Below, piece by piece: positions 1 through 64,000 of a stretch of 64,000 nucleotides of DNA (the first letter of the stretch is position 1; each line of letters starts with the position of its first letter). Below the pieces are notes generated by a model that was not told the origin of the DNA, did not search any database, and worked only from the letters and a program-made list of their open reading frames with translations. Position numbers and translations under genes: made by a program. The DNA comes from Herpetosiphon geysericola (GTDB lineage: Bacteria > Chloroflexota > Chloroflexia > Chloroflexales > Herpetosiphonaceae): positions 372,001 to 436,000 of the forward strand of contig NZ_LGKP01000022.1 in assembly GCF_001306135.1 (NCBI RefSeq). The letters are read 5' to 3'.

Positions 1-1
1 C

Positions 2-358
2 AATATTGCCCAAGCCAGCCTGGTTTGTATGTTAGCTGGCGCTGATTTTATCAAAACTTCGACTGGCAAAGAGCCAGTTAATGCAACCCTGCCAGTTTCG
101 TTGGTGATGGTGCGCGCCATCCGCGATTACTATGAGCAAACTGGTTATAAAGTTGGCTTCAAGCCCGCTGGTGGCATCCGAACTGCTAAGCAATCATTGG
201 ATTGGCTGGCCTTGATCAAGGAAGAACTTGGCGATGCTTGGCTGCATCCACATCTGTTTCGCTATGGCGCGAGCGCGTTGCTGGGCGATATTGAACGCCA
301 ATTAGAGCATTATGTAACTGGCCAATATTCGTCAGCAATTCGCCATCCAATGGGGTAG
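2..358 (+). CDS. deoC: Deoxyribose-phosphate aldolase, C-terminal part (5' truncated by window edge)
   Basis: The frame is open from base 2, so the gene starts before the window. The visible 118 residues match the C-terminal half of class I deoxyribose-phosphate aldolase, which cleaves 2-deoxyribose 5-phosphate to acetaldehyde and glyceraldehyde 3-phosphate in nucleoside catabolism. ADFIKTSTGK carries the Schiff-base lysine, and GFKPAGGIRT holds the second conserved lysine and the phosphate-binding glycines. An internal ATG at 29 lies inside the fold and is not the start. The next gene begins 4 bases after the stop, so the two may be co-transcribed. Confidence 0.93.
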   Translation, partial: NIAQASLVCMLAGADFIKTSTGKEPVNATLPVSLVMVRAIRDYYEQTGYKVGFKPAGGIRTAKQSLDWLALIKEELGDAWLHPHLFRYGASALLGDIERQLEHYVTGQYSSAIRHPMG

Positions 359-362
359 TGCA

Positions 363-728
363 ATGAAACGTGTCGTTCGTGGGTTGCTTGCAAGTTTTAT
401 GCTGGGCGTTGGGGTATTACACTTTACCAATCCCAAGCCATTCGTCAAAATTGTACCACCTTCGTTGCCTCGACCACGGAGTTTGGTCTATCTGAGCGGC
501 CTGTTTGAGATTTTAGGTGGCCTTGGTTTATTGTTGCCTAGCGTGCGGCGCAAAGCTGGTTTAGGCTTGATGGCCTTGTATTTGGCGGTTTTTCCCGCCA
601 ACATTCAGATGCTCAAGCAAAACGCACCACTGTTTGGCAAACAACGCCCATTTTTATTGTGGCTGCGCTTGCCGTTTCAACCATTGCTCATTTGGTTGGC
701 ATGGTGGGTTTCCAGCGACGATAACTAG
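363..728 (+). CDS. DoxX-like small membrane protein
   Basis: A 121-residue hydrophobic protein with about four predicted membrane segments (near residues 5-22, 42-60, 65-83 and 97-115). The spacing and the LSGLFEILGGLGLLLP stretch resemble the DoxX/DUF4267-type family, whose biochemical role is mostly undefined. It starts 4 bases after deoC and ends just before a bidirectional terminator. The family call is from overall pattern only. Confidence 0.75.
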   Translation: MKRVVRGLLASFMLGVGVLHFTNPKPFVKIVPPSLPRPRSLVYLSGLFEILGGLGLLLPSVRRKAGLGLMALYLAVFPANIQMLKQNAPLFGKQRPFLLWLRLPFQPLLIWLAWWVSSDDN

Positions 729-752
729 TTGCCCTAACTAAGATTAAAAAAC

Positions 753-783
753 GAATCCCTGCGCTGAAGTTGTGCAGGGATTC
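753..783. terminator. Bidirectional intrinsic terminator
   Basis: A perfect 10-bp stem (753-762 with 774-783) lies between the convergent DoxX-like and GNAT genes. An A-rich run before it supplies the T-tract for the minus strand, and a short T-run follows on the plus strand. Confidence 0.75.
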
Positions 784-790
784 ATGCTTT

Positions 791-1321
791 TTAGCCGAGA
801 TTTGCCCATGCCTGTCTCGTTTGGCGAAACAGCACATGCGGCAGGTTAGCACGCTCAAAATTGCGTTCATAGACCATGCCTAATTTTTCTGCCACCCGTT
901 GCGAGGCATAATTCGTTGTCATGGTGAACAACACCAGCGAATCGAGCTGTAATTGCGCAAAGGCCACCGCCCGCGCTTGGCGCGCAATTTCGGTTGCCAG
1001 GCCTTGGCCCCACCATTCGGGCAATAAGGCATAGGCAATTTCGGTCTCTGGCTGATTATCGAGCTGAACCAAGCGCAAACCGCCGCGCCCCACAAACGCC
1101 CCGCTAGCCCGATCGTGAAATACACATAAGCCATAGCCTGCTTGCTGCCAATCCTGCACTTGGGTTTCCAAGCCTTGCTGGGTGCGTTGGCGATCTTGCA
1201 GGCCACCAAGGGTTGCCATCATGGTTGGATTTTGGTGCATCGCGGCGATTAAATCGATGTGTTCAAGGCCAATTTTGCTGGCAACCAAACGTTGCGTCGA
1301 GAAAACCTCAGGATCGAGCAT
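791..1321 (-). CDS. GNAT-family N-acetyltransferase (RimJ/RimL-like)
   Basis: A 176-residue GNAT protein. The pattern is typical of RimJ/RimL-like acyltransferases: an N-terminal TQRLVA strand, a central region with GRGGLRLV, then EIAYALLPEWWGQGLATEIA, where the GQGLA turn is the acetyl-CoA pyrophosphate loop, and a NYASQRVAEKLGM helix near the end. The acceptor cannot be told from sequence. A CGAGG lies about 6 bases before the ATG at 1321. It is convergent with the DoxX-like gene. Confidence 0.88.
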   Translation of the reverse strand: MLDPEVFSTQRLVASKIGLEHIDLIAAMHQNPTMMATLGGLQDRQRTQQGLETQVQDWQQAGYGLCVFHDRASGAFVGRGGLRLVQLDNQPETEIAYALLPEWWGQGLATEIARQARAVAFAQLQLDSLVLFTMTTNYASQRVAEKLGMVYERNFERANLPHVLFRQTRQAWANLG

Positions 1322-1396
1322 AAAACCTCGTATGCAATTTCAAATCAGCGATTGTGACCAAAATTAATTATCAGTTAAGCATGGTAGGCACTGATC

Positions 1397-1425
1397 TTGC
1401 CTATCGCAAGCGACATAAGTATGAT
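1397..1425 (+). promoter_or_regulatory. Sigma70-type promoter for the CBS-domain gene
   Basis: TTGCCT (1397-1402) and TATGAT (1420-1425) are separated by exactly 17 bases, about 60 bases before the start of the CBS gene. Confidence 0.6.
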
Positions 1426-1488
1426 ACTATCAGCATGGCATCGTTGCCCTACATCGTCCCCATTCGCTGATAGAATTGGAGGTACGCT

Positions 1489-1917
1489 ATGAAGATCAAG
1501 CATGTGCTTGCAACCAAAAGTCCAATCATTCATACGATCAATCCCCAAACACCACTCAGCCAAGCCGTTGCGATTTTATCCGAACACAACATTGGCGCGT
1601 TGGTGGTGATTGAAGATGATCGGATTGCGGGAATTATCTCCGAGCGGGATATTATTCGGGCTGCCGCCCAAGACCCAGCAATTTTTGAGCGTCAAGTGCA
1701 GCATGTGATGACGGCCAATGTAATAACCGGTCGCCCCAGTGATGATCTTAAAGCGGTGCTCCAAACCATGACAAGCCGCCGCTTTCGCCATTTGCCAATT
1801 CTCGATGGTGACATTCTGCTTGGCATTGTGTCGATTGGCGATGTTGTCAAGGCCCAACTTGGGGAATATGAAGGCAAGCTCGATACCCTCGAAACTCAAA
1901 TTATCGAAGAGGGCTAG
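1489..1917 (+). CDS. Two-CBS-domain protein
   Basis: A 142-residue protein made of a CBS pair (about residues 8-60 and 73-130), each ending in the usual GIVS/GIIS strand followed by a D(V/I) turn. Stand-alone CBS pairs bind adenine nucleotides and act as energy or redox sensors, often on a partner enzyme; the ligand here is unknown. GGAGG lies 7 bases before the ATG. The NAD(P)-linked flavoprotein gene follows after 20 bases and is probably in the same transcript. Confidence 0.9.
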   Translation: MKIKHVLATKSPIIHTINPQTPLSQAVAILSEHNIGALVVIEDDRIAGIISERDIIRAAAQDPAIFERQVQHVMTANVITGRPSDDLKAVLQTMTSRRFRHLPILDGDILLGIVSIGDVVKAQLGEYEGKLDTLETQIIEEG

Positions 1918-1937
1918 ACGCTCAAAGGATTGTTATC

Positions 1938-3350
1938 ATGACAACTGTGGGAACTGAAGCGCAGCCATTACGGGTTGCGATCATTGGTTCTGGGCCATCG
2001 GCGTTTTATGCAGCCGATCATTTGCTCAAACAAAGCGACTTGGTAATTGAAGTTGATATGTTTGATCGTTTGCCAACGCCGTTTGGTTTGGTGCGCGGCG
2101 GGGTTGCTCCCGATCACCAAAAGATCAAAACGGTTACCAAGGCCTTTAATCTCGTGGCCAAAAATCCACGTTTCCGCTTTTTTGGTTATGTTGAATATGG
2201 CAAAGATCTGAGCCACGCCGATTTGGTCGAGCATTATCATCAAATTTTATATGCTACTGGCGCTCAAAGCGATCGCCATATGGGCATTCCTGGCGAAGAT
2301 TTGACCAATAGTTTTCCGGCGACCGCCTTTGTTGCTTGGTATAACGGCCATCCCGATTATCGTCATTTGCAATTCGATCTTTCGCAAGAGCGGGTGGCTG
2401 TGGTTGGGGTTGGCAACGTGGCAATTGATGTGGCGCGGATTTTGTGTCTTTCGCACGAAGAATTGGCCCGCACCGATATTGCCGATCATGCGCTCGAAGC
2501 GTTGAGCAAAAGCAATATTAAAGAAGTGTATTTGCTAGGCCGCCGTGGCCCTGCCCAAGCTGCCTTCACCACGCCCGAAGTTAAAGAATTGGGCGAGCTT
2601 GAAGAAGCAGACGTGGTGGCAATTTCCAGCGAAGTTGCGCTCGATGATGTGAGCCGTGCAGCGTTGGAAGCTGGCGGCGATAAAGCAGCCCAAAAGAAAG
2701 TTGAATTGCTCCAAGGCTATGCAGAACGCCAGCCAGAAGGCAAAAAACGCCGCTTAATCTTCCGCTTTTTGGTTAGCCCAACCGAAGTGCTGGGCGATAG
2801 CGATGGGCGAGTAGCTGGTTTGCGCTTGGCCAAAAACGAACTCTACGCCAGCGATGCAGGCAGTATTGCCTCGCGCCCAACTGGCGAGACCGAAGATTTG
2901 CCAGTCGGCTTGGTGTTTCGCTCGGTCGGCTACCGCGGCGCGCCCTTGGTTGATGTGCCATTCAACGAACGCTGGGGAACCTTCCTCAATGAAAAAGGCC
3001 GACTTATCGACCCAACCAGCCAACAGCCAAAAGCTGGCGAATATACCGCTGGTTGGATCAAGCGTGGGCCAAGCGGCGTGATTGGCACCAATAAACCAGA
3101 TGCGGTGGAAACCGTGCAATGTATGCTCGAAGATGTGGCTGCTGGCCAATTGCTCAGCCCAAGCCACGCCGATCGCGAGAGCATTGAAAAATTGGTGCAG
3201 GTACGGCAGCCCAACTATGTGACCTTTGCAGATTGGCAACGCCTCGACGAGATTGAGGTTGCCAATGGCGCGGCGACTGGGCGGCCACGAGTCAAATTTA
3301 CCAACATCGAAGATATGCTGGCAGCAATTGGCAAAAATGTAACCGCCTAA
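1938..3350 (+). CDS. fprA: FAD-dependent ferredoxin-NADP reductase, adrenodoxin-reductase type
   Basis: A 470-residue flavoprotein of the FprA/adrenodoxin reductase family, which passes electrons between NADPH and ferredoxin. Near the N-terminus IIGSGPSAFYAA is the FAD dinucleotide-binding loop, followed by PTPFGLVRGGVAPDH, which is diagnostic of the family. VVGVGNVAIDVARIL around residue 155 is the NADP-binding GxGxxA motif, and the C-terminal GWIKRGPSGVIGTNK segment closes the FAD site. AAAGGA precedes the ATG. The gene ends at a strong terminator. Confidence 0.94.
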   Translation: MTTVGTEAQPLRVAIIGSGPSAFYAADHLLKQSDLVIEVDMFDRLPTPFGLVRGGVAPDHQKIKTVTKAFNLVAKNPRFRFFGYVEYGKDLSHADLVEHYHQILYATGAQSDRHMGIPGEDLTNSFPATAFVAWYNGHPDYRHLQFDLSQERVAVVGVGNVAIDVARILCLSHEELARTDIADHALEALSKSNIKEVYLLGRRGPAQAAFTTPEVKELGELEEADVVAISSEVALDDVSRAALEAGGDKAAQKKVELLQGYAERQPEGKKRRLIFRFLVSPTEVLGDSDGRVAGLRLAKNELYASDAGSIASRPTGETEDLPVGLVFRSVGYRGAPLVDVPFNERWGTFLNEKGRLIDPTSQQPKAGEYTAGWIKRGPSGVIGTNKPDAVETVQCMLEDVAAGQLLSPSHADRESIEKLVQVRQPNYVTFADWQRLDEIEVANGAATGRPRVKFTNIEDMLAAIGKNVTA

Positions 3351-3373
3351 GTGGTTTTAGTTCGCAATCTGAG

Positions 3374-3408
3374 GCCCACACCTGAGGAAACTTTGGTGTG
3401 GGCTTTTT
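3374..3408 (+). terminator. Intrinsic terminator after the ferredoxin reductase
   Basis: A 9-bp GC-rich stem (3374-3382 with 3395-3403) is followed directly by TTTTT and a further T-run. Confidence 0.85.
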
Positions 3409-3415
3409 GTTTTTT

Positions 3416-3497
3416 GATCCACGAAGCGCACAAAGCTGAGAAACCGCGAAGAATGCGAAGAGCACGAAGGTCGTTTTGCCACAGATTGGCACAGAGT
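3416..3497 (-). repeat. Dispersed CTTCGTGG-type degenerate repeat, copy A
   Basis: On the minus strand this segment is a string of near-repeats of CTTCGTG/CTTCGCG, with GCGCTTCGTGGATC at one end and an ATCTGTGGC-like phrase at the other. The same vocabulary fills 25490-25765 in opposite orientation. It has no coding sense; apparent ORFs across it are shadows. Confidence 0.6.
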
Positions 3498-3792
3498 ATG
3501 GGGATGCTGCTTACGCTAGGAGAGCGTTGACAGATTTTTGCAGCAGATTGCCTAGAATAAGCACTTTTTGACCATAGAGTGTCAGCGATTTGCACAGTGA
3601 CGCTAAAAATTAATGGTATAGATTAAAGGTGTATTTGCTGAACGGATTTCTGCTACTGTAGTACTATAATAACCGCTATGCTAGCCCATGGTGTAGGACT
3701 AAGGTCATGCTTTGCAGGCCGCAGTTAAACCTTTTTGTGGATTTGAGGGGGGGTAGCTATCCCCCTTTAGTACCAAAGAACCATTAAAATTT

Positions 3793-3821
3793 TTGACAAG
3801 AAACCGATCTCGGCGTACAAT
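3793..3821 (+). promoter_or_regulatory. Near-consensus sigma70 promoter of an apparently noncoding transcript
   Basis: A perfect TTGACA (3793-3798), a 17-base spacer and TACAAT (3816-3821). No sizeable ORF starts downstream before the terminator at 4355. Confidence 0.65.
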
Positions 3822-3827
3822 AAACCT

Positions 3828-4392
3828 AACAACCCACCTACGATAGCCTGTAGAAGCCATTTTTCTGATGAATCATCACTATTCGGCCTAGGAATCAGTT
3901 TGGTTCATTCTCAATGGTTTGCTTGTGAGCGTTCTCAGCATCGATAGCGAAAGTTTACAAGCCATCCAAACACCCTACAGCTAGCGTATTGCCTAACACC
4001 ATGACACTCCATAAGAATCTGACCAATGTACGGGATCATCTTCCTGTAGATTGCGAGGGAGGCCAACATGATCATTATCTTCTAGATCAATCGAGCTTTT
4101 GCAACTGGACATCTGTGAAGGATTTGTGTATGAGTGTGATAATCTTCTAAGATTGAGGGTGTGCAGGTCTCGGAGTCCAACTGTTGCTCTGCCCCAAAAC
4201 AGGGTGGAACACTACCGATGATTGCGATTCATCGCTGGAGTAACGAGGCATTGTGAATTCACAGCTATATTTGGTTGTGTTGAGGCCATATGCACTAGCT
4301 GGGAGGATTTTCATGATCATCATTTTCTAAAATAACCATCTCATAGCAACTACCAAACAGCTCATGATCTTTAGATCATGGGCTGTTTTTTT
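3828..4392 (+). ncRNA. Candidate 0.56-kb leader or noncoding RNA with tiny reading frames
   Basis: The stretch runs from a near-consensus promoter to an intrinsic terminator and has no normal-sized gene. It holds several tiny frames with similar peptides: MYGIIFL (4026-4049), MIIIF (4068-4085, GAGGGAGG 5 bases upstream), MSVIIF (4130-4150, AAGGA upstream) and MIIIF again (4313-4330, GGGAGGA 5 bases upstream). The last lies 24 bases before the terminator stem. A 49-codon frame (4001-4150) also ends at the same stop as MSVIIF. Transcription and function are inference. Confidence 0.35.
4355..4392 (+). terminator. Intrinsic terminator
   Basis: A stem of about 15 bp (from 4355, loop TTTA, to 4388) is followed by seven T residues. 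It ends the transcript from the 3793 promoter, about 280 bases before the subtilase gene. Confidence 0.85.
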
Positions 4393-4432
4393 GCCTACTT
4401 TTGGGACTTATGCCAAATAAATATTAATAATT

Positions 4433-4461
4433 TTGACAATTTCGTTAAAATGATTTAATAT
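4433..4461 (+). promoter_or_regulatory. Promoter of the subtilase gene
   Basis: TTGACA (4433-4438), 17 bases, TAATAT (4456-4461). Start of transcription near 4468 gives a leader of about 200 bases. That leader has no convincing gene; a minus-strand frame across it is a shadow. Confidence 0.6.
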
Positions 4462-4669
4462 ATCTTGCATACTCATCGCGATGAGTACCCGACGTTGTTC
4501 GACTGGCCACTTATCTTTCATCCACAGAAAGGGGCATGCGACTTCGGAAGCTTCCAACGACCTCACCGATTCCTTCGCAACAATACTGTGTTCGTGTGGT
4601 AATCCAGCCAGTGTTTGGTATTGGGATTGCCCATGGTAAATTTGCAACCCACATATTGAGGAGGCACCC

Positions 4670-6406
4670 TTGAAGCGTCTGTTTGTTTCATTCGTGTTGA
4701 TCTGCAGCCTAGTTATTATCTTCAGTGCGCCCAACCCTTCATTTGGTCAAACTCGCAACCCTGGCAAACCTGTTGATCGGGTTGATGTTGCTGCACCGGC
4801 AGTAGCAGGCCAATTTGTGGTCAAATTCAAAGCCACAACCGAAAAAGCCAACCGATCAGCGGCTCTCAAAGCGATTGGTGCTGTGCAAATTGATCGGATT
4901 GCAGCCCTTGATGCAGAAGTTATTGAAGTTGCGAACCTCAAAAGCAACGATACCCTTGCTGGTCGCGAAGCTGTCTTAGCCAGCTTGAAGCAAAATCCTA
5001 ATGTCGAATATGCCGAACCAAACTTTATTTATTCCATGAATTTTACGCCCAATGACCCAAGCTTAAGCTCACAATGGGCATGGGGTGTCATTCAAGCATA
5101 TACTGGCTGGGATATTACTCAAGGTAGCAGCAGTGTTGTGATTGCAGTTGTTGATACTGGGATTCAAAGCAACCACCCTGATCTTGATGCCAAGATGGTG
5201 GCTGGCTACGACTATATCGACAACGATGCAACCCCAACCGACGGCAATGGCCACGGCACCCACGTTGCAGGCACCAGCGCCGCAGAAACCAATAACAGCA
5301 CTGGTGGTGCTGGCACTTGTCCCAATTGTAAGTTGATGCCAGTGCGCGTGTTGAACAACAGTGGTAGTGGAACCTTGGCCGGTGTGGCCAACGGCATCAC
5401 CTACGCTGCTGACAACGGGGCCAAAGTTATCAACTTGAGCCTTGGTGGTGGCGGTTCGACCGCATTGCAAAATGCTGTTGATTACGCTTGGGGCCGCGGT
5501 GTATTCTTGGCATGTGCTGCTGGGAACAGCAACACCTCAAGCACCACGAGCTCGTACCCAGCAGCCTACACCAACTGTTTTGCAGTTGCCTCAACCACCT
5601 CAAGCGATGCTCGCTCATCGTTCTCGAACTACGGTTCGTGGGTTGAAGTTGCTGCCCCTGGTTCGAGCATCTACTCAACCTGGATCAACAGTGGCTACAA
5701 CACGATCAACGGGACCTCAATGGCTACGCCGCACGTTGCTGGTTTGGCTGGCTTGTTGGCCTCACAAGGCTTGAGCAATAGCCAAATTCGCGACCGCATC
5801 TGCTCGACCTCAGATACGATTGCTGGTACGGGCAGCAACTGGACCTGTGGTCGGATCAACGTGTACCGCGCAGTCAACAATGGCGGAACCACCCCAACCC
5901 CAACGCCACCACCAACCACGCCAACCGTCGTTCCACCAACCGCAACCCCACCTCCAGGCGGCGGTAGCATCGTCAACGGTGGCTTCGAAAGTGGCACAAC
6001 TGGTTGGACTCAAGCTTCGAGCGGTGGCTATGGCTTGATCGATACCACCCGCCCACGCACTGGTAGCTACAGCGTGTATATGGGTGGCTATAACAATGCT
6101 AACGAAGGCTTGTATCAAACCGTAACCGTGCCAGCAGGTTCAGCATTGAACTTCTACTGGTATCAAACCAGCAACGAAGGCACAACGACTGCCTACGACT
6201 ACCTGCGCGTGCGGGTCTACAACACCAGCGGAACCCTGTTGGGAACCTTGGCAACCCGCTCAAATGTCAACACCGAAAACGCTTGGGTCGCTGAAAGCTT
6301 GAGCTTGGCAGCCTATGCAGGCCAAACGGTGCGCATCCGCTTTGAAACCACAACAGATAGCTCATTGACGACATCGTTCTTTGTTGATGATGTTAGCCTA
6401 CAATAA
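4670..6406 (+). CDS. Secreted subtilisin-family (S8) serine protease with C-terminal beta domain
   Basis: A 578-residue pre-pro-protease. It has a signal peptide (1-27), an I9-like propeptide (about 45-120) ending in VEYAEPNFIY, and a subtilase core with the triad Asp162 (VVDTG), His195 (GHGTHVAG) and Ser350 (GTSMATPH). A Thr/Pro linker follows near 407-428. The last 145 residues or so form a jelly-roll-like domain beginning NGGFESG and ending FFVDDVSLQ. The trypsin-like protease at 44906 carries a close copy of this domain, so it is a shared secretion or substrate-binding module. The substrate is unknown; extracellular protein digestion is the likely role. Confidence 0.95.
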   Translation: MKRLFVSFVLICSLVIIFSAPNPSFGQTRNPGKPVDRVDVAAPAVAGQFVVKFKATTEKANRSAALKAIGAVQIDRIAALDAEVIEVANLKSNDTLAGREAVLASLKQNPNVEYAEPNFIYSMNFTPNDPSLSSQWAWGVIQAYTGWDITQGSSSVVIAVVDTGIQSNHPDLDAKMVAGYDYIDNDATPTDGNGHGTHVAGTSAAETNNSTGGAGTCPNCKLMPVRVLNNSGSGTLAGVANGITYAADNGAKVINLSLGGGGSTALQNAVDYAWGRGVFLACAAGNSNTSSTTSSYPAAYTNCFAVASTTSSDARSSFSNYGSWVEVAAPGSSIYSTWINSGYNTINGTSMATPHVAGLAGLLASQGLSNSQIRDRICSTSDTIAGTGSNWTCGRINVYRAVNNGGTTPTPTPPPTTPTVVPPTATPPPGGGSIVNGGFESGTTGWTQASSGGYGLIDTTRPRTGSYSVYMGGYNNANEGLYQTVTVPAGSALNFYWYQTSNEGTTTAYDYLRVRVYNTSGTLLGTLATRSNVNTENAWVAESLSLAAYAGQTVRIRFETTTDSSLTTSFFVDDVSLQ

Positions 6407-6447
6407 GCTAAGCATGCTTCCCTAGTCTGCAATCGAACAACGTCAGT

Positions 6448-6486
6448 CGCACCCGTCAACAGCAATGTTGGCGGGTGCGGCGTTTT
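6448..6486 (+). terminator. Intrinsic terminator after the subtilase
   Basis: A 13-bp stem with one wobble pair (6448-6460 with 6467-6479), followed by a short TTTT run. Confidence 0.7.
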
Positions 6487-6553
6487 ACAAGCGCCCATCG
6501 TTACGCTAAAATAGAGCGTAGCAACCACCAACCAGTTAAGGAGTGAGCGATCA

Positions 6554-6853
6554 ATGTCCAGTGAGTCAAACAACCATTTGACCAACAAGCGTACCTATTC
6601 AATTATTGGCACGCTGTTTGTGATTGTTTTAGCAGTGCTCTCGTTTATTGTTGTGCCAATGAAGTTGTTTGCTGATGATTCGCCAGCAGGGGCTTTGGCA
6701 TTTTTGGCAATTATGCTGGGCTTAGTGGTCACGGTTATTGCCTCGATTTTGGCTCCAATCAAGCAACAAGAGTATACCGATTTTGCGGTGCGCCCACCAA
6801 TGGAGCTTGATTTGGATAGCTTCGATGCCAAAAAAGATGGGGTTTCGTGGTAG
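6554..6853 (+). CDS. Small two-helix membrane protein, unknown function
   Basis: A 99-residue protein with a charged N-terminus, two membrane segments (about 19-36 and 47-67) and a polar C-terminal tail rich in Asp. I do not recognise the family. GGAG lies about 10 bases before the ATG and a strong terminator follows, so it is probably a single-gene transcript. Confidence 0.7.
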   Translation: MSSESNNHLTNKRTYSIIGTLFVIVLAVLSFIVVPMKLFADDSPAGALAFLAIMLGLVVTVIASILAPIKQQEYTDFAVRPPMELDLDSFDAKKDGVSW

Positions 6854-6897
6854 AGCTTGTTAGTTTGAAGCACGGCTAGTAATTTCTTCTCACCCCA

Positions 6898-6932
6898 CCC
6901 CGCGCCTGTTCAAGGGGCGCGGGGCTTTTTTT
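6898..6932 (+). terminator. Intrinsic terminator
   Basis: A GC-only 9-bp stem (6898-6906 with 6916-6924), then a C and seven T residues, ending the small membrane protein gene just before the convergent cobT. Confidence 0.9.
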
Positions 6933-6943
6933 GTGCCAATCGC

Positions 6944-7987
6944 TTATGAGTTGGCAGTATCAACTTGGGCGCTGGCAAAGGTTGCCATTTCGCCAAGAAT
7001 CTTGCATGCTGCTTGCAGCAACGGGATTGCCAACGCAGCGCCGCTGCCTTCGCCCAGCCGTAAATCGAGCTGGAGCAAGGGTCGCAAGCCAAGCTGTTGC
7101 AGGGCAATGCGGTGGCCTGGCTCGGCGCCGCAATGGGCTGCAATACAATATTCAATTGCTTGCGGAGCTAGCGCTTGGGCCACCAAGGCCGCAGCTGTCG
7201 TAATAAAACCATCAAGTAAGATTGCAACCCGCCGTTGGGCAGCACCCACAATAATTCCCGCTAAGATGCCAATTTCAAAGCCGCCAACCTCGATTAATGG
7301 CCCCAAGCCGTCAATATTTTCTCCAACCCGCGCCACTGCTTGAGCAACAACCGCAATTTTATGCTGATATTGTTCTGATTGCACCCCAGTGCCATGGCCA
7401 GTCACCGTTGCTGCTGCTTGCTGGCAATAAATTGCGGTTAAACATGCGGCGGCAGTGGTGTTGCCAATGCCCATCTCGCCAAGCGCAATCAAATCGTGGC
7501 CTGCATCGGCAAGCTCATGGGCTAGCGCAATGCCGCGTGCAAGGGCAGATTGGGCTTGGGCCTGGCTCATTACTGGTTCAATTGCCAAATTCTTTGTTCC
7601 AGCCCCCAGCCATTCGCTGCGAAAGTTCGGTGCGCTGCTGCTGATGGCGGTTTGCACTCCAGCATCAACAATCAATAATTCGGCCCCAGCATGGCGCGCC
7701 AAGACGCTGACTGCTGCGCCACCAGCCAAAAAATTGGCAACCATTTGGGCGGTAACGCTTGAGGGATAGGCACTCACGCCAGATTCAGTCACCCCATGAT
7801 CTGCTGCTGCCACAATAATGATTGGTTTTTGAATCGTTGGTGGGCATTGTTGGCGAATTCCGGCCAATTGAATTGACAAAGCTTCGAGCTGACCAAGCGC
7901 TCCTTGGGGCTTGGTCAATTGGTTCTGGCGTTGCTGAGCTTGCGCGATTGCCGCCTGATCAAGCGGCGCGATCGGTTCAATGTTCAC
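6944..7987 (-). CDS. cobT: Nicotinate-nucleotide--dimethylbenzimidazole phosphoribosyltransferase
   Basis: CobT makes alpha-ribazole 5'-phosphate from nicotinate mononucleotide and dimethylbenzimidazole, for the lower ligand of cobalamin. Family features are [10 protein letters not shown] near the N-terminus, AADHGV, the glycine-rich [14 protein letters not shown] loop, and the C-terminal [10 protein letters not shown] with the conserved catalytic Glu region. The open frame extends to 8116 inside the upstream gene, but I choose GTG at 7987. It is preceded by GGAG, gives 347 residues (normal for CobT) and overlaps the upstream stop by 11 bases, suggesting translational coupling. No other cobalamin gene is nearby. 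Confidence 0.93.
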
Positions 7988-8669
7988 TACTTGCTCCAGG
8001 AATAGGTTGATCGCCGCGCAGAATAGCATCAATCTCATCCGAGGACAAGCGTTGAACATCAGCTCGGCTCGGCTTGGGTTCGCTTGGAGTTGGGGTGCTG
8101 GTAGGGGCTTCAACACTCACCCGCGTGCCCGTCAATGGCATAACCATGGTTAATTTTGGGTCGGGGATCGTTGGCTCAAGCCCTTCGAGCGTATCGCGCA
8201 AGGCCTCATCGTAAATCACCACCGCATCGCTGCCAATGCCCGCCACGCCAGCGCTGAGCACATATTGGCGCTCGCCCTTCAAAACCCCGCGCGTAATCAC
8301 ATAGCCGACGATTAAACCTGTTTCGTCGAGCAGCAATTCGCCAATTGTGCCCAATTTGTTGCCAGAGCGACCAATTGCCGTCGTGCCAGTCAAGTGAATT
8401 TTCTTCTCTAAAATGCTATGAAAATGGGGAATAGCGTTGGCGCGGAGCACTTCGCAGCCAGCTTTGACCAAAATCACATCGCCCGCCCAAACCAGCACTT
8501 GCGCCCATTCAACCACCGTAGCCTCGCGAAACAAACCGCCTGTGTTGGTAAGCAAGCCAACAATGCGGCCGGCAGCGTGATCGACCAACAGATCGGCGAC
8601 CGAACCAATAATATTGCCAGTATCTACCCGAACAATCGACTTTTTGACCAATTCTCCTGCCTTATACAT
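7977..8669 (-). CDS. PRC-barrel domain protein
   Basis: A 230-residue soluble protein with two PRC-barrel-like halves (about residues 1-75 and 80-160) and a Pro/Thr-rich tail. The first half starts with [18 protein letters not shown] and the second has [27 protein letters not shown] barrels occur in the photosynthetic reaction centre H subunit and RimM and mediate protein or RNA contacts. The partner here is unknown. GGAG lies 8 bases before the ATG. It overlaps cobT downstream and diverges from the esterase gene. Confidence 0.85.
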
Positions 8670-8786
8670 TGACTTAACTCCATAACTAAATCGCGGCTAA
8701 TGACGCGCTGCGCAGTTGACGAGCCGCTAAAGCCTGCGGTATGCTTGGCTCAGTTCCAGCATCTCGGATGGAGACGAGCAGCCACC

Positions 8787-9545
8787 ATGCATCAATTAGA
8801 GGTCATTGCTTGCACCAGTACGATGCTCGATCTGGTTGTGCCGATCGCCGTGCTTGTGCCGCCCGACCATTCAGCCAACGGGCCAGCGTGTCCGGTTGTT
8901 ACCTTGCTCCACGGCTTGTCAGATAGTTATATGTGCTGGTTGGATTATACGAATATCCGGCAATATATTGCTGCGACGCGCTTAATTGTGGTAATGCCGC
9001 ATTGTGGTCGCTCGTTTTATGCCAATGGCCTTGGTGGCCAGCAGATTGAGGAATTTCTCGCTGTCGAGTTGCCTCAATTTATTGATGCTCAGTATACGAC
9101 AATCAAGCAACGTGAGGGGCGGGCAATCGGTGGCGTTTCGATGGGTGGCTATGGTGCGTTGCGCTTAGGCTTGGGCTATTCGCAGCATTGGAGCACCGTG
9201 TTTAGCCATAGTGGCGCAGTTGATGCCCCGCGCTGGATCGATGATCCCTCGAATATGGTGATTTTCGGGCCGGTCGGTAGCCCAATTCGCCAGCAATATA
9301 GCCTTTTTCGCATGATCGACCAATTGGTGGCGCCAATTCCTGCAATGCATTTTGATTGTGGGCTTGACGATTTTTTAGTCGAGGAGAATCGTTCATTTCA
9401 TCATGCACTACGCCAACAGCATATTCCGCATATTTACCGCGAACGGCCTGGCGGCCATACATGGCGCTATTGCGATGAAAATTTAGCCGCGAGCCTTAAT
9501 TGGGTGTGCCAAGAACTCAATCAGCCAACTCACTGCGAACCATAA
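8787..9545 (+). CDS. Alpha/beta-hydrolase esterase (esterase D / tributyrin esterase type)
   Basis: A 252-residue alpha/beta hydrolase. LLHGLSD supplies the oxyanion-hole region, GGVSMGGYGA the nucleophile elbow with Ser118, LDDFLVEEN the acid and PGGHTWRYC the catalytic His. This layout matches the esterase D/putative esterase family, which hydrolyses small acyl esters. The open frame begins at 8700, but the ATG at 8787 fits the family N-terminus (strand, then LVVPIAVLVP). No signal peptide is present, so it is cytoplasmic. Confidence 0.85.
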   Translation: MHQLEVIACTSTMLDLVVPIAVLVPPDHSANGPACPVVTLLHGLSDSYMCWLDYTNIRQYIAATRLIVVMPHCGRSFYANGLGGQQIEEFLAVELPQFIDAQYTTIKQREGRAIGGVSMGGYGALRLGLGYSQHWSTVFSHSGAVDAPRWIDDPSNMVIFGPVGSPIRQQYSLFRMIDQLVAPIPAMHFDCGLDDFLVEENRSFHHALRQQHIPHIYRERPGGHTWRYCDENLAASLNWVCQELNQPTHCEP

Positions 9546-9562
9546 GTAGCCCTGGTGGGCGA

Positions 9563-9578
9563 TTGACAAGTTTTGTCA
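9563..9578. promoter_or_regulatory. Palindromic operator-like site before fabI
   Basis: TTGACAAGTTTTGTCA contains the inverted repeat TGACAA-gtt-TTGTCA and could double as a -35 element. It lies 70 bases before the fabI start. The binding protein is unknown. Confidence 0.35.
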
Positions 9579-9647
9579 GATTGTTGCCGTTAAGATTTGT
9601 GCCAGTGGTGGTGTGCCGCTGAACAATGTGCTAGTTCAGGAGACATA

Positions 9648-10433
9648 ATGGATTTGCTCAAAGGGAAAAAAGCGTTAATTGTTGGCATTGCCAATGATCA
9701 TTCAATTGCTTGGGGCATTGCGCAAGCTCTCAAACAAGCTGGGGCCGAATTGGCCTTTTCATATGCTGGCGAAAGTTTGGAGCGGCGCGTGCGCCCATTG
9801 GCCGAGCAACTTGGCGTCAGTTTTGTGCAGCAATGCGATGTGAGCGACGATGCACAAATTGCGACCTTGTTTGAGAAGCTTGGCGCTGAGTTTGGCCAAT
9901 TTGATATTTTGGTACATAGCGTGGCCTATGCCAAACGTGAAGATCTTTCTGGCCGCTTTATCGATAGTAGCCGCGATGGCTGGCGCTTGGCAATGGATAT
10001 TAGCGCTTTTTCGTTGGTCGCGCTCACCAAAGCTGCCTTGCCATTGCTCAATCCCAACGCCAATATTTTGACTCTGAGCTACTACGGAGCCGAAAAGGTG
10101 GTGGCCAACTACAACGTGATGGGTGTTGCGAAGGCTGCACTTGAAGCAAGCGTGCGCTATCTGGCCGCCGACCTTGGTCCCGATGGCTTGCGGGTGAATG
10201 CAATTAGTGCTGGCCCAATTCGCACGCTTTCTGCTTCGGGCATTGGCAACTTCCGGCGTTTGCACAAGGCGTTTACCAATGCCAACCCAATGCGCCGCGC
10301 AATCACGATTGAAGATGTGGGCAATACGGCCTTGTGGCTGTGCTCCGATCTCGCCAGCGGCGTGACAGGTGAAGTGGTTTATGTTGATGGCGGCTTTAAT
10401 GTGCTCGGGATGAGCGAAGAATCGCAGGCCTAA
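9648..10433 (+). CDS. fabI: Enoyl-[acyl-carrier-protein] reductase (NADH)
   Basis: FabI catalyses the last reduction in each fatty-acid elongation cycle. The protein has 261 residues. The N-terminal KKALIVGIANDHSIAWGIA is the FabI-type cofactor loop. YYGAEKVVANYNVMGVAK carries the Tyr-x6-Lys catalytic pair of FabI. The C-terminal TGEVVYVDGGFNVLGM is also typical. The frame opens upstream at 9597, but ATG 9648 has AGGAG 6 bases before it and gives the normal length. A bidirectional terminator follows. Confidence 0.96.
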   Translation: MDLLKGKKALIVGIANDHSIAWGIAQALKQAGAELAFSYAGESLERRVRPLAEQLGVSFVQQCDVSDDAQIATLFEKLGAEFGQFDILVHSVAYAKREDLSGRFIDSSRDGWRLAMDISAFSLVALTKAALPLLNPNANILTLSYYGAEKVVANYNVMGVAKAALEASVRYLAADLGPDGLRVNAISAGPIRTLSASGIGNFRRLHKAFTNANPMRRAITIEDVGNTALWLCSDLASGVTGEVVYVDGGFNVLGMSEESQA

Positions 10434-10453
10434 GGCTGTTGTAGCTGCATAAA

Positions 10454-10492
10454 AACGCCCCGCCGTTGTTAGATTGTGCGGCGGGGCGTTTT
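10454..10492. terminator. Bidirectional intrinsic terminator
   Basis: A perfect 12-bp GC-rich stem (10454-10465 with 10479-10490) with A- and T-runs on either side, between convergent fabI and the 70-residue gene. Confidence 0.9.
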
Positions 10493-10497
10493 ACTGT

Positions 10498-10710
10498 TTA
10501 ATCGGCGGCTGTCCAGCTGACATGAATATCGCTGAACAAACGCCCATAACGGGCTAAACGCTCAAGCGGCTCGTTGAAGGCTTGGGCATCGTTTTTGCGG
10601 CCTGCCTCGCGCACGATGCCGCGTAATTCCTCGATATTCGTATATAAATCACCAAGCTGAGCTTGAATTGCTTCCAAACGTTCAACCCATTCTTGATCGG
10701 TATCGCTCAT
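10498..10710 (-). CDS. Small acidic helical protein, unknown function
   Basis: A 70-residue, mostly alpha-helical, acidic protein without membrane segments. The ATG is preceded by AGGAG and the gene ends at the terminator shared with fabI. I do not recognise a family. Its own start signal and convergent terminator support a real gene. Confidence 0.6.
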   Translation of the reverse strand: MSDTDQEWVERLEAIQAQLGDLYTNIEELRGIVREAGRKNDAQAFNEPLERLARYGRLFSDIHVSWTAAD

Positions 10711-10776
10711 CTTGAAAACTCCTTGTCATGATAGAATACTGCTATTTTAGCACATCTGTCTTTATTGGGCTGCTGC

Positions 10777-10806
10777 TTGACAAAGGCTTGCCTGCGTAGC
10801 TATTGT
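10777..10806 (+). promoter_or_regulatory. Promoter of the lipoprotein gene
   Basis: TTGACA (10777-10782), 18 bases, TATTGT (10801-10806), about 45 bases before the GTG start. Confidence 0.55.
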
Positions 10807-10849
10807 AGCGTAGTGCATCAGTGCAGCGTTGATCGAAAAGGGGTGCTAT

Positions 10850-11335
10850 GTGCGTTTGATTGCTATCCTGCTTTTGGGCTTGATTGTATGCGGCTGTGCC
10901 AGCCAAACTGCTACGCCAACCCCAATCGCAGCGGCCTTAGTTCGGACGGATATTGAGGGTTTAGCAGCGTTTGTTAGTTTGCCATTTCAACCAACCAGCG
11001 TTCAGTGGACGACTACAACCCTAACCGCACAGCCTGATCGTTCGGTGCCTGGCCCGACTGATATGCAAGTTGAAGCCGTTTTGAGCTTTACTGCTGCTGA
11101 TCTCGAACAATTGCGCGCTCAAGCCCAGCCATTGAGTTGGAAGCCGCAATGGAAGGCAACAACGTTTAAACCATGGTATCCCCAATCAGTGCGTGATGCA
11201 TTTGCCTTCGATGGTGATGCGTTTCAGTTGACCGTCCCAAGCTACGATGCAATTCCGGTCTTTGGCTCAACTCGCCCGGGGAGCTTTTTCATCACACCTG
11301 CTGGCGATGTGTTGCTCTCAATCAGCACCAATTAA
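10850..11335 (+). CDS. Putative lipoprotein, unknown function
   Basis: A 161-residue protein with a lipoprotein signal (hydrophobic core, then V-C-G-C with the modified Cys at residue 16) and a Thr/Pro stretch after it. The remainder is soluble and beta-rich, and I do not recognise it. The frame also allows TTG at 10829, but GTG 10850 has AAGGGG at good spacing and leaves a short basic n-region. It is a single gene with its own promoter. Confidence 0.7.
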   Translation: MRLIAILLLGLIVCGCASQTATPTPIAAALVRTDIEGLAAFVSLPFQPTSVQWTTTTLTAQPDRSVPGPTDMQVEAVLSFTAADLEQLRAQAQPLSWKPQWKATTFKPWYPQSVRDAFAFDGDAFQLTVPSYDAIPVFGSTRPGSFFITPAGDVLLSISTN

Positions 11336-11691
11336 TGGTTGCCTAAACCGCCTGAGGCTTCAATTAAGGATATTTTATTTGACATAATTAAATATTTGTA
11401 GCGCTTAGGATAGGCAATAAATTAAAAATCCCTCACAATTAGCACGTCAAGCCTCTTGACAAAACCTATGCTGGTTGGCTATGCTGCATACGACATCGCT
11501 CCTAAACAGCTATTAGTACCTCTGTTGTTGGGCGGCGGGCTATCCAACCTCATGCCGCCACGTTCCTATTGTATTGATTTCGGTGACTAATATTGGTTTA
11601 GGAGGATTGCTCGTTCCTCTTTTTTTGGTTTGCAGTGCAAACCCGCTATTTTACGCCATGCGTTATGCTATGGCGACCACAAGGAGCCAAA
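11336..11691 (+). promoter_or_regulatory. Intergenic region: promoter and long leader of the first WXG-effector gene
   Basis: TTGACA (11456-11461), 18 bases, TATGCT (11480-11485). The leader of about 200 bases holds CTCCT (11499-11503) and ATTAGTAC (11512-11519). Just before AAGGAG there is a hairpin, CGCCAT (11654-11659) pairing with ATGGCG (11670-11675). The same arrangement precedes the other three WXG genes. No gene is seen in this stretch. Confidence 0.55.
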
Positions 11692-12714
11692 ATGGCAGCA
11701 GATCTCGTGCAAAGCGATTACGAACGGCTCGGACAGGTGGCAACGCAGTTTCAAAAACTGCACGATCAACAAACCCAAATGGAAGCCATGGTGCGCCAAA
11801 CCTACCAACAATTACGCAGTACATGGCAAGGCGATGCGGCGGTCGCCTTTTTTGCTGAGATGGACGATGCGATTTTCCCAACCCTCAAGCGCTTGCAAAC
11901 GGCCTTGACCAGTGCTAGTACCCTCACCAGCCAAATTTCACAAACTTTTCGTCAAGCAGAAGAAGAAGCCTCAAAATTGATGAAATTCGATGGCAACGGC
12001 GGGGCTGCTGGCGGTGGCGCTGGAGCCGCTGGTGGTGGTGCCAGCTATTCTGCTGAAGGTTCAGCGTTTGCCGCAGGTGGTGGCAGCGGTGGGCTTGATC
12101 CGGCGGTTAATGCCAAATGGGCAACCCTTACTCCCGACCAACAAGCAGCAGTTTTGCAAAGCATCTCCAACAAAATTTGCGATGAATATGGGATCGAACA
12201 TGTGCCAGTCACGGTTTCCGACTTGGCCGATCCCCCAGGCTTGGATCTGTTTGGCTATCGCAACGATCAAGGGGTCTTTATCGACCTTGACAACATGGGC
12301 GATGCAGACCGCGTGTTGAACACTGTGGCCCATGAAGTGCGTCATGAAGTGCAACGTCAAATGGGTCTTTTGGCCAACCCGAGCAGCTTTGATAAATTCT
12401 TGCGCTCGATGGGGATTCAAGAAAGCCCCAAATGGCCAGTTAATGATGTGACTGAAGCTATGGCCAACGAATGGCACGAAAATTTCGCCAATTACATTAG
12501 CCCAGAAAGCGATTTTGCTAAGTACGAAAGTCAGCCAGTTGAGAGCGATGCGCGCAAATATGGCGAAAGCTACCGCGATAATTTAACCTTATCCGAGTTC
12601 GAGAGCCATATTCCCAAGCCAACGCCGCAACCAGTGCCAGTGCCAACTCCTGGCCCAACGCCAGTGCCACCAACCGCTACTCCGACGCCAACCCCAGTTG
12701 GTAAAACCAAGTAG
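11692..12714 (+). CDS. WXG100-like N-terminal domain fused to a HExxH metallopeptidase-like domain
   Basis: A 340-residue protein. Residues 1-105 are a helical WXG100-type domain with the W45-Q-G turn between two helices. A Gly/Ala-rich linker (about 106-145) follows, then a globular domain with His214-Glu215-x-x-His218 (HEVRH), the zinc-ligand pattern of metallopeptidases, and a Pro/Thr tail. WXG100 domains are type VII secretion substrates, so it is probably a secreted effector; the enzyme target is unknown. I chose the ATG after AAGGAG, the frame upstream being leader. Two candidate partner genes follow: a TPR/DUF4919-like protein and a WD40 lipoprotein. Confidence 0.8.
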   Translation: MAADLVQSDYERLGQVATQFQKLHDQQTQMEAMVRQTYQQLRSTWQGDAAVAFFAEMDDAIFPTLKRLQTALTSASTLTSQISQTFRQAEEEASKLMKFDGNGGAAGGGAGAAGGGASYSAEGSAFAAGGGSGGLDPAVNAKWATLTPDQQAAVLQSISNKICDEYGIEHVPVTVSDLADPPGLDLFGYRNDQGVFIDLDNMGDADRVLNTVAHEVRHEVQRQMGLLANPSSFDKFLRSMGIQESPKWPVNDVTEAMANEWHENFANYISPESDFAKYESQPVESDARKYGESYRDNLTLSEFESHIPKPTPQPVPVPTPGPTPVPPTATPTPTPVGKTK

Positions 12715-12737
12715 CCGAGTAATCACAAGGATAGTGT

Positions 12738-13250
12738 ATGACATTAAACGATGCAGCGTATCAATATTGGTCACAACCCAATCGCGAGCACTTTATGGTG
12801 TTGCGCGAAGCGGTGATGGCCAGCGCTAATTATTCACCTACCATTTCGCCCAACGAAGTAGCGAGCGCTGCTTTCAGCAAAGGCGATTACCCAACGGTAA
12901 TCAAGCAGTTGCGGAGTTTGTTGCCTGGTGCCTTGCTAAGCCCAGGTTTGCATAATCTGTTGGCAATTGCCTACAACGAGCTTGGCGACAAGGATAATAC
13001 CTTGCGCGAGGCCCATTTTGCCAAAACCGTGATGGATGGCATTTTAATGACTGGCGATGGCAGCCGCGAACAGCCCTACTATGTGCTCTCGGTGCAAGAT
13101 GAGTACGATGTGTTGGGCTATTTGGGTAAAAATAGCCAACGCCAAACCCTTGTTCACGATCAAGACCAAAACCTCGATCTGCACATCTGCGATGATGAGA
13201 GCTGGGTTTGGTTTGAAGTCAGTTCGCTGATTGTATTAGAAGGAAACTAG
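12738..13250 (+). CDS. TPR-like protein with DUF4919-like C-terminus
   Basis: A 170-residue soluble protein. The middle (about 40-100) looks like a tetratricopeptide hairpin pair. The end, GDGSREQPYYVLSVQDEYDVL followed by a D-x-W-F strand, resembles DUF4919, whose function is unknown. It starts 23 bases after the WXG-metallopeptidase with AAGGA before the ATG, and the next gene follows 4 bases later. Position makes it a candidate immunity or accessory protein; this is inference. Confidence 0.7.
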   Translation: MTLNDAAYQYWSQPNREHFMVLREAVMASANYSPTISPNEVASAAFSKGDYPTVIKQLRSLLPGALLSPGLHNLLAIAYNELGDKDNTLREAHFAKTVMDGILMTGDGSREQPYYVLSVQDEYDVLGYLGKNSQRQTLVHDQDQNLDLHICDDESWVWFEVSSLIVLEGN

Positions 13251-13254
13251 GTTC

Positions 13255-14355
13255 ATGCGCTACGTTAACCCCTTGCAGACAATTTCGCGCGTTGGCTGCA
13301 AACGAATTTCAAGCTTGCTTCTGGTAACTATCGTTGGCGCATTCTTAACCGCTTGTAGCTCATCGGGAGGCAATCCAGTGCCAACAATCGGAATAAATGT
13401 CGCGCCAGGGGTTAACTTTCGCGGCGATGTTGTCGCCCTTCAGTTTCAAGATAATGCGCAACTTTTGGTCGGCGTAGGCTATGATGGAGCATATCGTTGG
13501 AATTTGGCAACGACCGCTATTGAACAAAGCTTCGCCCCCAAACAGCTCTTTTTTGGGCTTGCGAGTGCTGCACCACTCGTCGCCTCAACCGAACGCAAAA
13601 CCATTACAACGTGGGATGCGAGCACTGGCAAACAGGTAGCTGCGTGGAATGCCAAACCCCGCCACTTGGATGCTCAAACCAATGTTTTTGAAGTCAGCGC
13701 GCTTGCAATCACGGCTGATCAGCAAACCCTGATTGCTGCCTACAACAAAGGCAGTATGTTGCAGGCCTGGAATTTAGCAAGCGGCGAAGCCACCACGACC
13801 TTTGGCGCACCAGCAGATACTGGCTCGATTGTGGAAATTGCGCTTAGCCCCGATGGCCAATTGCTCGCGAGCAACGATTTCAGCGGGGTTGTGCAGGTTT
13901 GGGAGGTTGCGAGTGGCCAGCAAGTGCAGGCCTTCAAAGAAGCTAGGCTCAAATATCAGCCAGGCAAATTGGCCTGGAGCCACGATGGCAAATGGCTAGC
14001 AGCTAGCAGTGGCGATAAAAATGGTGGCAGTGTGCTGGTTTGGGATACCAATTCGTGGGCAATTGCTGCGACCCATACCAGCGCCGAGCAACAATTTGGG
14101 GGCTTGGCCTTTCATCCGCGCACCAATACCTTGGCGATTGGCACCAGCAGCGGCTTGATCGAATTGTATGATCCGGCGAGCAACCAAGTTACAAATACTC
14201 TTAAAGGCCACGCCGAGCGCGTAACGACGCTCGCTTGGAACGCCGACGGCAGCCAATTGGCCTCTGGCGGTAAAGAGCCATTGGTGATTATCTGGGATAC
14301 GACCAGCCTAAGCGAAAAACAACGCTTGCTATTGCCAGCCACCACAGTCCAATAA
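13255..14355 (+). CDS. WD40-repeat lipoprotein
   Basis: A 366-residue protein with an LTAC lipobox (Cys34) after a hydrophobic segment. A beta-propeller follows, with repeated units ending in W-D or similar (VWEVASG, VWDTNSW, IIWDTTS) and LSPDGQLLAS/WNADGSQLASG blades. It should be anchored on the outside of the membrane as a binding platform. It is the third gene of the first WXG operon and ends at a weak terminator. Its role with the effector is unproven. Confidence 0.88.
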   Translation: MRYVNPLQTISRVGCKRISSLLLVTIVGAFLTACSSSGGNPVPTIGINVAPGVNFRGDVVALQFQDNAQLLVGVGYDGAYRWNLATTAIEQSFAPKQLFFGLASAAPLVASTERKTITTWDASTGKQVAAWNAKPRHLDAQTNVFEVSALAITADQQTLIAAYNKGSMLQAWNLASGEATTTFGAPADTGSIVEIALSPDGQLLASNDFSGVVQVWEVASGQQVQAFKEARLKYQPGKLAWSHDGKWLAASSGDKNGGSVLVWDTNSWAIAATHTSAEQQFGGLAFHPRTNTLAIGTSSGLIELYDPASNQVTNTLKGHAERVTTLAWNADGSQLASGGKEPLVIIWDTTSLSEKQRLLLPATTVQ

Positions 14356-14664
14356 GCAGCATTCCGCAGGCAACCCACTGGCCTTGCTGGCGGTTGCCTT
14401 GCTCTTTTAGTCTAGCAATACCCAGAATGAGTTTTTAACAAAACATACAATCACTAACGATGCTGCATGCAACATTACTCCTCGTTGTAGATTAGTACTT
14501 AGCTGTTCAAGTATAACTAGGATGCGTTCTTTTCTTATATTCCTCTTCATATCTTGCTACTACCAATCTGCATTCAATGGTATATTAGCTTGCTCGTTTA
14601 GTTAGGGATTAAAGCTCGCTATTTTATGCTCATAGGGTTCCTATGAGCAGCACAAGGAGCCGAA
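14356..14664 (+). promoter_or_regulatory. Intergenic region: terminator-like hairpin, promoter and leader of the second WXG gene
   Basis: An 8-bp stem (14368-14375 with 14392-14399) ends the upstream operon. TTAACA (14435-14440), 18 bases and GATGCT (14459-14464) form a promoter resembling the one at 11456. ATTAGTAC recurs at 14491-14498. A perfect 10-bp hairpin (14627-14636 with 14640-14649) sits just before AAGGAG. No gene is seen. Confidence 0.5.
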
Positions 14665-15831
14665 ATGGCAGCAGATCTCGTCCAAAGCGATTACGAACGA
14701 CTTGGCCAAGTGGCAACCCAGTTTCAAAAACTGCACGATCAGCAAACCCAAATGGAAGCGATGGTGCGCCAAACCTACCAACACTTACGCAGTAGCTGGC
14801 AAGGCGCTGCGGCAGTTGCCTTTTTTGCTGAGATGGATGATGCAATTTTTCCAACCCTCAAGCGGTTGCAAACGGCCTTGACCAGCGCCAGTATCCTCAC
14901 CACCCAAATTTCGCAAACCTTCCGCCAAGCTGAAGAAGAGGCCTCAAAGATCGTTAGCTTTGATCAAAGTGCTACACAAGAGGAAAAAGCTGGTGGTGCA
15001 GGTGGTGGTAGCGCCACTATTAACGATCAAATGCGTGATGCTTTGGCTGGTAAGGGCTACGATGCTAATGCGATCAAGGCTATTATTGCCAATGCCACGC
15101 CTGAGCAGCTCAAAGAAATTTGGTCGGATTCGAGCTTGATGGCTGAATTGCACAAAGAATTGGGTACCGATAATTATCTTAATCTGGTGGTCAGCGTTGG
15201 CATGAACCATAGCGGCAGTGTTGCCCATACCAGCGCTCCCGATGCAGACATAGCGATTCGTGATCATCTTAGCTCGTATCTTAGCGATGCAATTGCCGAT
15301 AATCGCCAAATTACAGGCCGCGTTGGCGTCGTCGATGATACCAACTGGGATATTGCCGGGATCAATCATTATGGCCAAGATGTTTGGGAATCAGGCAAAC
15401 GCGATGGCATCAATGGCTTTGTCGATAGCGAGGGTCGGGTTTGGATTCATCAAGATAAAGGCAACCCTGGCACGATGATTCACGAAGGCGTGCATAAATA
15501 TTCCGATGATGCCATGATTTATGTCAGCCAACCCTTGAACGAAGGGGTGACTGAATACTTTACTCGCAGCACAACCGATAATCTGGGCTTGCCCAGCCGT
15601 GCTAACTACCAAGGTAATTACGAATTTGTCAGTTCATTATCGAGCTTGGTTGGCGAAGCTGTGGTTGCCGATGCCTATTTTAATGGCAACATGGATGGTT
15701 TGAAGGATGCCTATGTGAATGCAGGCTACACTGAAGCCCAATGGGATACGCTGATTGAACATACTCAAAATAATGAATGGGCCGATGCAGAATTGTTGAC
15801 CGTGCCAATTCCTGCTCCAGGAACACCTTAA
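14665..15831 (+). CDS. WXG100-like N-terminal domain fused to a gluzincin-like metallopeptidase domain
   Basis: A 388-residue protein. Residues 1-100 are almost identical to those of the WXG protein at 11692, including W45-Q-G. After a short Gly-rich linker comes a different C-terminal half. It carries HEGVH (His273, Glu274, His277) and, 15 residues on, NEGVTEYF (Glu293, Glu297), the NExxTE-type third-ligand helix of gluzincin peptidases. It is probably a secreted effector peptidase. AAGGAG precedes the ATG, and the stop overlaps the start of the following lipoprotein gene (TAATG). Confidence 0.82.
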   Translation: MAADLVQSDYERLGQVATQFQKLHDQQTQMEAMVRQTYQHLRSSWQGAAAVAFFAEMDDAIFPTLKRLQTALTSASILTTQISQTFRQAEEEASKIVSFDQSATQEEKAGGAGGGSATINDQMRDALAGKGYDANAIKAIIANATPEQLKEIWSDSSLMAELHKELGTDNYLNLVVSVGMNHSGSVAHTSAPDADIAIRDHLSSYLSDAIADNRQITGRVGVVDDTNWDIAGINHYGQDVWESGKRDGINGFVDSEGRVWIHQDKGNPGTMIHEGVHKYSDDAMIYVSQPLNEGVTEYFTRSTTDNLGLPSRANYQGNYEFVSSLSSLVGEAVVADAYFNGNMDGLKDAYVNAGYTEAQWDTLIEHTQNNEWADAELLTVPIPAPGTP

Positions 15832-16310
15832 TGCGTTGGTTGATCTGGATGAGCTGTTTGTTTCTGCTGGCAAGTTGCAGCAGCGCTGAGCCAAATATAG
15901 GCAGCATGACCCAAAGCCCAATTAATGATAAGGATCCGCTCATGACCCAAATTACCAATCCCCATTTGGAACGATCGGCGCGCGTACTGGCGACCAGCGA
16001 CCTCAGCTTAACTCAAGAACCAGCCTTCGTTCCAGCCCAAACCCTTGGTGCCCAAGAGGCACTTGGTTTGTATAATGAAACTTGGCAAATGCATGTGGCG
16101 TTGTATGCCTTTGAAAACCAACATCAGCATCAAGCAGCGATTCAAAGCCTGAAGCAGCAACTGCCAAGCCAAGGAGTCTATAGCAGTTTTGGCAGCAATG
16201 GGCCAATCTTGTTTGCTGCCTACGCACCAAACGATGGCTCAACAGGCGATCCGATTCGCGCCAAACATCAGGTTGCCAAGCTAGCTACGCTGTTTGCTGG
16301 CGAAGAATAA
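15831..16310 (+). CDS. Small lipoprotein coupled to the second WXG effector
   Basis: A 159-residue protein with a lipoprotein signal ending LLASC (Cys16), otherwise soluble and of unknown family. Its ATG overlaps the stop of the WXG-peptidase gene by one base (TAATG), a classic sign of translational coupling. A longer frame starting at 15777 would run inside the upstream gene and is rejected. It is a plausible surface immunity protein for the peptidase, by position only. Confidence 0.75.
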   Translation: MRWLIWMSCLFLLASCSSAEPNIGSMTQSPINDKDPLMTQITNPHLERSARVLATSDLSLTQEPAFVPAQTLGAQEALGLYNETWQMHVALYAFENQHQHQAAIQSLKQQLPSQGVYSSFGSNGPILFAAYAPNDGSTGDPIRAKHQVAKLATLFAGEE

Positions 16311-16328
16311 GCTTTATACGCTATCTAG

Positions 16329-16362
16329 GCTCAGACCATTAATCGTGGTCTGAGCTTTTTTT
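16329..16362 (+). terminator. Intrinsic terminator
   Basis: A perfect 10-bp stem (16329-16338 with 16346-16355), 7-base loop, then seven T residues. Confidence 0.92.
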
Positions 16363-16379
16363 GTGTGCAGCGAGGCGAA

Positions 16380-16706
16380 ATGAAGCAACTCAAACGAGGG
16401 TTAACGCTGATTGGCTATGGCTTGCTGAGCGTGCTAATCGGCTTTTGTTATCTTTTTCCTAGCAGCAACTATCATTCGGCTCAAGGCATTGCGGTCTACG
16501 ATCCCGATACGGTGCTGGTAATGCAGTGGCTCGTTGCGGGCTTGCTCATTCCAGTTGGCCTGTTACTAGTTCGGGCAATTCGGCAGCGTCAGCAACGCTT
16601 TGGTTGGCTTGAAGCTGGCCTGCTGCTAGCTGGCTTGATATTGTTGATTTGGCGTTGGCTTGTATTGAATGCTTATCAATATCCTTTTCCTGAAGCGTTT
16701 AATTAG
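16380..16706 (+). CDS. Small three-helix membrane protein
   Basis: A 108-residue protein with three membrane segments (about 8-28, 50-67 and 77-96) and a basic loop between the second and third. I do not recognise a family. A GTG at 16365 is in frame, but the ATG at 16380 has GAGG at close spacing. It lies between the terminator of the second WXG operon and the promoter of the third; no clear link to either. Confidence 0.6.
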   Translation: MKQLKRGLTLIGYGLLSVLIGFCYLFPSSNYHSAQGIAVYDPDTVLVMQWLVAGLLIPVGLLLVRAIRQRQQRFGWLEAGLLLAGLILLIWRWLVLNAYQYPFPEAFN

Positions 16707-16753
16707 TAATCCTACCTATACCAAAAAATATGCTAGGAAAACCTACAACCATG

Positions 16754-16945
16754 TTGACAAACAGCGTTAGGTTCATTATGATGATGGGCAATAATCCTTG
16801 CAAGAATTATAATTCAGCATATTTCTGTATCCCCAAACCATGTGGCAATAGTAGTTGACCGTGCCAAGTTTGTTGGCAAACAAGGCTTGGATCACGTTCA
16901 TGGTATTTTAAATAACTGCACATTTGTGCGCTTGCAGGAGGCTAT
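16754..16945 (+). promoter_or_regulatory. Promoter and leader of the third WXG gene
   Basis: TTGACA (16754-16759), 17 bases, TATGAT (16777-16782). The leader is about 155 bases. It has TCCT near 16795, an ATTATAAT box from 16806, and a small hairpin (GCACATTTGTGC) shortly before GGAGG. The design parallels the leaders of the other three WXG genes. Confidence 0.55.
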
Positions 16946-18289
16946 ATGGCCGCAGACATCATCGCGAATAGGTATGAGGTCGTTGAACAAGCTGGTGCTC
17001 GATTTCAGAAACTGCATGATCAACAAGTGCAAATGGAAGCGATGGTGCGTCGCACCTACGAACAATTGCGTGATGGTGCTTGGCAAGGTGCGGCTGCTAC
17101 TGCATTCTTTGCCGAAATGACCGACAATGTTTTTCCGGCCCTGAAGCGCTTACAACAAACGCTGATTGTTGGCAGCGAAATGGCCAGCCAAATCAACCAA
17201 ATCTTCCGTCAAGCAGAAGAAGCCGCCGCAAAATATATGACCTTTGATGGTGGATCAATTGGGGCTATGCTGGCTAATGCTGGGCTTGCTGCAAAGCATG
17301 GATTGGACGGTGTAAGCATTGGTGCTGCGCCAGCAAGTGCTTATTCAATTCCAGATGTTCGTAAAACAATCTTTAATGATGATTATATGAATCGCTTGGT
17401 CGGTACAAAAATGCAAGGCATGAATGACCCAGCGCTGAATAAAGCCATGGAAACGCTGCTTAATAATAATATTTCGCAAGCCGAAAAAGATGCAGCTTTG
17501 GCCCAAATTGCCAAATCACGCGGCATTCCACTCGAAAAAATTCAAGCCGATTATGCTAAATTTGAAAAATTACGTGACACAGCAGCTGAAAAAGGCAGCG
17601 TTGATAAACTAGATCAACGTCTTCACCCTAATTTTTTAGGAAGTACTACAAGTTTGCGCTTCGGTAAGGTTCTTGGCGATGTTTTTGATATTGATCCTGT
17701 TTTTGGTTCGCTGCTCAGCCCTACTGGTGGAATCGTGGGATGGGGGACCTATGGCGTTGATGGTGGTGATAGTGCTGTTGGCTATCATGGGATTATGCAC
17801 GATGCAGGTGGCTATCTCCTCAAACATCATGATACTGGTCCTGGCTATGATTACCTTGACTTAGAAGGTCGAGATCGTAAACATCCATTGACTGGTCAGG
17901 AATCAGGGATTCGCTATTGGGATGAGAAATTTGCTAAGCTTAATGATGGAATGAGTCCGAGTGATTTGGCCCATCAGAAGCGTATAAATAGAGTTTCTGA
18001 ATTGGCAGGTGAAGGAATGGGCGAATTTGTCGATCTTCAAAAAGCTGTTGAGAATGGAGTTGATGCGGTTAAGGAGGCTGCAAACGAGGGCTGGAATGCT
18101 GCCAAAGATGTAGCCAGCGATGGTTGGAACGCGACCAAAGATGCAGCTAGCGATGGTTGGAATGCGACCAAAGATGCGGCAAATAATGGCATTGATGCTG
18201 TCAAAAATGGATTGAACAATGTCAAAGATGCTGCGAGTGAACAATGGAATGCGGCTTCAAGGAAAGCTAAGGATTTATTCAGCTTTTAG
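16946..18289 (+). CDS. WXG100-like domain fused to an unrecognised His-Asp-motif domain and an 11-residue-repeat tail
   Basis: A 447-residue protein. Residues 1-105 are the WXG100-like domain (W46-Q-G). Residues about 140-350 form a domain shared with the protein at 19874, with Y280-H281 and His285-Asp286 in GYHGIMHDAGGYL, then HHDTGPGYDYL. The local pattern recalls the catalytic HD-x3-Y helix of prokaryotic phospholipase A2 folds, but that is a guess. The last 80 residues are near-repeats of GWNATKDAASD, predicted amphipathic helix, as in LEA- or apolipoprotein-like membrane-binding segments. GGAGG precedes the ATG. An EspG-like and a lipoprotein gene follow. Confidence 0.75.
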   Translation: MAADIIANRYEVVEQAGARFQKLHDQQVQMEAMVRRTYEQLRDGAWQGAAATAFFAEMTDNVFPALKRLQQTLIVGSEMASQINQIFRQAEEAAAKYMTFDGGSIGAMLANAGLAAKHGLDGVSIGAAPASAYSIPDVRKTIFNDDYMNRLVGTKMQGMNDPALNKAMETLLNNNISQAEKDAALAQIAKSRGIPLEKIQADYAKFEKLRDTAAEKGSVDKLDQRLHPNFLGSTTSLRFGKVLGDVFDIDPVFGSLLSPTGGIVGWGTYGVDGGDSAVGYHGIMHDAGGYLLKHHDTGPGYDYLDLEGRDRKHPLTGQESGIRYWDEKFAKLNDGMSPSDLAHQKRINRVSELAGEGMGEFVDLQKAVENGVDAVKEAANEGWNAAKDVASDGWNATKDAASDGWNATKDAANNGIDAVKNGLNNVKDAASEQWNAASRKAKDLFSF

Positions 18290-18314
18290 TTAATAAACTG
18301 CTGACTGATCTGCG

Positions 18315-18344
18315 ATAATCTGCTGGAAAAGACCAGCAGATTAT
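18315..18344 (+). promoter_or_regulatory. Perfect inverted repeat between effector and EspG-like gene
   Basis: A perfect 12-bp stem (18315-18326 with 18333-18344) with a 6-base loop and no U-run. An attenuator, processing site or mRNA 3' stabiliser is more likely than a full terminator. A comparable stem lies at the same place in the next module (21260-21305). Confidence 0.5.
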
Positions 18345-18371
18345 GATTCTTAATCCACTTTGGAGGCTGTG

Positions 18372-19181
18372 ATGCAAACGCTTCGTGAATTGACCTATCC
18401 TGTTCAGTTAACATCAATTGAACTTTTTGCCTTGCTGTCACTGGTTTCAGCCCCAGGCTTATTGGGTGTTGAGGTCAAATCGCCACAGGAGCTTGATGAA
18501 GCTCAAGCGATAGCATTATGGGAACAAGGCTCAAACGAACTTCGCCAGCATGGATGGTTAGTTGATGATCCATCCAACCAAACCAGTGCAATTAATGAAG
18601 AATTACTGTTGTTGATTATTACGGCAGTTAATGCGGAAGTGGTTCTGCTGAGTACATGGCAACAAGCCAGCGGTCAAAAATATAGCGTGGCCTATTATGA
18701 CCATGGTGCTACGGTTGTTGAAATGAGGATGATTGATGGCTTGTATGAATTTACAGCGCTAGCCAGTCGTGCTCAAGCACTCCAACGTTTCGTTCGCCGT
18801 TTTGAGCCAGCATTTCCCCAAATAATTAATCAACCAATCACTTTTCAGTTAACTCAAGAACAAGCAATGGCAGCCAAACAAAACCCCGATCAATCCTATT
18901 TAGCAGGTCTAGGCTTAAGTACTGATGCTGCTCAGACATTTGCTGAAAGCTTAAACGATACCCTTGTCTATGGCACAATTGATCTTATCCGCTCGGAGGC
19001 AACTCACATTCTCACGAATCGAGCAATTGGAATTATGATTGCTGCAAATACAGCATGGCTTGGCTTTGTCAGCCCCGATGGAGTAATTGATTATTCCTCT
19101 GTTGGTGAAGCCGACGTGATCAATTTGCTTGATCAGGAGATGACGAACTTAGCGGAGATCAAAGGTGCCGATGCTGCATAA
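18372..19181 (+). CDS. EspG-like candidate secretion chaperone
   Basis: A 269-residue soluble alpha/beta protein, paralogous to those at 21325 (third gene of the next module apart) and more distantly 49710. All begin with a strand such as RELTYPVQL, then a helix (FALLSLV), a W-x2-G-x2-EL-x2-HGW(L/I)V winged segment and a central W-Q-x-strand with a YY/HYFS turn. This order resembles actinobacterial EspG, the cytosolic chaperone of ESX substrates. GGAGG lies 5 bases before ATG 18372 (the TTG at 18360 is in-frame but lies on the RBS). The family call is inference. Confidence 0.6.
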   Translation: MQTLRELTYPVQLTSIELFALLSLVSAPGLLGVEVKSPQELDEAQAIALWEQGSNELRQHGWLVDDPSNQTSAINEELLLLIITAVNAEVVLLSTWQQASGQKYSVAYYDHGATVVEMRMIDGLYEFTALASRAQALQRFVRRFEPAFPQIINQPITFQLTQEQAMAAKQNPDQSYLAGLGLSTDAAQTFAESLNDTLVYGTIDLIRSEATHILTNRAIGIMIAANTAWLGFVSPDGVIDYSSVGEADVINLLDQEMTNLAEIKGADAA

Positions 19182-19578
19182 ATGGCTAAGAAGCTGTTTG
19201 CTGAATCTGATGGTACTACTCGGAGTAATGTTGCTGATGGCATGTGGTTCAGGAAACAGTAGCACCAAACCGGTGCAAATTCGCGTTCATAACGCCACCG
19301 ATCGCGGCATCCGCGAGGTGTGGCTTGGTTCAAGTGGTTATACTGATTCCGAGCCAGCCCGCAATCTGGCTGCTGGGGCAACCAGCGCGTACATTGGCTT
19401 TGAAACAGCCTTGCCCAATTATTATCAGCTCAATATTGCGATGGATGATGGCGAGCGCTATCTTGGCATTGCTGATCCAAACCCGATGTTTGGGCAAGAT
19501 GATTTGCCGCCAGGCAATTATCAATTTGAGATTAGCTTGGTCAACGATGAACCGGTTGTAACAATTGTTCAGCAATAG
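19165..19578 (+). CDS. Small lipoprotein of the third WXG module
   Basis: A 137-residue lipoprotein: a hydrophobic segment ending in LLMAC, then a beta-rich domain (VQIRVHNATDRGIREVWLGSS...). It overlaps the EspG-like gene by 17 bases; GTG 19165 or ATG 19171 could be the start. It is paralogous to the 22141 lipoprotein: both have the IR(V/I)(H/R)N strand, a W-LG turn and a closing LVNDEPV/LVNDKPV strand. An immunity or surface-accessory role for the effector is inferred from its fixed place. Confidence 0.75.
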   Translation: MPMLHKWLRSCLLNLMVLLGVMLLMACGSGNSSTKPVQIRVHNATDRGIREVWLGSSGYTDSEPARNLAAGATSAYIGFETALPNYYQLNIAMDDGERYLGIADPNPMFGQDDLPPGNYQFEISLVNDEPVVTIVQQ

Positions 19579-19674
19579 CTGCTGATCCAGCGCTCCACAT
19601 CCCATTTCTTCGTAGCCTTGCGTGCCAATTTAGCGCAAGGCTCAAAATTGCCCCTAAAGCTTCCGAAAAACGTG

Positions 19675-19873
19675 TTGACAAATAATCATCTGATTTAGTA
19701 TCCTAATGAGGTATTAATCCTGTTGAGGGATTAGTACCCATCGTCTTTTTCTTGTCCAAAGTCTTGGAAATCCCATTTGGTATGGCCCGTCTTGTGAGAG
19801 AACAAGAATTGTGGAGGTTTTGTGGTATTTTTTGTTGCCGTCGCAGTTGTGACGGCGCTCGCTAGGAGGCTGC
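19675..19873 (+). promoter_or_regulatory. Promoter and leader of the fourth WXG gene
   Basis: TTGACA (19675-19680), 18 bases, TATCCT (19699-19704). ATTAGTAC recurs at 19730-19737. A GCCGTC...GACGGC hairpin near 19838-19857 comes just before AGGAGG. Nothing coding is seen in this 295-base gap. Confidence 0.55.
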
Positions 19874-21235
19874 ATGGCCGCAGATATTGTACAGAATAAG
19901 TTTGAAGAAGTGGAGCAAGTTTCCAGTCGGTTCCAAAAACTGCACGATCAACAAGTGCAAATGGAATCAATGATTCGCCGCATGCACGACCAGCTGGTGA
20001 ATTCTTGGGAAGGTGCTGCCGCTGAAGCATTTTTTGCTGAAATGGCTGATGATGTATTTCCAACCCTCAAGCGCTTGCAAAATGTCTTGAGTGTTGGGAG
20101 CCAAGTTTCCAAGCAAATCAACCAAATCTTCCGCCAACATGAAGAAGAAGCCTCGAAGGTTGTCACCTTTGAAGGTAACGGCTCAGCATCAGGTGGCGGC
20201 GGTAATGGCACCGCAAGCGCTGGGGGCAGCGGTGGTAGCGCCGACGGCGGCAGTGGTAGCGGCGGTGCTGCTGGCGCTGGGGTTGCTGCTGGTGGCGGTG
20301 GCGGCGGCTCATCGTCAGGTGGTGGCGGTGGCGGCTCGGCATCAGGTGGTGGCGGCGGCTCATCGTCAGGTGGTGGTGGTGGCGGCGGTAGCTCATCGTC
20401 AGGTGGCGGTGGTGGCGGCGGTAGTAGCACTGCGAGTGCTGGTGGCGGCGGTGGCGGTGGTGGCGGTGGCGAAACCAGCCAAAGCCCAATGTCACCAGAT
20501 CAAGTCTTCAATGATAAATACATGGGCGATTTGGTCGGCCAACAATTCCAAGGTGCTGGCAACCCTGAGTTGAACTCAGCCATGGAATTGCTCACCAGTG
20601 GCAACGCGACTCCTGAACAAGTCGAAGAAGCCCTGAAGAAAATTGCCGCAGCCCGTGGCTTGCCAATCGAAAAAGTTCAAGCCGACTATGCCAAGTTCCT
20701 TGAATTGCGCGATCAAGCAGCCAAAACTGGCGCAGCCAACGGTCAATCAGCAGTCGAAGCCATCAACCAAACCTTCCACGGCGATTTCATGGGCAGCACC
20801 TCAAGCTTGCGCTATGGCAAAGTCGTCGGCGACGTATTGGGCATCGACCCAGTATTTGCTTCGATGCTCAACCCAAGCGGTGGCTTGGTTGGCCCTGGTA
20901 ACAAGGCAATTGACTTGGGCGATTCGCCAGTCAGCTATCACGGTGCAGTCCACGATGCTGCTGGCTACCTCTTCAACTACCACGATACCGGCCCAGGCTA
21001 CAACTACCTTGGCTTGGAACGCCGCGACACGGCCAACCCATTGACCGGCCAAGAATCTGGTATTCGCTACTGGAACGAAAAAATGGGCAACACCGGCATC
21101 GGTGCAACCATTAGCAATGGCGCTGGCAGCTTGATTGGCAAAGCCCAAGATGCAGTCAATTGGTTTGGCGATGTCAAAAAGGATGTTCAAAATACCTGGG
21201 GTGGAGTCAAAGATTGGTTCTCCAAAACCTTCTAG
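19874..21235 (+). CDS. WXG100-like domain, long Gly/Ser linker, and the His-Asp-motif domain
   Basis: A 453-residue protein. The WXG100-like domain spans 1-103 (W45-E-G). An extreme Gly/Ser/Ala linker covers about 104-200, and a C-terminal domain closely related to that of the 16946 protein follows, with His360-Asp361 in SYHGAVHDAAGYL and then YHDTGPGYNYL. It lacks the long 11-residue-repeat tail of its paralogue, keeping only a short amphipathic end. The domain is unrecognised; a phospholipase-A2-like active site is one guess. GGAGG lies shortly before the ATG. An EspG-like gene and a lipoprotein gene follow. Confidence 0.78.
   Translation: MAADIVQNKFEEVEQVSSRFQKLHDQQVQMESMIRRMHDQLVNSWEGAAAEAFFAEMADDVFPTLKRLQNVLSVGSQVSKQINQIFRQHEEEASKVVTFEGNGSASGGGGNGTASAGGSGGSADGGSGSGGAAGAGVAAGGGGGGSSSGGGGGGSASGGGGGSSSGGGGGGGSSSSGGGGGGGSSTASAGGGGGGGGGGETSQSPMSPDQVFNDKYMGDLVGQQFQGAGNPELNSAMELLTSGNATPEQVEEALKKIAAARGLPIEKVQADYAKFLELRDQAAKTGAANGQSAVEAINQTFHGDFMGSTSSLRYGKVVGDVLGIDPVFASMLNPSGGLVGPGNKAIDLGDSPVSYHGAVHDAAGYLFNYHDTGPGYNYLGLERRDTANPLTGQESGIRYWNEKMGNTGIGATISNGAGSLIGKAQDAVNWFGDVKKDVQNTWGGVKDWFSKTF
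20170..20480 (+). repeat. Low-complexity Gly/Ser-coding repeat
   Basis: About 310 bases of degenerate GGTGGCGGTGGCGGC / TCATCGTCAGGT units inside the effector gene encode the flexible linker. Such tracts are prone to slippage and to assembly error. Confidence 0.85.
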
Positions 21236-21259
21236 GTAATCCTTAAGTTCAATCGTATA

Positions 21260-21305
21260 ATGGGCAGTGGCTTGGACGTTGTTGCAACGCCGATCCACTG
21301 CCCAT
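21260..21305 (+). promoter_or_regulatory. Large inverted repeat between effector and EspG-like gene, second module
   Basis: A perfect 11-bp stem (21260-21270 with 21295-21305) whose 24-base loop can itself fold. It ends about 5 bases before the AGGAGG of the next gene, so folding could limit that ribosome binding site. Confidence 0.5.
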
Positions 21306-21324
21306 TTCAGCAGGAGGCCAGAAG

Positions 21325-22137
21325 ATGGCACAAACACGCGAATTAACCTACCCATTGCAGTTCAGCACTGCCCAATTTTCGTATCTCTTGGGGATGGTTC
21401 ATGCTCAAAACGTGATCGGTGGCGATGATGCTACGTTGTTCCCAGCTGATCCGGCCCAGCGCCAAGCGCAATGGGATCAGGGTTTGGCTGAATTGCAAGC
21501 CGATCAGTGGATTGTTTGGGATGAGGCTGCTGGCCATTTTTCCATGACCGATCCCTTGATGATGGTGATTGCAACTGTCGCCGAACCAGATATGGTGGTG
21601 GTTAGCGAGTGGCAACATCGCTCAAGTGGTAGCCAAGGCGTTAGCCACTATTTCTCGCCCAGCGGCATCATCGAAATGAGCTTGGTTGATGGCCAATATA
21701 CTTTGGTTGCGCTCACGAACATCGATGTGATGACTGAGCGCTTGGCGCATAGTTTGGGCTATCAAGATATTGCGCAGCCAGATGCTGGCTTTAACTTCCC
21801 CCGCGAATTGGTCGAGCAAGCCAGACAAAATCCAGACCCACGCTGGTTGGCCCAACAAGGCATCGCGCCAGAAGCTGCCCAGTATTTTGCCGAAACCTTG
21901 CAAGCAACCGCTAGCCGCGGCACGGTGACGATTTTGCGTACCATCGAAGCCAAAGCAGTTGGCATGCGCTTGGTGGGCGCATTAATTGGCGCTGGTGGTC
22001 AACAATGGCTCGCCTTGCCCCACCCCAATCAAACAATCGACTACTTTACGGCAACCACTGCCAATTTTATGGGCGTAACCAGTTCGTTGATCAACGAGTT
22101 GCTCAATACGCCAATTGAAGAGCTAGTGGCTGGCTAG
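21325..22137 (+). CDS. EspG-like candidate secretion chaperone, second copy
   Basis: A 270-residue paralogue of the 18372 protein in the same position after a WXG effector. Shared landmarks are RELTYPLQF, the W-x2-GL-x-ELQ-x-DQW segment, VVVSEWQHRSSG, a YFSPSG turn and a C-terminal MR-VGALIG strand pair. No signal peptide or membrane helix, so it is cytosolic, as expected of a secretion chaperone. GGAGG lies 6 bases before the ATG, and the lipoprotein gene starts 3 bases after its stop. The EspG assignment is inferred from layout. Confidence 0.6.
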   Translation: MAQTRELTYPLQFSTAQFSYLLGMVHAQNVIGGDDATLFPADPAQRQAQWDQGLAELQADQWIVWDEAAGHFSMTDPLMMVIATVAEPDMVVVSEWQHRSSGSQGVSHYFSPSGIIEMSLVDGQYTLVALTNIDVMTERLAHSLGYQDIAQPDAGFNFPRELVEQARQNPDPRWLAQQGIAPEAAQYFAETLQATASRGTVTILRTIEAKAVGMRLVGALIGAGGQQWLALPHPNQTIDYFTATTANFMGVTSSLINELLNTPIEELVAG

Positions 22138-22140
22138 GCT

Positions 22141-22533
22141 ATGAAGATCGTTCGTGTGTGGGCGCTGTTGAGTCTGTTATTAATCAGCCTTGCTGGTTGT
22201 GGTGGTGATGACATGGATAAAGTGCATATTCGAATTCGCAACGATAGCGACATCGATATTGAGAATTTTTGGCTTGGCGCTGGCGGGGTTGGCCAAGAAA
22301 CTACGCCCTATGGTGCAATTAGTTCTGGCCATATTACCGAGTATCAAGCCCACGCGCCAGTGCTTGCCAACTATCGCAAGATGAATTTCGTCACTGTCGA
22401 TGGCAAACAATATCTCGATGTAATCTATCCCGAAAAGTATGTTGGTACGCCTGAGTTGGCTCCTGGCTACTACACATTTTCGTATGCGCTGGTCAACGAT
22501 AAGCCGGTGCTGACCTTGACCAAAGATAAATAG
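22141..22533 (+). CDS. Small lipoprotein of the fourth WXG module
   Basis: A 130-residue lipoprotein with signal ending SLAGC (Cys20) and a beta-rich domain paralogous to the 19165 product. It begins 3 bases after the EspG-like gene and ends at a strong terminator, closing the duplicated module. Surface location makes it a candidate immunity or receptor component; no function can be read from the sequence. Confidence 0.78.
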   Translation: MKIVRVWALLSLLLISLAGCGGDDMDKVHIRIRNDSDIDIENFWLGAGGVGQETTPYGAISSGHITEYQAHAPVLANYRKMNFVTVDGKQYLDVIYPEKYVGTPELAPGYYTFSYALVNDKPVLTLTKDK

Positions 22534-22546
22534 ATAAATAGGTTGT

Positions 22547-22584
22547 AAACACCGCAGTTTTTACTTACTGCGGTGTTTTTTTAT
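22547..22584. terminator. Bidirectional intrinsic terminator
   Basis: A perfect 12-bp stem (22547-22558 with 22567-22578) followed by a T-run. It overlaps the 3' end of the convergent membrane-protein gene. Confidence 0.85.
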
Positions 22585-23124
22585 ACGCTGCCAAAGATAG
22601 GCTAAGCCCACTCCGACCAACACCACAAAGCTGCCATTAACAAATAGCCACTTGCTAGCACTCAACCATGGCGTGAGCCAATCGATAATGGGCGTGCGCT
22701 CAGGATAACGACCCATCACCAGCGCTGCGCCACAATTTTCAGCATAATCAAGCCCTAAACCGATAATTGGCACTAGATTCAGCAAGCGCCAAGGGCTGCC
22801 AGCCGCAAACGTGCGTTGGCCCAACCAACTAATGGCGGTGGCCAAAAATAGCGTATAGGCCAAGGGCCAAATCAGATCAAAGCTAAACCGCGCGCTAACA
22901 TATGCAGCCCGACCTTCTGGGCCGTAGGCTTCTGCAAAGCGATACAAATCATCGGCACTATAGAATAAACTACTATCCGGCGAGCCAACCTCGGCACTAT
23001 ATTGCTGCGACTTTTGGGCTTGTTGCGGTAGGACGAAGCCCAAAAAACCAACGAAAATCGCCAGCCCAACCAGGACCAGCCAACCCTTGCTCTGGCGTTC
23101 AAGCCAGCGCGAAAATCTACCCAT
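22561..23124 (-). CDS. Four-helix membrane protein, unknown function
   Basis: A 187-residue protein with four membrane segments (about 14-33, 78-97, 110-128 and 160-178). It has conserved-looking YS-x-DDLYRFAEAYGPEGRAAY and LGLDYAENCGAA motifs between helices. I do not recognise a named family. The frame opens at 23190, but ATG 23124 has TTGGAG at good spacing. It diverges from the polyphosphate glucokinase gene. Confidence 0.75.
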   Translation of the reverse strand: MGRFSRWLERQSKGWLVLVGLAIFVGFLGFVLPQQAQKSQQYSAEVGSPDSSLFYSADDLYRFAEAYGPEGRAAYVSARFSFDLIWPLAYTLFLATAISWLGQRTFAAGSPWRLLNLVPIIGLGLDYAENCGAALVMGRYPERTPIIDWLTPWLSASKWLFVNGSFVVLVGVGLAYLWQRIKKHRSK

Positions 23125-23240
23125 TGCAATGCTCCAACTAAGCTGCTCGTTATTGCTACGCACAAACTGCCTGCTTGGATCAGACTTCAAGGCATAGTCT
23201 GTGCTTGCATTGATTAAGCTACTTTGCAGGAGGATTATGC

Positions 23241-23984
23241 ATGCAGATTTTAGGCCTCGATATTGGCGGCACGGGGATTAAAGCGGCTCCGGTCGATTGT
23301 GAAACTGGCAAATTATTGGCCGAGGTGGAGCGCCGCGACACACCGCAGCCAGCCACGCCCGATTCAGTGCTTGAGGTTGTGCAAGAGTTAGTTGAGCATT
23401 TTGATTGGCAAGGGCCAATTGGCTGTGGCTTTCCGGCGGTGGTGCAGCGCGGGATTGTGCGCACGGCCTCGAATATTGATCAACGTTGGTTGCATTGCGA
23501 GGTGGCATCGCGCTTCAGCAAACATTTTGATCGCGAAGTAACCGTGATTAACGATGCTGATGCTGCTGGCCTGGCTGAAATTACCTTTGGTGCTGGCCGC
23601 GAAGTAATGGGAACCTTGCTCATGCTGACCTTGGGCACAGGCATTGGCACCGCGCTCTTCCATGATCACGATTTAGTGCCAAATTTGGAGCTTGGCCAGA
23701 TTATTGTGCGTAGTAAGCCTGGCCACGAGTGGGCAGCCGCCAGCGTGCGCGAAGAGCAAAATCAAAGTTGGGAGCAATGGGCGCATGGCGTGGAGCTATT
23801 TTTGCAAACCATCGAAGTGATGCTGTGGCCCGATTTAATTATTCTTGGCGGCGGCGTTAGCAAAGATGCCGATCAATTTTTGGATCGGATTCGAATACGG
23901 GCCAAATTAGTGCCAGCCCGCTTGACCAACGATGCTGGAATTATTGGCGCTGCCTTGTTTGCGGCGCAAGCAAGCCCCGAATAA
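23241..23984 (+). CDS. ppgK: Polyphosphate glucokinase (ROK family)
   Basis: A 247-residue ROK kinase. GLDIGGTGIKAAPVD is the phosphate-binding N-terminal loop, GCGFPAVVQRG is typical of strictly polyphosphate-dependent glucokinases, and NDADAAGLAE holds the catalytic Asp. TLGTGIGTA and LGGGVSKDAD complete the fold. The length (about 250) fits PpgK rather than ATP glucokinase (about 320). It phosphorylates glucose using polyphosphate or ATP at entry to glycolysis. AGGAGG precedes the ATG. Confidence 0.88.
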   Translation: MQILGLDIGGTGIKAAPVDCETGKLLAEVERRDTPQPATPDSVLEVVQELVEHFDWQGPIGCGFPAVVQRGIVRTASNIDQRWLHCEVASRFSKHFDREVTVINDADAAGLAEITFGAGREVMGTLLMLTLGTGIGTALFHDHDLVPNLELGQIIVRSKPGHEWAAASVREEQNQSWEQWAHGVELFLQTIEVMLWPDLIILGGGVSKDADQFLDRIRIRAKLVPARLTNDAGIIGAALFAAQASPE

Positions 23985-24012
23985 CAGTGTTGCGCTTCGG
24001 GGCTACGCGAAT

Positions 24013-25389
24013 TTAAATCTTTTTACGAGCTAGTTTGGCGGCTAAGCCAATGTAGGTTTCTGGGCGTAATGCATGCAATTCCTCACGCACTTCGGGCCGC
24101 ACATCAAGCTCGTCGATAAAACTATGCAAATCTTCGAGCGTAATTTGGCGCCCGCGAGCCAGCTTTTTCATGGCTTCGTATGGCTCTGGGTAGCGTTCGC
24201 GGCGCAAAATTGTTTGAATTGCTTCGGTCAGCACCTCAGGATGGCTGGCCAACTCGGCGTAGGCTTTGTCGGCGTTGAAGGCCAATTTGCGCAAGCCTTT
24301 GAGCAAGCGTTGATAGGCAAACAAACTATGGCCAAACGCTACGCCAAGGTTGCGCAGCACGGTACTATCCGAGAGATCGCGTTGCAAGCGCGAAATTGGC
24401 AATTTGCGGCCAAAAAATTCGAGCAAGCTATTGGCTAGCAACAAATTGCCCTCTGCATTTTCAAAGTCAATTGGGTTAACTTTGTGTGGCATCGTCGATG
24501 AGCCAACTTCGCCAGCCACACTTGCTTGGCCAAACACCGAATCAGAAATGTAGCGCCACATGTCTTGTGAGAGATCAACCAAAATTGTGTTGACGCGGCG
24601 CAACGCATCGCCAACCTCAACCACGCTATCATGCGGCTCGATTTGGGTGCTCAGCAAGGTTGGCTCCAAGCCCAAAAACTTCACAAACGCCGAGCTAAAT
24701 GTGATCCAGTCAACATCGGGCAAGGCTGCTTGATGGGCAGCAAACGTGCCTGTTGCCCCATTCAGCTTGCCAGTTAATCGGATGTGTAAAAGCTGTTCGA
24801 TTGCGCGGTTGACGCGCGCCGCAAAGACCGCAATTTCTTTGCCCATCGTGGTTGGGGTGGCTGGCTGGCCGTGAGTTTTAGCCAATAATGGTGCTTCTGC
24901 ATGCGCAATTTGCATATCACGCAATTGGCCAAGAATCTGACCGAGCGCTGGCAACAACACAACATCGCGCGATTCTTGCACCATCAAGGCATAGGCCAGA
25001 TTGTTGACATCTTCTGACGTCAAGGCAAAGTGGACAGCCTCTTTATATTGGCCCAGCCCAAACTGATCGAGCTTTTCGCGCAGCCAATATTCGACCGCCT
25101 TCACATCGTGGTTAACTTTGCGATCCCATGTGGCAATTGCGACTGCATCTTCGACGCTAAATTGACGATATAAATTGCGTAACGCGCCAGCCAACTGACC
25201 ATCGATGCCTTCGATCAAGCCAATTCGCGGTGCGCGTGCTAAAAATAATAAATATTCAACTTCAACCCGCACGCGATAGCGCCATAAAGCGGCTTCGCTA
25301 AAATGACCACTAAGCGCCTCAACATCTTTACGATAGCGGCCATCAAGCGGCCCAATCGCCAGTAAAGCCTGTTGATTAATCTCGCTCAT
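24013..25389 (-). CDS. purB: Adenylosuccinate lyase
   Basis: PurB acts twice in purine synthesis, releasing fumarate from SAICAR and from adenylosuccinate. The protein has 458 residues. The class signature is GSSTMPHKVNPIDFENAEGN, containing the catalytic Ser loop, with LTSEDVNNLAYA and TKTHGQPATPTTMGKE carrying further active-site residues. Length and LGPLDGRY-like start match the E. coli-type enzyme. The frame extends to 25476, but ATG 25389 (MSEINQQA) matches the family N-terminus; the upstream part is not PurB-like. Confidence 0.96.
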   Translation of the reverse strand: MSEINQQALLAIGPLDGRYRKDVEALSGHFSEAALWRYRVRVEVEYLLFLARAPRIGLIEGIDGQLAGALRNLYRQFSVEDAVAIATWDRKVNHDVKAVEYWLREKLDQFGLGQYKEAVHFALTSEDVNNLAYALMVQESRDVVLLPALGQILGQLRDMQIAHAEAPLLAKTHGQPATPTTMGKEIAVFAARVNRAIEQLLHIRLTGKLNGATGTFAAHQAALPDVDWITFSSAFVKFLGLEPTLLSTQIEPHDSVVEVGDALRRVNTILVDLSQDMWRYISDSVFGQASVAGEVGSSTMPHKVNPIDFENAEGNLLLANSLLEFFGRKLPISRLQRDLSDSTVLRNLGVAFGHSLFAYQRLLKGLRKLAFNADKAYAELASHPEVLTEAIQTILRRERYPEPYEAMKKLARGRQITLEDLHSFIDELDVRPEVREELHALRPETYIGLAAKLARKKI

Positions 25390-25886
25390 GAGAATCCTCA
25401 CTATGGTTGGTAGAATTAAATGCACTCCATTGTAGATCAAAAGTATGAAGAACAAAGAGCATAGAACATAGGGCAAAAGTCAGAAGTTTAACGCAGCGGC
25501 GCAGAGGAACGATGGCTATAGGCTTTTGGCTGATGGCTATGGGAAATTAATAATCTGAGCCAATCTGTGCAATCTGTGGCTAAAAAATAATGCTTCGGAG
25601 AATTCGTGCAATTCGTGGCTAAAAATCTAGCCTGCGTGTGCTTCGTGGCCTTCGCGGTTACACTTCTTCTGGCAATCTGTGGCTAAAAAATCTAGCCTGC
25701 GTGTGCTTCGTGCGCTTCGTGGTTGCGTTGCTTCGTGTTCCTTCGTGTCCTTCGTGGATCAACACCTGATCCCCACATCTGAAAAAAACCTTGCCTTTTG
25801 CATCCTGCTTCTGTATAATTTTGATATCGGGTTCACGCTGTCCGCCCTTCCTCGGGAATCCTCTTTTGGCAAAAGGACGACGCATT
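25390..25886 (+). repeat. Intergenic region with dispersed CTTCGTGG-type repeats and the S1-gene promoter
   Basis: Most of 25490-25765 is degenerate repeat. A unit of about 34 bases (GTGGCTAAAAA...CTTCGTG) occurs at 25615-25648 and again at 25679-25712, followed by stacked CTTCGTG/CCTTCGTG words ending in CTTCGTGGATC. The same words occur inverted at 3416-3497. The units are irregular, without CRISPR-like spacers, and no gene is seen. Confidence 0.65.
25791..25819 (+). promoter_or_regulatory. Promoter of the S1-domain gene
   Basis: TTGCCT (25791-25796), 17 bases, and a perfect TATAAT (25814-25819), about 60 bases before the start codon. Confidence 0.75.
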
Positions 25887-27158
25887 ATGGACGAGCAAAC
25901 AAAACCGGGCATGGATCAATCTGATGTGCTTCCTAGCACAGGATTGGACGCGACCCCAGAGGCCGATCAGTTTAGCGATGATGATCGTGCTTTGCTGGAG
26001 GCCTATCTCCGTGATCCAGCCCACGATTATCGCAATCTCAAGTATGGTGATTCGGTCGATGGCACGATTGTTCGCGTTGATCGCGACGAGGTGCTAGTCG
26101 ATATTGGCTCCAAGTCTGAGGGCGTGGTGCCAGGTCGCGAGATGACCAGTCTGTCGTCGGAAGAACGCGCCGAACTCAAGGTTGGCGATGTCTTGCTTGT
26201 TACAGTCGTTCAAACCGAAGACGCTGAAGGGCGTATCGTGTTGTCGATAGATAAAGCACGCCAAGAAAAGAGCTGGCGCGCCTTGCAAGTCAACCACGAA
26301 GCTGGCGATGTGATTCACGCTGCCGTGACCAACTACAACAAAGGTGGTCTGTTGGTCAACCTGACTGGGGTGCGCGGTTTCGTGCCATCATCACAGGTTA
26401 GCAGTGTTAGCCGTGGCTCCGATGTGCAAAAACAATCGGATATGGCCAAATTGGTTGGCCAAACCTTGCCACTCAAAATTATCGAAATCAACCGCTCACG
26501 CAATCGCCTAATCCTATCCGAGCGCCAAGCAGTTCAAGAAGTGCGTGATTCACGCAAGGATCAGCTGCTCGAAAAATTGGAACCAGGTGCAGTGCGCAGT
26601 GGTCGTGTGACTAGTCTTTGCGATTTCGGAGCCTTTGTTGATATCGGCGGGGCTGACGGTCTTGTCCACCTTTCAGAGCTTTCGTGGAGTCGCGTTAAGC
26701 ATCCAGAGGAAGTGCTAAAAGTTGGCGATGCAGTCAATGTGTATATTCTCAGCGTTGATGAAGATAAAAAACGGATTGCCCTGAGCATCAAACGCACCCA
26801 AGCTGAGCCTTGGACAACCGTTACTGACCGCTATCAAATTGGCCAAGCTGTTTCCGGCGTTGTGACCCAACTGACGGCCTTTGGCGCGTTTGTTCGGCTC
26901 GAAGATGGCATCGAAGGCTTGATCCACATCTCAGAAATGAGCGATGAACGGATTCAACACCCGCGCGATGTGATTAACGAAGGTGATACGGTTTCTGCCC
27001 GCATTATTCGGATCGATCCATCACGCAAGCGGATTGGCTTGAGCATGCGCAATGGGAGCAGCGAAGCAGCAGAAGCTGAGCCAGAAACACCTGCTGAAGC
27101 CGAAGTGGCTGAGTCAGCAAGCACCGAATCAGCTGAGAGCGATGCTTCTGAAGCATAA
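25887..27158 (+). CDS. rpsA: 30S ribosomal protein S1-like protein (four S1 domains)
   Basis: A 423-residue RNA-binding protein with an acidic N-terminus and four S1 domains (roughly 50-120, 137-205, 223-292 and 308-378). The third and fourth repeat the FGAFV-x-(I/L)-x-GLVHLSE / GLIHISE pattern and end RIALSIK and RIGLSMR. The tail is Glu/Ala/Ser-rich. S1 helps mRNA binding during initiation. ATG 25887 lies after AAAGGA, whereas an in-frame start at 25791 would overlap the promoter. Four domains rather than six is usual outside proteobacteria. Confidence 0.92.
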   Translation: MDEQTKPGMDQSDVLPSTGLDATPEADQFSDDDRALLEAYLRDPAHDYRNLKYGDSVDGTIVRVDRDEVLVDIGSKSEGVVPGREMTSLSSEERAELKVGDVLLVTVVQTEDAEGRIVLSIDKARQEKSWRALQVNHEAGDVIHAAVTNYNKGGLLVNLTGVRGFVPSSQVSSVSRGSDVQKQSDMAKLVGQTLPLKIIEINRSRNRLILSERQAVQEVRDSRKDQLLEKLEPGAVRSGRVTSLCDFGAFVDIGGADGLVHLSELSWSRVKHPEEVLKVGDAVNVYILSVDEDKKRIALSIKRTQAEPWTTVTDRYQIGQAVSGVVTQLTAFGAFVRLEDGIEGLIHISEMSDERIQHPRDVINEGDTVSARIIRIDPSRKRIGLSMRNGSSEAAEAEPETPAEAEVAESASTESAESDASEA

Positions 27159-27476
27159 ACCCAATGGCCTTGCATATGCGAGGGTCAATAGAACCCTCCT
27201 TATTCTCCTGCTGCATGAGGCATGCTCATTTCAAGCAAAACGCTAATAAAATGGGCATGCCTGATCCGTAGATAGTGATACAATTAAGGCACGACGCTTC
27301 CGATGCGGCACACCCATTGCCAAAGAATGAAGCCGAGATGCTGCCCCAGTTTCGAGAGCACTCCCAATTAGCATTGTACGACCTATCGACACCTAGCAGC
27401 ATCGACTATTGTCATAGATAACACGCCAAGGCTTAATCTTACTTATCCTAAGGTTGCCTTGCTTTGGAGCAAACAT
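27159..27476 (+). other. Intergenic region before clpC
   Basis: 318 bases. An inverted repeat (27218-27231 with 27249-27262, one mismatch) without a T-run may end or stabilise the S1 mRNA. A TACAAT near 27289 could be a -10 element for clpC, but its -35 is poor. I see no CtsR-type heptad repeat and no gene. Confidence 0.4.
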
Positions 27477-29990
27477 ATGGGTGCATACGACAAAATGAGC
27501 CGCCGCGCTAAGCAAGTGATGAGCTTTGCCCAAGAAGAGGCGCGAGCGTTTAATCATCCCTATATCGGCACCGAGCATTTATTGCTGGGCTTGATTTTGG
27601 AAGGTGAAGGGGTCGCCGCTCGTGTGTTGGCTGAACTTGGTGTTACCATCACAAAAGCCCGGAATGCTGTTGAATTTATTGTTGGGCATGGCGATGGCCC
27701 ACGCTCAACCTCAGAAATTGATTTAACCGCCCGCGCGAAAAAAGTTTTTGAGTATGCTATCGATGAAGCTCGCAAACTCAATCATACTTACATTAGCACT
27801 GAGCATATTTTGCTTGGTTTGGTGCGCAATGCAGAAGGTGTCGCAACTGGGGTGCTCGAAATTATGAATGTTGGGCTTGACCAAGTGCGTACCCAAGTGA
27901 TGCGCATGATGCGTCAAGGCGTTGGCGGTAGCAGCACACCAAGCCCAAGCGCTGGTGGCGAACGCCAAGCCAAACAAAGCAAAACACCATATCTCGATGC
28001 GCTTTCAACCGATCTGACCGAGTTGGCCGAAGCTGGTCGTCTCGATCCCGTCGTCGGGCGCAAAGATGAAATTGAGCGCGTGATTCAAATTTTGTCACGG
28101 CGTACCAAAAATAACCCTGCCCTTATTGGCGAACCTGGGGTTGGGAAAACCGCAATCGCTGAAGGTTTGGCGCAACGAATTGTTGCCGATGATGTTCCAG
28201 ATTCCCTCAAAGGCAAGCGTTTGGTAACGCTTGATATGGGTGCTTTGGTGGCTGGAACCAAATATCGCGGGCAATTCGAAGAACGGCTCAAGCGAGTGGT
28301 TGACGAAATTAAAGAAAGCCGCTGTATTCTCTTCATCGATGAATTCCATACGATTATTGGCGCTGGTGGAGCCGAAGGCACGCTCGATGCCGCTAATATT
28401 CTCAAGCCAGCGCTTTCGCGCGGCGAATTGCAATGTATCGGCGCTACTACGCTCGATGAGTTCCGTAAATATATTGAAAAAGATGCAGCGCTCGAACGCC
28501 GTTTCCAACCAGTGATGGTCGATGAGCCAACCATCGAGGAAACTATCGAAATCTTGCGTGGGATCAAAACCCGCTACGAAGATTTTCATCAATTGCAAAT
28601 CGAAGACGAAGCGATTACTGCCGCCGCCGTGCTCAGTGCTCGCTACGTTCCCGACCGTTTCTTGCCTGATAAAGCGATCGACTTGATTGACGAAGCTTCA
28701 TCACGGGTGCGCATGTATCGCTCAGCCACGCCATCAGCCTTGCGCGATGCCTTGCGTGGGCTTGATGCGATTCGCAAGGAAAAAGACGCAGCGCTCGAAG
28801 AAGGTCAATTCGAAGTCGTGCAAGATCTGCGGATTCGCGAAGAGCGCATGCTCCAACGCATCACCGATCTTGAAGATGAAGAAGAAAAGAGCCGTGGCTC
28901 GGAGCAACGCAAAGGCAAGCCCTACGTTACCCAAGAAGATATTGCCGAAGTTGTGGCAATGTGGACTGGGATTCCAGTAATGCGCTTGGCCAGCGAAGAA
29001 ACCGAGCGGCTCATGAAGATGGAAGATTATCTGCATGAGCGGGTTATCGGCCAAGAAGAGCCAATTTCGACGATTGCGCGTGCTGTACGTCGTGCCCGTG
29101 CAGGCTTGAAAGATCCCAAGCGCCCCATCGGCTCGTTTATTTTCTTGGGGCCAACCGGGGTTGGTAAAACCTTGCTGGCCAAGGCCTTGGCTGAGTTTAT
29201 GTTTGGCTCAGAAGATGCCTTGATCAAAATCGATATGTCGGAGTTCCAAGAACGTTTCAATACTTCGCGTTTGGTTGGCTCGCCTCCAGGCTACGTCGGC
29301 TATGGCGAAGGCGGGCAATTAACCGATGCAGTGCGGCGGCGCCCCTATAGCGTGGTGCTGTTTGACGAAATCGAAAAAGCCCATCCTGATACCTTCAACT
29401 TGCTCTTGCAAGTGCTGGAAGATGGCAACTTGACCGATGGTAAAGGCCGACGGGTCGATTTCCGCAATACTGTGATCATTATGACCTCGAACGTTGGGAC
29501 TGAGCAAATTCGCCGTGGTTCGCGGATTGGCTTTGGTGGCAATCGCAACACAATCGATGTTGAGGACACCCGCAAGAAGGTCGATGACGAACTGAAGCGC
29601 ATGTTCCGCCCTGAATTTCTCAACCGGATTGATGGGACGATCATTTTCCACCCATTGACCGATATTGAGATTCGCAACATTGCCCGCTTGGAAGTCAACC
29701 GCGTGCGCAAGCAATTGGTCGATCATCAAATTGATCTGTTGGTAACCGATGAAACTTTGGATCTGTTGGCCAAACGTGGCTACGACCCAACCTATGGCGC
29801 TCGTCCATTGCGCCGCGTCATCACCAATATGATTGAAGATGGCTTGGCTGAAGGCTTGCTGCAAGGTCGCTTCAAAGATGGCGATAAGATTCATATCGAA
29901 CTTGAGGATAACGAAGTGGTCTTGCGCACTGAGCGCGAGGCCGCCGAGTTGGAAAATCCTAGCGTCGAGCCAGAAGCAGAATTAGTCTAA
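27477..29990 (+). CDS. clpC: ATP-dependent Clp protease, ATP-binding subunit ClpC
   Basis: An 837-residue class I Clp ATPase that unfolds proteins for ClpP. It has an N-domain of two Clp repeats (about 1-145, with [11 protein letters not shown] and [11 protein letters not shown]), AAA-1 with Walker [14 protein letters not shown] and LFIDEFHT, and a UVR-like middle region ([14 protein letters not shown]) that marks ClpC. AAA-2 has [14 protein letters not shown] and [13 protein letters not shown] lies 8 bases before ATG 27477; an in-frame TTG at 27459 is less likely. A bidirectional terminator follows. Confidence 0.96.
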
Positions 29991-30000
29991 ACTAGCAAAC

Positions 30001-30038
30001 AAAATCGCCCTGATCGTAATGATCAGGGCGATTTTACA
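30001..30038. terminator. Bidirectional intrinsic terminator
   Basis: A perfect 15-bp stem (30001-30015 with 30021-30035) with AAAA/TTTT ends, between convergent clpC and the YceI gene. Confidence 0.9.
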
Positions 30039-30055
30039 TTTCCTCGTCAAATCAA

Positions 30056-30859
30056 CTATTGGGCAACTGCCTTAGCAACCAAATCCAAGGTCAACAACAC
30101 TTCATCTTCGGCCTTGAGCATGCCGCCAATATCAGGAGCATCAACATTGAAGCTGCTCATATTGAATTTGGTAGTGGCTTTGCCGGTCAAGGTATCGCCA
30201 TTCAACGTTGCGGTCACATCAAAGGTCATTGGGTTGGTGGTATCGTGAATCGTCATATCGCCAGTAATCTTGAAGGTGAATTCGACGCCTTCTTTGAGAT
30301 CGCTTGGCAAGTCGCTAATCACAGCATTCTTGAACACAGCGTTGGGATATTGCGATGATTCCAGCCATTCGCGGCGAATTGCATTGTCGCGGCGTTCGCT
30401 ATCCGATTGCAATTGGCTGATGTCAACCACAATCTCGCCAACTTGTGAGTTAGCTGGGGTTGCGGTATCGATCAAAATATCGCCAGCGATGGCTTTGGTT
30501 ACGCCAACTGCATCAACGATTTGGTTATCTTTCAAGAAGGTTTCGCGCACTTGATAGCTAGCACTTGATTGGCTGGCATCAATGCGGTAGATTTTAGCAC
30601 CAGCAGCGGCTGGCTGTGAAGCATCTGTCGTAGGTTCGGTGCCGGTTGTGGCGGTCGCAGCTGCGCCTGTATCGCTGGCAGTGGTTGGGGTTGCTGGTGC
30701 GGCAGCAGTTGTTGGAGCCGTTGTTGGCAAGACCAAGGTTGCGGCGACTGGTGTGCTCGTCGATACCTCTACATCAGATGTGAGCCACAAGCTATAGGCG
30801 ATAACGCCAATGATTGCGACGGCAATAACGCCGCCAATAATTAAACCAATTTTCTTCAT
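30056..30859 (-). CDS. Membrane-anchored YceI-family protein
   Basis: A 267-residue protein: an N-terminal hydrophobic anchor (residues 4-26), a Thr/Ala/Pro-rich spacer (about 30-90) and a YceI domain (about 92-265). YceI domains are lipocalin-like barrels binding polyisoprenoid lipids. Landmarks are YRIDASQSSASYQVRETFL, RDNAIRREWLESSQYPNAVF and FKITGDMTIHDTTNPMTFDV. The ligand is unknown. AAAGGA precedes the ATG. It diverges from the phosphotransferase gene only 26 bases away. Confidence 0.9.
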   Translation of the reverse strand: MKKIGLIIGGVIAVAIIGVIAYSLWLTSDVEVSTSTPVAATLVLPTTAPTTAAAPATPTTASDTGAAATATTGTEPTTDASQPAAAGAKIYRIDASQSSASYQVRETFLKDNQIVDAVGVTKAIAGDILIDTATPANSQVGEIVVDISQLQSDSERRDNAIRREWLESSQYPNAVFKNAVISDLPSDLKEGVEFTFKITGDMTIHDTTNPMTFDVTATLNGDTLTGKATTKFNMSSFNVDAPDIGGMLKAEDEVLLTLDLVAKAVAQ

Positions 30860-30885
30860 CGAAGAATCCTTTCGTGAGCTAAATT

Positions 30886-31839
30886 ATGCAACAACTCGAT
30901 CTTTTGTGGGAAACTGGCGATGCCGCTCAAGCATTGCAACAACGCTTTGGCTGGGATGCTGCCAGTGCCAACGCGTGGGTGTCCGCGTTGCTCCACGAGC
31001 ACTATGGCCTTGCTGAGATTCAAATCTTGCGTTGCAGCATTAGCGCTGGCAATGCAATTCTTTGGCTCAACAATGATCATGATCGCTGGATTTTTAAGAT
31101 CAGCGTTGATCAAGGCCGTCATGCGCAAATCGAACAAAGTGTTGAGCTTCAACACTGGCTTTCAGTACAACAAATCTCTGTCCCGTTGATCGTCCCAAGC
31201 AAGGCTGGCCAACGAACGCTTAAGATTAATGAACGATGTGTATATCTCCAACAGTGGCTCGATGGCACGCCGCCTGACCCTGAGTCTAGCCAACAGTTGT
31301 GGAGAATTGGTGAAGCAACTGCTAAGCTGCAACAATGCTTCACGAGTTATCCCGCTGCCGTAGATCTGCCGCAAGTTTTATTTCCGTTAGATCAAGTCTG
31401 CATGGGCTTGGCTGCATGGTTGGGTGATACAGCTGGAGCTGAGCCATTGCAGCACCAGCTTAATCAACTGGCGCAACAAGGGCTTGAGCATTTGCCGCGT
31501 GGCGTGTGCCATAACGATATTCGCGCCGCCAATCTGTTATTCAAAGCTGATCAGCTGCAAGCAGTTTTAGATTTTGAAGAAGTTGGCTGGCGCTGCTTGG
31601 TGCTGGAATTAGCGTGGACAGCAGTTCATGGTTTGACGCTGTATCGCAATTGGCAACCAGCTACGGTGGCTCAACAACAAGCAATTATCGCTGGCTATCA
31701 AACGATTCGGCCTTTGTATGCTGATGAGCTGGCGATTTTGCCAAGCTTGTGTCGTTTACAAAGTCTTTACCTTTTATGTTCGCAAGGTTCTACGGCGCTG
31801 GATGCAATTGAGCGCTTAAAAGAATTAAATTGGGATTAA
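30886..31839 (+). CDS. Aminoglycoside-phosphotransferase-family kinase
   Basis: A 317-residue APH-fold kinase. ILWLNNDHDRWIFKIS holds the ATP-site Lys strand, VCHNDIRAANLLF the catalytic HxD loop with the following Asn, and LDFEEVGWRC the metal-binding Asp (DFE in place of DFD/DFG). The substrate is not evident; the family also includes homoserine- and choline-kinase-like enzymes, and antibiotic resistance should not be assumed. The start is set by the first ATG after the divergent YceI gene. Confidence 0.82.
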   Translation: MQQLDLLWETGDAAQALQQRFGWDAASANAWVSALLHEHYGLAEIQILRCSISAGNAILWLNNDHDRWIFKISVDQGRHAQIEQSVELQHWLSVQQISVPLIVPSKAGQRTLKINERCVYLQQWLDGTPPDPESSQQLWRIGEATAKLQQCFTSYPAAVDLPQVLFPLDQVCMGLAAWLGDTAGAEPLQHQLNQLAQQGLEHLPRGVCHNDIRAANLLFKADQLQAVLDFEEVGWRCLVLELAWTAVHGLTLYRNWQPATVAQQQAIIAGYQTIRPLYADELAILPSLCRLQSLYLLCSQGSTALDAIERLKELNWD

Positions 31840-31927
31840 AAATCACCCCTAAATCACCAGCATGTGGGATGGCGTTTGGCCTAAATTGCGCTATACTGAA
31901 ATCAAACCTTCTCCTCTCTCTTCTCTC

Positions 31928-31966
31928 CCACAAGCGGCTCCATTATGCGAGCCGTTTGTGGTTTTA
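31928..31966 (+). terminator. Terminator or attenuator hairpin upstream of the PLP-enzyme gene
   Basis: A 13-bp stem with one wobble pair (31928-31940 with 31949-31961), then GTTTT. It lies 90 bases after the kinase gene and before the promoter at 31976, so termination of the kinase transcript is most likely. Confidence 0.6.
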
Positions 31967-31975
31967 GGCGCTTCC

Positions 31976-32004
31976 TTCACTCAACAAAAGCGGCGTGCTA
32001 TAAT
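31976..32004 (+). promoter_or_regulatory. Promoter of the PLP-enzyme gene
   Basis: TTCACT (31976-31981), 17 bases, and a perfect TATAAT (31999-32004), 47 bases before the GTG start. Confidence 0.6.
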
Positions 32005-32050
32005 CGCAAGTAGGCAATGTCGCCTTTTTTGCATACGAAGGAGCACACTT

Positions 32051-33184
32051 GTGGATTATGGCTTTGCAACCCGCGCCATCCATGCCGGGCAAGACCCAGA
32101 ATCAGTAACCGGCGCAGTCATTGTGCCAATTTATCAGACTTCAACCTATGCCCAACGTGGCGTTGGCGACCATACAGGCTATGAATATTCACGCACCGAT
32201 AACCCAACCCGCACCGCGCTCCAAACCTGTTTAGCTGCTTTGGAAGAGGCAAAACACGCTTTGGTGTTTGCTTCGGGTTTGGGTGCTTCGACGACCTTAA
32301 TGCTGATGCTCAAAGCTGGTGATCATGTGATTTGTGGCGATGATGTGTATGGCGGCACTTATCGCTTGTTCCAACGGGTGATGACCGAGCACGGCCTGAG
32401 CTTTGATTTCGTTGATATGGCTGATCCTGAGGCAGTGCGGGCGGCAATTAAGCCAAATACGCGCTTGATTTGGCTGGAAACTCCCACCAATCCGTTATTG
32501 AAACTGGCTCCAATTGCCGCAATTACCCGGGTTGCCCGCGAGCATGGCATTTGGACGATTGTCGATAATACCTTTGCCTCGCCCTACAACCAACGCCCAA
32601 TCACCTTGGGAGCCGATATGGTCTTACATAGCACGACCAAATATATTGGCGGCCACAGCGATGTGGTTGGCGGCGCAATTATGACCTCGAACGATGAGCT
32701 GTATGAGAAATTGAAGTTTTTGCAAAATGCCGCCGGTGCTGTGCCAGGCCCCTTTGATTGCTGGTTGGTGCTGCGTGGGGTCAAAACCTTGAGCATTCGC
32801 ATGCGCGAGCACGAACGCAACGCTTTGGCAATTGCCCAATTTTTAACCGAACATCCTGGGGTTGAAAAAGTAATTTACCCAGGTTTGCCATCGCATCCAC
32901 AACACAATTTGGCCCGCGAGCAAATGCGCGGCTTTGGCGGCATGATCTCGATTTTGCTCAAAGGAGGCGCCGAAGCAGCCAATGCGATGGTCACCAAAAC
33001 CAAGCTTTTTACCCTCGCTGAGAGCCTTGGCGGGATTGAATCGTTAATTGAAGTGCCAGCGGGCATGACCCATATGAGCGTTGCTGGCTCGAAACTTGAA
33101 GTACCAGCCAATTTAGTGCGGCTTTCGGTAGGAATCGAAGATATTAATGATTTATTGCGCGACCTTGAGCAAGCACTTGCGTAG
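32051..33184 (+). CDS. Cystathionine gamma-synthase/lyase-type PLP enzyme
   Basis: A 377-residue Cys/Met-metabolism PLP enzyme. FATRAIHAGQDPE at the start, YEYSRTDNPTR (Tyr and Arg binding PLP phosphate), FASGLGA, and DMVLHSTTKYIGGHSD with the PLP lysine are all typical. C-terminal SLGGIESLIEVPAGMTH fits cystathionine gamma-synthase or gamma-lyase; the two cannot be separated here. The frame opens at 31862 over the promoter, so GTG 32051 with AAGGAG 7 bases upstream is the start. Confidence 0.92.
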   Translation: MDYGFATRAIHAGQDPESVTGAVIVPIYQTSTYAQRGVGDHTGYEYSRTDNPTRTALQTCLAALEEAKHALVFASGLGASTTLMLMLKAGDHVICGDDVYGGTYRLFQRVMTEHGLSFDFVDMADPEAVRAAIKPNTRLIWLETPTNPLLKLAPIAAITRVAREHGIWTIVDNTFASPYNQRPITLGADMVLHSTTKYIGGHSDVVGGAIMTSNDELYEKLKFLQNAAGAVPGPFDCWLVLRGVKTLSIRMREHERNALAIAQFLTEHPGVEKVIYPGLPSHPQHNLAREQMRGFGGMISILLKGGAEAANAMVTKTKLFTLAESLGGIESLIEVPAGMTHMSVAGSKLEVPANLVRLSVGIEDINDLLRDLEQALA

Positions 33185-33279
33185 TAGTAACGGTAAGGCG
33201 CTATAGCCATGGCTTGGATTAGGCTATGGCATTCGCGCTTCCTAATCCAAGTTTGGTTCTTTCTTGTTGGAGGTTGGCT

Positions 33280-34326
33280 ATGAAACAACGTCGCTGGGGC
33301 ATATTGATGCTCTGGATGCTCAGTTTGATGCTCTTTGCTGCGCCTAGTTTTGCCCAAAGCGGCAAAGTGGTGATCGATAACAACGGGGTTGATATTGACG
33401 AAAGTCGGATCAATACCGCTGCCCGCCAATTGACTGATAAAGGCGCATTGGTGGTGGTCGTGCTGACCGACAGCACTGGCGGCCAAAGTGAAACCGCCTA
33501 TTTGGATAGCCGCCTCAAAGATCTGGGCATTGGCAATAGCTCAAAGGCTGGCGATCGTCCAAACAACGTTTTGATTTACTATGTCTCGTTTGATCCACGC
33601 TATAGCTCAATTTTGCCAGGCAGTGCCTACAATCAAGCGCTGACCACTGGCAATCAATCGGACGCGATTCGCAATAATCAGCTGAATGCAGGGCTTAAGG
33701 CCAACGATCCTACGCGAGGATTGGTCGATGCGCTGACCGCAACCTCGCGGGTGATCAGCGATCCTGCTGGCGCAGCTTCGAGCAGCTCGCAAAGCAGCAG
33801 TAGTAGCAGTGGGATTGGCTCAAGCCTGGTTTGGATTATTGTGATCATTGCGCTGGTGGCGATTGGCTTCTTTGTGGTGCCGGGCTTGCTCAAGCGCCGT
33901 TCAAGCCAAGCTGCCGAAGCAGGAGCACAAGTCAATACGCGGGCACGCTTTGATCAAGCCAAGAAAAACGCTGGGATTGCGATTGCAGATCTTGCCCAAG
34001 CAATGCGTGATGCAGGCGAAAAACAACGCTTTGATAAAATTAGCTATCCAACCACCCAAGCCAATGAATTAGAAAAGCGGCATCGGGCTGCTGAAAGTAG
34101 TTTTACCCAAATCAAAGTTCAATTTGATGATATTAATGAACGGATTGATAACGTCGCAAATCCTTCAGTGACCGATTTGGAAGGCGCTGCTGGAGGCTAC
34201 GATGGCATTACCAACCAAGTTCGTCAATTGACCAGCGAATTGCAAGCAATGGATGGACTTCGCAAAGAGCTGGATACGATCAATGCCCAAGCGCCAGCAG
34301 AGGTTGACCGCGCAAAAAAATGGTAA
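33280..34326 (+). CDS. TPM-domain membrane protein (may continue by -1 frameshift into the next ORF)
   Basis: A 348-residue protein: signal peptide ending SFAQS, a TPM domain (about 28-150, with GALVVVVLTDS and NNVLIYY), a Ser-rich stretch, one membrane helix (about 184-204), then a coiled-coil cytoplasmic region. GGAGG precedes ATG 33280. The frame stops at TAA 34324, directly after gcA AAA AAA TGG, a perfect -1 slippery heptamer (34314-34320). The next ORF continues the coiled coil without a break in the -1 frame, so a 975-residue fusion product is possible. Confidence 0.85.
   Translation: MKQRRWGILMLWMLSLMLFAAPSFAQSGKVVIDNNGVDIDESRINTAARQLTDKGALVVVVLTDSTGGQSETAYLDSRLKDLGIGNSSKAGDRPNNVLIYYVSFDPRYSSILPGSAYNQALTTGNQSDAIRNNQLNAGLKANDPTRGLVDALTATSRVISDPAGAASSSSQSSSSSSGIGSSLVWIIVIIALVAIGFFVVPGLLKRRSSQAAEAGAQVNTRARFDQAKKNAGIAIADLAQAMRDAGEKQRFDKISYPTTQANELEKRHRAAESSFTQIKVQFDDINERIDNVANPSVTDLEGAAGGYDGITNQVRQLTSELQAMDGLRKELDTINAQAPAEVDRAKKW
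34314..34320 (+). promoter_or_regulatory. A AAA AAA slippery heptamer at an ORF junction
   Basis: Seven A residues in the X XXY YYZ register of the TPM gene, followed by TGG TAA. A -1 slip moves translation onto ATG GTA ACC of the next ORF. I did not identify a clear downstream stimulatory stem or an upstream internal Shine-Dalgarno. Confidence 0.5.
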
Positions 34327-36209
34327 CCGACGCTGCCGATTTGTTGCAACGGATTGGTGGAAAACAGGCACAAGCCCAAGTTGCCACGATTCAGCAACAA
34401 GTAATGCAGGCCGCTCAATCATTAGCATCAAAACATGCTAACGATGCTCGGCAATCTGCGAGTGTAGCGTCGGAACAATTGATCAAACTGCAACCATTGC
34501 TTGATCGGCTCAAAAGCGCCGAGGCCCAACTTAAGGCCGCCGAGGAATATTTGCCAAGTATCAATGGCAAGCGGGCTGCTGGCGTAAAACAGCTGGTCGC
34601 CGAAGGCACGCAAGTGTTGCAAAATGCCGCTGTGCAAATTACCGAAACTGATGCCAGCGATTTAGTTGATGAAGCTGAGCGGATTGCCCAACGTGCCTAT
34701 AAACTTGGGCCTGATTTCGCCAGCACCCAACAATCGTTCAATCAACGGCTCGAAGCAGTTAATGCTCGCGGCCTTGAATTGAATGGTCGTTTGGAAGCAA
34801 GCCGCAACGAGTTTGCTGAAGTCAATCAATATGCGCCCGAATCGTGGAGCGATATTCGTGGCAATGGCAGCGAAGCAGCTTCAGCAGTTGCGCAAGCGCA
34901 CCAACTTTGGCAAACAGCGCAAGCCAAAATCGCCCCCGACCAAGATGATTGGGCTGGTGGCTTGGAAGAGTTGGAAACTGCCGAAGAGCGTTTGGTTTAT
35001 GCCGATACCTTGTTAAACGCAATTAGCAAGCGTTTGGCCGATTTGCGCGAAGCCCAAAAGAGCGCCACGAATCAAATCGAAGATGCCAAGCGCGATATTA
35101 AACTTGGCTGGGGCTATGTGCGAAACAACGATGCTGATGTGGGCAAAGCGCCAGAAAAAGCCTTATCCCAAGCTGAATCGTTGTTGCAAAATGTCGAAAG
35201 CCAATTGACGCGCGAAAAGCCCAATTGGATTAGCGTTTTGCAACAGGTAACCCAAGCTCGCCAATATGCCGACCAAGCCTTGGCTGGTGCGCGTTCTGAA
35301 GTTGAAACCATGAACGCCAAGCGTGCCCAAGCCAAAGATTTGGCCAAAGCTGCCCAAGCAGAGCTTGGCAAATTGCAAAACTTTGCCCAGTTGCACCCTG
35401 TCGATGCCAAACCTGAGCATCGCAAAAAAATCGATGCCATTGGGCGCACGCTCTCTGAAGCCGATACCGCGTTGCTTTCAGCCGATCGCAGCGAGGAAGA
35501 AGCACGGGCTGGTGCTTTAGATTCGGCAATTGGTGGCTATAACACGGTTATCAGCCAAGCAGCGCCATTGTATAGCGCGATGTACGAAAGCTTTCAATCG
35601 TTGGAAGTGTTGCGGCGCGAAGCTTCGGAAGCGGTGCAAGTGGCCCAACAATCGCTCAACAACGCAAACCAATGGTATACCCAATATGGCCATGTCTTGC
35701 CTGCTAATTCCAATGGGCGGAGTTTGCTGAGCAAAGCCCAACAAACGCTGCGCCAGTACAATCCGAATGCTGATGCAGAGGAATTGAAAAAGATTGCGGC
35801 CAGCGCCCGCGAAGCCAATGGCTATGCGCATGAAGCGGCCCAAATTATTCAAACTGCGTCGCAAAGTTATCAACAAAGCCATCAGCCACAGTATGGCGGC
35901 CAGTATCAAAGCGGCCACTATTCTGGGCGGCGCGATAATGATGTTGGCGATTTGCTGACTGGGATGTTTATTGGCTCGATGATGAACAGCGGTCGTGATC
36001 ATCACCATGGTGGTGGTTGGGGCAGCGGTGGCGGCGGCTGGGGCGGTGGTAGCTCCGGCGGCGGCAGCATCTTTGATAATAGCTCTAGCGGCTCCGGCGA
36101 TTCCGGCGGCGGTTGGGGCGGCATGTTCAGCGGCGGCTCTGGCGATTCCGGCGGCGATTGGGGCGGCGGTGGCGATAGTAGCTCCGGCGACTCCGGTGGT
36201 AGTTGGTAA
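34320..36209 (+). CDS. Long coiled-coil protein with Gly/Ser-rich tail, downstream partner of the TPM gene
   Basis: A 629-residue protein, nearly all helical coiled coil (about 1-520, Ala/Gln/Glu-rich heptads), then a His/Gly patch (HHHGGGWGSG) and a Gly/Ser/Trp tail to the end. It starts on an ATG overlapping the TPM stop (ATGGTAA) but lacks a good ribosome binding site; AGAGG is about 18 bases away. It is therefore either translationally coupled or made as a frameshift fusion. TPM proteins with similar Gly-rich tails occur elsewhere (YgcG-like). No enzymatic motif is seen. Confidence 0.75.
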   Translation: MVTDAADLLQRIGGKQAQAQVATIQQQVMQAAQSLASKHANDARQSASVASEQLIKLQPLLDRLKSAEAQLKAAEEYLPSINGKRAAGVKQLVAEGTQVLQNAAVQITETDASDLVDEAERIAQRAYKLGPDFASTQQSFNQRLEAVNARGLELNGRLEASRNEFAEVNQYAPESWSDIRGNGSEAASAVAQAHQLWQTAQAKIAPDQDDWAGGLEELETAEERLVYADTLLNAISKRLADLREAQKSATNQIEDAKRDIKLGWGYVRNNDADVGKAPEKALSQAESLLQNVESQLTREKPNWISVLQQVTQARQYADQALAGARSEVETMNAKRAQAKDLAKAAQAELGKLQNFAQLHPVDAKPEHRKKIDAIGRTLSEADTALLSADRSEEEARAGALDSAIGGYNTVISQAAPLYSAMYESFQSLEVLRREASEAVQVAQQSLNNANQWYTQYGHVLPANSNGRSLLSKAQQTLRQYNPNADAEELKKIAASAREANGYAHEAAQIIQTASQSYQQSHQPQYGGQYQSGHYSGRRDNDVGDLLTGMFIGSMMNSGRDHHHGGGWGSGGGGWGGGSSGGGSIFDNSSSGSGDSGGGWGGMFSGGSGDSGGDWGGGGDSSSGDSGGSW

Positions 36210-36216
36210 ATAAGCA

Positions 36217-36257
36217 ACGAGCGCTGTACTCAAAAAATGAGTGCAGCGCTCGTTTTT
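36217..36257 (+). terminator. Intrinsic terminator
   Basis: A 15-bp stem (36217-36231 with 36239-36253) with one mismatch, followed by TTTTT. Confidence 0.88.
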
Positions 36258-36261
36258 GTAA

Positions 36262-36594
36262 TTAAACCATGATTGATAGCAACCAAATGGTTCCAACAAC
36301 GAGTTCGATGGTTGGTAATCCAAGCATTATCCAACGCATCAATGGTGATGTTTGTTTAATCAATATAAAGCCAATAACCAATAATGCGAGCGAAAATATC
36401 ACACTCATTATTAGGCCTAAAAAGATCATGCTGATACATATACCTTCACGATCAAAATCACAAGTGCCAACTTTAAGTGAAAAAAAGCCAATCCCAAATA
36501 AGCTCGTATTTAATATATTCAAACTCGCTACTATCATAATGCCAAGCTTCGGTTTTTTCGGGTTTGTTGGCACATGATAATCGATTTCTGGCAT
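36262..36594 (-). CDS. Small membrane protein, family B copy 1
   Basis: A 110-residue protein with three or four membrane segments. It begins MPEIDYHVP and shares KKPKLGIMIVASLNILNT, a Cys pair around the second helix, LL-IGFILIKQTSPLMRWI and a terminal helix with the next gene. ATG 36594 follows AGGATTTGT; the in-frame TTG at 36615 precedes the ribosome site. Function unknown. Last gene of the seven-gene minus-strand cluster. Confidence 0.75.
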   Translation of the reverse strand: MPEIDYHVPTNPKKPKLGIMIVASLNILNTSLFGIGFFSLKVGTCDFDREGICISMIFLGLIMSVIFSLALLVIGFILIKQTSPLMRWIMLGLPTIELVVGTIWLLSIMV

Positions 36595-36684
36595 ACAAAT
36601 CCTGTTCAAGTTCAATACCCTTCATTTGAGCACAGAAACGGACTGATGTAAGGGGAGATGTAGGCTATGCTGCTAAAAAATAAG

Positions 36685-37014
36685 TTATGACCACATAAAC
36701 CAAAGAATGATGAAGCTCAAAACAGTTAGGCATGGCAGACCAAGCGTAATCCAACGCATCAATGTTGATGTTTGCTTAATTAATATAAAGCCAATCAACA
36801 ATAATACTATTGAAAATATGCCACTTATGACTAGTGCTAGTGCTAGCATGCCGCGACAAACGGCTTCACTATCAACGCCACATGCTCCACCGATAATCGA
36901 AAAATATACAAGGCAAAAGAAGCCTGTATTTAATAGATTCAAGCTTGCTACTAAAATTACGCCTAAGCGGGATTGTTTAGGGATTTCTGGAACATGATAT
37001 TTGGGTTGGGGCAT
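36685..37014 (-). CDS. Small membrane protein, family B copy 2
   Basis: A 109-residue close paralogue of the 36262 product, with the MP-x3-YHVPE start, ILVASLNLLNTGFF, the paired Cys around GGACGVDSEAVC and LIGFILIKQTSTLMRWITLGLP. ATG 37014 has the same AGGATTTGT leader. A recent tandem duplication of unknown function. Confidence 0.75.
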   Translation of the reverse strand: MPQPKYHVPEIPKQSRLGVILVASLNLLNTGFFCLVYFSIIGGACGVDSEAVCRGMLALALVISGIFSIVLLLIGFILIKQTSTLMRWITLGLPCLTVLSFIILWFMWS

Positions 37015-37048
37015 ACAAATCCTGTTCAATTACAAAAATCAAACCAAT

Positions 37049-37363
37049 TTAGCCAAAGAATGGTGCAAAATATACCCCAAGCATTGGAATTAATGGTAAC
37101 CCAAGCGTCATCCAGCGTAATGTTTTTGGCGTTTTGTTGAAACGATAAATTCCAAGCAACAAGATTACAATTGAACTAATCAGGCTGGGGAGGAATAAGC
37201 CGATCAAACTCATAAAACCGCAGATACTATTATTGCAGGTTAGCAAATTAATCAGTGCGTAGCCAAATAACCCAACGCTAGCAACATTTAAAAAGCATAA
37301 AATTTTTATTCCAAAGGTCGTTTTTGCTTGATTATGCGGCACATAATACTCAGGCTCTTGCAT
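37049..37363 (-). CDS. Small membrane protein, family B copy 3
   Basis: A 104-residue, more diverged member: MQEPEYYVPHNQAK start, FLNVASVGLFGYALINLLTC, a Cys in NNSICG, and TPKTLRWMTLGLPLIPML. Three or four helices. AGAGGA precedes the ATG. Same orientation and spacing as its neighbours. Function unknown. Confidence 0.75.
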   Translation of the reverse strand: MQEPEYYVPHNQAKTTFGIKILCFLNVASVGLFGYALINLLTCNNSICGFMSLIGLFLPSLISSIVILLLGIYRFNKTPKTLRWMTLGLPLIPMLGVYFAPFFG

Positions 37364-37398
37364 TATATCCTCTCAAACAGCAACATTTCTCACAGCTT

Positions 37399-37878
37399 TT
37401 ACAAATATTCGCTGGTGGTTTCGTTGAGTAAATTTGGCATCACCAAGCGCACGAGCACGGCGCTAATGCCAATCGCAATTGGGTGCAAAATCAATGGCCA
37501 CAAAGCAGTATGACTGGGATCTGCACGAAGCATCAGCCAGCGGACGCCAAGCAGCAACCCAATGATGACGGCTGGTAACAACCATAGCAACCACTTTTCG
37601 GCTCGTTGTTGAGGGTCGAGCCAGCGCCGCCAGCTATAAATGCCCAGGGTTAAGATTACGCTCTCAGCCATTCCCAAGCCCAAGCCAAAAACTGCCCCCA
37701 AGCCCATTGCCAAAGCTGCCGCTGCCAAAAATGCTGGATGGCTAATGCCAACTAAACTAATGCACAGGCCATAGGCTGCGCCTGCAAGGCAACCAATTGC
37801 GAGACCAAAGCCTAAACTGAATTTGCTAATCGTCCAGAGATTGGGCTTGGGATACGGAGCTGTGGTTGAATGAAGCAT
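37399..37878 (-). CDS. Glycine-zipper-like membrane protein, family A copy 1
   Basis: A 159-residue membrane protein: a polar N-terminus, two small-residue-rich helices (GLAIGCLAGAAYGL and AMGLGAVFGLGLGMAE), a basic YSWRRWLDP loop and two C-terminal helices ending at LVMPNLL. This order is shared with the three upstream genes. Two ATG codons occur together; the second (37878) has AAGGAG at the better distance, and the corrected upstream gene stops just before it. Function unknown. Confidence 0.75.
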   Translation of the reverse strand: MLHSTTAPYPKPNLWTISKFSLGFGLAIGCLAGAAYGLCISLVGISHPAFLAAAALAMGLGAVFGLGLGMAESVILTLGIYSWRRWLDPQQRAEKWLLWLLPAVIIGLLLGVRWLMLRADPSHTALWPLILHPIAIGISAVLVRLVMPNLLNETTSEYL

Positions 37879-37891
37879 CATCTCTCCTTGA

Positions 37892-38385
37892 TTAAAGTTC
37901 ATCTAAGCGACTTAAAACGGCTGGGAAGGCTAATCCCATAAACAAAACTAGCAGCCAATTTGGGTAAACAATATAGATATGCAGGAAACTTAAATTACTG
38001 CCAATGCCCATAAATGCAGCAAAATAGGCTGTGATCGAGTAGTTGGCTGCAAAAAAGGATACCAACTGAGGCTATGCAGGCTACTCAAGGTGATTGGCGT
38101 TATGCGCCATAGCCCGAAATTGCTGATAAACCCTGAAGCAAACTTTTTGCGCCAGTTGTGAATGATGATTGCAACAATCGGGCTGCCAATCAAGCCCATC
38201 GCTGCCCCATAGAATACCCCAATAACCTCCGTCACTAAGGCGACCGCAAAATCAGCGAGCAGGCCAAGGGTAAAACCATAAATGCCGCCTACAACGACAG
38301 CCAAACCAATGCCATATTTAAAACATTCGTCGATTAACTCGCCTAAACTGGGTTGCGGGTTTGCCTCGCGCTGCTGTTGATACAT
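37892..38385 (-). pseudogene. Family A copy 2, frameshifted in a T6 homopolymer
   Basis: The open frame 37990-38385 gives 131 residues starting like the other family members (GIGLAVVVGGIYGFTLGLLADFA) but ending in a non-membrane sequence. In the +1-corrected frame, after the T6 run (A6 on the plus strand, 38051-38056), a normal C-terminal half reads FFAANYSITAYFAAF ... VLSRLDEL and stops at 37892. That gives about 164 residues, like copies of 159, 166 and 156. One extra T would restore it. It may be a true lesion, a phase-variable tract or a sequencing error. Confidence 0.75.
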
Positions 38386-38456
38386 CGGGCATACTCCCGT
38401 AGTAAAGCAGATTCTTCGCTCATAAGCAAGTATGCCAAATGGATGTTACAAGCTTG

Positions 38457-38957
38457 TTACAAACGCTTAATCTCGGATGATTGCGCAGGTTGGGAATCCA
38501 GAAGCTTAGGCAAGATAAGCCGAATCGTTATTGCAATTATTAAACTTGGCCCAATCGCATAGCCGAGGGTCTCAACTTCCAACAACCCTGCCAATGGATG
38601 CTGCTGATAATGATCATCATTCAGCAATACCTTGTACCAAAGGCCAAAATAGCTCAAGCTAATGCTACTGGGAGCCAGCCAATAAAGATTTTGTTCGCCT
38701 AGATTGCGTGGACTGAGCCATCTGCGCCAACAGTATATTTCCATTGCTAACAGCAATCCGCCAATTGAGCCAACAAACATCCCTATAATGAGTCCAAAAA
38801 TTGCCCCAAAAATCATTCCAAGGAGCAGATCGACCATGAGTCCAACCACTATTCCATACAAGCCGCCAAGAATCAGGCCTAAGCCCGCACCATATTCGAG
38901 ACATTGACCTGCGATAGGTATAAACCTCATTTGGAGGTTAGCCGGAACCTGATTCAT
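38457..38957 (-). CDS. Glycine-zipper-like membrane protein, family A copy 3
   Basis: A 166-residue protein with GAGLGLILGGLYGIVVGLMVD, then LIIGMFVGSIGGLLLAMEIYCWRRWLSP and two C-terminal helices ending RLILPKLL. It matches copy 1 in motif order. GAGGAG lies 6 bases before the ATG. Function unknown. Confidence 0.78.
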   Translation of the reverse strand: MNQVPANLQMRFIPIAGQCLEYGAGLGLILGGLYGIVVGLMVDLLLGMIFGAIFGLIIGMFVGSIGGLLLAMEIYCWRRWLSPRNLGEQNLYWLAPSSISLSYFGLWYKVLLNDDHYQQHPLAGLLEVETLGYAIGPSLIIAITIRLILPKLLDSQPAQSSEIKRL

Positions 38958-38974
38958 AAACGCTCCTCGCTCAA

Positions 38975-39445
38975 TTAATCCTGAATTTTCCCTAAAATGA
39001 GTGGTAGGCCAAGGAAGGTGCTGGCGCTAATGATCAAACTTGGCCAGACGACCAACCTGCTAAGGCGTGTATTCTGGGTACTAGTTAACAGCAGATCGTA
39101 GAGATAGTGATCAAGCCCGAGCTGCTGGCCAAGCAAGCGATAACTGATCAACAGATAGCCAATCACAATCATCAGTGGGGCCACCCACAGCAACGAGTAG
39201 CGGTGCTGGTTGAATGATGGAAACATGTGCTGCCAAGCATAAATCATACTGGCTAATACCATGCTCCCAACAACCCCAACGATGCCACCAACTAAACTAC
39301 CAACGATAAATCCACGCGCTACACCGAGATACGAGCCGTAGATTGCGCCGATGCTTACACCGAGGCCTGGCCCGCGCTGAATACATGCCTCTAAAATCGT
39401 TGCGAACGTTGATTGAATGTTGGGATTATTGGGAACATGATACAT
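38975..39445 (-). CDS. Glycine-zipper-like membrane protein, family A copy 4 (first gene of the cluster)
   Basis: A 156-residue protein: MYHVPNNPNIQ start (the YHVP motif also opens family B proteins), GPGLGVSIGAIYGSYLGVARG, then IVGVVGSMVLASMIYAW and C-terminal helices. AAGGAG precedes the ATG. The shared YHVP/YYVP N-terminal tag links families A and B. Function unknown. Confidence 0.78.
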   Translation of the reverse strand: MYHVPNNPNIQSTFATILEACIQRGPGLGVSIGAIYGSYLGVARGFIVGSLVGGIVGVVGSMVLASMIYAWQHMFPSFNQHRYSLLWVAPLMIVIGYLLISYRLLGQQLGLDHYLYDLLLTSTQNTRLSRLVVWPSLIISASTFLGLPLILGKIQD

Positions 39446-39695
39446 TGCTCATACTCCTTGGTTCTGGTTAATATCTTCGCTCACACGCACTATGCCACGC
39501 GCGTGTTACACCAGCGTTACAAGCGACAAACTTTGTAAAAGCAAATGTTTAAGCCTATACTGGTTTATAACAACTTTTAGGCGCTAGCTGTGTATTGGTA
39601 GGCGTAGTTTGTTAGAGGTAATTCTTGAAGCGGCTACATTAAACGGATGAGCCTCTTGATATGGGCGTAGATGGCTCATTGATCATGGAGAGACT

Positions 39696-41660
39696 ATGAT
39701 GAAGAGTATGCGTTCTGTACTCGTGATTGCCGTGGGACTGATCGTGATTGTTGGGGCCTTATATGTTGGGTTTAGAAATCAAAACGCCGATGAAGCAACT
39801 GACGTTCCTACGGGCAAGCCGCTTGATTTTAGCCAACATCGTTGCGAAGAGATCCTCTATGGTCGTGGTTATAGAACGAAAATTATTGCTCCCGATAATG
39901 AAATTGAATCCCGCCCGATCAATCAAATTAGGGTTCCTAGTTCAGGGCCTGTGGGGTCTATACTGCTGTTTGATTATCAAGGCTATAATTACGAAAAAGC
40001 ATGTCCTGATCCACTTAATGTAGCTGATACAAATATTGATCAATGGCAATTAGTCAAAGGTCAATTGTATGAAAATCTTCATAAAATGGGCATCGAGCTG
40101 TTTTCTGATCCCATCACCGACGAACTCTATACGGGTTTTTACCTGGCTGAGCGCACCCATGAGCCGCTTTTTACACTTGAAACCAAGTTGGTGATGCAAG
40201 ATAAGATGGATAAAGATACCAATGAACATGCGGCTGGCTTGATGTTTCGGGTTCCTGCATTGGCTATTCCTGAACGAGCGACTGGGTATGGCGTTGCCTT
40301 GACCACCAAAGGGCCAGATAATCAGTCAGGGGTTAAGCTCTTCAAATATGATCCAGCGAATACGGTGATTCAGTTTGTGCCATTTGAGGTGAGCACAGAG
40401 CGGCTGTACCAGCTTAAAGTTGCTGTATCGCCAGCACCCGACCCACGGATCAAGGTTTGGGTTGATGATCGTTTACTGATTGATGTGGCTGATCCCGAGC
40501 CGAACATTGTTGGCTATGCAGGAGTAATGGTCAGCAACGAAGTCGCGCATTTTGATCATATGTATCTGCATAATCAAGGATCGCCGCTTGCTGCCAGCGC
40601 GCTTAACACCAATCTCCCAGCGCCTTGGGTCAAACTACCACTGAGCGATTCGTGGCTTGAGGCTGGCGATAGCCTACGCGGCAGTGGTCAGGACGATAGT
40701 TTTTATATCAGCGATAGCAAAACCGCCAATGGCCAATTGAGTGCTGATATTCGCTTTGATGACCAGCCAGCGACTGCTGCCTTGCTCTTTCGGGTGAAAG
40801 ATAAAATTGCGCCAACCAATGGCAGTTATGCGGTTGGTATTTCGACCGAAAATGGCGGCGAGCTTAAATTATTCAAATTTCCCTATCAACCAATCAAAAT
40901 TGTCAAAACCTCAATTCTGCCCGATCTTCCCTACACCCTCCAGATCGAATTTATTGGCCCATATCTTAAGGTGCTGCTCAATGGGCAGATGCTAATTGAC
41001 TATACGATGGATAGCACTTATATCGAGGGTTTTGTTGGCTTGAATGTCTATCGTTCAACCGCAAGTTTACAAAATATCCAATTGACCCAGCCGCAATTGA
41101 TAGAGAACTTTGCCACCAATTTGGCCGAACCATGGCAGGTTAGTGATCTTTTGTGGCCAGTGAATGCCCTAACAGCCCAGAAAATCAAACGTGGTTTGTT
41201 GGTCTCGGCCATTGGGTTCTACCTATCCAACACTGAAACCCCTAATGAGTTTATGTTTGAAAGTGACATCATGTTGGTTGCCGACCCAGCCCTTGAACAA
41301 GCAACAGCTGGGTTGGTCATGTTTCACCGCTATAATGCTAGCAATCGATCGCTGATTGCCTATATGAGTACCAATAATGGTGGTGAGCTGAGCTTATTTG
41401 AGTATCCTGATGGGAAGGGTGGATCGCCGAGGTATTCTAATGCTCCCTTGGCTCGTTGTAAGCTGCCAATTTATAAAGATGTGGTCTACAAGCTTAACGT
41501 CAGCTATAAAGATGCTGATCAGATTACGATTTTGCTTGATGGCCAGGCTTGTATCAATCATCCCCTCACTGCATCGTATTCAGGGGGCTATTTTGGCTTG
41601 GCGATGCACGAGGGCAATGCGCTGTTTAATAATACCGTTGTGCTCACGCCTTTGAACTAG
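39696..41660 (+). CDS. Membrane-anchored protein with three concanavalin/LamG-like (DUF1080-type) domains
   Basis: A 654-residue protein: one N-terminal membrane helix (about 7-25), then three related beta-sandwich domains (about 125-300, 310-465 and 470-654). Each carries AAGLMFRV-, GYGVALTT/GISTENGGELKLFKF- and VLLNGQMLIDY/VWVDDRLLIDV-type strands. Such domains bind carbohydrate or act as modules in glycan-degrading systems; no catalytic residues are evident. The N-terminal 125 residues are unrecognised. GGAGAG precedes the tandem ATG codons. Confidence 0.8.
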   Translation: MMKSMRSVLVIAVGLIVIVGALYVGFRNQNADEATDVPTGKPLDFSQHRCEEILYGRGYRTKIIAPDNEIESRPINQIRVPSSGPVGSILLFDYQGYNYEKACPDPLNVADTNIDQWQLVKGQLYENLHKMGIELFSDPITDELYTGFYLAERTHEPLFTLETKLVMQDKMDKDTNEHAAGLMFRVPALAIPERATGYGVALTTKGPDNQSGVKLFKYDPANTVIQFVPFEVSTERLYQLKVAVSPAPDPRIKVWVDDRLLIDVADPEPNIVGYAGVMVSNEVAHFDHMYLHNQGSPLAASALNTNLPAPWVKLPLSDSWLEAGDSLRGSGQDDSFYISDSKTANGQLSADIRFDDQPATAALLFRVKDKIAPTNGSYAVGISTENGGELKLFKFPYQPIKIVKTSILPDLPYTLQIEFIGPYLKVLLNGQMLIDYTMDSTYIEGFVGLNVYRSTASLQNIQLTQPQLIENFATNLAEPWQVSDLLWPVNALTAQKIKRGLLVSAIGFYLSNTETPNEFMFESDIMLVADPALEQATAGLVMFHRYNASNRSLIAYMSTNNGGELSLFEYPDGKGGSPRYSNAPLARCKLPIYKDVVYKLNVSYKDADQITILLDGQACINHPLTASYSGGYFGLAMHEGNALFNNTVVLTPLN

Positions 41661-41681
41661 TAGAAGCTCATCATTAAAAAT

Positions 41682-41731
41682 GCCTACGAGCAAACCCTGC
41701 AACCTGCACAAGCTAGGGTTTGCTCGTAGGC
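41682..41731 (+). terminator. Long hairpin after the LamG-like gene
   Basis: A perfect 17-bp stem (41682-41698 with 41715-41731). No T-run follows, so termination is likely but not certain. Confidence 0.6.
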
Positions 41732-41742
41732 AAGCGCTAAAC

Positions 41743-41771
41743 TTGCAAAATAGAAAGAGCTGTGCTATACT
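41743..41771 (+). promoter_or_regulatory. tRNA promoter
   Basis: TTGCAA (41743-41748), 17 bases, TATACT (41766-41771). The GCTGTGCTATACTCTCA phrase is repeated exactly before tRNA-Lys. Confidence 0.75.
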
Positions 41772-41807
41772 CTCAAACGTTGCTGAAACGCAATACAAAA
41801 CGAATGC

Positions 41808-41883
41808 GACTCCGTAGCTCAGTGGATAGAGCGTTTCCCTGCGGAGGAAAAGGTCGGGCGTTCGACTCGCCCCGGAGTCGCCA
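41808..41883 (+). tRNA. tRNA-Arg (anticodon GCG), copy 1
   Basis: A 76-base cloverleaf including encoded CCA: acceptor GACTCCG/CGGAGTC with discriminator G, T8-A9, D-stem GCTC/GAGC, anticodon stem TTTCC/GGAAA with loop CTGCGGA (anticodon 41841-41843) and T-arm GGGCG-TTCGACT-CGCCC. GCG reads CGC/CGU as Arg; most bacteria use an A34 (inosine) tRNA here. Confidence 0.9.
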
Positions 41884-41910
41884 CTTCTTTTTACAATCAA
41901 AACCCCACTA

Positions 41911-42002
41911 GGGAAGGTGGCAGAGTCCGGTTGAATGTACCGCCCTCGAAATGCGGCAAGGTGTAAAAACCTTCGTGGGTTCGAATCCCACCCTTCCCGC
42001 CA
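41911..42002 (+). tRNA. tRNA-Ser (anticodon CGA)
   Basis: A 92-base class II tRNA with encoded CCA: acceptor GGGAAGG/CCTTCCC, anticodon loop CTCGAAA (anticodon 41947-41949), a long variable arm, and T-arm GTGGG-TTCGAAT-CCCAC. The anticodon stem has one C-T mismatch next to the loop. It lies between the two identical tRNA-Arg genes. Confidence 0.92.
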
Positions 42003-42081
42003 CCAACATGGTAGCACGCAAATGTGCTTTTTTTATTTAATGCAGGGTGTATACGCTAAACAGGCCTGCAAACCCTAATGC

Positions 42082-42157
42082 GACTCCGTAGCTCAGTGGA
42101 TAGAGCGTTTCCCTGCGGAGGAAAAGGTCGGGCGTTCGACTCGCCCCGGAGTCGCCA
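42082..42157 (+). tRNA. tRNA-Arg (anticodon GCG), copy 2
   Basis: Identical over all 76 bases to the copy at 41808, and also sharing the AATGC just upstream. Anticodon 42115-42117. A terminator follows at once. Confidence 0.9.
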
Positions 42158-42163
42158 CTAACA

Positions 42164-42189
42164 AAGAGCACCCTTGGGTGCTCTTTTCG
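42164..42189. terminator. Terminator of the tRNA cluster and of pnuC
   Basis: A 10-bp stem (42164-42173 with 42176-42185) ending in TTTT, between the tRNA genes and the convergent pnuC. Confidence 0.8.
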
Positions 42190-42190
42190 T

Positions 42191-42826
42191 TTAAGCTGTT
42201 TTGCGCCATAAACGCCAACCATTGCTCGCCAAGACCAAAAAGATGGCGTACAGCAGCGCAACTAACAGCGTGCCCTTGACTGCATACAGCCAAATTGCAA
42301 TCACATCAACCGTAATCCAGTAATACCAACATTCGATCCTACGTTGAGCCATCAAAATCGTGGCGGTGAAACTCATGACCGTTGTCAATGAATCAATCAG
42401 CACATAACTGGCTGGCACAGGGAAATATTGCGGCAGCCATTGATCAATATTGCCGATGATCCATGCCAATACTAATGTGCCAAACACGGTAATTCCCAGC
42501 GCGAGCAAATTATAGTTGCGTGAGCTATAACGCGGTTTTATTGCCGCCTGATCTGCTGGCCGCGACCAGTGCCACCAGCCGTAAATCCCAGTGAAAAAAT
42601 AATAGACTTGCTCAAACGTATCTGCATAGAGCTGAATTTGGTAAAACAGCACGAAAAACAGCACGACGCCAATTAAGCCAATGGGCCAATTGCTGACCTT
42701 CCCGCGCCCAACCAGCCAAACCGACCACAAATTGAAAATCGTGCCCACCAATTCGAGGTAGCTCATTGGGTAGTCAAACAGCGTGAAGGCAATCGTGTTT
42801 ATATCGAAGAAGCTGGCAAGATCCAT
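42191..42826 (-). CDS. pnuC: Nicotinamide riboside transporter
   Basis: A 211-residue membrane protein of the PnuC family, which imports nicotinamide riboside by facilitated diffusion. About seven helices. Family marks are ELVGTIFNLWSVWLVGRGKVSNWPIG and a YGWWHW motif in the central helix. It is the second gene after nadR, 7 bases apart. The frame also allows GTG 42832, but ATG 42826 has GAGG at better spacing. Import is coupled to phosphorylation by NadR. Confidence 0.92.
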   Translation of the reverse strand: MDLASFFDINTIAFTLFDYPMSYLELVGTIFNLWSVWLVGRGKVSNWPIGLIGVVLFFVLFYQIQLYADTFEQVYYFFTGIYGWWHWSRPADQAAIKPRYSSRNYNLLALGITVFGTLVLAWIIGNIDQWLPQYFPVPASYVLIDSLTTVMSFTATILMAQRRIECWYYWITVDVIAIWLYAVKGTLLVALLYAIFLVLASNGWRLWRKTA

Positions 42827-42833
42827 AAACACC

Positions 42834-43838
42834 TCAACTTGGGTTGGCTAAGAGATTCTGAAACAGTTGGTGGCGTTGTACTAAGCTTTGCACTTGGGTG
42901 ATGCGTTGTTCAAGCGTACCCTGAATTAAATAATAGGGTTGGCGACGTTGATGCAACTCGGCCAGCAGTTGTTTTTGGAAGATTGTACGGTGGACTTCGC
43001 CCGATCGATCCCATGTGTCGTCGTAGGGAATATCGGTATCGCACACCAAGACCAAATCGTAGCGCTGTTGGGCTTGGTCGGCCAATTGGGCCAAGCGTGG
43101 CTCGACCATGCCATGGTAGCTCAGGCCAAAATGATAGGTGGTTAAGGCATTGGTATCAACAAATAGATACTGGTTGCTTTCTAGTAAGCGCTGTTCTTCG
43201 CGAACCAAATGACCCTCGGCAATTTCGACCAATTGTTGTGGGGTGAGCCGCCGATTGCTCTGATGTTGCTCCCAATATTCGCGGCCATATTCTGGCATCC
43301 ATTGGGTATTGAAGCGCTCGGCTAAGGCCGCAGTAAGCGTGGTTTTGCCAGTCGATGGTGCCCCAAGTAGCACGACCTTCATTATCAAATCGCGATAGAC
43401 CAGCGGGTGTAAAAACTCGCGGTAGCGATAGGGATCGCTGCGAATTTTTGTGGCTGAAATTGGCACTTGGCTGCGCGTTGCATCAACTTGACGATTAATC
43501 GCTCCAAGCGCTTGACTCATATGCACACCATAAAATTCGCTCGAATAAAAATGGCTGATATTGCTGATCCCAAGCTGCTTGATGACATAATCTTCGTGGA
43601 GTTGCTGAATCTCAGGAGTGTTGCCGATTGCAGTTGGGCCATGCCAGGCCTCAATCACGTGGGCCTGAGGATAAAGCTTGCGCAGCCAAGCGCTGCGGAC
43701 CGATAAGGGTACGTTGGTTTGTTCTGGGCTATCGTAAATGATGATCTGCAGCTCAGCCACTTCGCTGAGCGCAGTTTCAATCATCAATTGATGGCCTTTG
43801 TGCAACGGGGCGAATTTACCAAGGGTTAAACCACGCAT
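42834..43838 (-). CDS. nadR: Bifunctional NMN adenylyltransferase / ribosylnicotinamide kinase
   Basis: A 334-residue NadR. The N-terminal nucleotidyltransferase has GKFAPLHKGHQ (the HxGH site) and ISATKIRSDP. The C-terminal kinase (from about 152) has GAPSTGKTTL (Walker A). It lacks the N-terminal HTH repressor domain of the enterobacterial protein. With PnuC it turns imported nicotinamide riboside into NMN and then NAD. Confidence 0.93.
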   Translation of the reverse strand: MRGLTLGKFAPLHKGHQLMIETALSEVAELQIIIYDSPEQTNVPLSVRSAWLRKLYPQAHVIEAWHGPTAIGNTPEIQQLHEDYVIKQLGISNISHFYSSEFYGVHMSQALGAINRQVDATRSQVPISATKIRSDPYRYREFLHPLVYRDLIMKVVLLGAPSTGKTTLTAALAERFNTQWMPEYGREYWEQHQSNRRLTPQQLVEIAEGHLVREEQRLLESNQYLFVDTNALTTYHFGLSYHGMVEPRLAQLADQAQQRYDLVLVCDTDIPYDDTWDRSGEVHRTIFQKQLLAELHQRRQPYYLIQGTLEQRITQVQSLVQRHQLFQNLLANPS

Positions 43839-43847
43839 CGATCTTTC

Positions 43848-44612
43848 CTACACTTCAGGTTGGCTAAATGCACTATCAATTGTTTGATCATTGTTTGATT
43901 GATGCACATGTAGCACAATCGTATTGCTCTTGTTGCTATCGAGCGCTTGCAAGACCCGCAAATTCATCAGCGCTGGATTGTGATCGAGCATGCGCGAGGC
44001 ATTGGCCAAACTGCGTAGCACTGCTTGCTCGCCACGGGCTTGCTCAAGGGCAGCGGCTGTTTCCCGTTGAACTTTGGCATGCTGCAAGGCGGCGCGTTTC
44101 AACTCGGCTGGCAAGCTAAAATCTTTGATTTGAACAGCGCTAATGCTTGCGCCAAGTTCGTTGGCTTTTGGTTGTACTAGCGCAAGAATTTGGGGTGCGA
44201 TGCCACTACGATCAGCTAAAAGTTGATCGAGCGTATAACCTGCAATTGCCTCACGTAGGGCAACCTGCAACTCGTGATAGATCACGGTTTGGGCACTCGC
44301 ATGGCTATGAATCCAACGCTCAGGCTGATTGATATGCAGATTAGCGACCAGATTGAACTTTACGCTAATCAAATCGGCGCTGAACATTTCTTGGCCACTT
44401 AAATTAAGCAAGCTTGGCCGCACATCGAGCTTTGTAATATGATGGCTACTCCGCATGAAGCGATGGCTGCCTGGTTCAAGCAGCGCCTGAAACTTGCCAT
44501 TTTTATAGAGCAAGCCTCGTTCATACTCATAAATGGTGGTAAGAGGAAATAAACGGGCTACAACGATCGTGATCATGATTAGGCTGAGGAATCCAATTAC
44601 AACTGTTTCCAT
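43848..44612 (-). CDS. SPFH/band-7 (stomatin/slipin-like) membrane protein
   Basis: A 254-residue protein with one N-terminal membrane helix (about 2-22) and a band-7 domain: TTIYEYERGLLYKNGKF, a beta-sheet SADLISVKFNLVANL, YHELQVALREAIAGYTLDQLL and a helical C-terminus with KRAALQHAKVQRETAAALEQARGE. Such proteins form membrane microdomain oligomers, often with proteases. ATG 44612 has GAGAG upstream. The frame open to 44792 crosses a tRNA-like remnant and is not used. Confidence 0.88.
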   Translation of the reverse strand: METVVIGFLSLIMITIVVARLFPLTTIYEYERGLLYKNGKFQALLEPGSHRFMRSSHHITKLDVRPSLLNLSGQEMFSADLISVKFNLVANLHINQPERWIHSHASAQTVIYHELQVALREAIAGYTLDQLLADRSGIAPQILALVQPKANELGASISAVQIKDFSLPAELKRAALQHAKVQRETAAALEQARGEQAVLRSLANASRMLDHNPALMNLRVLQALDSNKSNTIVLHVHQSNNDQTIDSAFSQPEV

Positions 44613-44717
44613 ACTCTCTCGCTTGCAAAACGATGTTACACGCTTACCCAAATCGCGCAATTGACGGAAAGCCCGTAGCCTTGCAGAGCCAATTGCATGT
44701 ACAATAGATGGATAAGC

Positions 44718-44762
44718 GTGTAACGGGTCAGGATTCGAACCTGGCGTTCCAAAGTGATAAGC
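44718..44762 (-). other. tRNA-like T-arm fragment
   Basis: On the minus strand GGAACGCCAGGTTCGAATCC and following TGACCCG read as a tRNA T-arm, with a typical TTCGAAT loop. No matching 5' acceptor strand or proper anticodon arm is found in the 90 bases before it. A decayed tRNA or an old attachment-site fragment is likely. Confidence 0.35.
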
Positions 44763-44847
44763 CAAAAAGGCAATTGCTTGGTCGCTACGCAACCAACAAG
44801 CATATGCTCATCAGCTTAAGCATAACAAACAATCAACAATAACAAAA

Positions 44848-44875
44848 GCCCCAATCTACTGATGTAGACTGGGGC
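44848..44875 (-). terminator. Terminator of the trypsin-like protease gene
   Basis: A 12-bp stem (44848-44859 with 44864-44875, one wobble), followed on the minus strand by TTTTGTTATTGTT. Confidence 0.8.
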
Positions 44876-44905
44876 CTGCGATGGAACTATGGTCAATCGT
44901 TGGGC

Positions 44906-46312
44906 TTATTGCAGGTTTACATCGTCCACGAAGAACGACGTTACCAAACTGCTGTCGGTCGTGCCCACGAATTGGACGCGCACGCTTTGACCAGCGTAGG
45001 CTGCCAAGCTCACGCTATCAAAGCTCCAAGCGTTCTTAGTGCTTGCATTGCTCCACGTGCGCAAGGTAGTGATCAAGCTGCCACTGTTGCTGTAGAGGCG
45101 AACATACAAGCGGTCGTAAACAGTGCTGCCACTTTCTTGGGTGCTCATATACCAGTAGTAGCTAAGTACGCCGTTGGCTGGCACGGTTACGGTTTGATAA
45201 ATGCTATCGTTGCCGTTGTTGTAGCCACCAAGCCAAGCGCTGTATGAGCCAGTGCGTGGGCGATTGGTTGCGATGATGCCGCTTGGTGCTTGAACCCAGT
45301 TAGCGCTGGTTTCGAAGCCACCATTTTGCAAGCTGCCGCCTGGAACTGGCGTGCCAGGAATTGGTGTGCTGGTTGGGACTGGCGTGCCAGGAATTGGCGT
45401 GCTGGTTGGGGTTACACTGCCAACATAGCCGTTGATCCAGCTGGTGTAGTTGGCAACTTTGGTGTACACGCCATATTTATTTGGCTGAGCACAACCATCG
45501 CCCCAGCTGACGATCCCGGTCAATTTCCAAGTGCCGCTGCTTTGGGCAACGAATGGCCCGCCGCTATCGCCTTGGCATGAGTCTTTGCCGCCAGCTGCGT
45601 AGCCAGCACAGACCATGTTGCCAGTGATTTGGCCGTTGTAGGCGTTTGAAGCATTACAGGTTGCGGTTGAAACAACTGGTACTTGCACTTTGTACAAGAC
45701 GCTTGGTGATGAACCACCTTGGCTCAATGCACCCCAACCGGTAACGGTTGACACAACCCCAGCGTTGTACAAAGCATTATCGACAGTGGTTGCGAAAGGA
45801 ATTACTGCAACTCTGCTGTTGAGGGTCACGGCGCTGCTGAGTTTCAACAAGGCAATGTCGTTATCGTAGGTCGATGCGTTGTAGCTTGGGTGAACAATCG
45901 CTTGGGCAATTGTGCGGCTTTGTTCGGTGCCTTCGTTGCTCGTCCAGTTGTGGTCGCCCATCACGACGCTCAACGATGAGACCGAAAAGCCTTGAACACA
46001 GTGGGCAGCAGTCAAAACCCATTGTGGTGCAATCAACGAACCACCACAATGTAGGCTGTTATTGCGCGAGACCCGGGCTTGCCAAGGGAATTCACCAGCG
46101 GTAGCTGCTGAGCCACCAACAATCTTATCTGGTGGAGGCAATTTTTCGGAATCAGGTTGCTTTTGGTCAACGACGGGGAGCGGATAGACTTCGACTTTTT
46201 TGCTGTCTTTGGCTGAGGCAGCATAGCCGCCCAACAATACTGATGTGCTCAACACCGTTGTAATGACCGCAGCCCGTACCCGACGAATTGTCCAGCGTCC
46301 AGATCGTTCCAT
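44906..46312 (-). CDS. Secreted trypsin-like (S1A) serine protease with the shared C-terminal beta domain
   Basis: A 468-residue pre-pro-protease. The signal peptide is about 1-34, and mature IVGG starts at 64. The triad is His104 (TAAHC), Asp152 (NDIALLKL) and Ser250 (GDSGGP), with Asp244 at the S1-pocket position giving trypsin-like specificity for Arg/Lys. A duplicated TSTPIPGTPVP linker follows. The last 138 residues or so (NGGFETS ... FFVDDVNLQ) are a close copy of the C-terminal domain of the subtilase at 4670. GGAG precedes the ATG. Confidence 0.95.
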   Translation of the reverse strand: MERSGRWTIRRVRAAVITTVLSTSVLLGGYAASAKDSKKVEVYPLPVVDQKQPDSEKLPPPDKIVGGSAATAGEFPWQARVSRNNSLHCGGSLIAPQWVLTAAHCVQGFSVSSLSVVMGDHNWTSNEGTEQSRTIAQAIVHPSYNASTYDNDIALLKLSSAVTLNSRVAVIPFATTVDNALYNAGVVSTVTGWGALSQGGSSPSVLYKVQVPVVSTATCNASNAYNGQITGNMVCAGYAAGGKDSCQGDSGGPFVAQSSGTWKLTGIVSWGDGCAQPNKYGVYTKVANYTSWINGYVGSVTPTSTPIPGTPVPTSTPIPGTPVPGGSLQNGGFETSANWVQAPSGIIATNRPRTGSYSAWLGGYNNGNDSIYQTVTVPANGVLSYYWYMSTQESGSTVYDRLYVRLYSNSGSLITTLRTWSNASTKNAWSFDSVSLAAYAGQSVRVQFVGTTDSSLVTSFFVDDVNLQ

Positions 46313-46438
46313 GATAGCTCCTTATCCACAGACCAAACGATGTTTGTGTTATTGCGCCAAAGCTAGGTTATAGAAACCCTGCTTGCTCAAAAGTAAAAAC
46401 TTCTTAACACATACATATACGCTACTATAATTGACGAA

Positions 46439-46476
46439 ATTGTTTGAATCAACTAGATTGTTTGTTAGATTGTTTG
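46439..46476. promoter_or_regulatory. Three ATTGTTTG direct repeats (candidate operator)
   Basis: ATTGTTTG begins at 46439, 46457 and 46469, in AT-rich sequence 20-60 bases before the GTG of the XRE regulator and in the divergent region with the protease gene. Autoregulation is a guess. Confidence 0.35.
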
Positions 46477-46498
46477 ATGATTACGGCCTTTTCATGAC

Positions 46499-48142
46499 GT
46501 GGCTCAAGCAATAAGACAGCCGGAGAAGCGCGAAGGCGCACACCTCAACATCGTCGTTGCCAATCATCAACCTATCAATTGTGAACCCGCTGGACAGCTC
46601 ATCCAGGTGTGGTTTACTGAGGTACTGCCTGTGGGACGCAAATCCAAGCAAGGTACGTCGTACCTTCGTCTACTCCGTGAAGAACGTGGGATTTCACTAA
46701 CCGAGATGGCCGGGCTGGTTGGCTATACTAAAGGCTATATTTCTGCGGTCGAAACTGGGGTTTCTAAGCCAACGACTGCCTTTTTACACGCTTACGAGCG
46801 AGCCTTGGGGGTTGATGAGGGGAGTTTGGCTGCAAGCGCCGAACAAGCTATTAGCCAAGTGCTTACCACTGCCCAAGCAGGCTTGATGCCTGAGCCACCA
46901 AAAATCGACCCCAGTTTGCTGCCTGTCGCCAATAAAGGCGCGGTGCTCGAGGGCGTGCAATCGATTCTCTTGCAGGCCATCGCCATGGTCACTGCTGCCG
47001 CCAAACAAAGCCCTTGGCCAGGAGCCGAAATCGTCGTGACCTTTCAAAGCGAGCACGATCCTTTAACGGTTTTTCCTGAATTGGCGATCCCTTGGCGATC
47101 TGCTTTGCGCCAAGCACTGCATGCTGGCTGGAATGTGGTGCATCTTTGGCGCTTGCGAATTGAAAATCAACATCGTTTTGAATTGATCGCGCGCATGCTT
47201 TCGATGCTGGGCTATCGGGGCAAATATCAGCCCTATCTTTTTCCCAATCATGTTTTGCCTGGTGCGCCTGCCGATGTGATTATTGTGCCTGGCCAAGGAG
47301 CATTGTGGCTGTTTGGCAGCCGCCAATCCAAACATGTGGATAGTGGCTTTTTCTTTGCGCCTGATAGCCCGCATTATCAATTAATGAGCCAATTTGCCAC
47401 CATGATGCGTTCGCAAACCCAACCATTGTTGGAGGTGTATCCAGAGCGATCATTGGATTTTAAGGCCTTGGCGTTGCAATTCGAGGCCGAGGATGGCGCC
47501 CAATTGTTGTTAAAAGAAGGGCTTAGTTTTCAATCGATGCCAATTGCGATTCGCAGTGCCTGTATTCAACGGATTTTGCAAGCACCCTTGGTACGGTCGT
47601 TGCAAGAACAAACCCATCTGGAGCTGTGGTGTCAACAATTATTGGATCATCATCGTCAGCGAGTGCATTTATTTGAGCAATTTTTGCAAGATCGCCAACA
47701 CGAGGCGCGTCATGTTGTTACAAAAACAGCAATTTTGCGTTTATTGAGCGACGGCGAGCTGCCTGCCGATGATTGGCTGCGCGATCAACCGCAAAGCCAA
47801 TTGACCTTGGCCGAGGCTTTGGCATGGTTGCGCCATGTGATTTGGCTCTTGCAGGTATATCCAAATTATCAGCTGGCGATTGTTGATGCGATTGACCCTG
47901 CCTATTTTCCAGTCGCCTGGAAAGTTGAAGGTCGTCAAACCTTAATTTTAGAATCATGGCAGGTTACTGATACCGAAGATGGGCGCGAAAACGTCAATAT
48001 CATTATTCATGATCGCACGATTGCCCATTCATTCCGTGACCATTTTTTCACCTATTGGGAGCGTTTAGCCAATCGCGAACGCAATAAAGATGCAGTAATT
48101 GATTGGTTGCAGCAGCATGTGAGCCAGCCAGTTAAGCTGTAA
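46499..48142 (+). CDS. Large XRE-family HTH regulator
   Basis: A 547-residue protein with an XRE helix-turn-helix near residues 55-105 (LRLLREERGISLTEMAGLVGY, then KGYISAVETG). A long C-terminal region follows that I do not recognise, possibly sensory. The annotated GTG 46499 lacks a strong ribosome site, and starts nearer residue 37 or 45 (also GTG) are possible, so the N-terminus is uncertain. It diverges from the trypsin-like protease gene, 186 bases apart, and could regulate it. Confidence 0.75.
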   Translation: MAQAIRQPEKREGAHLNIVVANHQPINCEPAGQLIQVWFTEVLPVGRKSKQGTSYLRLLREERGISLTEMAGLVGYTKGYISAVETGVSKPTTAFLHAYERALGVDEGSLAASAEQAISQVLTTAQAGLMPEPPKIDPSLLPVANKGAVLEGVQSILLQAIAMVTAAAKQSPWPGAEIVVTFQSEHDPLTVFPELAIPWRSALRQALHAGWNVVHLWRLRIENQHRFELIARMLSMLGYRGKYQPYLFPNHVLPGAPADVIIVPGQGALWLFGSRQSKHVDSGFFFAPDSPHYQLMSQFATMMRSQTQPLLEVYPERSLDFKALALQFEAEDGAQLLLKEGLSFQSMPIAIRSACIQRILQAPLVRSLQEQTHLELWCQQLLDHHRQRVHLFEQFLQDRQHEARHVVTKTAILRLLSDGELPADDWLRDQPQSQLTLAEALAWLRHVIWLLQVYPNYQLAIVDAIDPAYFPVAWKVEGRQTLILESWQVTDTEDGRENVNIIIHDRTIAHSFRDHFFTYWERLANRERNKDAVIDWLQQHVSQPVKL

Positions 48143-48215
48143 CGGCGTTTGAATTGGCGGCGTACTCGCAACGCTCTTATCTCTGTTGAATGCTTGTGTG
48201 CCGAAGGAGCCTCAA

Positions 48216-49664
48216 ATGTCGCAACAATGGAATAGTAATATGGCGCCCTATCGCCAAGAACGTTCTTCGTGTTTGCCCATAATCCTCGTGTTATTGATTT
48301 TGCTTGCAGCGATTGGTGGCGGGGTTTATTTCTTGGCGAATCAATCGTTTGATTTAGCAAAGGCTCCACTTCGAACCGTTCAAGGAACAGCGATTGGCAT
48401 TCGTGAGCCTACAGAGGGCCAACAAGCAACCATCACTGGCTCAGTGCTCTATCGTTCAACCCAATTGGCCTATGATCGTAATGGCGATGAACGCAACGAA
48501 GTCCTAGTGCAAGTTACTAGCAAGAGTATCTATTCAATGGCCTTGCTCGATGGCGCTGATGGCAAGGCGCTGTGGCAAACAGAGCTTGGCAGCGAATCCT
48601 ATGATTTGGTGGCGCTTGAAGCATATATTGCGGTGGTAAAAGAGCGTGATTTGCGGCTGTTTAATGCCAAAGATGGCACGCTTGCTTGGCAAACACGCCT
48701 ATCGGATCGGATTCAACTTTACCCACCAATGCTCTTTATTAGCGGCGATTTAATTGTGGTTCAGACCTACGATAATATTTTGACCGCCTTTGAAGTAGCA
48801 ACTGGAACGCAGCGTTGGCAAAAAACCTTGGCTGATCGCTATGCTCGTGCCTTGACCAAATTTGGCGATGAATTATGTGGCACCGAGCGCGATGCTGAAT
48901 CAGGCTTGGAATTTATCATCTGCTTTGCGCTGCAAACTGGCGAGCAACGCCAAGCAATTCAATTAAATCAAGATTGGACAGAGCGGATCGAGTGGATGGC
49001 TGATCCGCAGAATAACACTGGCATTTTGCGCCTGCGCAGCGATAGCGATCCGGCGCAGCTCGCGGCAATTGGGCTTGATCAACAACAGCGCTGGAGTGTC
49101 GAGCTAGCTGATGATTTTGCTGATAGTTTTAGGAGCAGCGACCGCAGCTTGGCGAGCAGTGCCGATATGTTGGCATTTGGTGCTGGTGAACAGGTTGCGA
49201 TTATTACGCCTGAGCATCAAGTTGTGACCTATAGTTTGAGTGATTATGCACTGCATCCAATCGGCTTCGATGGAGAGGTTTTGTATCTTGCTGCGGTCAA
49301 ACAGCGCGGCACGAATACAGTCAGCATGGTGGCAATCAATGCCAAAACCGCTGAATTGTTGTGGCGGCTTGATGATCTTGGCACGGCGAGTGATTGGAGT
49401 GGCAACAACCCAATTCAAGGGGTCATTGTGCCAGGCGAGGGCATTATTTTTGGCTGGCTCGACCAAGAAATTGACGATTTAGCGCGAGTGCAGTTGCTCA
49501 AACGCGCCGATGGTACCGTTGGTTGGTCGTTCCAACAAGAGATGTTTATTGGCCAATTGCCGACGTTAACCCGCAGTGGCAATGCGCTTTTGATTCAAAC
49601 TGGCGATGGTTTGAGGATGGCAAACTTGCGGACTGGCGAAGGTTTGTGGACGCTGACCCGCTAA
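48216..49664 (+). CDS. Membrane-anchored PQQ-like beta-propeller protein
   Basis: A 482-residue protein: a short cytoplasmic N-terminus, one membrane helix (about 22-43), then a propeller of PQQ-like blades (LLDGADGKALWQTELG, LFNAKDGTLAWQTRLS, AFEVATGTQRWQKTLA, LKRADGTVGWSF, NLRTGEGLWTLTR). These bind quinone cofactors or act as scaffolds such as BamB; cofactor binding is not evident. AAGGAG lies close before ATG 48216. Ends at a bidirectional terminator. Confidence 0.85.
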   Translation: MSQQWNSNMAPYRQERSSCLPIILVLLILLAAIGGGVYFLANQSFDLAKAPLRTVQGTAIGIREPTEGQQATITGSVLYRSTQLAYDRNGDERNEVLVQVTSKSIYSMALLDGADGKALWQTELGSESYDLVALEAYIAVVKERDLRLFNAKDGTLAWQTRLSDRIQLYPPMLFISGDLIVVQTYDNILTAFEVATGTQRWQKTLADRYARALTKFGDELCGTERDAESGLEFIICFALQTGEQRQAIQLNQDWTERIEWMADPQNNTGILRLRSDSDPAQLAAIGLDQQQRWSVELADDFADSFRSSDRSLASSADMLAFGAGEQVAIITPEHQVVTYSLSDYALHPIGFDGEVLYLAAVKQRGTNTVSMVAINAKTAELLWRLDDLGTASDWSGNNPIQGVIVPGEGIIFGWLDQEIDDLARVQLLKRADGTVGWSFQQEMFIGQLPTLTRSGNALLIQTGDGLRMANLRTGEGLWTLTR

Positions 49665-49672
49665 AAAACAAC

Positions 49673-49704
49673 ATGCCCCTTGATTGATCTCAAGGGGCAT
49701 TTTT
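49673..49704. terminator. Bidirectional intrinsic terminator
   Basis: An 11-bp stem (49673-49683 with 49690-49700), followed by TTTT on the plus strand and preceded by AAAAAA. Confidence 0.88.
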
Positions 49705-49709
49705 GTGGC

Positions 49710-50495
49710 TTATTGAGGATGAGCAAAATTGTGCAGTACTTGCACGAGCGCCGTGAGATCGAGATTGCGCACATACAGCTGGCCCTCCGCTTCGGGCACA
49801 AGCAACCATTGTTGTTGTTCGCCACAGACCAGCGTAAAGGCTTGTTGGACGCTACTTTCTGGCTTGTTTTTCAAGAGCGCCAAGGCGCTGATTGAGCGCA
49901 ATTGCTCGAATGTTTGGCCAAATGCCTCGGCGACGTTTGGCGCTAAACCGCCAGTTCTTAGTTGCGTAACCACCTCTGCACGTTTGATGGTGCGGGTGCT
50001 TGCGATGCTGCGAAAGACCGTTTCGCTTAGGGTTCCCTCGAGCGTTTCGCCAAGCTCAAGCTCAAGCGGCTCAATAATATCCAGCGCTGCTTGCACAATC
50101 TCGCGGGCTTGAGGCAGGGCGATCACTTGGTGAATGCCACCTTGGCCACGGTGAAAAAGATACTGATTGTTGGCATGATGAATATAATTTGCCTGTTGTT
50201 TTTGGCCAGCAGGCTGATGCAAAATCACCCACGTTTGGCTTGGTTGGCTGATAATGCTCAACCATTCGGCCACCATTGGCTCTAAAACTGGCTGGTCTTC
50301 GGTTAATTCCAACAAGCCATGAGCAATCAGGCTGCGTTCGGCAGTTCCGAGCACATAGTTTTGATATTGCTCAGGTAGATCGCCAAAAACGTGGTTGGCT
50401 AAATCATCAAAGCCCAGTGGCAAGGGCAAATCGGCCACAATCAAACAAACAAATAATTCTTCTTGGCTTAGCGAAAAGCCACGTAATTCACTCAT
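49710..50495 (-). CDS. EspG-like protein, third and solitary copy
   Basis: A 261-residue soluble protein with the same layout as the EspG-like proteins at 18372 and 21325: N-terminal FSLSQEELFVCLIV helix, AERSLIAHGLLEL winged segment, a WVILHQPAG strand, a NYIHHANNQYLFHRG turn (compare HYFSPSG), and a C-terminal WLLVPEAEG strand pair. Identity is low, so kinship is inferred. No WXG gene is adjacent here. ATG 50495 has GGAG 7 bases upstream. Confidence 0.55.
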   Translation of the reverse strand: MSELRGFSLSQEELFVCLIVADLPLPLGFDDLANHVFGDLPEQYQNYVLGTAERSLIAHGLLELTEDQPVLEPMVAEWLSIISQPSQTWVILHQPAGQKQQANYIHHANNQYLFHRGQGGIHQVIALPQAREIVQAALDIIEPLELELGETLEGTLSETVFRSIASTRTIKRAEVVTQLRTGGLAPNVAEAFGQTFEQLRSISALALLKNKPESSVQQAFTLVCGEQQQWLLVPEAEGQLYVRNLDLTALVQVLHNFAHPQ

Positions 50496-50545
50496 AATGT
50501 GCTCCACGGATTGAATTGAACATCAGATTATACCAGTCGCGCCAC

Positions 50546-52090
50546 CTATTCTTGTGCAAAGCGAAATTCAGTGCCCTTGGGTAAGGTTTGGCTAAATTGC
50601 TCAAGCAATTGGCGCACTTGGGCACTCGTATTCGGGTCACGAACATAGAAGGAAACATCTGGCTCCTCGACTGAAGCATAGCGAGATTCTAAATGAAGCT
50701 TGCCAATTTGCGTCCAGTCGCTCGGTAGGTATGTTTTAAACCAACTATCGTAAATCATAATTAAATTAACATCATATTGACTTGCTATTGTTTCCATCCA
50801 ATTAGGTGAATTCGTTCTGCGATAATCAATGACATCAATATTCGATAGACCGAATAAATCTAATGTATAATGCGGGTTGAAATATGAAACAAGCCCAATG
50901 TCATTAACTCCAACGTTAGCATTATAATATTTACTTGCAAAGAGAGCCATTTGATATTGTTGACTATAAATACTGTTGGACATTGCTGGAGCATGTACCA
51001 TATTATAAATATATTTTGAGAAAATGAGAACTGTTAATAATAATAAAATTGTTGCTAAAATATTTCTGGTATTGCTAATTGCTACTTGAATAGTGTTTCT
51101 GTATAAATAAATAAATACAACTGTTGCATAGATAAACATAAATGTTTCGTAGCGATGAAATGAGCCTAAGGTTGTACCAAAGATTAACTGTAATACGATA
51201 GATGTCATTATAGTGAGTTTAAGATAGAAATTGGATTTTTGGCGCAATTTGATTCCAATTAAAATTAATAATCCTAATAAATAATACCATGTAGCTTCTT
51301 GCATTGCGAACGATATATTAATTAATAGAACTTCAAAAGAACTTTTACTTGAAAAGAATGATGTTTTAATAATCACTGATGTGGGTAGATAGCTTAAACC
51401 AATCCTATGGAGAAAATATGAGAATGCTGCTAATGGCGCAAGCGTTAGGATTAATCCAAGCAATGATAATAAACGATAGCCTTTAAAATAAAGATAGATC
51501 AACAATGGAACAGAAATTGCCAAATTTTCGTACCGTATTAATGAGCTTAACATAATCGTAATGATTATCGATTTGTTAAGCTTATTATTGATTTCTAACT
51601 CCAAAACGTTATAAATAAGAATCGAGGTTAATAATATTTGAAGGATGTGTTCCATTCCTGACCATATCAATGGAGTTAATGAAGAAATAATAATAAATAT
51701 TGAAATAATGACTGCCTTCTTGGTTGTACTAATAGTATCTTGAAATATCAATCGAATCGATTTAGAGATGAAAAATAATATGCCAAAGCCAAAAAGGATA
51801 TTAAGTATTAATGGAATATATTCAAAAAAGGCTAAAGGTGCAAATAGCGCTAAAATAAATGGCCAGAGAATACTGGAGGATGGCGCTGATGGCTCGATTA
51901 GCTGCAATCCATAATGGCCTGCATAAATGTTGCGTGCTAGTGCTAGGTGAATATAGGGATCATCAAGGGTATACATGAATTTCCCTGCGTTCAAGCTATA
52001 CATCACCACCCCTTGGATCACCAGGATGAATCCGAGAATCAGATATGGGATGGCACTGTGGATTGATTGGAAATTTAGGAGTCGTTTCAT
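50546..52090 (-). CDS. GT-C-like polytopic membrane protein, copy 1
   Basis: A 514-residue protein with about eleven to thirteen membrane helices and a first outer loop carrying Asp43-Asp44 (TLDDPYIHLALARN), the acidic motif of GT-C glycosyltransferases that use polyprenol-phosphate sugars. The C-terminal region is soluble. It is paralogous throughout to the 52310 gene, to the last residues (PKGTEFRFAQE). The coding sequence is much more AT-rich than its neighbours. The substrate is unknown. Confidence 0.8.
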   Translation of the reverse strand: MKRLLNFQSIHSAIPYLILGFILVIQGVVMYSLNAGKFMYTLDDPYIHLALARNIYAGHYGLQLIEPSAPSSSILWPFILALFAPLAFFEYIPLILNILFGFGILFFISKSIRLIFQDTISTTKKAVIISIFIIISSLTPLIWSGMEHILQILLTSILIYNVLELEINNKLNKSIIITIMLSSLIRYENLAISVPLLIYLYFKGYRLLSLLGLILTLAPLAAFSYFLHRIGLSYLPTSVIIKTSFFSSKSSFEVLLINISFAMQEATWYYLLGLLILIGIKLRQKSNFYLKLTIMTSIVLQLIFGTTLGSFHRYETFMFIYATVVFIYLYRNTIQVAISNTRNILATILLLLTVLIFSKYIYNMVHAPAMSNSIYSQQYQMALFASKYYNANVGVNDIGLVSYFNPHYTLDLFGLSNIDVIDYRRTNSPNWMETIASQYDVNLIMIYDSWFKTYLPSDWTQIGKLHLESRYASVEEPDVSFYVRDPNTSAQVRQLLEQFSQTLPKGTEFRFAQE

Positions 52091-52309
52091 AGTCCCTCAG
52101 TCTATCTATAAACTAAACTGGTTCCGCGATAATGGTGAATCAGCGCCCATTAGCTCCTGCTCGCTAGGTTAGTAGCGCCAGCCTAAACCATTATAAGGCC
52201 AAAAATCCTAGCTTTGCGACCAGAAAGCGAAGTGACTAATTTGCGATTCATCAGAGCCAATCGATCGTCGGGAATCGTACTTTTCTGGTTTGCTCTCAAG
52301 CTTTTGTAG

Positions 52310-53854
52310 CTATTCTTGTGCAAAGCGAAATTCGCTTCCCTTGGGTAAGCTTTGGCTAAATTGCTCAAGCAATTGACCTATAGCCTCGGCATTAGCTGGA
52401 TTGCGCACGTAAAATGCGACATCGCGATGGGCCGCTGCCGAAAGTTGGGTACTTAAGTGTAAATCGCCTAGTTTTGTCCATTGATCTGGGATAAAAGTTG
52501 GAAACCACTCAGCATAAATCATAATCAAATCAACGTTATAGCTACTCGCTATTTGTTCCATCCAGTTTGGGGTTTGATGTTTACGATAATCGATGACATC
52601 GATGTTGGATAAACCAAAAAGATCTAAGGTGTAGTCGTTGTTGAGGTAGGAAACAAGCCCAATATCGTTAACGCCAACCCTGCCCCGATAGTATGTATTG
52701 GTAAAGCGCGCCATTTGATATTGTTGGCTATAAATATTATTTGACATCACTGGAATGTAGATCAAATTGTAAACATAATCAGATACAGTTAACATAACTA
52801 AAATGACGAGGATGGTAATTGTGGTTTTGATTGGAGTAATGAATGCAGCTGGAACGCTCTCTCGATATAAATAGAGACAGATAAGGGTTGAAAAAACAAT
52901 CATATACGTTTCATAGCGATAAAACGCACCTAAAGTTGTGCCAAAAATCAATTGCAAGCCAATCGCGGTCGCTGTAATTAAGCTCAGTTGCCGGCTTATG
53001 TTGTTGCGTACTTTTAGCCCAATCAAGATTAACATTCCAAGTAAATAAAACCAGGTTAATGCTTCCATTGAAAATAGCAACGTTGTCATCAACACTTCGA
53101 TTGAACTTTTATTGGAAAAAAGCGATGATTTAATGATGACTGATGTTGGGAGATAGCCCAACCCAAGGCTATGCAGAAAATACGAGAATCCTGCTAAAGG
53201 CAATAGTGTGCCAACTAATCCAATCCCTGCAAGTCTACGATAGCCTTTTAGATACAGAAACAGGAGAACTGGAACCGAAAGTGCCAAGGTTTCATAACGT
53301 ACAAAGGGATTCAATATAAGCGCAACGATTAATAGTTTATTGAGTTTCTGATTAATCTGAAGTTCTAAAAGATTATACGTAATAATCATCGTTATTACTA
53401 CTTGAAGTACATGCTCCATTCCAGAGAAGATTAATGGTACAAGATTCGCAATAATAATAAAGCCAGTTATGATCGATAAATGCTTAAATTGACTTATTTG
53501 ATCTTGAAAGATTAATTTAATCGTTTTTTGAATAAAGAACAGCGCTAAAAAACCAAGAATTAAGTTAAGTAATAACGGAACATATTCAAACAATGGCAAT
53601 CGGGCAAAGATGGCGAGGATAAAGGGCCAGAGAATACTGGATGATGGCGCTGATGGCTCAACCACATTAATCCCATAATGGCCATGGGCAATATTGCGGG
53701 CTAAACTCAGATGAATATAGGGATCGTCAAGAATGTAGAGGAATTTTCCAGCGTTCAAGAAATAAATCGCCACCCCTTGGATTAACAGGATTAATCCAAG
53801 AATGAGATAGGGGATGGCGGTGTGGATTGATTGAGAAGGCAGTACTGGTTTCAT
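52310..53854 (-). CDS. GT-C-like polytopic membrane protein, copy 2
   Basis: A 514-residue paralogue of the 50546 product, the same length, with Asp43-Asp44 in ILDDPYIHLSLARN, VEPSAPSSSILWPFILA, LPTSVIIK and VGVNDIGLVSYLN. The two copies are separated by 219 bases with no gene. Likely a recent tandem duplication feeding sugar transfer to lipid or protein at the membrane. Confidence 0.82.
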   Translation of the reverse strand: MKPVLPSQSIHTAIPYLILGLILLIQGVAIYFLNAGKFLYILDDPYIHLSLARNIAHGHYGINVVEPSAPSSSILWPFILAIFARLPLFEYVPLLLNLILGFLALFFIQKTIKLIFQDQISQFKHLSIITGFIIIANLVPLIFSGMEHVLQVVITMIITYNLLELQINQKLNKLLIVALILNPFVRYETLALSVPVLLFLYLKGYRRLAGIGLVGTLLPLAGFSYFLHSLGLGYLPTSVIIKSSLFSNKSSIEVLMTTLLFSMEALTWFYLLGMLILIGLKVRNNISRQLSLITATAIGLQLIFGTTLGAFYRYETYMIVFSTLICLYLYRESVPAAFITPIKTTITILVILVMLTVSDYVYNLIYIPVMSNNIYSQQYQMARFTNTYYRGRVGVNDIGLVSYLNNDYTLDLFGLSNIDVIDYRKHQTPNWMEQIASSYNVDLIMIYAEWFPTFIPDQWTKLGDLHLSTQLSAAAHRDVAFYVRNPANAEAIGQLLEQFSQSLPKGSEFRFAQE

Positions 53855-54076
53855 AATCCCTCAGTTTATCTACAAGCTGGTTCCGCGCCAAGGCTCCATG
53901 AATCAGCGCTCATAAATGCCTGATCGCTACTATACCATAGGCGCTCTTGATTGCTTTATGACCAAATAGTTTGCCAGTTGCTGTGTGGTTCTTGCTGCTG
54001 TTCTGCCTGCTGATCGACGATAAATCGTGATACAATGCACAAAGATTGACCAAATCATCTGCAATGGAGCGTTATT

Positions 54077-55558
54077 GTGGCTGCAAAAATACCTGCAACT
54101 TTCGCCGATTTACGCGAATGGATCGCGTTCTTGGAGAAACGCGGCGAATTAAAACGGATCAAAACGCCAGTTTCTTCAGACCTTGAAATTACTGAAATTA
54201 CCGACCGTGTTTCGAAAATGAAGCAAGGGCAAGGTAATGTCGCATTATTATTTGAAAATGTGATTGGCTCGGATTTGCCGGTCTTGATTAATGGGGTTGG
54301 CACGGAGCAACGTATGGCTTGGGCCTTGGGCTTAGAAAAGCTCGACGATTTGCGCGCCCGCTTGGCCAGCGTCGTCAAGCCCGAAGTGCCCGATGGCGTT
54401 TTCGATAAGCTCAAAAAGGTCAGCGAGCTTTCCGAAATTGTGCGCTATCGGCCTAAAACGGTCGCCAGCGCTCCTTGCCAAGATATTGTTTGGACTGGCG
54501 ATCAAATTGATTTGAATAAGTTGCCAATTCTTAAATGCTGGCCCGATGATGGTGGCCGCTATGTGACCTTGACCACTGTGATCTCCCGCGATCCGGTCAA
54601 AGGGATTCGTAATGTGGGCATGTATCGGGTGCAAGTGTACGACGAAAAAACTGTCGGTATGCACTGGCAAATTCACAAAGGCGGCACTGAACATCAACGT
54701 GAAGCGCTGCGCAAAGGTGGGGTGAAATTGCCAGTTGCGGTCGCGATCGGCGGTGATTATGCCACGATCTACTCAGGTTCTGCGCCCTTGCCGCCAGGCA
54801 TCGACGAAATTATGTTGGCTGGTTGGTTGCGCCGCGAACGAGTTGAGATGGTCAAGTGTAAAACTATCGATCTCGAAGTGCCAGCCAACGCCGAAATTAT
54901 TCTTGAAGGCTATGTTGACCCCAGCGAAAGCCGGCTTGAAGGGCCATTCGGCGATCACACTGGCTACTATTCGTTGGCTGATCAATATCCTGTGATGCAT
55001 TTGACCGCAATCACCATGCGCAAAGATGCGATTTATCCCACCACGATTGTTGGCTATCCGCCACAAGAGGATTATTGGTTGGGCAAGGCGACCGAACGCT
55101 TGTTCTTGCCATTGATGCAATTGGTCGTGCCCGAGGTGATTGATGTCAATATGCCAGCAGAAGGCACGTTCCATAATCTGCTGGTGGTGAGCATCAAGAA
55201 AAAATACCCTGGTCAGGTGCGCAAAGTGATGTATGGACTTTGGGGCTTGATGCTAATGTCGTTGACCAAATTTATTATCGTGGTCGATGATGATATTGAT
55301 GTGCAGGATATGAACCAAGTTTTATTCCATGTCACCTCGAATGTCGATCCGCAGCGCGATACGGTGATTGTTGAAGGGCCGCTTGATGCGCTTGATCACT
55401 CAGCCGACCACTTTGCCTATGGCCACAAGATGGGGATTGATGCAACGCGCAAGCGCCAAGATATTGATCGCTTCCCGCGCGAATGGCCGCAAGATATTCG
55501 CATGACGAAAGCGATTGTTGATCGGGTGACCAAACGCTGGCGCGAATACGGCTTCTAA
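54077..55558 (+). CDS. UbiD-family decarboxylase
   Basis: A 493-residue prenyl-FMN-dependent decarboxylase of the UbiD/MenD-pathway type. It has FENVIGSDLPVLINGVG, GMYRVQVYDEKTVGMHWQIHKGG with the Arg region binding the cofactor, EGPFGDHTGYYS with the catalytic Glu, and PPQEDYWLGKATERLF. In Chloroflexota such enzymes often serve menaquinone synthesis; aromatic acid decarboxylation is an alternative. GTG start with GGAG upstream. No UbiX gene is nearby. Confidence 0.92.
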   Translation: MAAKIPATFADLREWIAFLEKRGELKRIKTPVSSDLEITEITDRVSKMKQGQGNVALLFENVIGSDLPVLINGVGTEQRMAWALGLEKLDDLRARLASVVKPEVPDGVFDKLKKVSELSEIVRYRPKTVASAPCQDIVWTGDQIDLNKLPILKCWPDDGGRYVTLTTVISRDPVKGIRNVGMYRVQVYDEKTVGMHWQIHKGGTEHQREALRKGGVKLPVAVAIGGDYATIYSGSAPLPPGIDEIMLAGWLRRERVEMVKCKTIDLEVPANAEIILEGYVDPSESRLEGPFGDHTGYYSLADQYPVMHLTAITMRKDAIYPTTIVGYPPQEDYWLGKATERLFLPLMQLVVPEVIDVNMPAEGTFHNLLVVSIKKKYPGQVRKVMYGLWGLMLMSLTKFIIVVDDDIDVQDMNQVLFHVTSNVDPQRDTVIVEGPLDALDHSADHFAYGHKMGIDATRKRQDIDRFPREWPQDIRMTKAIVDRVTKRWREYGF

Positions 55559-55579
55559 ATTGAATTGATGATCACAGAA

Positions 55580-55613
55580 ACAGCGCTAACCATTGCGGTT
55601 GGCGCTGTTTTTT
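55580..55613 (+). terminator. Intrinsic terminator after the UbiD gene
   Basis: A 12-bp stem with one wobble (55580-55591 with 55597-55608), followed by a T-run. Confidence 0.9.
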
Positions 55614-55728
55614 TATTTCCTGCGACAACGATTTGGCCCAAAAAATGTCGCATCGCTGTCGCATGGCCTTCGCTAAGGTGTAGCTGTGTCAATGGAGAAT
55701 GACCAGCTATTCAATGGTGGAGGCCAGA

Positions 55729-56556
55729 ATGGAAACGCACGCTTGGTATGTGGAGTTGGTGGCAGCAGTTGCCGTGGCTCAAGGCTGGAATTTAACCGCT
55801 GAAGAACAGACTGATTTAGCCGAATTAGTTGCAGATTATAGCCAACAAAGCGCTGGAAATAAACAGACGAAACTGAGCGAAATCACGATCAATCTTTGGC
55901 ATGATTACCCAACAGTTCAGCGTGCGCTTGATCCGCAACATCCACAGCATGAGGAAGCCCTCGATCAGCTCTATCAACAGATTAATCATTGTTTGAAGCA
56001 AATCCATGTTTTTGAGGTCGATGCGTTGTATCTTGATGAACGTTCGCCTGATCTCTGTGCCTATGCTGATCTAACCCAAAAACTGAGCCAATTTCGCTTT
56101 GAAGCGCGTTTGAGCACCTATATTTATCAGGTGACATGGCGCGCCGTATTGCAATGGCGCCGCTCGACCAACGCATTAAAGCGTGGTGGCGCTGGCTTTA
56201 AGCGCCAACAAGCCTCTGCTGCGGCCCAACAGGTCTACTATTTAAGCCAGGCGCAGCAGAATCAAGATTTTTTGCTGGAAGATATGTTAGTTGCGCCCGA
56301 TCCAGCAGTTGATGATCTGGTTGCAGTGCGCCAACTAAAACGTGAAATTTCACATGTGGTGGTGCGCATGCACGATGATCCATTGTATGCAGTGGCGCAA
56401 CGGCTTTGGCATGAACTCTTGTTTGAGCAACCCAATATTTCGGCCTTGGCTGAAACCGAGGGCTTGGCAGCTGGCGCCTTATTCAATTTGCGTGCGCGGA
56501 TTGGGCGGCGTTGCCGCGACGTGGTTGAGCGTTGGTGCGTTGGTTTGGATGAATAA
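55729..56556 (+). CDS. Divergent sigma70-family (ECF-like) protein
   Basis: A 275-residue protein. The middle (FRFEARLSTYIYQVTWRAVLQ and RR) matches sigma region 2.3-2.4 of ECF factors. A helix-turn-helix-like end (LLFEQPNISALAETEGLAAG and onward to RIGRRCRDVV) sits where region 4 should be. The N-terminal 100 residues are extra. It is probably a specialised sigma factor or a derived regulator; no anti-sigma gene is adjacent. ATG 55729 has GGAGG 5 bases upstream. Confidence 0.6.
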   Translation: METHAWYVELVAAVAVAQGWNLTAEEQTDLAELVADYSQQSAGNKQTKLSEITINLWHDYPTVQRALDPQHPQHEEALDQLYQQINHCLKQIHVFEVDALYLDERSPDLCAYADLTQKLSQFRFEARLSTYIYQVTWRAVLQWRRSTNALKRGGAGFKRQQASAAAQQVYYLSQAQQNQDFLLEDMLVAPDPAVDDLVAVRQLKREISHVVVRMHDDPLYAVAQRLWHELLFEQPNISALAETEGLAAGALFNLRARIGRRCRDVVERWCVGLDE

Positions 56557-56675
56557 AAATTTACCTAGATTGCGTCTGCGCTTTATGGTAAGATAACGCT
56601 GAAAGCTTGAATAGATAAGCCAGTGGCAAAGGCGCTGCTGGCTTTTAGCTAGTTCAAAACAAGGAGTATGGCCCC

Positions 56676-57863
56676 ATGAGCAACGAGCGCGAAGCGGTGT
56701 TGTTGAGTGCTGCCCGCACGCCAATTGGCAAGTTTGGCGGGAGTCTGGCTGATTTAACTGCGCCTCAACTCGGTGCGATCGCAATTAAGGCCGCATTGGA
56801 GCGAGCCGGGATCAATGGTGATGTTGTTGATGAAGTGATTATGGGTAATGTCGTTGGGGCCGGGCTTGGCCAAGCTCCAGCGCGCCAAGCTGCCTTGGGT
56901 GCTGGTGTGCCCGATAGTGTCAGCGCCCTGACGATCAATAAAGTTTGTGGTTCTGGCTTGAAGGCCGTGATGCTTGCAGCGAGCATGATTAAAGCTGGCG
57001 ATGCTGAGTTGATTGTGGCTGGGGGCATGGAAAACATGTCGCGAGCGCCCTATTTGCTGCCCCAAGCGCGCTTTGGCTATCGGCTTGGCAATGGCGAAAT
57101 TCAAGATTCAGTTGTGCACGATGGCTTGTGGTGTGCAATTGAGCATCATCACATGGGCAACTCAGCAGAATGGGTGGCTGATGCTTGTGGCGTGAGCCGC
57201 GAGATGCAAGATGAATTTGCCTACAATTCGCATCGCAAAGCTGCCGCTGCAATTGCCCGTGGCTCGTTCAAAAACGAAATTGTGCCAGTGGAGCTGAAGA
57301 GCCGCAAAGGCACAACGATTTTTGATACCGACGAGCCAGTGCGCGCTGATAGCACCGTTGAAGCCTTGGCCAAACTCAAGCCAGCCTTCAAAGCTGATGG
57401 CACTGTGACCGCTGGCAATGCGCCTGGGATTACTGATGGCGCTTCGGCCTTGGTGGTGGCAAGTATGGCTAAAGCTCAAGAATTGGGTGCTAAGCCATTA
57501 GCGCGCATCCTTGGCTATGCCCAAGCAGGCGTAAAACCCTTGGAAATCTTCACTGCGCCAGCATTTGCTGTGCGGCGTTTGCTTGAAGTAACCAACACTA
57601 GCTTGGCCGATTATGATTTGTATGAATTTAATGAGGCCTTTGCCGCTCAAGCCGTGGCCAACGGCCAAGATCTCAATATTGATTGGGAGCGCTTGAACGT
57701 CAATGGTGGTGCGGTTGCCTTGGGTCACCCAATTGGTGCAAGCGGTGCTCGGGTTTTGACGACCTTGGTCTATGCCTTACAAGAGCGTGGCGGCAAGCGT
57801 GGCCTTGCGACCCTTTGTTTAGGTGGTGGCGAAGCCGTGGCCTTGGCGATCGAGTTGATCTAA
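56676..57863 (+). CDS. Acetyl-CoA C-acetyltransferase (thiolase)
   Basis: A 395-residue thiolase. [11 protein letters not shown] has the acyl-accepting Cys89, [17 protein letters not shown] and FNEAFAAQ are typical, [10 protein letters not shown] has the catalytic His, and [13 protein letters not shown] the second Cys. It condenses two acetyl-CoA or cleaves 3-ketoacyl-CoA; direction cannot be read. Length is standard. AAGGAG lies before the ATG. A 66-residue gene follows after 53 bases. Confidence 0.95.
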
Positions 57864-57916
57864 GTCTGAGCGAGAAGGTTGATGACGGCAAAAAACAACC
57901 AGTATAAGGAGGAACA

Positions 57917-58117
57917 ATGGGTACTGTTGAGTTGATCTCTACTTTGGATGAAGGCGTTCGTGAAGGTCGGATTGCGCCCTATTTGGCCGATTTTATTGCA
58001 GCGCAAGCCCTGAATGTTTCAGCCGACGAAGTTGGCTTTAGCGAATGGGGCAGCCCCGACCACGACGTGCTATCCCGCGTTGGAGCAACCATCGAATCCC
58101 TTTCCCGTCATCAATAA
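57917..58117 (+). CDS. Small soluble protein, unknown function
   Basis: A 66-residue acidic protein without membrane segments; I do not recognise it. A strong GGAGG lies 7 bases before the ATG, and the gene ends at a good terminator. It may be co-transcribed with the thiolase. Confidence 0.7.
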   Translation: MGTVELISTLDEGVREGRIAPYLADFIAAQALNVSADEVGFSEWGSPDHDVLSRVGATIESLSRHQ

Positions 58118-58121
58118 ACCA

Positions 58122-58154
58122 AATGCGGCGCTACTTTATTCGTAGCGCCGCATT
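58122..58154 (+). terminator. Intrinsic terminator
   Basis: A perfect 13-bp stem (58122-58134 with 58142-58154), T-run weak. Confidence 0.75.
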
Positions 58155-58192
58155 GCTAAAATTGCCTGAAAAAAGTTTGTGAACCTTGTCAT

Positions 58193-58221
58193 TTGCAATT
58201 TTATTCAGGCTGTGCTATACT
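58193..58221 (+). promoter_or_regulatory. tRNA-Lys promoter
   Basis: TTGCAA (58193-58198), 17 bases, TATACT (58216-58221), the same layout and flanking bases as the promoter at 41743. The stop codon of the recombinase ORF falls inside it. Confidence 0.75.
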
Positions 58222-59729
58222 CTCACGCGTTGGGCCGGTAGCTCAGTGGTAGAGCATCGGACTTTTAATCCGCTGGTCGTGGGTTCGATCCCCACCCGGC
58301 TCACCAAGCGGGATTGTTGCAAACTTGCTACGAGTTCTAGAAATGGTTCTCGTGGCTGGTAGGCGACAATCCCTTTTTTTGTGCCCCAAACGGCTGCAAT
58401 GAGTGATTGTAAGGCTACGCGCTTCTCGGCTAAGGCTCCCTTCTGCTTAAATGTCCAACTAATTGATTCCAACAGATCTAAGGCTTGCTCCATATTAAAG
58501 GATGCAGCTGGCTTTTGGCGTGGTGCTTGTGCTTGGGCCAACAACGCTGATTTGCGCTGCTCATATTCATCAGCCCGAATGTGATCGTTGAGAAACAAGC
58601 GCTTGAGTGCGGCAAGCTCGGCTTCAATGTTGGGTGCTTCGGGTTCTGGTTGTTGGCGTGCGGCCCACTGTTGCTGTGCAACTCGGAGAATGTCGCGCTT
58701 CCAATCGCTGGGAAACGCCAAGGCATCGAGCACCGCAATCATATGCTGATCAATCACATCGTTTCGTACCATGGCCATGGGGCATTGGTTATAACGGCGT
58801 TGGCTGCACTCATAATACACAACATTGGTTGTGCGCTTGTAGTGTTGCCACATGCGGCTGCCACATTGCTCACAATATAGAATTTCACTGAGTAGCCCAC
58901 GGCCTTGGCTCACGGGTGTCCAGCCACGCTTTTGGCCGCGCCGATCAAGCAAGGCTTGTACCGCGTCCCATGTTTTTTGATCAATCAGCGCTTCGTGTTG
59001 GCCAACATAGTTTTGGCCTTTATAGCTCACTTTGCCAATATAGATTTGGTTGCGCAGCATCGATGCAACATTATCTTTGGTGTAGGGAACATAGCGTCCT
59101 TGCTGCGTATTCCAAACCCGCGCACCACGTTGATTCATTGCATCGGCGATGGTGCTGAAACTATAAAGTCCAGTTGCATAGAGGGTAAACAGCATGCGCT
59201 GGTGCTCGGCATCGGCTGAAGGAACCAGCACCCCGTGCTCATTGCGTTGGTAGCCGGTTGGCACTGGGCCTGGCAACTTGCCTGATTCCGCAGCTGCACG
59301 GCGGGCGCGTGCCACCCGTTCCCCTGTTAGCCGGCTATAAAGTTCGGCTCCAGCTCCCAACATGGTCAGATTGAAACGGCCAGCAGCAGTATCCATTTCA
59401 ATCGGCTCGGTAATTGAAATGAGTTGAATCCCCAGCGCGTGGAATTCATCAACCACCCGCAGCTGAAGCGAGGTGTTACGGGCGCAGCGGTCGAGCTTCC
59501 ACACTAAGACAACATCAAAGCATCGTGGTTTCCGAGCGGCATCTGCACGAAGCTGCATAAACGCGGGACGATCAGCATTGCGGCCACTCTTGCCCGCATC
59601 TTGATAGACCTGCACAACGTGCCAACCATGGCGTTGGGCATAGGCCTGACAATCACGCTCTTGGCTTGCAAGGCTGCTGTTTTCAGCTTGTTCACGGGTT
59701 GAAACCCGCGTATAGATAACGGCGCGCAT
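58215..59729 (-). CDS. Large serine recombinase (integrase)
   Basis: A 504-residue large serine recombinase. The N-terminal resolvase domain has the nucleophile Ser10 (YTRVSTREQ) and LVWKLDRCARN. A recombinase domain and a zinc ribbon (CEQCGSRM ... CPMAM) come next, then a coiled coil. The last 30 residues or so (SRVGIEPTTSGLK ...) are encoded by the antisense of tRNA-Lys and part of its promoter, so the C-terminus was set by integration. It catalyses integration and excision of the element that extends right of here. Confidence 0.93.
   Translation of the reverse strand: MRAVIYTRVSTREQAENSSLASQERDCQAYAQRHGWHVVQVYQDAGKSGRNADRPAFMQLRADAARKPRCFDVVLVWKLDRCARNTSLQLRVVDEFHALGIQLISITEPIEMDTAAGRFNLTMLGAGAELYSRLTGERVARARRAAAESGKLPGPVPTGYQRNEHGVLVPSADAEHQRMLFTLYATGLYSFSTIADAMNQRGARVWNTQQGRYVPYTKDNVASMLRNQIYIGKVSYKGQNYVGQHEALIDQKTWDAVQALLDRRGQKRGWTPVSQGRGLLSEILYCEQCGSRMWQHYKRTTNVVYYECSQRRYNQCPMAMVRNDVIDQHMIAVLDALAFPSDWKRDILRVAQQQWAARQQPEPEAPNIEAELAALKRLFLNDHIRADEYEQRKSALLAQAQAPRQKPAASFNMEQALDLLESISWTFKQKGALAEKRVALQSLIAAVWGTKKGIVAYQPREPFLELVASLQQSRLVSRVGIEPTTSGLKVRCSTTELPAQRVRV
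58232..58306 (+). tRNA. tRNA-Lys (anticodon TTT), attachment site of the mobile element
   Basis: A 75-base cloverleaf with encoded CCA: acceptor GGGCCGG/CCGGCTC (one G-T pair), discriminator A, anticodon loop CTTTTAA (anticodon 58264-58266), T-arm GTGGG-TTCGATC-CCCAC. Its 3' end borders the integrated element, so the insertion keeps the tRNA functional. Confidence 0.93.
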
Positions 59730-59741
59730 GAATAATCCCTT

Positions 59742-59930
59742 CTACGCTGCTTTCGATTGAGGCGGTTGTGCAGATGATTGATCCGCTTCATGGTCTTTGT
59801 CAAGCATCAATGCAACCAACAACGCTGCAAAGGCTTGAACAACGGTTTCACGTTGCCCATTGGCTTGGCCCCTTTCAATTGGTGTTGGTGGTTGGGTTAG
59901 CTTGATCGGGTAAGGTTGGTCTAGCTCCAT
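59742..59930 (-). CDS. Small element protein, unknown function
   Basis: A 62-residue protein with a Pro-rich start and a helical centre (VVQAFAALLVALMLDKD), no recognised family. It overlaps the ASCH gene by 10 bases and ends 12 bases before the recombinase start, as in a packed phage operon. Confidence 0.6.
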   Translation of the reverse strand: MELDQPYPIKLTQPPTPIERGQANGQRETVVQAFAALLVALMLDKDHEADQSSAQPPQSKAA

Positions 59931-60277
59931 CGAATTAGCTCCATGTTTTCAATGGGCAATCCATCATAGACCGCGCTGAAGAAGCTGAGCATTTCGGCAA
60001 CGCTGGTAAATCCATCGGCTTGGGCCAATGCTAGTTCATCGGCGGCGGTCATTTTTGCTCCATCAAGCTCAATTCCATTGGCGCTGATGCGCACCGACTG
60101 AACGCTCGTGCAGGTTGCTTCCCGCAACAGGCGGCAGTGCTTTGTGCGCATTCCGGTATAGAGCTTGAGTTGATCACCAGGCTTGGTTGGGTGCTTGCGC
60201 TTTGGGCGAATGGTGCAGGATTTCGTGCCGCTAGCAACCGCCTCGGCAAACTGGGGCTTAAAGTTATACGCTGGCAT
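59921..60277 (-). CDS. ASCH-domain protein
   Basis: A 118-residue protein with the ASCH pattern: FAEAVASGTKSCTIRP, GDQLKLYTGMRTKHCRLL and a C-terminal helix. ASCH domains resemble PUA folds and probably bind RNA or modified nucleotides; they are frequent in phage genomes. No catalytic residues can be assigned. Confidence 0.8.
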   Translation of the reverse strand: MPAYNFKPQFAEAVASGTKSCTIRPKRKHPTKPGDQLKLYTGMRTKHCRLLREATCTSVQSVRISANGIELDGAKMTAADELALAQADGFTSVAEMLSFFSAVYDGLPIENMELIRWS

Positions 60278-60286
60278 GTATTGTCC

Positions 60287-60445
60287 TCATGTTGGTTGGT
60301 GTTTATCGCGTAAGCGGCGAAAGCACTCTATCGCTGCTTGTTTTTCTGCATCGGTAATCGGTTTGGGTTCTGGTTGTGGTTGATTGGGTTGGGGATCGGG
60401 GGTTGGTGGTTGGTGATCAGGCGTAGGTTTATTCTCGGTAGCCAC
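60287..60445 (-). CDS. Very small Pro/Gln-rich protein
   Basis: A 52-residue frame from GTG 60445 to TGA 60287, with GAGG before the start. It overlaps the 3' end of the upstream gene by 17 bases. The sequence has a Pro/Gln/Asp N-terminal half and a basic helical end (AIECFRRLRDK). The tight fit between neighbours supports it. Confidence 0.45.
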   Translation of the reverse strand: MATENKPTPDHQPPTPDPQPNQPQPEPKPITDAEKQAAIECFRRLRDKHQPT

Positions 60446-60689
60446 AAAGCACCTCATCAATGAATCGCTTGGCCAACGTCACCGCATGCTTTTTCGATTG
60501 CACATTCGCCATAATTTTGGTATGGCGTTTGCCGTGTTTGATGATCTTGATGACTGTGCGCTCAGGCGAATGATAGATGGTACAAAACCCATAGGGCGTT
60601 TCCATCAAGTAGAATTCATCGGTATGCCAGAGACCGCCAGAGCCTGATACAGGATAGGCAGACTGGTCAATTAGAAACGGTTTGCTCAT
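60429..60689 (-). CDS. Small element protein, unknown function
   Basis: An 86-residue protein with beta-rich ETPYGFCTIYHSPERTVIK and a basic KHGKRHTKIMANVQSKK region, perhaps nucleic-acid-binding. AGGAG lies 10 bases before ATG 60689; two further in-frame ATGs upstream (60707 and 60725) are possible. Family not recognised. Confidence 0.6.
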   Translation of the reverse strand: MSKPFLIDQSAYPVSGSGGLWHTDEFYLMETPYGFCTIYHSPERTVIKIIKHGKRHTKIMANVQSKKHAVTLAKRFIDEVLCGYRE

Positions 60690-60717
60690 CGTGTGGTTAC
60701 TCCTCATGTGGGGTGTA

Positions 60718-60948
60718 TCAAACAAGCTCCAAGGCTAATTGGGTTACTTCGCGTTTGGGTTGGTCCATGGGTTCGTTGGGGAGTGGTGCAGCGAGCGCGG
60801 CCTGTTGGGCTGGAGTCAACCACTTGGCCACACGCCACGGCGCAAGCATGCGATTGGTGATGAGGTTGCGAGCTGCGGCAAGATTGCCATTGTGTAAATG
60901 CTCTTGAATTTCCAAGCGCGTGCCAACCAGATTGATCAGTGTGCTCAT
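60718..60948 (-). CDS. Small helical element protein
   Basis: A 76-residue, mainly helical protein (EIQEHLHNGNLAAARNLITNRML), unknown family. Its ATG overlaps the stop of the winged-helix gene by 4 bases, so it is part of the same operon. Confidence 0.6.
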   Translation of the reverse strand: MSTLINLVGTRLEIQEHLHNGNLAAARNLITNRMLAPWRVAKWLTPAQQAALAAPLPNEPMDQPKREVTQLALELV

Positions 60949-61166
60949 GCGGCAGCCAACAAGGGAATGATAATTTTGCGGCAGCCGCAGCGCTGCGGGG
61001 TGAACTCGATATAGCCAGCATCGCGCAGCACCAACAGCGCTTGGGCAACGGTGCTATACCCGAGTTTGACTTCAGTAGCAAGATCGCGCACGGTCGCTTG
61101 AGGTCGACGACTGACTGCGGCCCACACCAACCGCACGGCGGTAAAACTGACAGGTTTGCGGCGCAT
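60945..61166 (-). CDS. Small winged-helix DNA-binding protein
   Basis: A 73-residue protein matching a MarR/replication-type winged helix: ATVRDLATEVKLGYSTVAQALLVLRDAGYIEF, then a CGCRK wing. It would bind DNA, perhaps as a local regulator. Its start overlaps the stop of the DnaC-like gene. Confidence 0.75.
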   Translation of the reverse strand: MRRKPVSFTAVRLVWAAVSRRPQATVRDLATEVKLGYSTVAQALLVLRDAGYIEFTPQRCGCRKIIIPLLAAA

Positions 61167-61996
61167 TAGGCGGCCCCCAGTCGATCCATCGGATCACGGC
61201 GACGATAATCGGCAGCACTCAACACCACCAACTGACCTTGCACGGCATCGAGCAGGCGACTGCATAAGCGCATGCCAAAGCGACGATTGGCTTCGGCAGT
61301 GTTTGGGTGCAAGTTGCTGGTGATCACGGTCGGACGTTGATATTCGTAGCGCTCGTTGAGCAACTGGAACAAGGTTTCTTTGCCCCAATCGGTGGCATTC
61401 TCGGCCCCAAGATCATCGAGCAGCAGAATTGGGGCTTTGCGGAAGAGTTCGAATTGCTCATCGAAGCTATTCTTGGGCTTGGCGCTAGTTTGGTCGAAGG
61501 TCGAACGGAGCAAGCGCAAAGCATCGGGTGCAGTTGACCAGACAACTTCGAAGCCACTGGCTTGCAGCTCGTTGCCGATCGCTTGGGCTAAGTGGGTTTT
61601 GCCACAGCCTGGATTGCCAACCAAGGTCAAAAATCCATCGGGGTTGGCCGCAAAAGCTTGGGCGGCCCCAACCGCAACCCCAACGCCAGCAACCGTGTTA
61701 TCGAAGGTGGCGAAGGTCTTGCCGCGAAATGAGGCTAGGCCGCTTTTGGCATGTAATTCACCACGTCGGCGCTCATTTTGGCGTTGTTGCAGGCATTGGC
61801 AGGTTTGCAATTTGCCAAACATCTGGTGATGAATATCGACATCGTAGACAAAATAGCCTGCACCGTTGCAGTGTGGGCAGGTTGCGTTTGGTTCCCACGG
61901 TAGGCTGGGCGGTGATGGTTGTGGCTCTGGTGGGGTGAGCACACTGGCCAAGGTTGAATTAATGCGTTGCATAGATTCCTCGTAAGTCAGCTTCAA
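61166..61996 (-). CDS. DnaC/IstB-like ATPase (helicase loader)
   Basis: A 276-residue AAA+ protein. The N-terminal part has a zinc-finger-like CPHCNGAGYF ... CQC pair. The ATPase core has Walker A GNPGCGKTHLAQAIG, Walker B ILLLDDLG, and a sensor-1-like PTVITSNLHP. It loads replicative helicase in phage or element replication. Its start overlaps the initiator gene by 38 bases; ATG 61972 (residue 9) would reduce that to 14. Confidence 0.88.
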   Translation of the reverse strand: MKLTYEESMQRINSTLASVLTPPEPQPSPPSLPWEPNATCPHCNGAGYFVYDVDIHHQMFGKLQTCQCLQQRQNERRRGELHAKSGLASFRGKTFATFDNTVAGVGVAVGAAQAFAANPDGFLTLVGNPGCGKTHLAQAIGNELQASGFEVVWSTAPDALRLLRSTFDQTSAKPKNSFDEQFELFRKAPILLLDDLGAENATDWGKETLFQLLNERYEYQRPTVITSNLHPNTAEANRRFGMRLCSRLLDAVQGQLVVLSAADYRRRDPMDRLGAA

Positions 61997-63023
61997 GCGG
62001 GGTCAGCCAGTAGCTGAAGCGTCGCCGGAAGCGCTCGTTATGTTTGGGAATTTCAATTTCGCCGCGTTCCTCAACCCAGATGGCCTGTTGCATCCACGCG
62101 ACCATCTCTGCGGGCAAGCCATGATTTGCTGGCAGCCACGTTGGCCAATCGGGCAACGGCTCAGTTGGTTGGGCTGGCTCGGTAGCGGCAGGTTGTGCAG
62201 CAGGCTGGCGATGCAAGCCAGCGCGCAAATTCTCGACGATCTGCGCAGGGTGATAGCCTGCGGCATCGGCATGGGCTAAATAGGCTTTGACTTGGGCATA
62301 ATCCTCATGGGCAAATTCGCGAGCAGCGCCAATGGGCGGATTATGGTTTCGAAGCAGAAGATAGGTCTCGGTCGCAACTTGTGATCGGCGTGATGGTTTC
62401 TCGACGACAACAACATCATCATTTGCATCATGCGACGCAGGAGTTGATGTTGTTGGGAAGTCTTTGGGAAGTCTCTGTGTAGTTGTTGTATTTGTCTGCG
62501 ATTCTGTTGGGGGAGGTGTGTCATTAGAATCACCCACCTCTGCCATTCTATTGGGAGAGGTATGCGATTCTGTTGAGGGAGGTATCGCATTAGAATCACA
62601 GAGGGGGGTGCTAATCTTGGCAATGGCATGGGCGATCGGGGCAACATACAACAAATTGGTTAAGCGCTGCCCATTCACGGTTTCCGAGCGAAATTCGCGC
62701 ACAATTAACCCCTTTTCGACCAAGGCGTTAATGCCTGCTTTGACTTGGGCTTTGGTAAACCCATATTGGTCAGCAAAGTTGTCGTAGCTGCGCTGGAGCA
62801 TATCCGCGCGAAATTTCTTGCGACTGCCTGTGACATGGCCCGTGGTTTCGTTGCGGAGAATGGTTGGGCGATACCAATAGACAATGTCGGAAAGCAAGAT
62901 CACCGCACAGGCATGGGGCTTTCCATTCTCGAATGTAATATGTTGAAACCACGCTGGCGGTACAATATTGCCCTCGATTGGCAGTTGGCCAATCGCATCA
63001 ACCCATGCATTTCCGGTTGTCAT
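61959..63023 (-). CDS. Replication-initiator-like protein with N-terminal winged helix
   Basis: A 354-residue protein. The N-terminal 130 residues include YGFTKAQVKAGINALVEKGLIVREF, a winged helix like those of phage replication proteins that precede a DnaC gene. The middle is a low-complexity linker with a 22-codon repeat, and the end may be a DnaD-like helicase-loader contact region. The 66-base repeat (62497-62533, 62563-62599) lies inside it and could be an iteron-type origin. Confidence 0.7.
   Translation of the reverse strand: MTTGNAWVDAIGQLPIEGNIVPPAWFQHITFENGKPHACAVILLSDIVYWYRPTILRNETTGHVTGSRKKFRADMLQRSYDNFADQYGFTKAQVKAGINALVEKGLIVREFRSETVNGQRLTNLLYVAPIAHAIAKISTPLCDSNAIPPSTESHTSPNRMAEVGDSNDTPPPTESQTNTTTTQRLPKDFPTTSTPASHDANDDVVVVEKPSRRSQVATETYLLLRNHNPPIGAAREFAHEDYAQVKAYLAHADAAGYHPAQIVENLRAGLHRQPAAQPAATEPAQPTEPLPDWPTWLPANHGLPAEMVAWMQQAIWVEERGEIEIPKHNERFRRRFSYWLTPLEADLRGIYATH
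62497..62599. repeat. 66-base-period direct repeat inside the initiator gene
   Basis: TGCGATTCTGTTG-GGGAGGT and following GCATTAGAATCAC occur at 62497-62533 and, with few changes, at 62563-62599, with a degenerate partial copy between. Phage and plasmid origins often lie within the initiator gene as such repeats. Confidence 0.5.
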
Positions 63024-63076
63024 AGCACACCTTTAAACAAATGAGCGCCCCGCAAGGCGCTCAGCAAAACGATCAG

Positions 63077-63844
63077 TTAGTTATCAAAGACTTCATCACG
63101 CTCGGCCTGTTCAGCAGCGGTTGGGCGCTTGGTTCGGCGGAAGAGATGGGCTTTGGGGCAGGTTTCCCAATGGGTTTGCTCGATTCGTTGGCCATGGCCA
63201 TTGGTGTTGTAGGGCATCGTGCCAACCCATACAATTTCGGCTGCGCAGCCACGGCATTTGGCAATCCGTTCGCGCTTGGTTGGTTGTTCAGAAACTGGGC
63301 TAGGGTTGGGCTGAGGTGGTGCAGCTGGCAGCGATCGTGATTCCGATGTGCCAATAATTTCGCCATGCTCATCGATCGTGACCACTCGCGCATCAGGGAT
63401 ACTGCTCGTTTCCGTTTCATCAAGCATGCCCAGCCCAGCAAACGAAAGCGTTACTCTGCGCTTGGCCTTGGTCTCGGCTTTCATCATGGCATTTGCACGG
63501 TTATCGCCTTTCAAGCCCTCAATAGCCACGGCTCCAATTGCTTCATCGCGGCGACCGTGATCATTTTCAGCCCGCGCGGTAACAACGTAGACCCCTTCAA
63601 CCAGTTCGCGGCTCACAATCGTCACGCTGATGTTATCGCGTTTGCGCAGCTGCTCGGTGCAATCTTTACTGGCATACAACTGGAGCTTGCCGTTGAGTTG
63701 CAGATATTGAAATGGGCGGGTTAATGGATTTAGCCCCAACGATTCGCAAACCCGATGATAGTATTCAACCCGTTGCGGTGGGGTGAGTTTGGCAAGATCG
63801 CCCTGGACAACGACTTGCTCAATCAGCGATAATGCAGTGCTCAT
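63077..63844 (-). CDS. Probable phage-type recombination protein with zinc-ribbon end
   Basis: A 255-residue protein. Residues 1-160 carry LTPPQRVEYYHRVCESLGLN, FQYLQLNGKLQLYASKDC and AMMKAETKAKRRVTLSFAGLGML, found in phage proteins next to replication genes and likely single-strand annealing or RecT/Erf-like; the exact family is uncertain. A Pro linker leads to a putative zinc-binding Cys-x2-Cys (CRGCAAEIVW) near the end. Its ATG overlaps the stop of the next gene (ATGA). Confidence 0.6.
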   Translation of the reverse strand: MSTALSLIEQVVVQGDLAKLTPPQRVEYYHRVCESLGLNPLTRPFQYLQLNGKLQLYASKDCTEQLRKRDNISVTIVSRELVEGVYVVTARAENDHGRRDEAIGAVAIEGLKGDNRANAMMKAETKAKRRVTLSFAGLGMLDETETSSIPDARVVTIDEHGEIIGTSESRSLPAAPPQPNPSPVSEQPTKRERIAKCRGCAAEIVWVGTMPYNTNGHGQRIEQTHWETCPKAHLFRRTKRPTAAEQAERDEVFDN

Positions 63845-64000
63845 ACATCCTCGCCATCTACTGCATTCAGTGTGCTGTGGCTTTTAGCATGGCCTTCAAT
63901 AGGCTCACCAAGTGGTAGCAACCATGCAAATCGAGTTTTATCTTCCCCTTCTTCTTCCTTGTGCCATGTAAATTGTAAAAATGGAATGCCATCGCGGCGC
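63841..64000 (-). CDS. 3' end of an unidentified element gene (truncated by window edge)
   Basis: An open minus-strand frame from the window edge to TGA 63841, at least 52 residues (FLQFTWHKEEEGEDKTRFAW ...), overlapping the start of the 63077 gene by 4 bases. The family is not recognisable from this fragment. Confidence 0.55.
   Translation of the reverse strand, partial: RRDGIPFLQFTWHKEEEGEDKTRFAWLLPLGEPIEGHAKSHSTLNAVDGEDV

Follow-up and report, generated by a model that had tools for sequence, protein, structure and literature searches.

A conserved A_AAA_AAA slip site points to dnaX-type programmed -1 frameshifting in a TPM-domain membrane protein gene of Herpetosiphon and its relatives

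A TPM-domain gene of Herpetosiphon geysericola is probably decoded by dnaX-type programmed -1 ribosomal frameshifting. The two products, deduced from the DNA, would be a TPM membrane protein of 348 aa and a version of 976 aa that carries a long helical rod. The gene lies within a 64,000-nucleotide stretch of contig NZ_LGKP01000022.1 (positions 372,001 to 436,000), here called the window. Frameshifting of this kind is known, and a TPM membrane-protein gene would now join its cases. Many bacterial frameshift candidates have been predicted and few followed through; the GeneTack survey lists 146 clusters with A-rich heptamers (PMC3711429). The split genes described here, which are easily annotated as two ORFs or as a pseudogene, would hide a protein of ~976 aa and suggest that an uncharacterised membrane TPM rod is a two-form assembly. 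The 44 exact copies of the site, with natural flips of the default frame, offer a ready experiment on the evolution of slip efficiency and isoform ratio.

All parts of the gene lie on the forward strand. The short product is encoded by ORF1 (33280..34326), whose ribosome-binding site GGAGG (33269..33273) was read directly 6 nt before the ATG at 33280. The 348-aa translation comprises a signal-like N-terminus, a TPM domain (PF04536, residues 40-156, 33397..33747; E 1.3e-08, 35.3 bits, cut-off 22.1), a hydrophobic, putatively membrane-spanning segment recognised by eye (LVWIIVIIALVAIGFFVVPGLL, 33826..33891), a short helical part and a KKW-stop end. Besides TPM in ORF1, no Pfam family reached the cut-off in either ORF. 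In the frame of ORF1 the junction reads GTT GAC CGC GCA AAA AAA TGG TAA. The heptamer A_AAA_AAA (34314..34320) sits in the X_XXY_YYZ register for a -1 shift relative to the ATG at 33280, just as the earlier note had described, and the 0-frame stop TAA (34324..34326) is the second codon past it; both were read directly and compared with homologues. The -1 frame is already open ahead of the A-run and stays so until the TAA at 36207-36209, so that reading continues uninterrupted after the slip for 629 codons (34320..36209). By translation, and by the helical model of a fused homologue, this extension is predicted to form a helical rod with a Gly/Ser/Trp-rich C-terminus. A tandem -1 slip on A_AAA_AAA would join 347 and 629 residues to 976, counted from the ATG at 33280, which replaces the 975 given previously. 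The predicted peptide of the long product that spans the A-run is ...AEVDRAKKMVTDAADLLQR. Runs of A7 or T7 are scarce across the window (12 seen, against a mean of 35 in dinucleotide shuffles). Because of this scarcity, and because it recurs exactly, at the same codon pair, in 28 split and 16 fused homologues, the heptamer stands above chance.

The extension was found in 46 of the 60 genomes searched, including that of H. geysericola, and a profile of it matched 65 of 82 genomes of the order, leaving 17 without a match. Outside the order, matches were weaker (best E 6.5e-49) and mostly single open frames of ~700-1190 aa, with a few shorter. Among the 65 matched genomes, G056, G060, G062, G067 and G081 were without a usable junction, and loci L112, L115, L116, L122, L125 and L132 were dropped for lack of a match to the head. 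In total, 61 distinct homologous junctions with both halves in hand were counted. Exactly seven As in register were found in 28 split genes from two families, among them those of Herpetosiphon aurantiacus DSM 785, H. giganteus, Ca. Oscillochloris fontis, Ca. Chloroploca mongolica and Ca. Viridilinea halotolerans. In 16 further cases (Chloroflexus spp., Roseiflexus sp., Ca. Viridilinea mediisalina and others) the gene is a single ORF with A7 at the same codons. One fused gene carries A10 (L012, genome G055), one junction is A6 and shifted (L096, genome G065, a 3.8x draft) and one is A8 (L093, genome G069, a 2.1x draft with an extra frame break). The remaining 14, all fused and more distant, have no A7 at the aligned place. 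Homologues in one ORF and in two thus both occur, a point that had been left for checking. In three distant fused genes of group g6 whose head was matched (L042, L044, L128) and in L125, an A7 read as CAA AAA AAT/AAC lies ~8 codons before the aligned junction, and in L042 and L128 it is directly followed by a TAG in the -1 frame; these runs were considered too uncertain to be counted as sites.

All 28 split genes have a -1 frame open for 571-629 codons, with tail identities down to ~32%, and all 28 place their 0-frame stop at the second codon past AAA AAA (TAA in 12, TGA in 10, TAG in 6). A -1 slip in one of the 16 fused A7 genes would instead meet a stop after 3 codons (8 genes, those of group f3 and V. 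mediisalina) or after 6 (the 8 genes of the Chloroflexus type). The 28 split and 16 fused A7 junctions among 61 strongly support the programmed slip that the earlier note had offered as one option. Another of its options, a sequencing error, can be discarded, since the same A7 and the same frame change recur in 28 genomes, including the complete genome of H. aurantiacus DSM 785. Homopolymers do invite such artefacts, and G065 (A6, 3.8x coverage) and G069 (A8, 2.1x, extra frame break) show them. Intact -1 frames persist, however, in 28 genomes of two families despite tail identities down to ~32%, and the five other Herpetosiphon homologues, 90-99% identical to that of the window, are open as well, so that error or recent decay of a once-fused gene is exceedingly improbable.

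Codon usage at the site was examined in 44 aligned rows picked for A7; stated fairly, A7 is kept by 44 of 45 close homologues, or by 44 of 47 with both thin drafts included. Both lysine codons are AAA in 44/44 of these rows, compared with 16/44, 16/44, 12/29 and 19/31 at four other conserved lysine columns. The codon before them always ends in A (GCA in 40, CTA in 2, GTA and ACA in 1 each), although the encoded residue varies between Ala, Val, Leu and Thr. Among 878 well-filled columns, an invariant third base was found only in the three heptamer columns and in three columns ending in G, the latter probably being invariant Trp codons. Adding L012 breaks the rule at the first codon, which is GCC in this A10 gene. 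In nine genes with 69-73% G+C, AAA makes up 4-25% of lysine codons and GCA 1-5% of alanine codons, and the site is still GCA AAA AAA. Judged from these alignments, the heptamer is under selection and conserved beyond the needs of protein coding. A naive codon probability (log10 -26.7 for 17 fused genes) was rejected, as it treats related genomes as independent and includes the A10 gene without GCA.

Upstream of the heptamer, at a distance of 10 nt, the window gene carries the SD-like element AGAGG (34299..34303), a putative frameshift stimulator as judged by its pairing rank and by the motif in homologues. Using a motif list after PMC4066793 with a slightly different spacing window, an SD-like motif was found at this place in 28/28 split and 16/17 close fused genes (44/45), the A10 gene L012 being the only one without it, as compared with an average of 22% of positions elsewhere in the same genes. 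In 44/45 genes the pairing energy was among the top 5% of positions within the gene (median rank 0.005; 0.008 in the window gene). When the upstream peptide was resampled with synonymous codons, p fell below 0.05 in only 2/45 and was otherwise 0.06-0.81, with a mean pairing of -9.6 kcal/mol observed and -6.9 kcal/mol after resampling. Because resampling often gives an equally strong SD, part of the signal is due to the encoded peptide. The standard 16S 3' end GGATCACCTCCT was present in 6 of the 7 genomes searched; it was not found in G002, nor in G000 with a longer pattern. The shared anatomy consists of the SD-like element, a spacer of ~10-13 nt, A_AAA_AAA, a stop at the second codon in 28 genomes, and a long -1 frame. 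SD spacings reported to stimulate -1 shifts are 9-14 nt (PMC5009743).

In the mechanism proposed, the anti-SD of an elongating ribosome would pair with AGAGG or GGAGG and hold the ribosome with two tRNA-Lys on AAA AAA; the ribosome would slip one base back and elongation would resume. In Herpetosiphon and many genera of group f4, unshifted ribosomes would stop at once and release the TPM protein of ~348 aa, shifted ones yielding the ~976-aa form. In the Chloroflexus- and Roseiflexus-type genes and a few others the roles would be reversed, the long form being made without a shift and the short one by slippage. Both arrangements would provide a putative membrane scaffold with TPM anchors that do and do not carry a long cytoplasmic rod.

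The main rival is programmed transcriptional slippage, by which the polymerase would add an A in some transcripts, so that an A8 mRNA encodes the long form. It fits a site that is a homopolymer, and it fits L012, which recalls Thermus dnaX (PMC5009743) by its A10, the lack of an SD-like element, and stops that lie 3 and 1 codons away when the two other frames are read. The two lysine tRNAs of the H. geysericola genome, separate tRNA-Lys(UUU) and tRNA-Lys(CUU) detected with RF00005 and ARAGORN, also speak for it: Thermus likewise has two lysine tRNAs, yet uses transcriptional slippage (PMC5009743). The run is, however, exactly 7 As in 28/28 split and 16/17 close fused genes, whereas transcriptional slippage is described for runs of 9 As or Ts (PMC5009743) or A runs longer than 7 (PMC3711429). 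Moreover, a heptamer in X_XXY_YYZ register and an SD 9-14 nt before it are characteristic of ribosomal shifting, and the A10 gene alone is without the SD. Slippage of the polymerase is therefore unlikely. The earlier note had left frameshifting and transcript slippage side by side; a programmed slip is upheld, and through the upstream SD-like element ribosomal frameshifting is favoured rather than proved. The presence of tRNA-Lys(CUU) beside tRNA-Lys(UUU) would explain why the site is A_AAA_AAA and not A_AAA_AAG.

Two separate genes with stop-start coupling would be another way to express the extension, the second protein starting at the ATG that overlaps the A-run (34320; AAAAAAATGGTAA). In the six Herpetosiphon loci and in L011, an in-frame ATG is indeed present 6 nt from where the heptamer starts, and in L008 one is present at +9. 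In the window, the nearest SD-like element to this ATG is again AGAGG, at 16 nt, a spacing that by sequence is too far for normal initiation at ORF2 and agrees with the lack of a good ribosome site remarked on before. Furthermore, scanning codons 1-13 of the -1 frame at 21 split loci revealed no ATG, GTG or TTG in 12 of them, which argues against separate ORFs served by a real internal ribosome site, and fused homologues are single ORFs. Coupled initiation is thus very improbable.

Regions downstream of the heptamer were folded singly for 44 genes (28 split, 16 fused) and as four group consensuses for 42 of them, without L002 and L018. The mean single-sequence z was -1.34 for split and -0.39 for fused genes. 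The consensus of group f1 (Herpetosiphonaceae, 7 sequences) gave a plausible hairpin with an outer stem (z -2.8), and a different structure was obtained in f4. In the window, the f1 fold weakly suggests a possible RNA structure at 34321..34386, with a hairpin at 34333-34360 and an outer stem of 34321-34327 with 34380-34386. The f4 split consensus showed no structure within 45 nt; within 75 nt it showed a short imperfect stem of 8 pairs starting 34 nt downstream (z -2.35 by column shuffles), in which 13 of 160 cells are unpaired. For the fused genes of f3 the consensus z was -2.1 within 45 nt. The group folds differ, and no downstream structure common to f1, f4 split and f3 fused was found.

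The distribution of split and fused genes was followed on a quick maximum-likelihood tree of 48 rows (27/28 split, 16/17 fused, 5 distant), in which branches are long, the outgroup is imperfect and gain cannot be told from loss. The label changes 5 times on this tree, 4 of the changes being forced by well-supported branches; in 500 shuffles of the labels the mean was 15.9 changes and none was as low as 5. Fused genes occur within the otherwise split f4 as a Chloroflexus-type clade, as V. mediisalina and as L012. In the closest split/fused pair, V. halotolerans and V. mediisalina, A7 is identical and the frame is switched by an indel of 1 nt within the eight or nine bases after it. A8, a simple route to fusion, was seen solely in the 2.1x draft (L093). 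Since A7 outlasts these reversals of the frame, it is apparently the presence of both forms that is selected for, probably at a fixed ratio. The same reversal of which product needs the shift is reported for dnaX at efficiencies near 50% (PMC5009743). In L012, ribosomal slippage seems to have given way to the transcriptional kind. As a tentative broader reading, which is possible but short of probable, a fixed isoform ratio of the TPM rod would have been under selection across Chloroflexales for longer than the frame itself, with about five flips, each needing ~50% slippage, and with the A10 lineage without SD having swapped ribosomal for transcriptional slippage.

The site resembles Escherichia coli-type dnaX (tau/gamma) in its A-rich heptamer, the SD-like element 9-14 nt upstream and a long product alongside a C-terminally truncated one (PMC5009743). 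It differs in that the gene encodes a TPM membrane protein, the heptamer is A_AAA_AAA and not A_AAA_AAG, and no common 3' stem was found. With the slippage of Thermus thermophilus dnaX it shares the homopolymer, two lysine tRNAs and, in some fused genes, nearby stops in the other frames (PMC5009743), but the run is 7 and not 9, and the SD-like element is present save in the A10 gene. Chromosomal genes that use A_AAA_AAA to make two products also form the fs-chlD or magnesium chelatase clusters of GeneTack, which include a Herpetosiphon member; in the assay of that study, 10% was obtained with an A7 cassette (PMC3711429). Cases from Chloroflexi are given in PMC9227772. The proteins of these clusters are unrelated, and a default frame that flips while the heptamer stays unchanged is not described in the portions of these two papers that bear on the clusters. 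A published report of a frameshift in a TPM gene was not found in a literature search outside supplements and subscription literature, and the term 'TPM' does not occur in the main text of PMC3711429.

As a control, dnaX of the same group was scanned (29 matches in 31 genomes; 28 ORFs, L194-L221, leaving out a fragment of 221 aa). No A/T heptamer in register was present in 25/28 ORFs, one of which has an out-of-register A7; the remaining three have one or two in-register heptamers, with -1 stops 14-55 codons away. By these scans, dnaX of these relatives appears to be without -1 frameshifting at an A/T heptamer, and gamma may be absent or made otherwise. Since dnaX of the same group lacks such a site, the dnaX trick appears to be applied to another gene here.

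A structure model was obtained for the fused f3 ORF L014 (pLDDT 84, pTM 0.44). It comprises TPM, a long helix holding the membrane segment, a helical rod that reaches residue 833 and, last, a disordered Gly-rich part. Since the slip codons, residues 305-306, fall close to where helix 256-318 ends, the short form would retain TPM together with the membrane segment and the greater part of the first helical unit. Residues 1-131 of the model match BA41 (5anp_B, Z 15.0) and Psb32 (8c7i, Z 14.0), and the TPM part also matches a subunit of mycobacterial respiratory supercomplexes. The rod (residues 448-638) was matched to EzrA (4uy3) with Z 14.8 and a Foldseek E of 2.6, where a best Z near 14 is typical of mostly helical models without a clear match. 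The modelled likeness to EzrA, a spectrin-like membrane scaffold, is thus suggestive only, and no sequence match to EzrA was found. A PDB sequence search with ORF1 found no relative, and with a profile the only match was a designed protein (E 0.005), located close to the C-terminus.

Some neighbours were tested at 16 loci, 30 ORFs altogether. In 6/16 loci (L080, L089, L100, L103, L108, L111) the TPM gene has a TerB-domain gene downstream, and the PspA family was absent from the 30 ORFs. In two of the six, L080 and L100, the TPM and TerB genes are separated by an AMP-binding (acyl-CoA synthetase-like) gene. In other bacteria, TPM-coiled-coil proteins partner PspA (PMC11237479). For the YdjH-type proteins of Firmicutes, which combine TPM with a long coiled coil and are such partners, no frameshift is described in the relevant part of that paper; here the neighbour is TerB in 6/16 loci. 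By analogy, the TerB neighbour and the likeness to PspA partners suggest a role in envelope stress or membrane-complex assembly. Downstream of the gene in the window, the reverse strand carries three tandem small hydrophobic ORFs of 117, 114 and 104 aa (36262-37363), alike by eye and probably the result of a local gene duplication. They are followed on the same strand by four tandem small Gly-rich hydrophobic ORFs of 131-167 aa (37399-39445), which by eye resemble one family.
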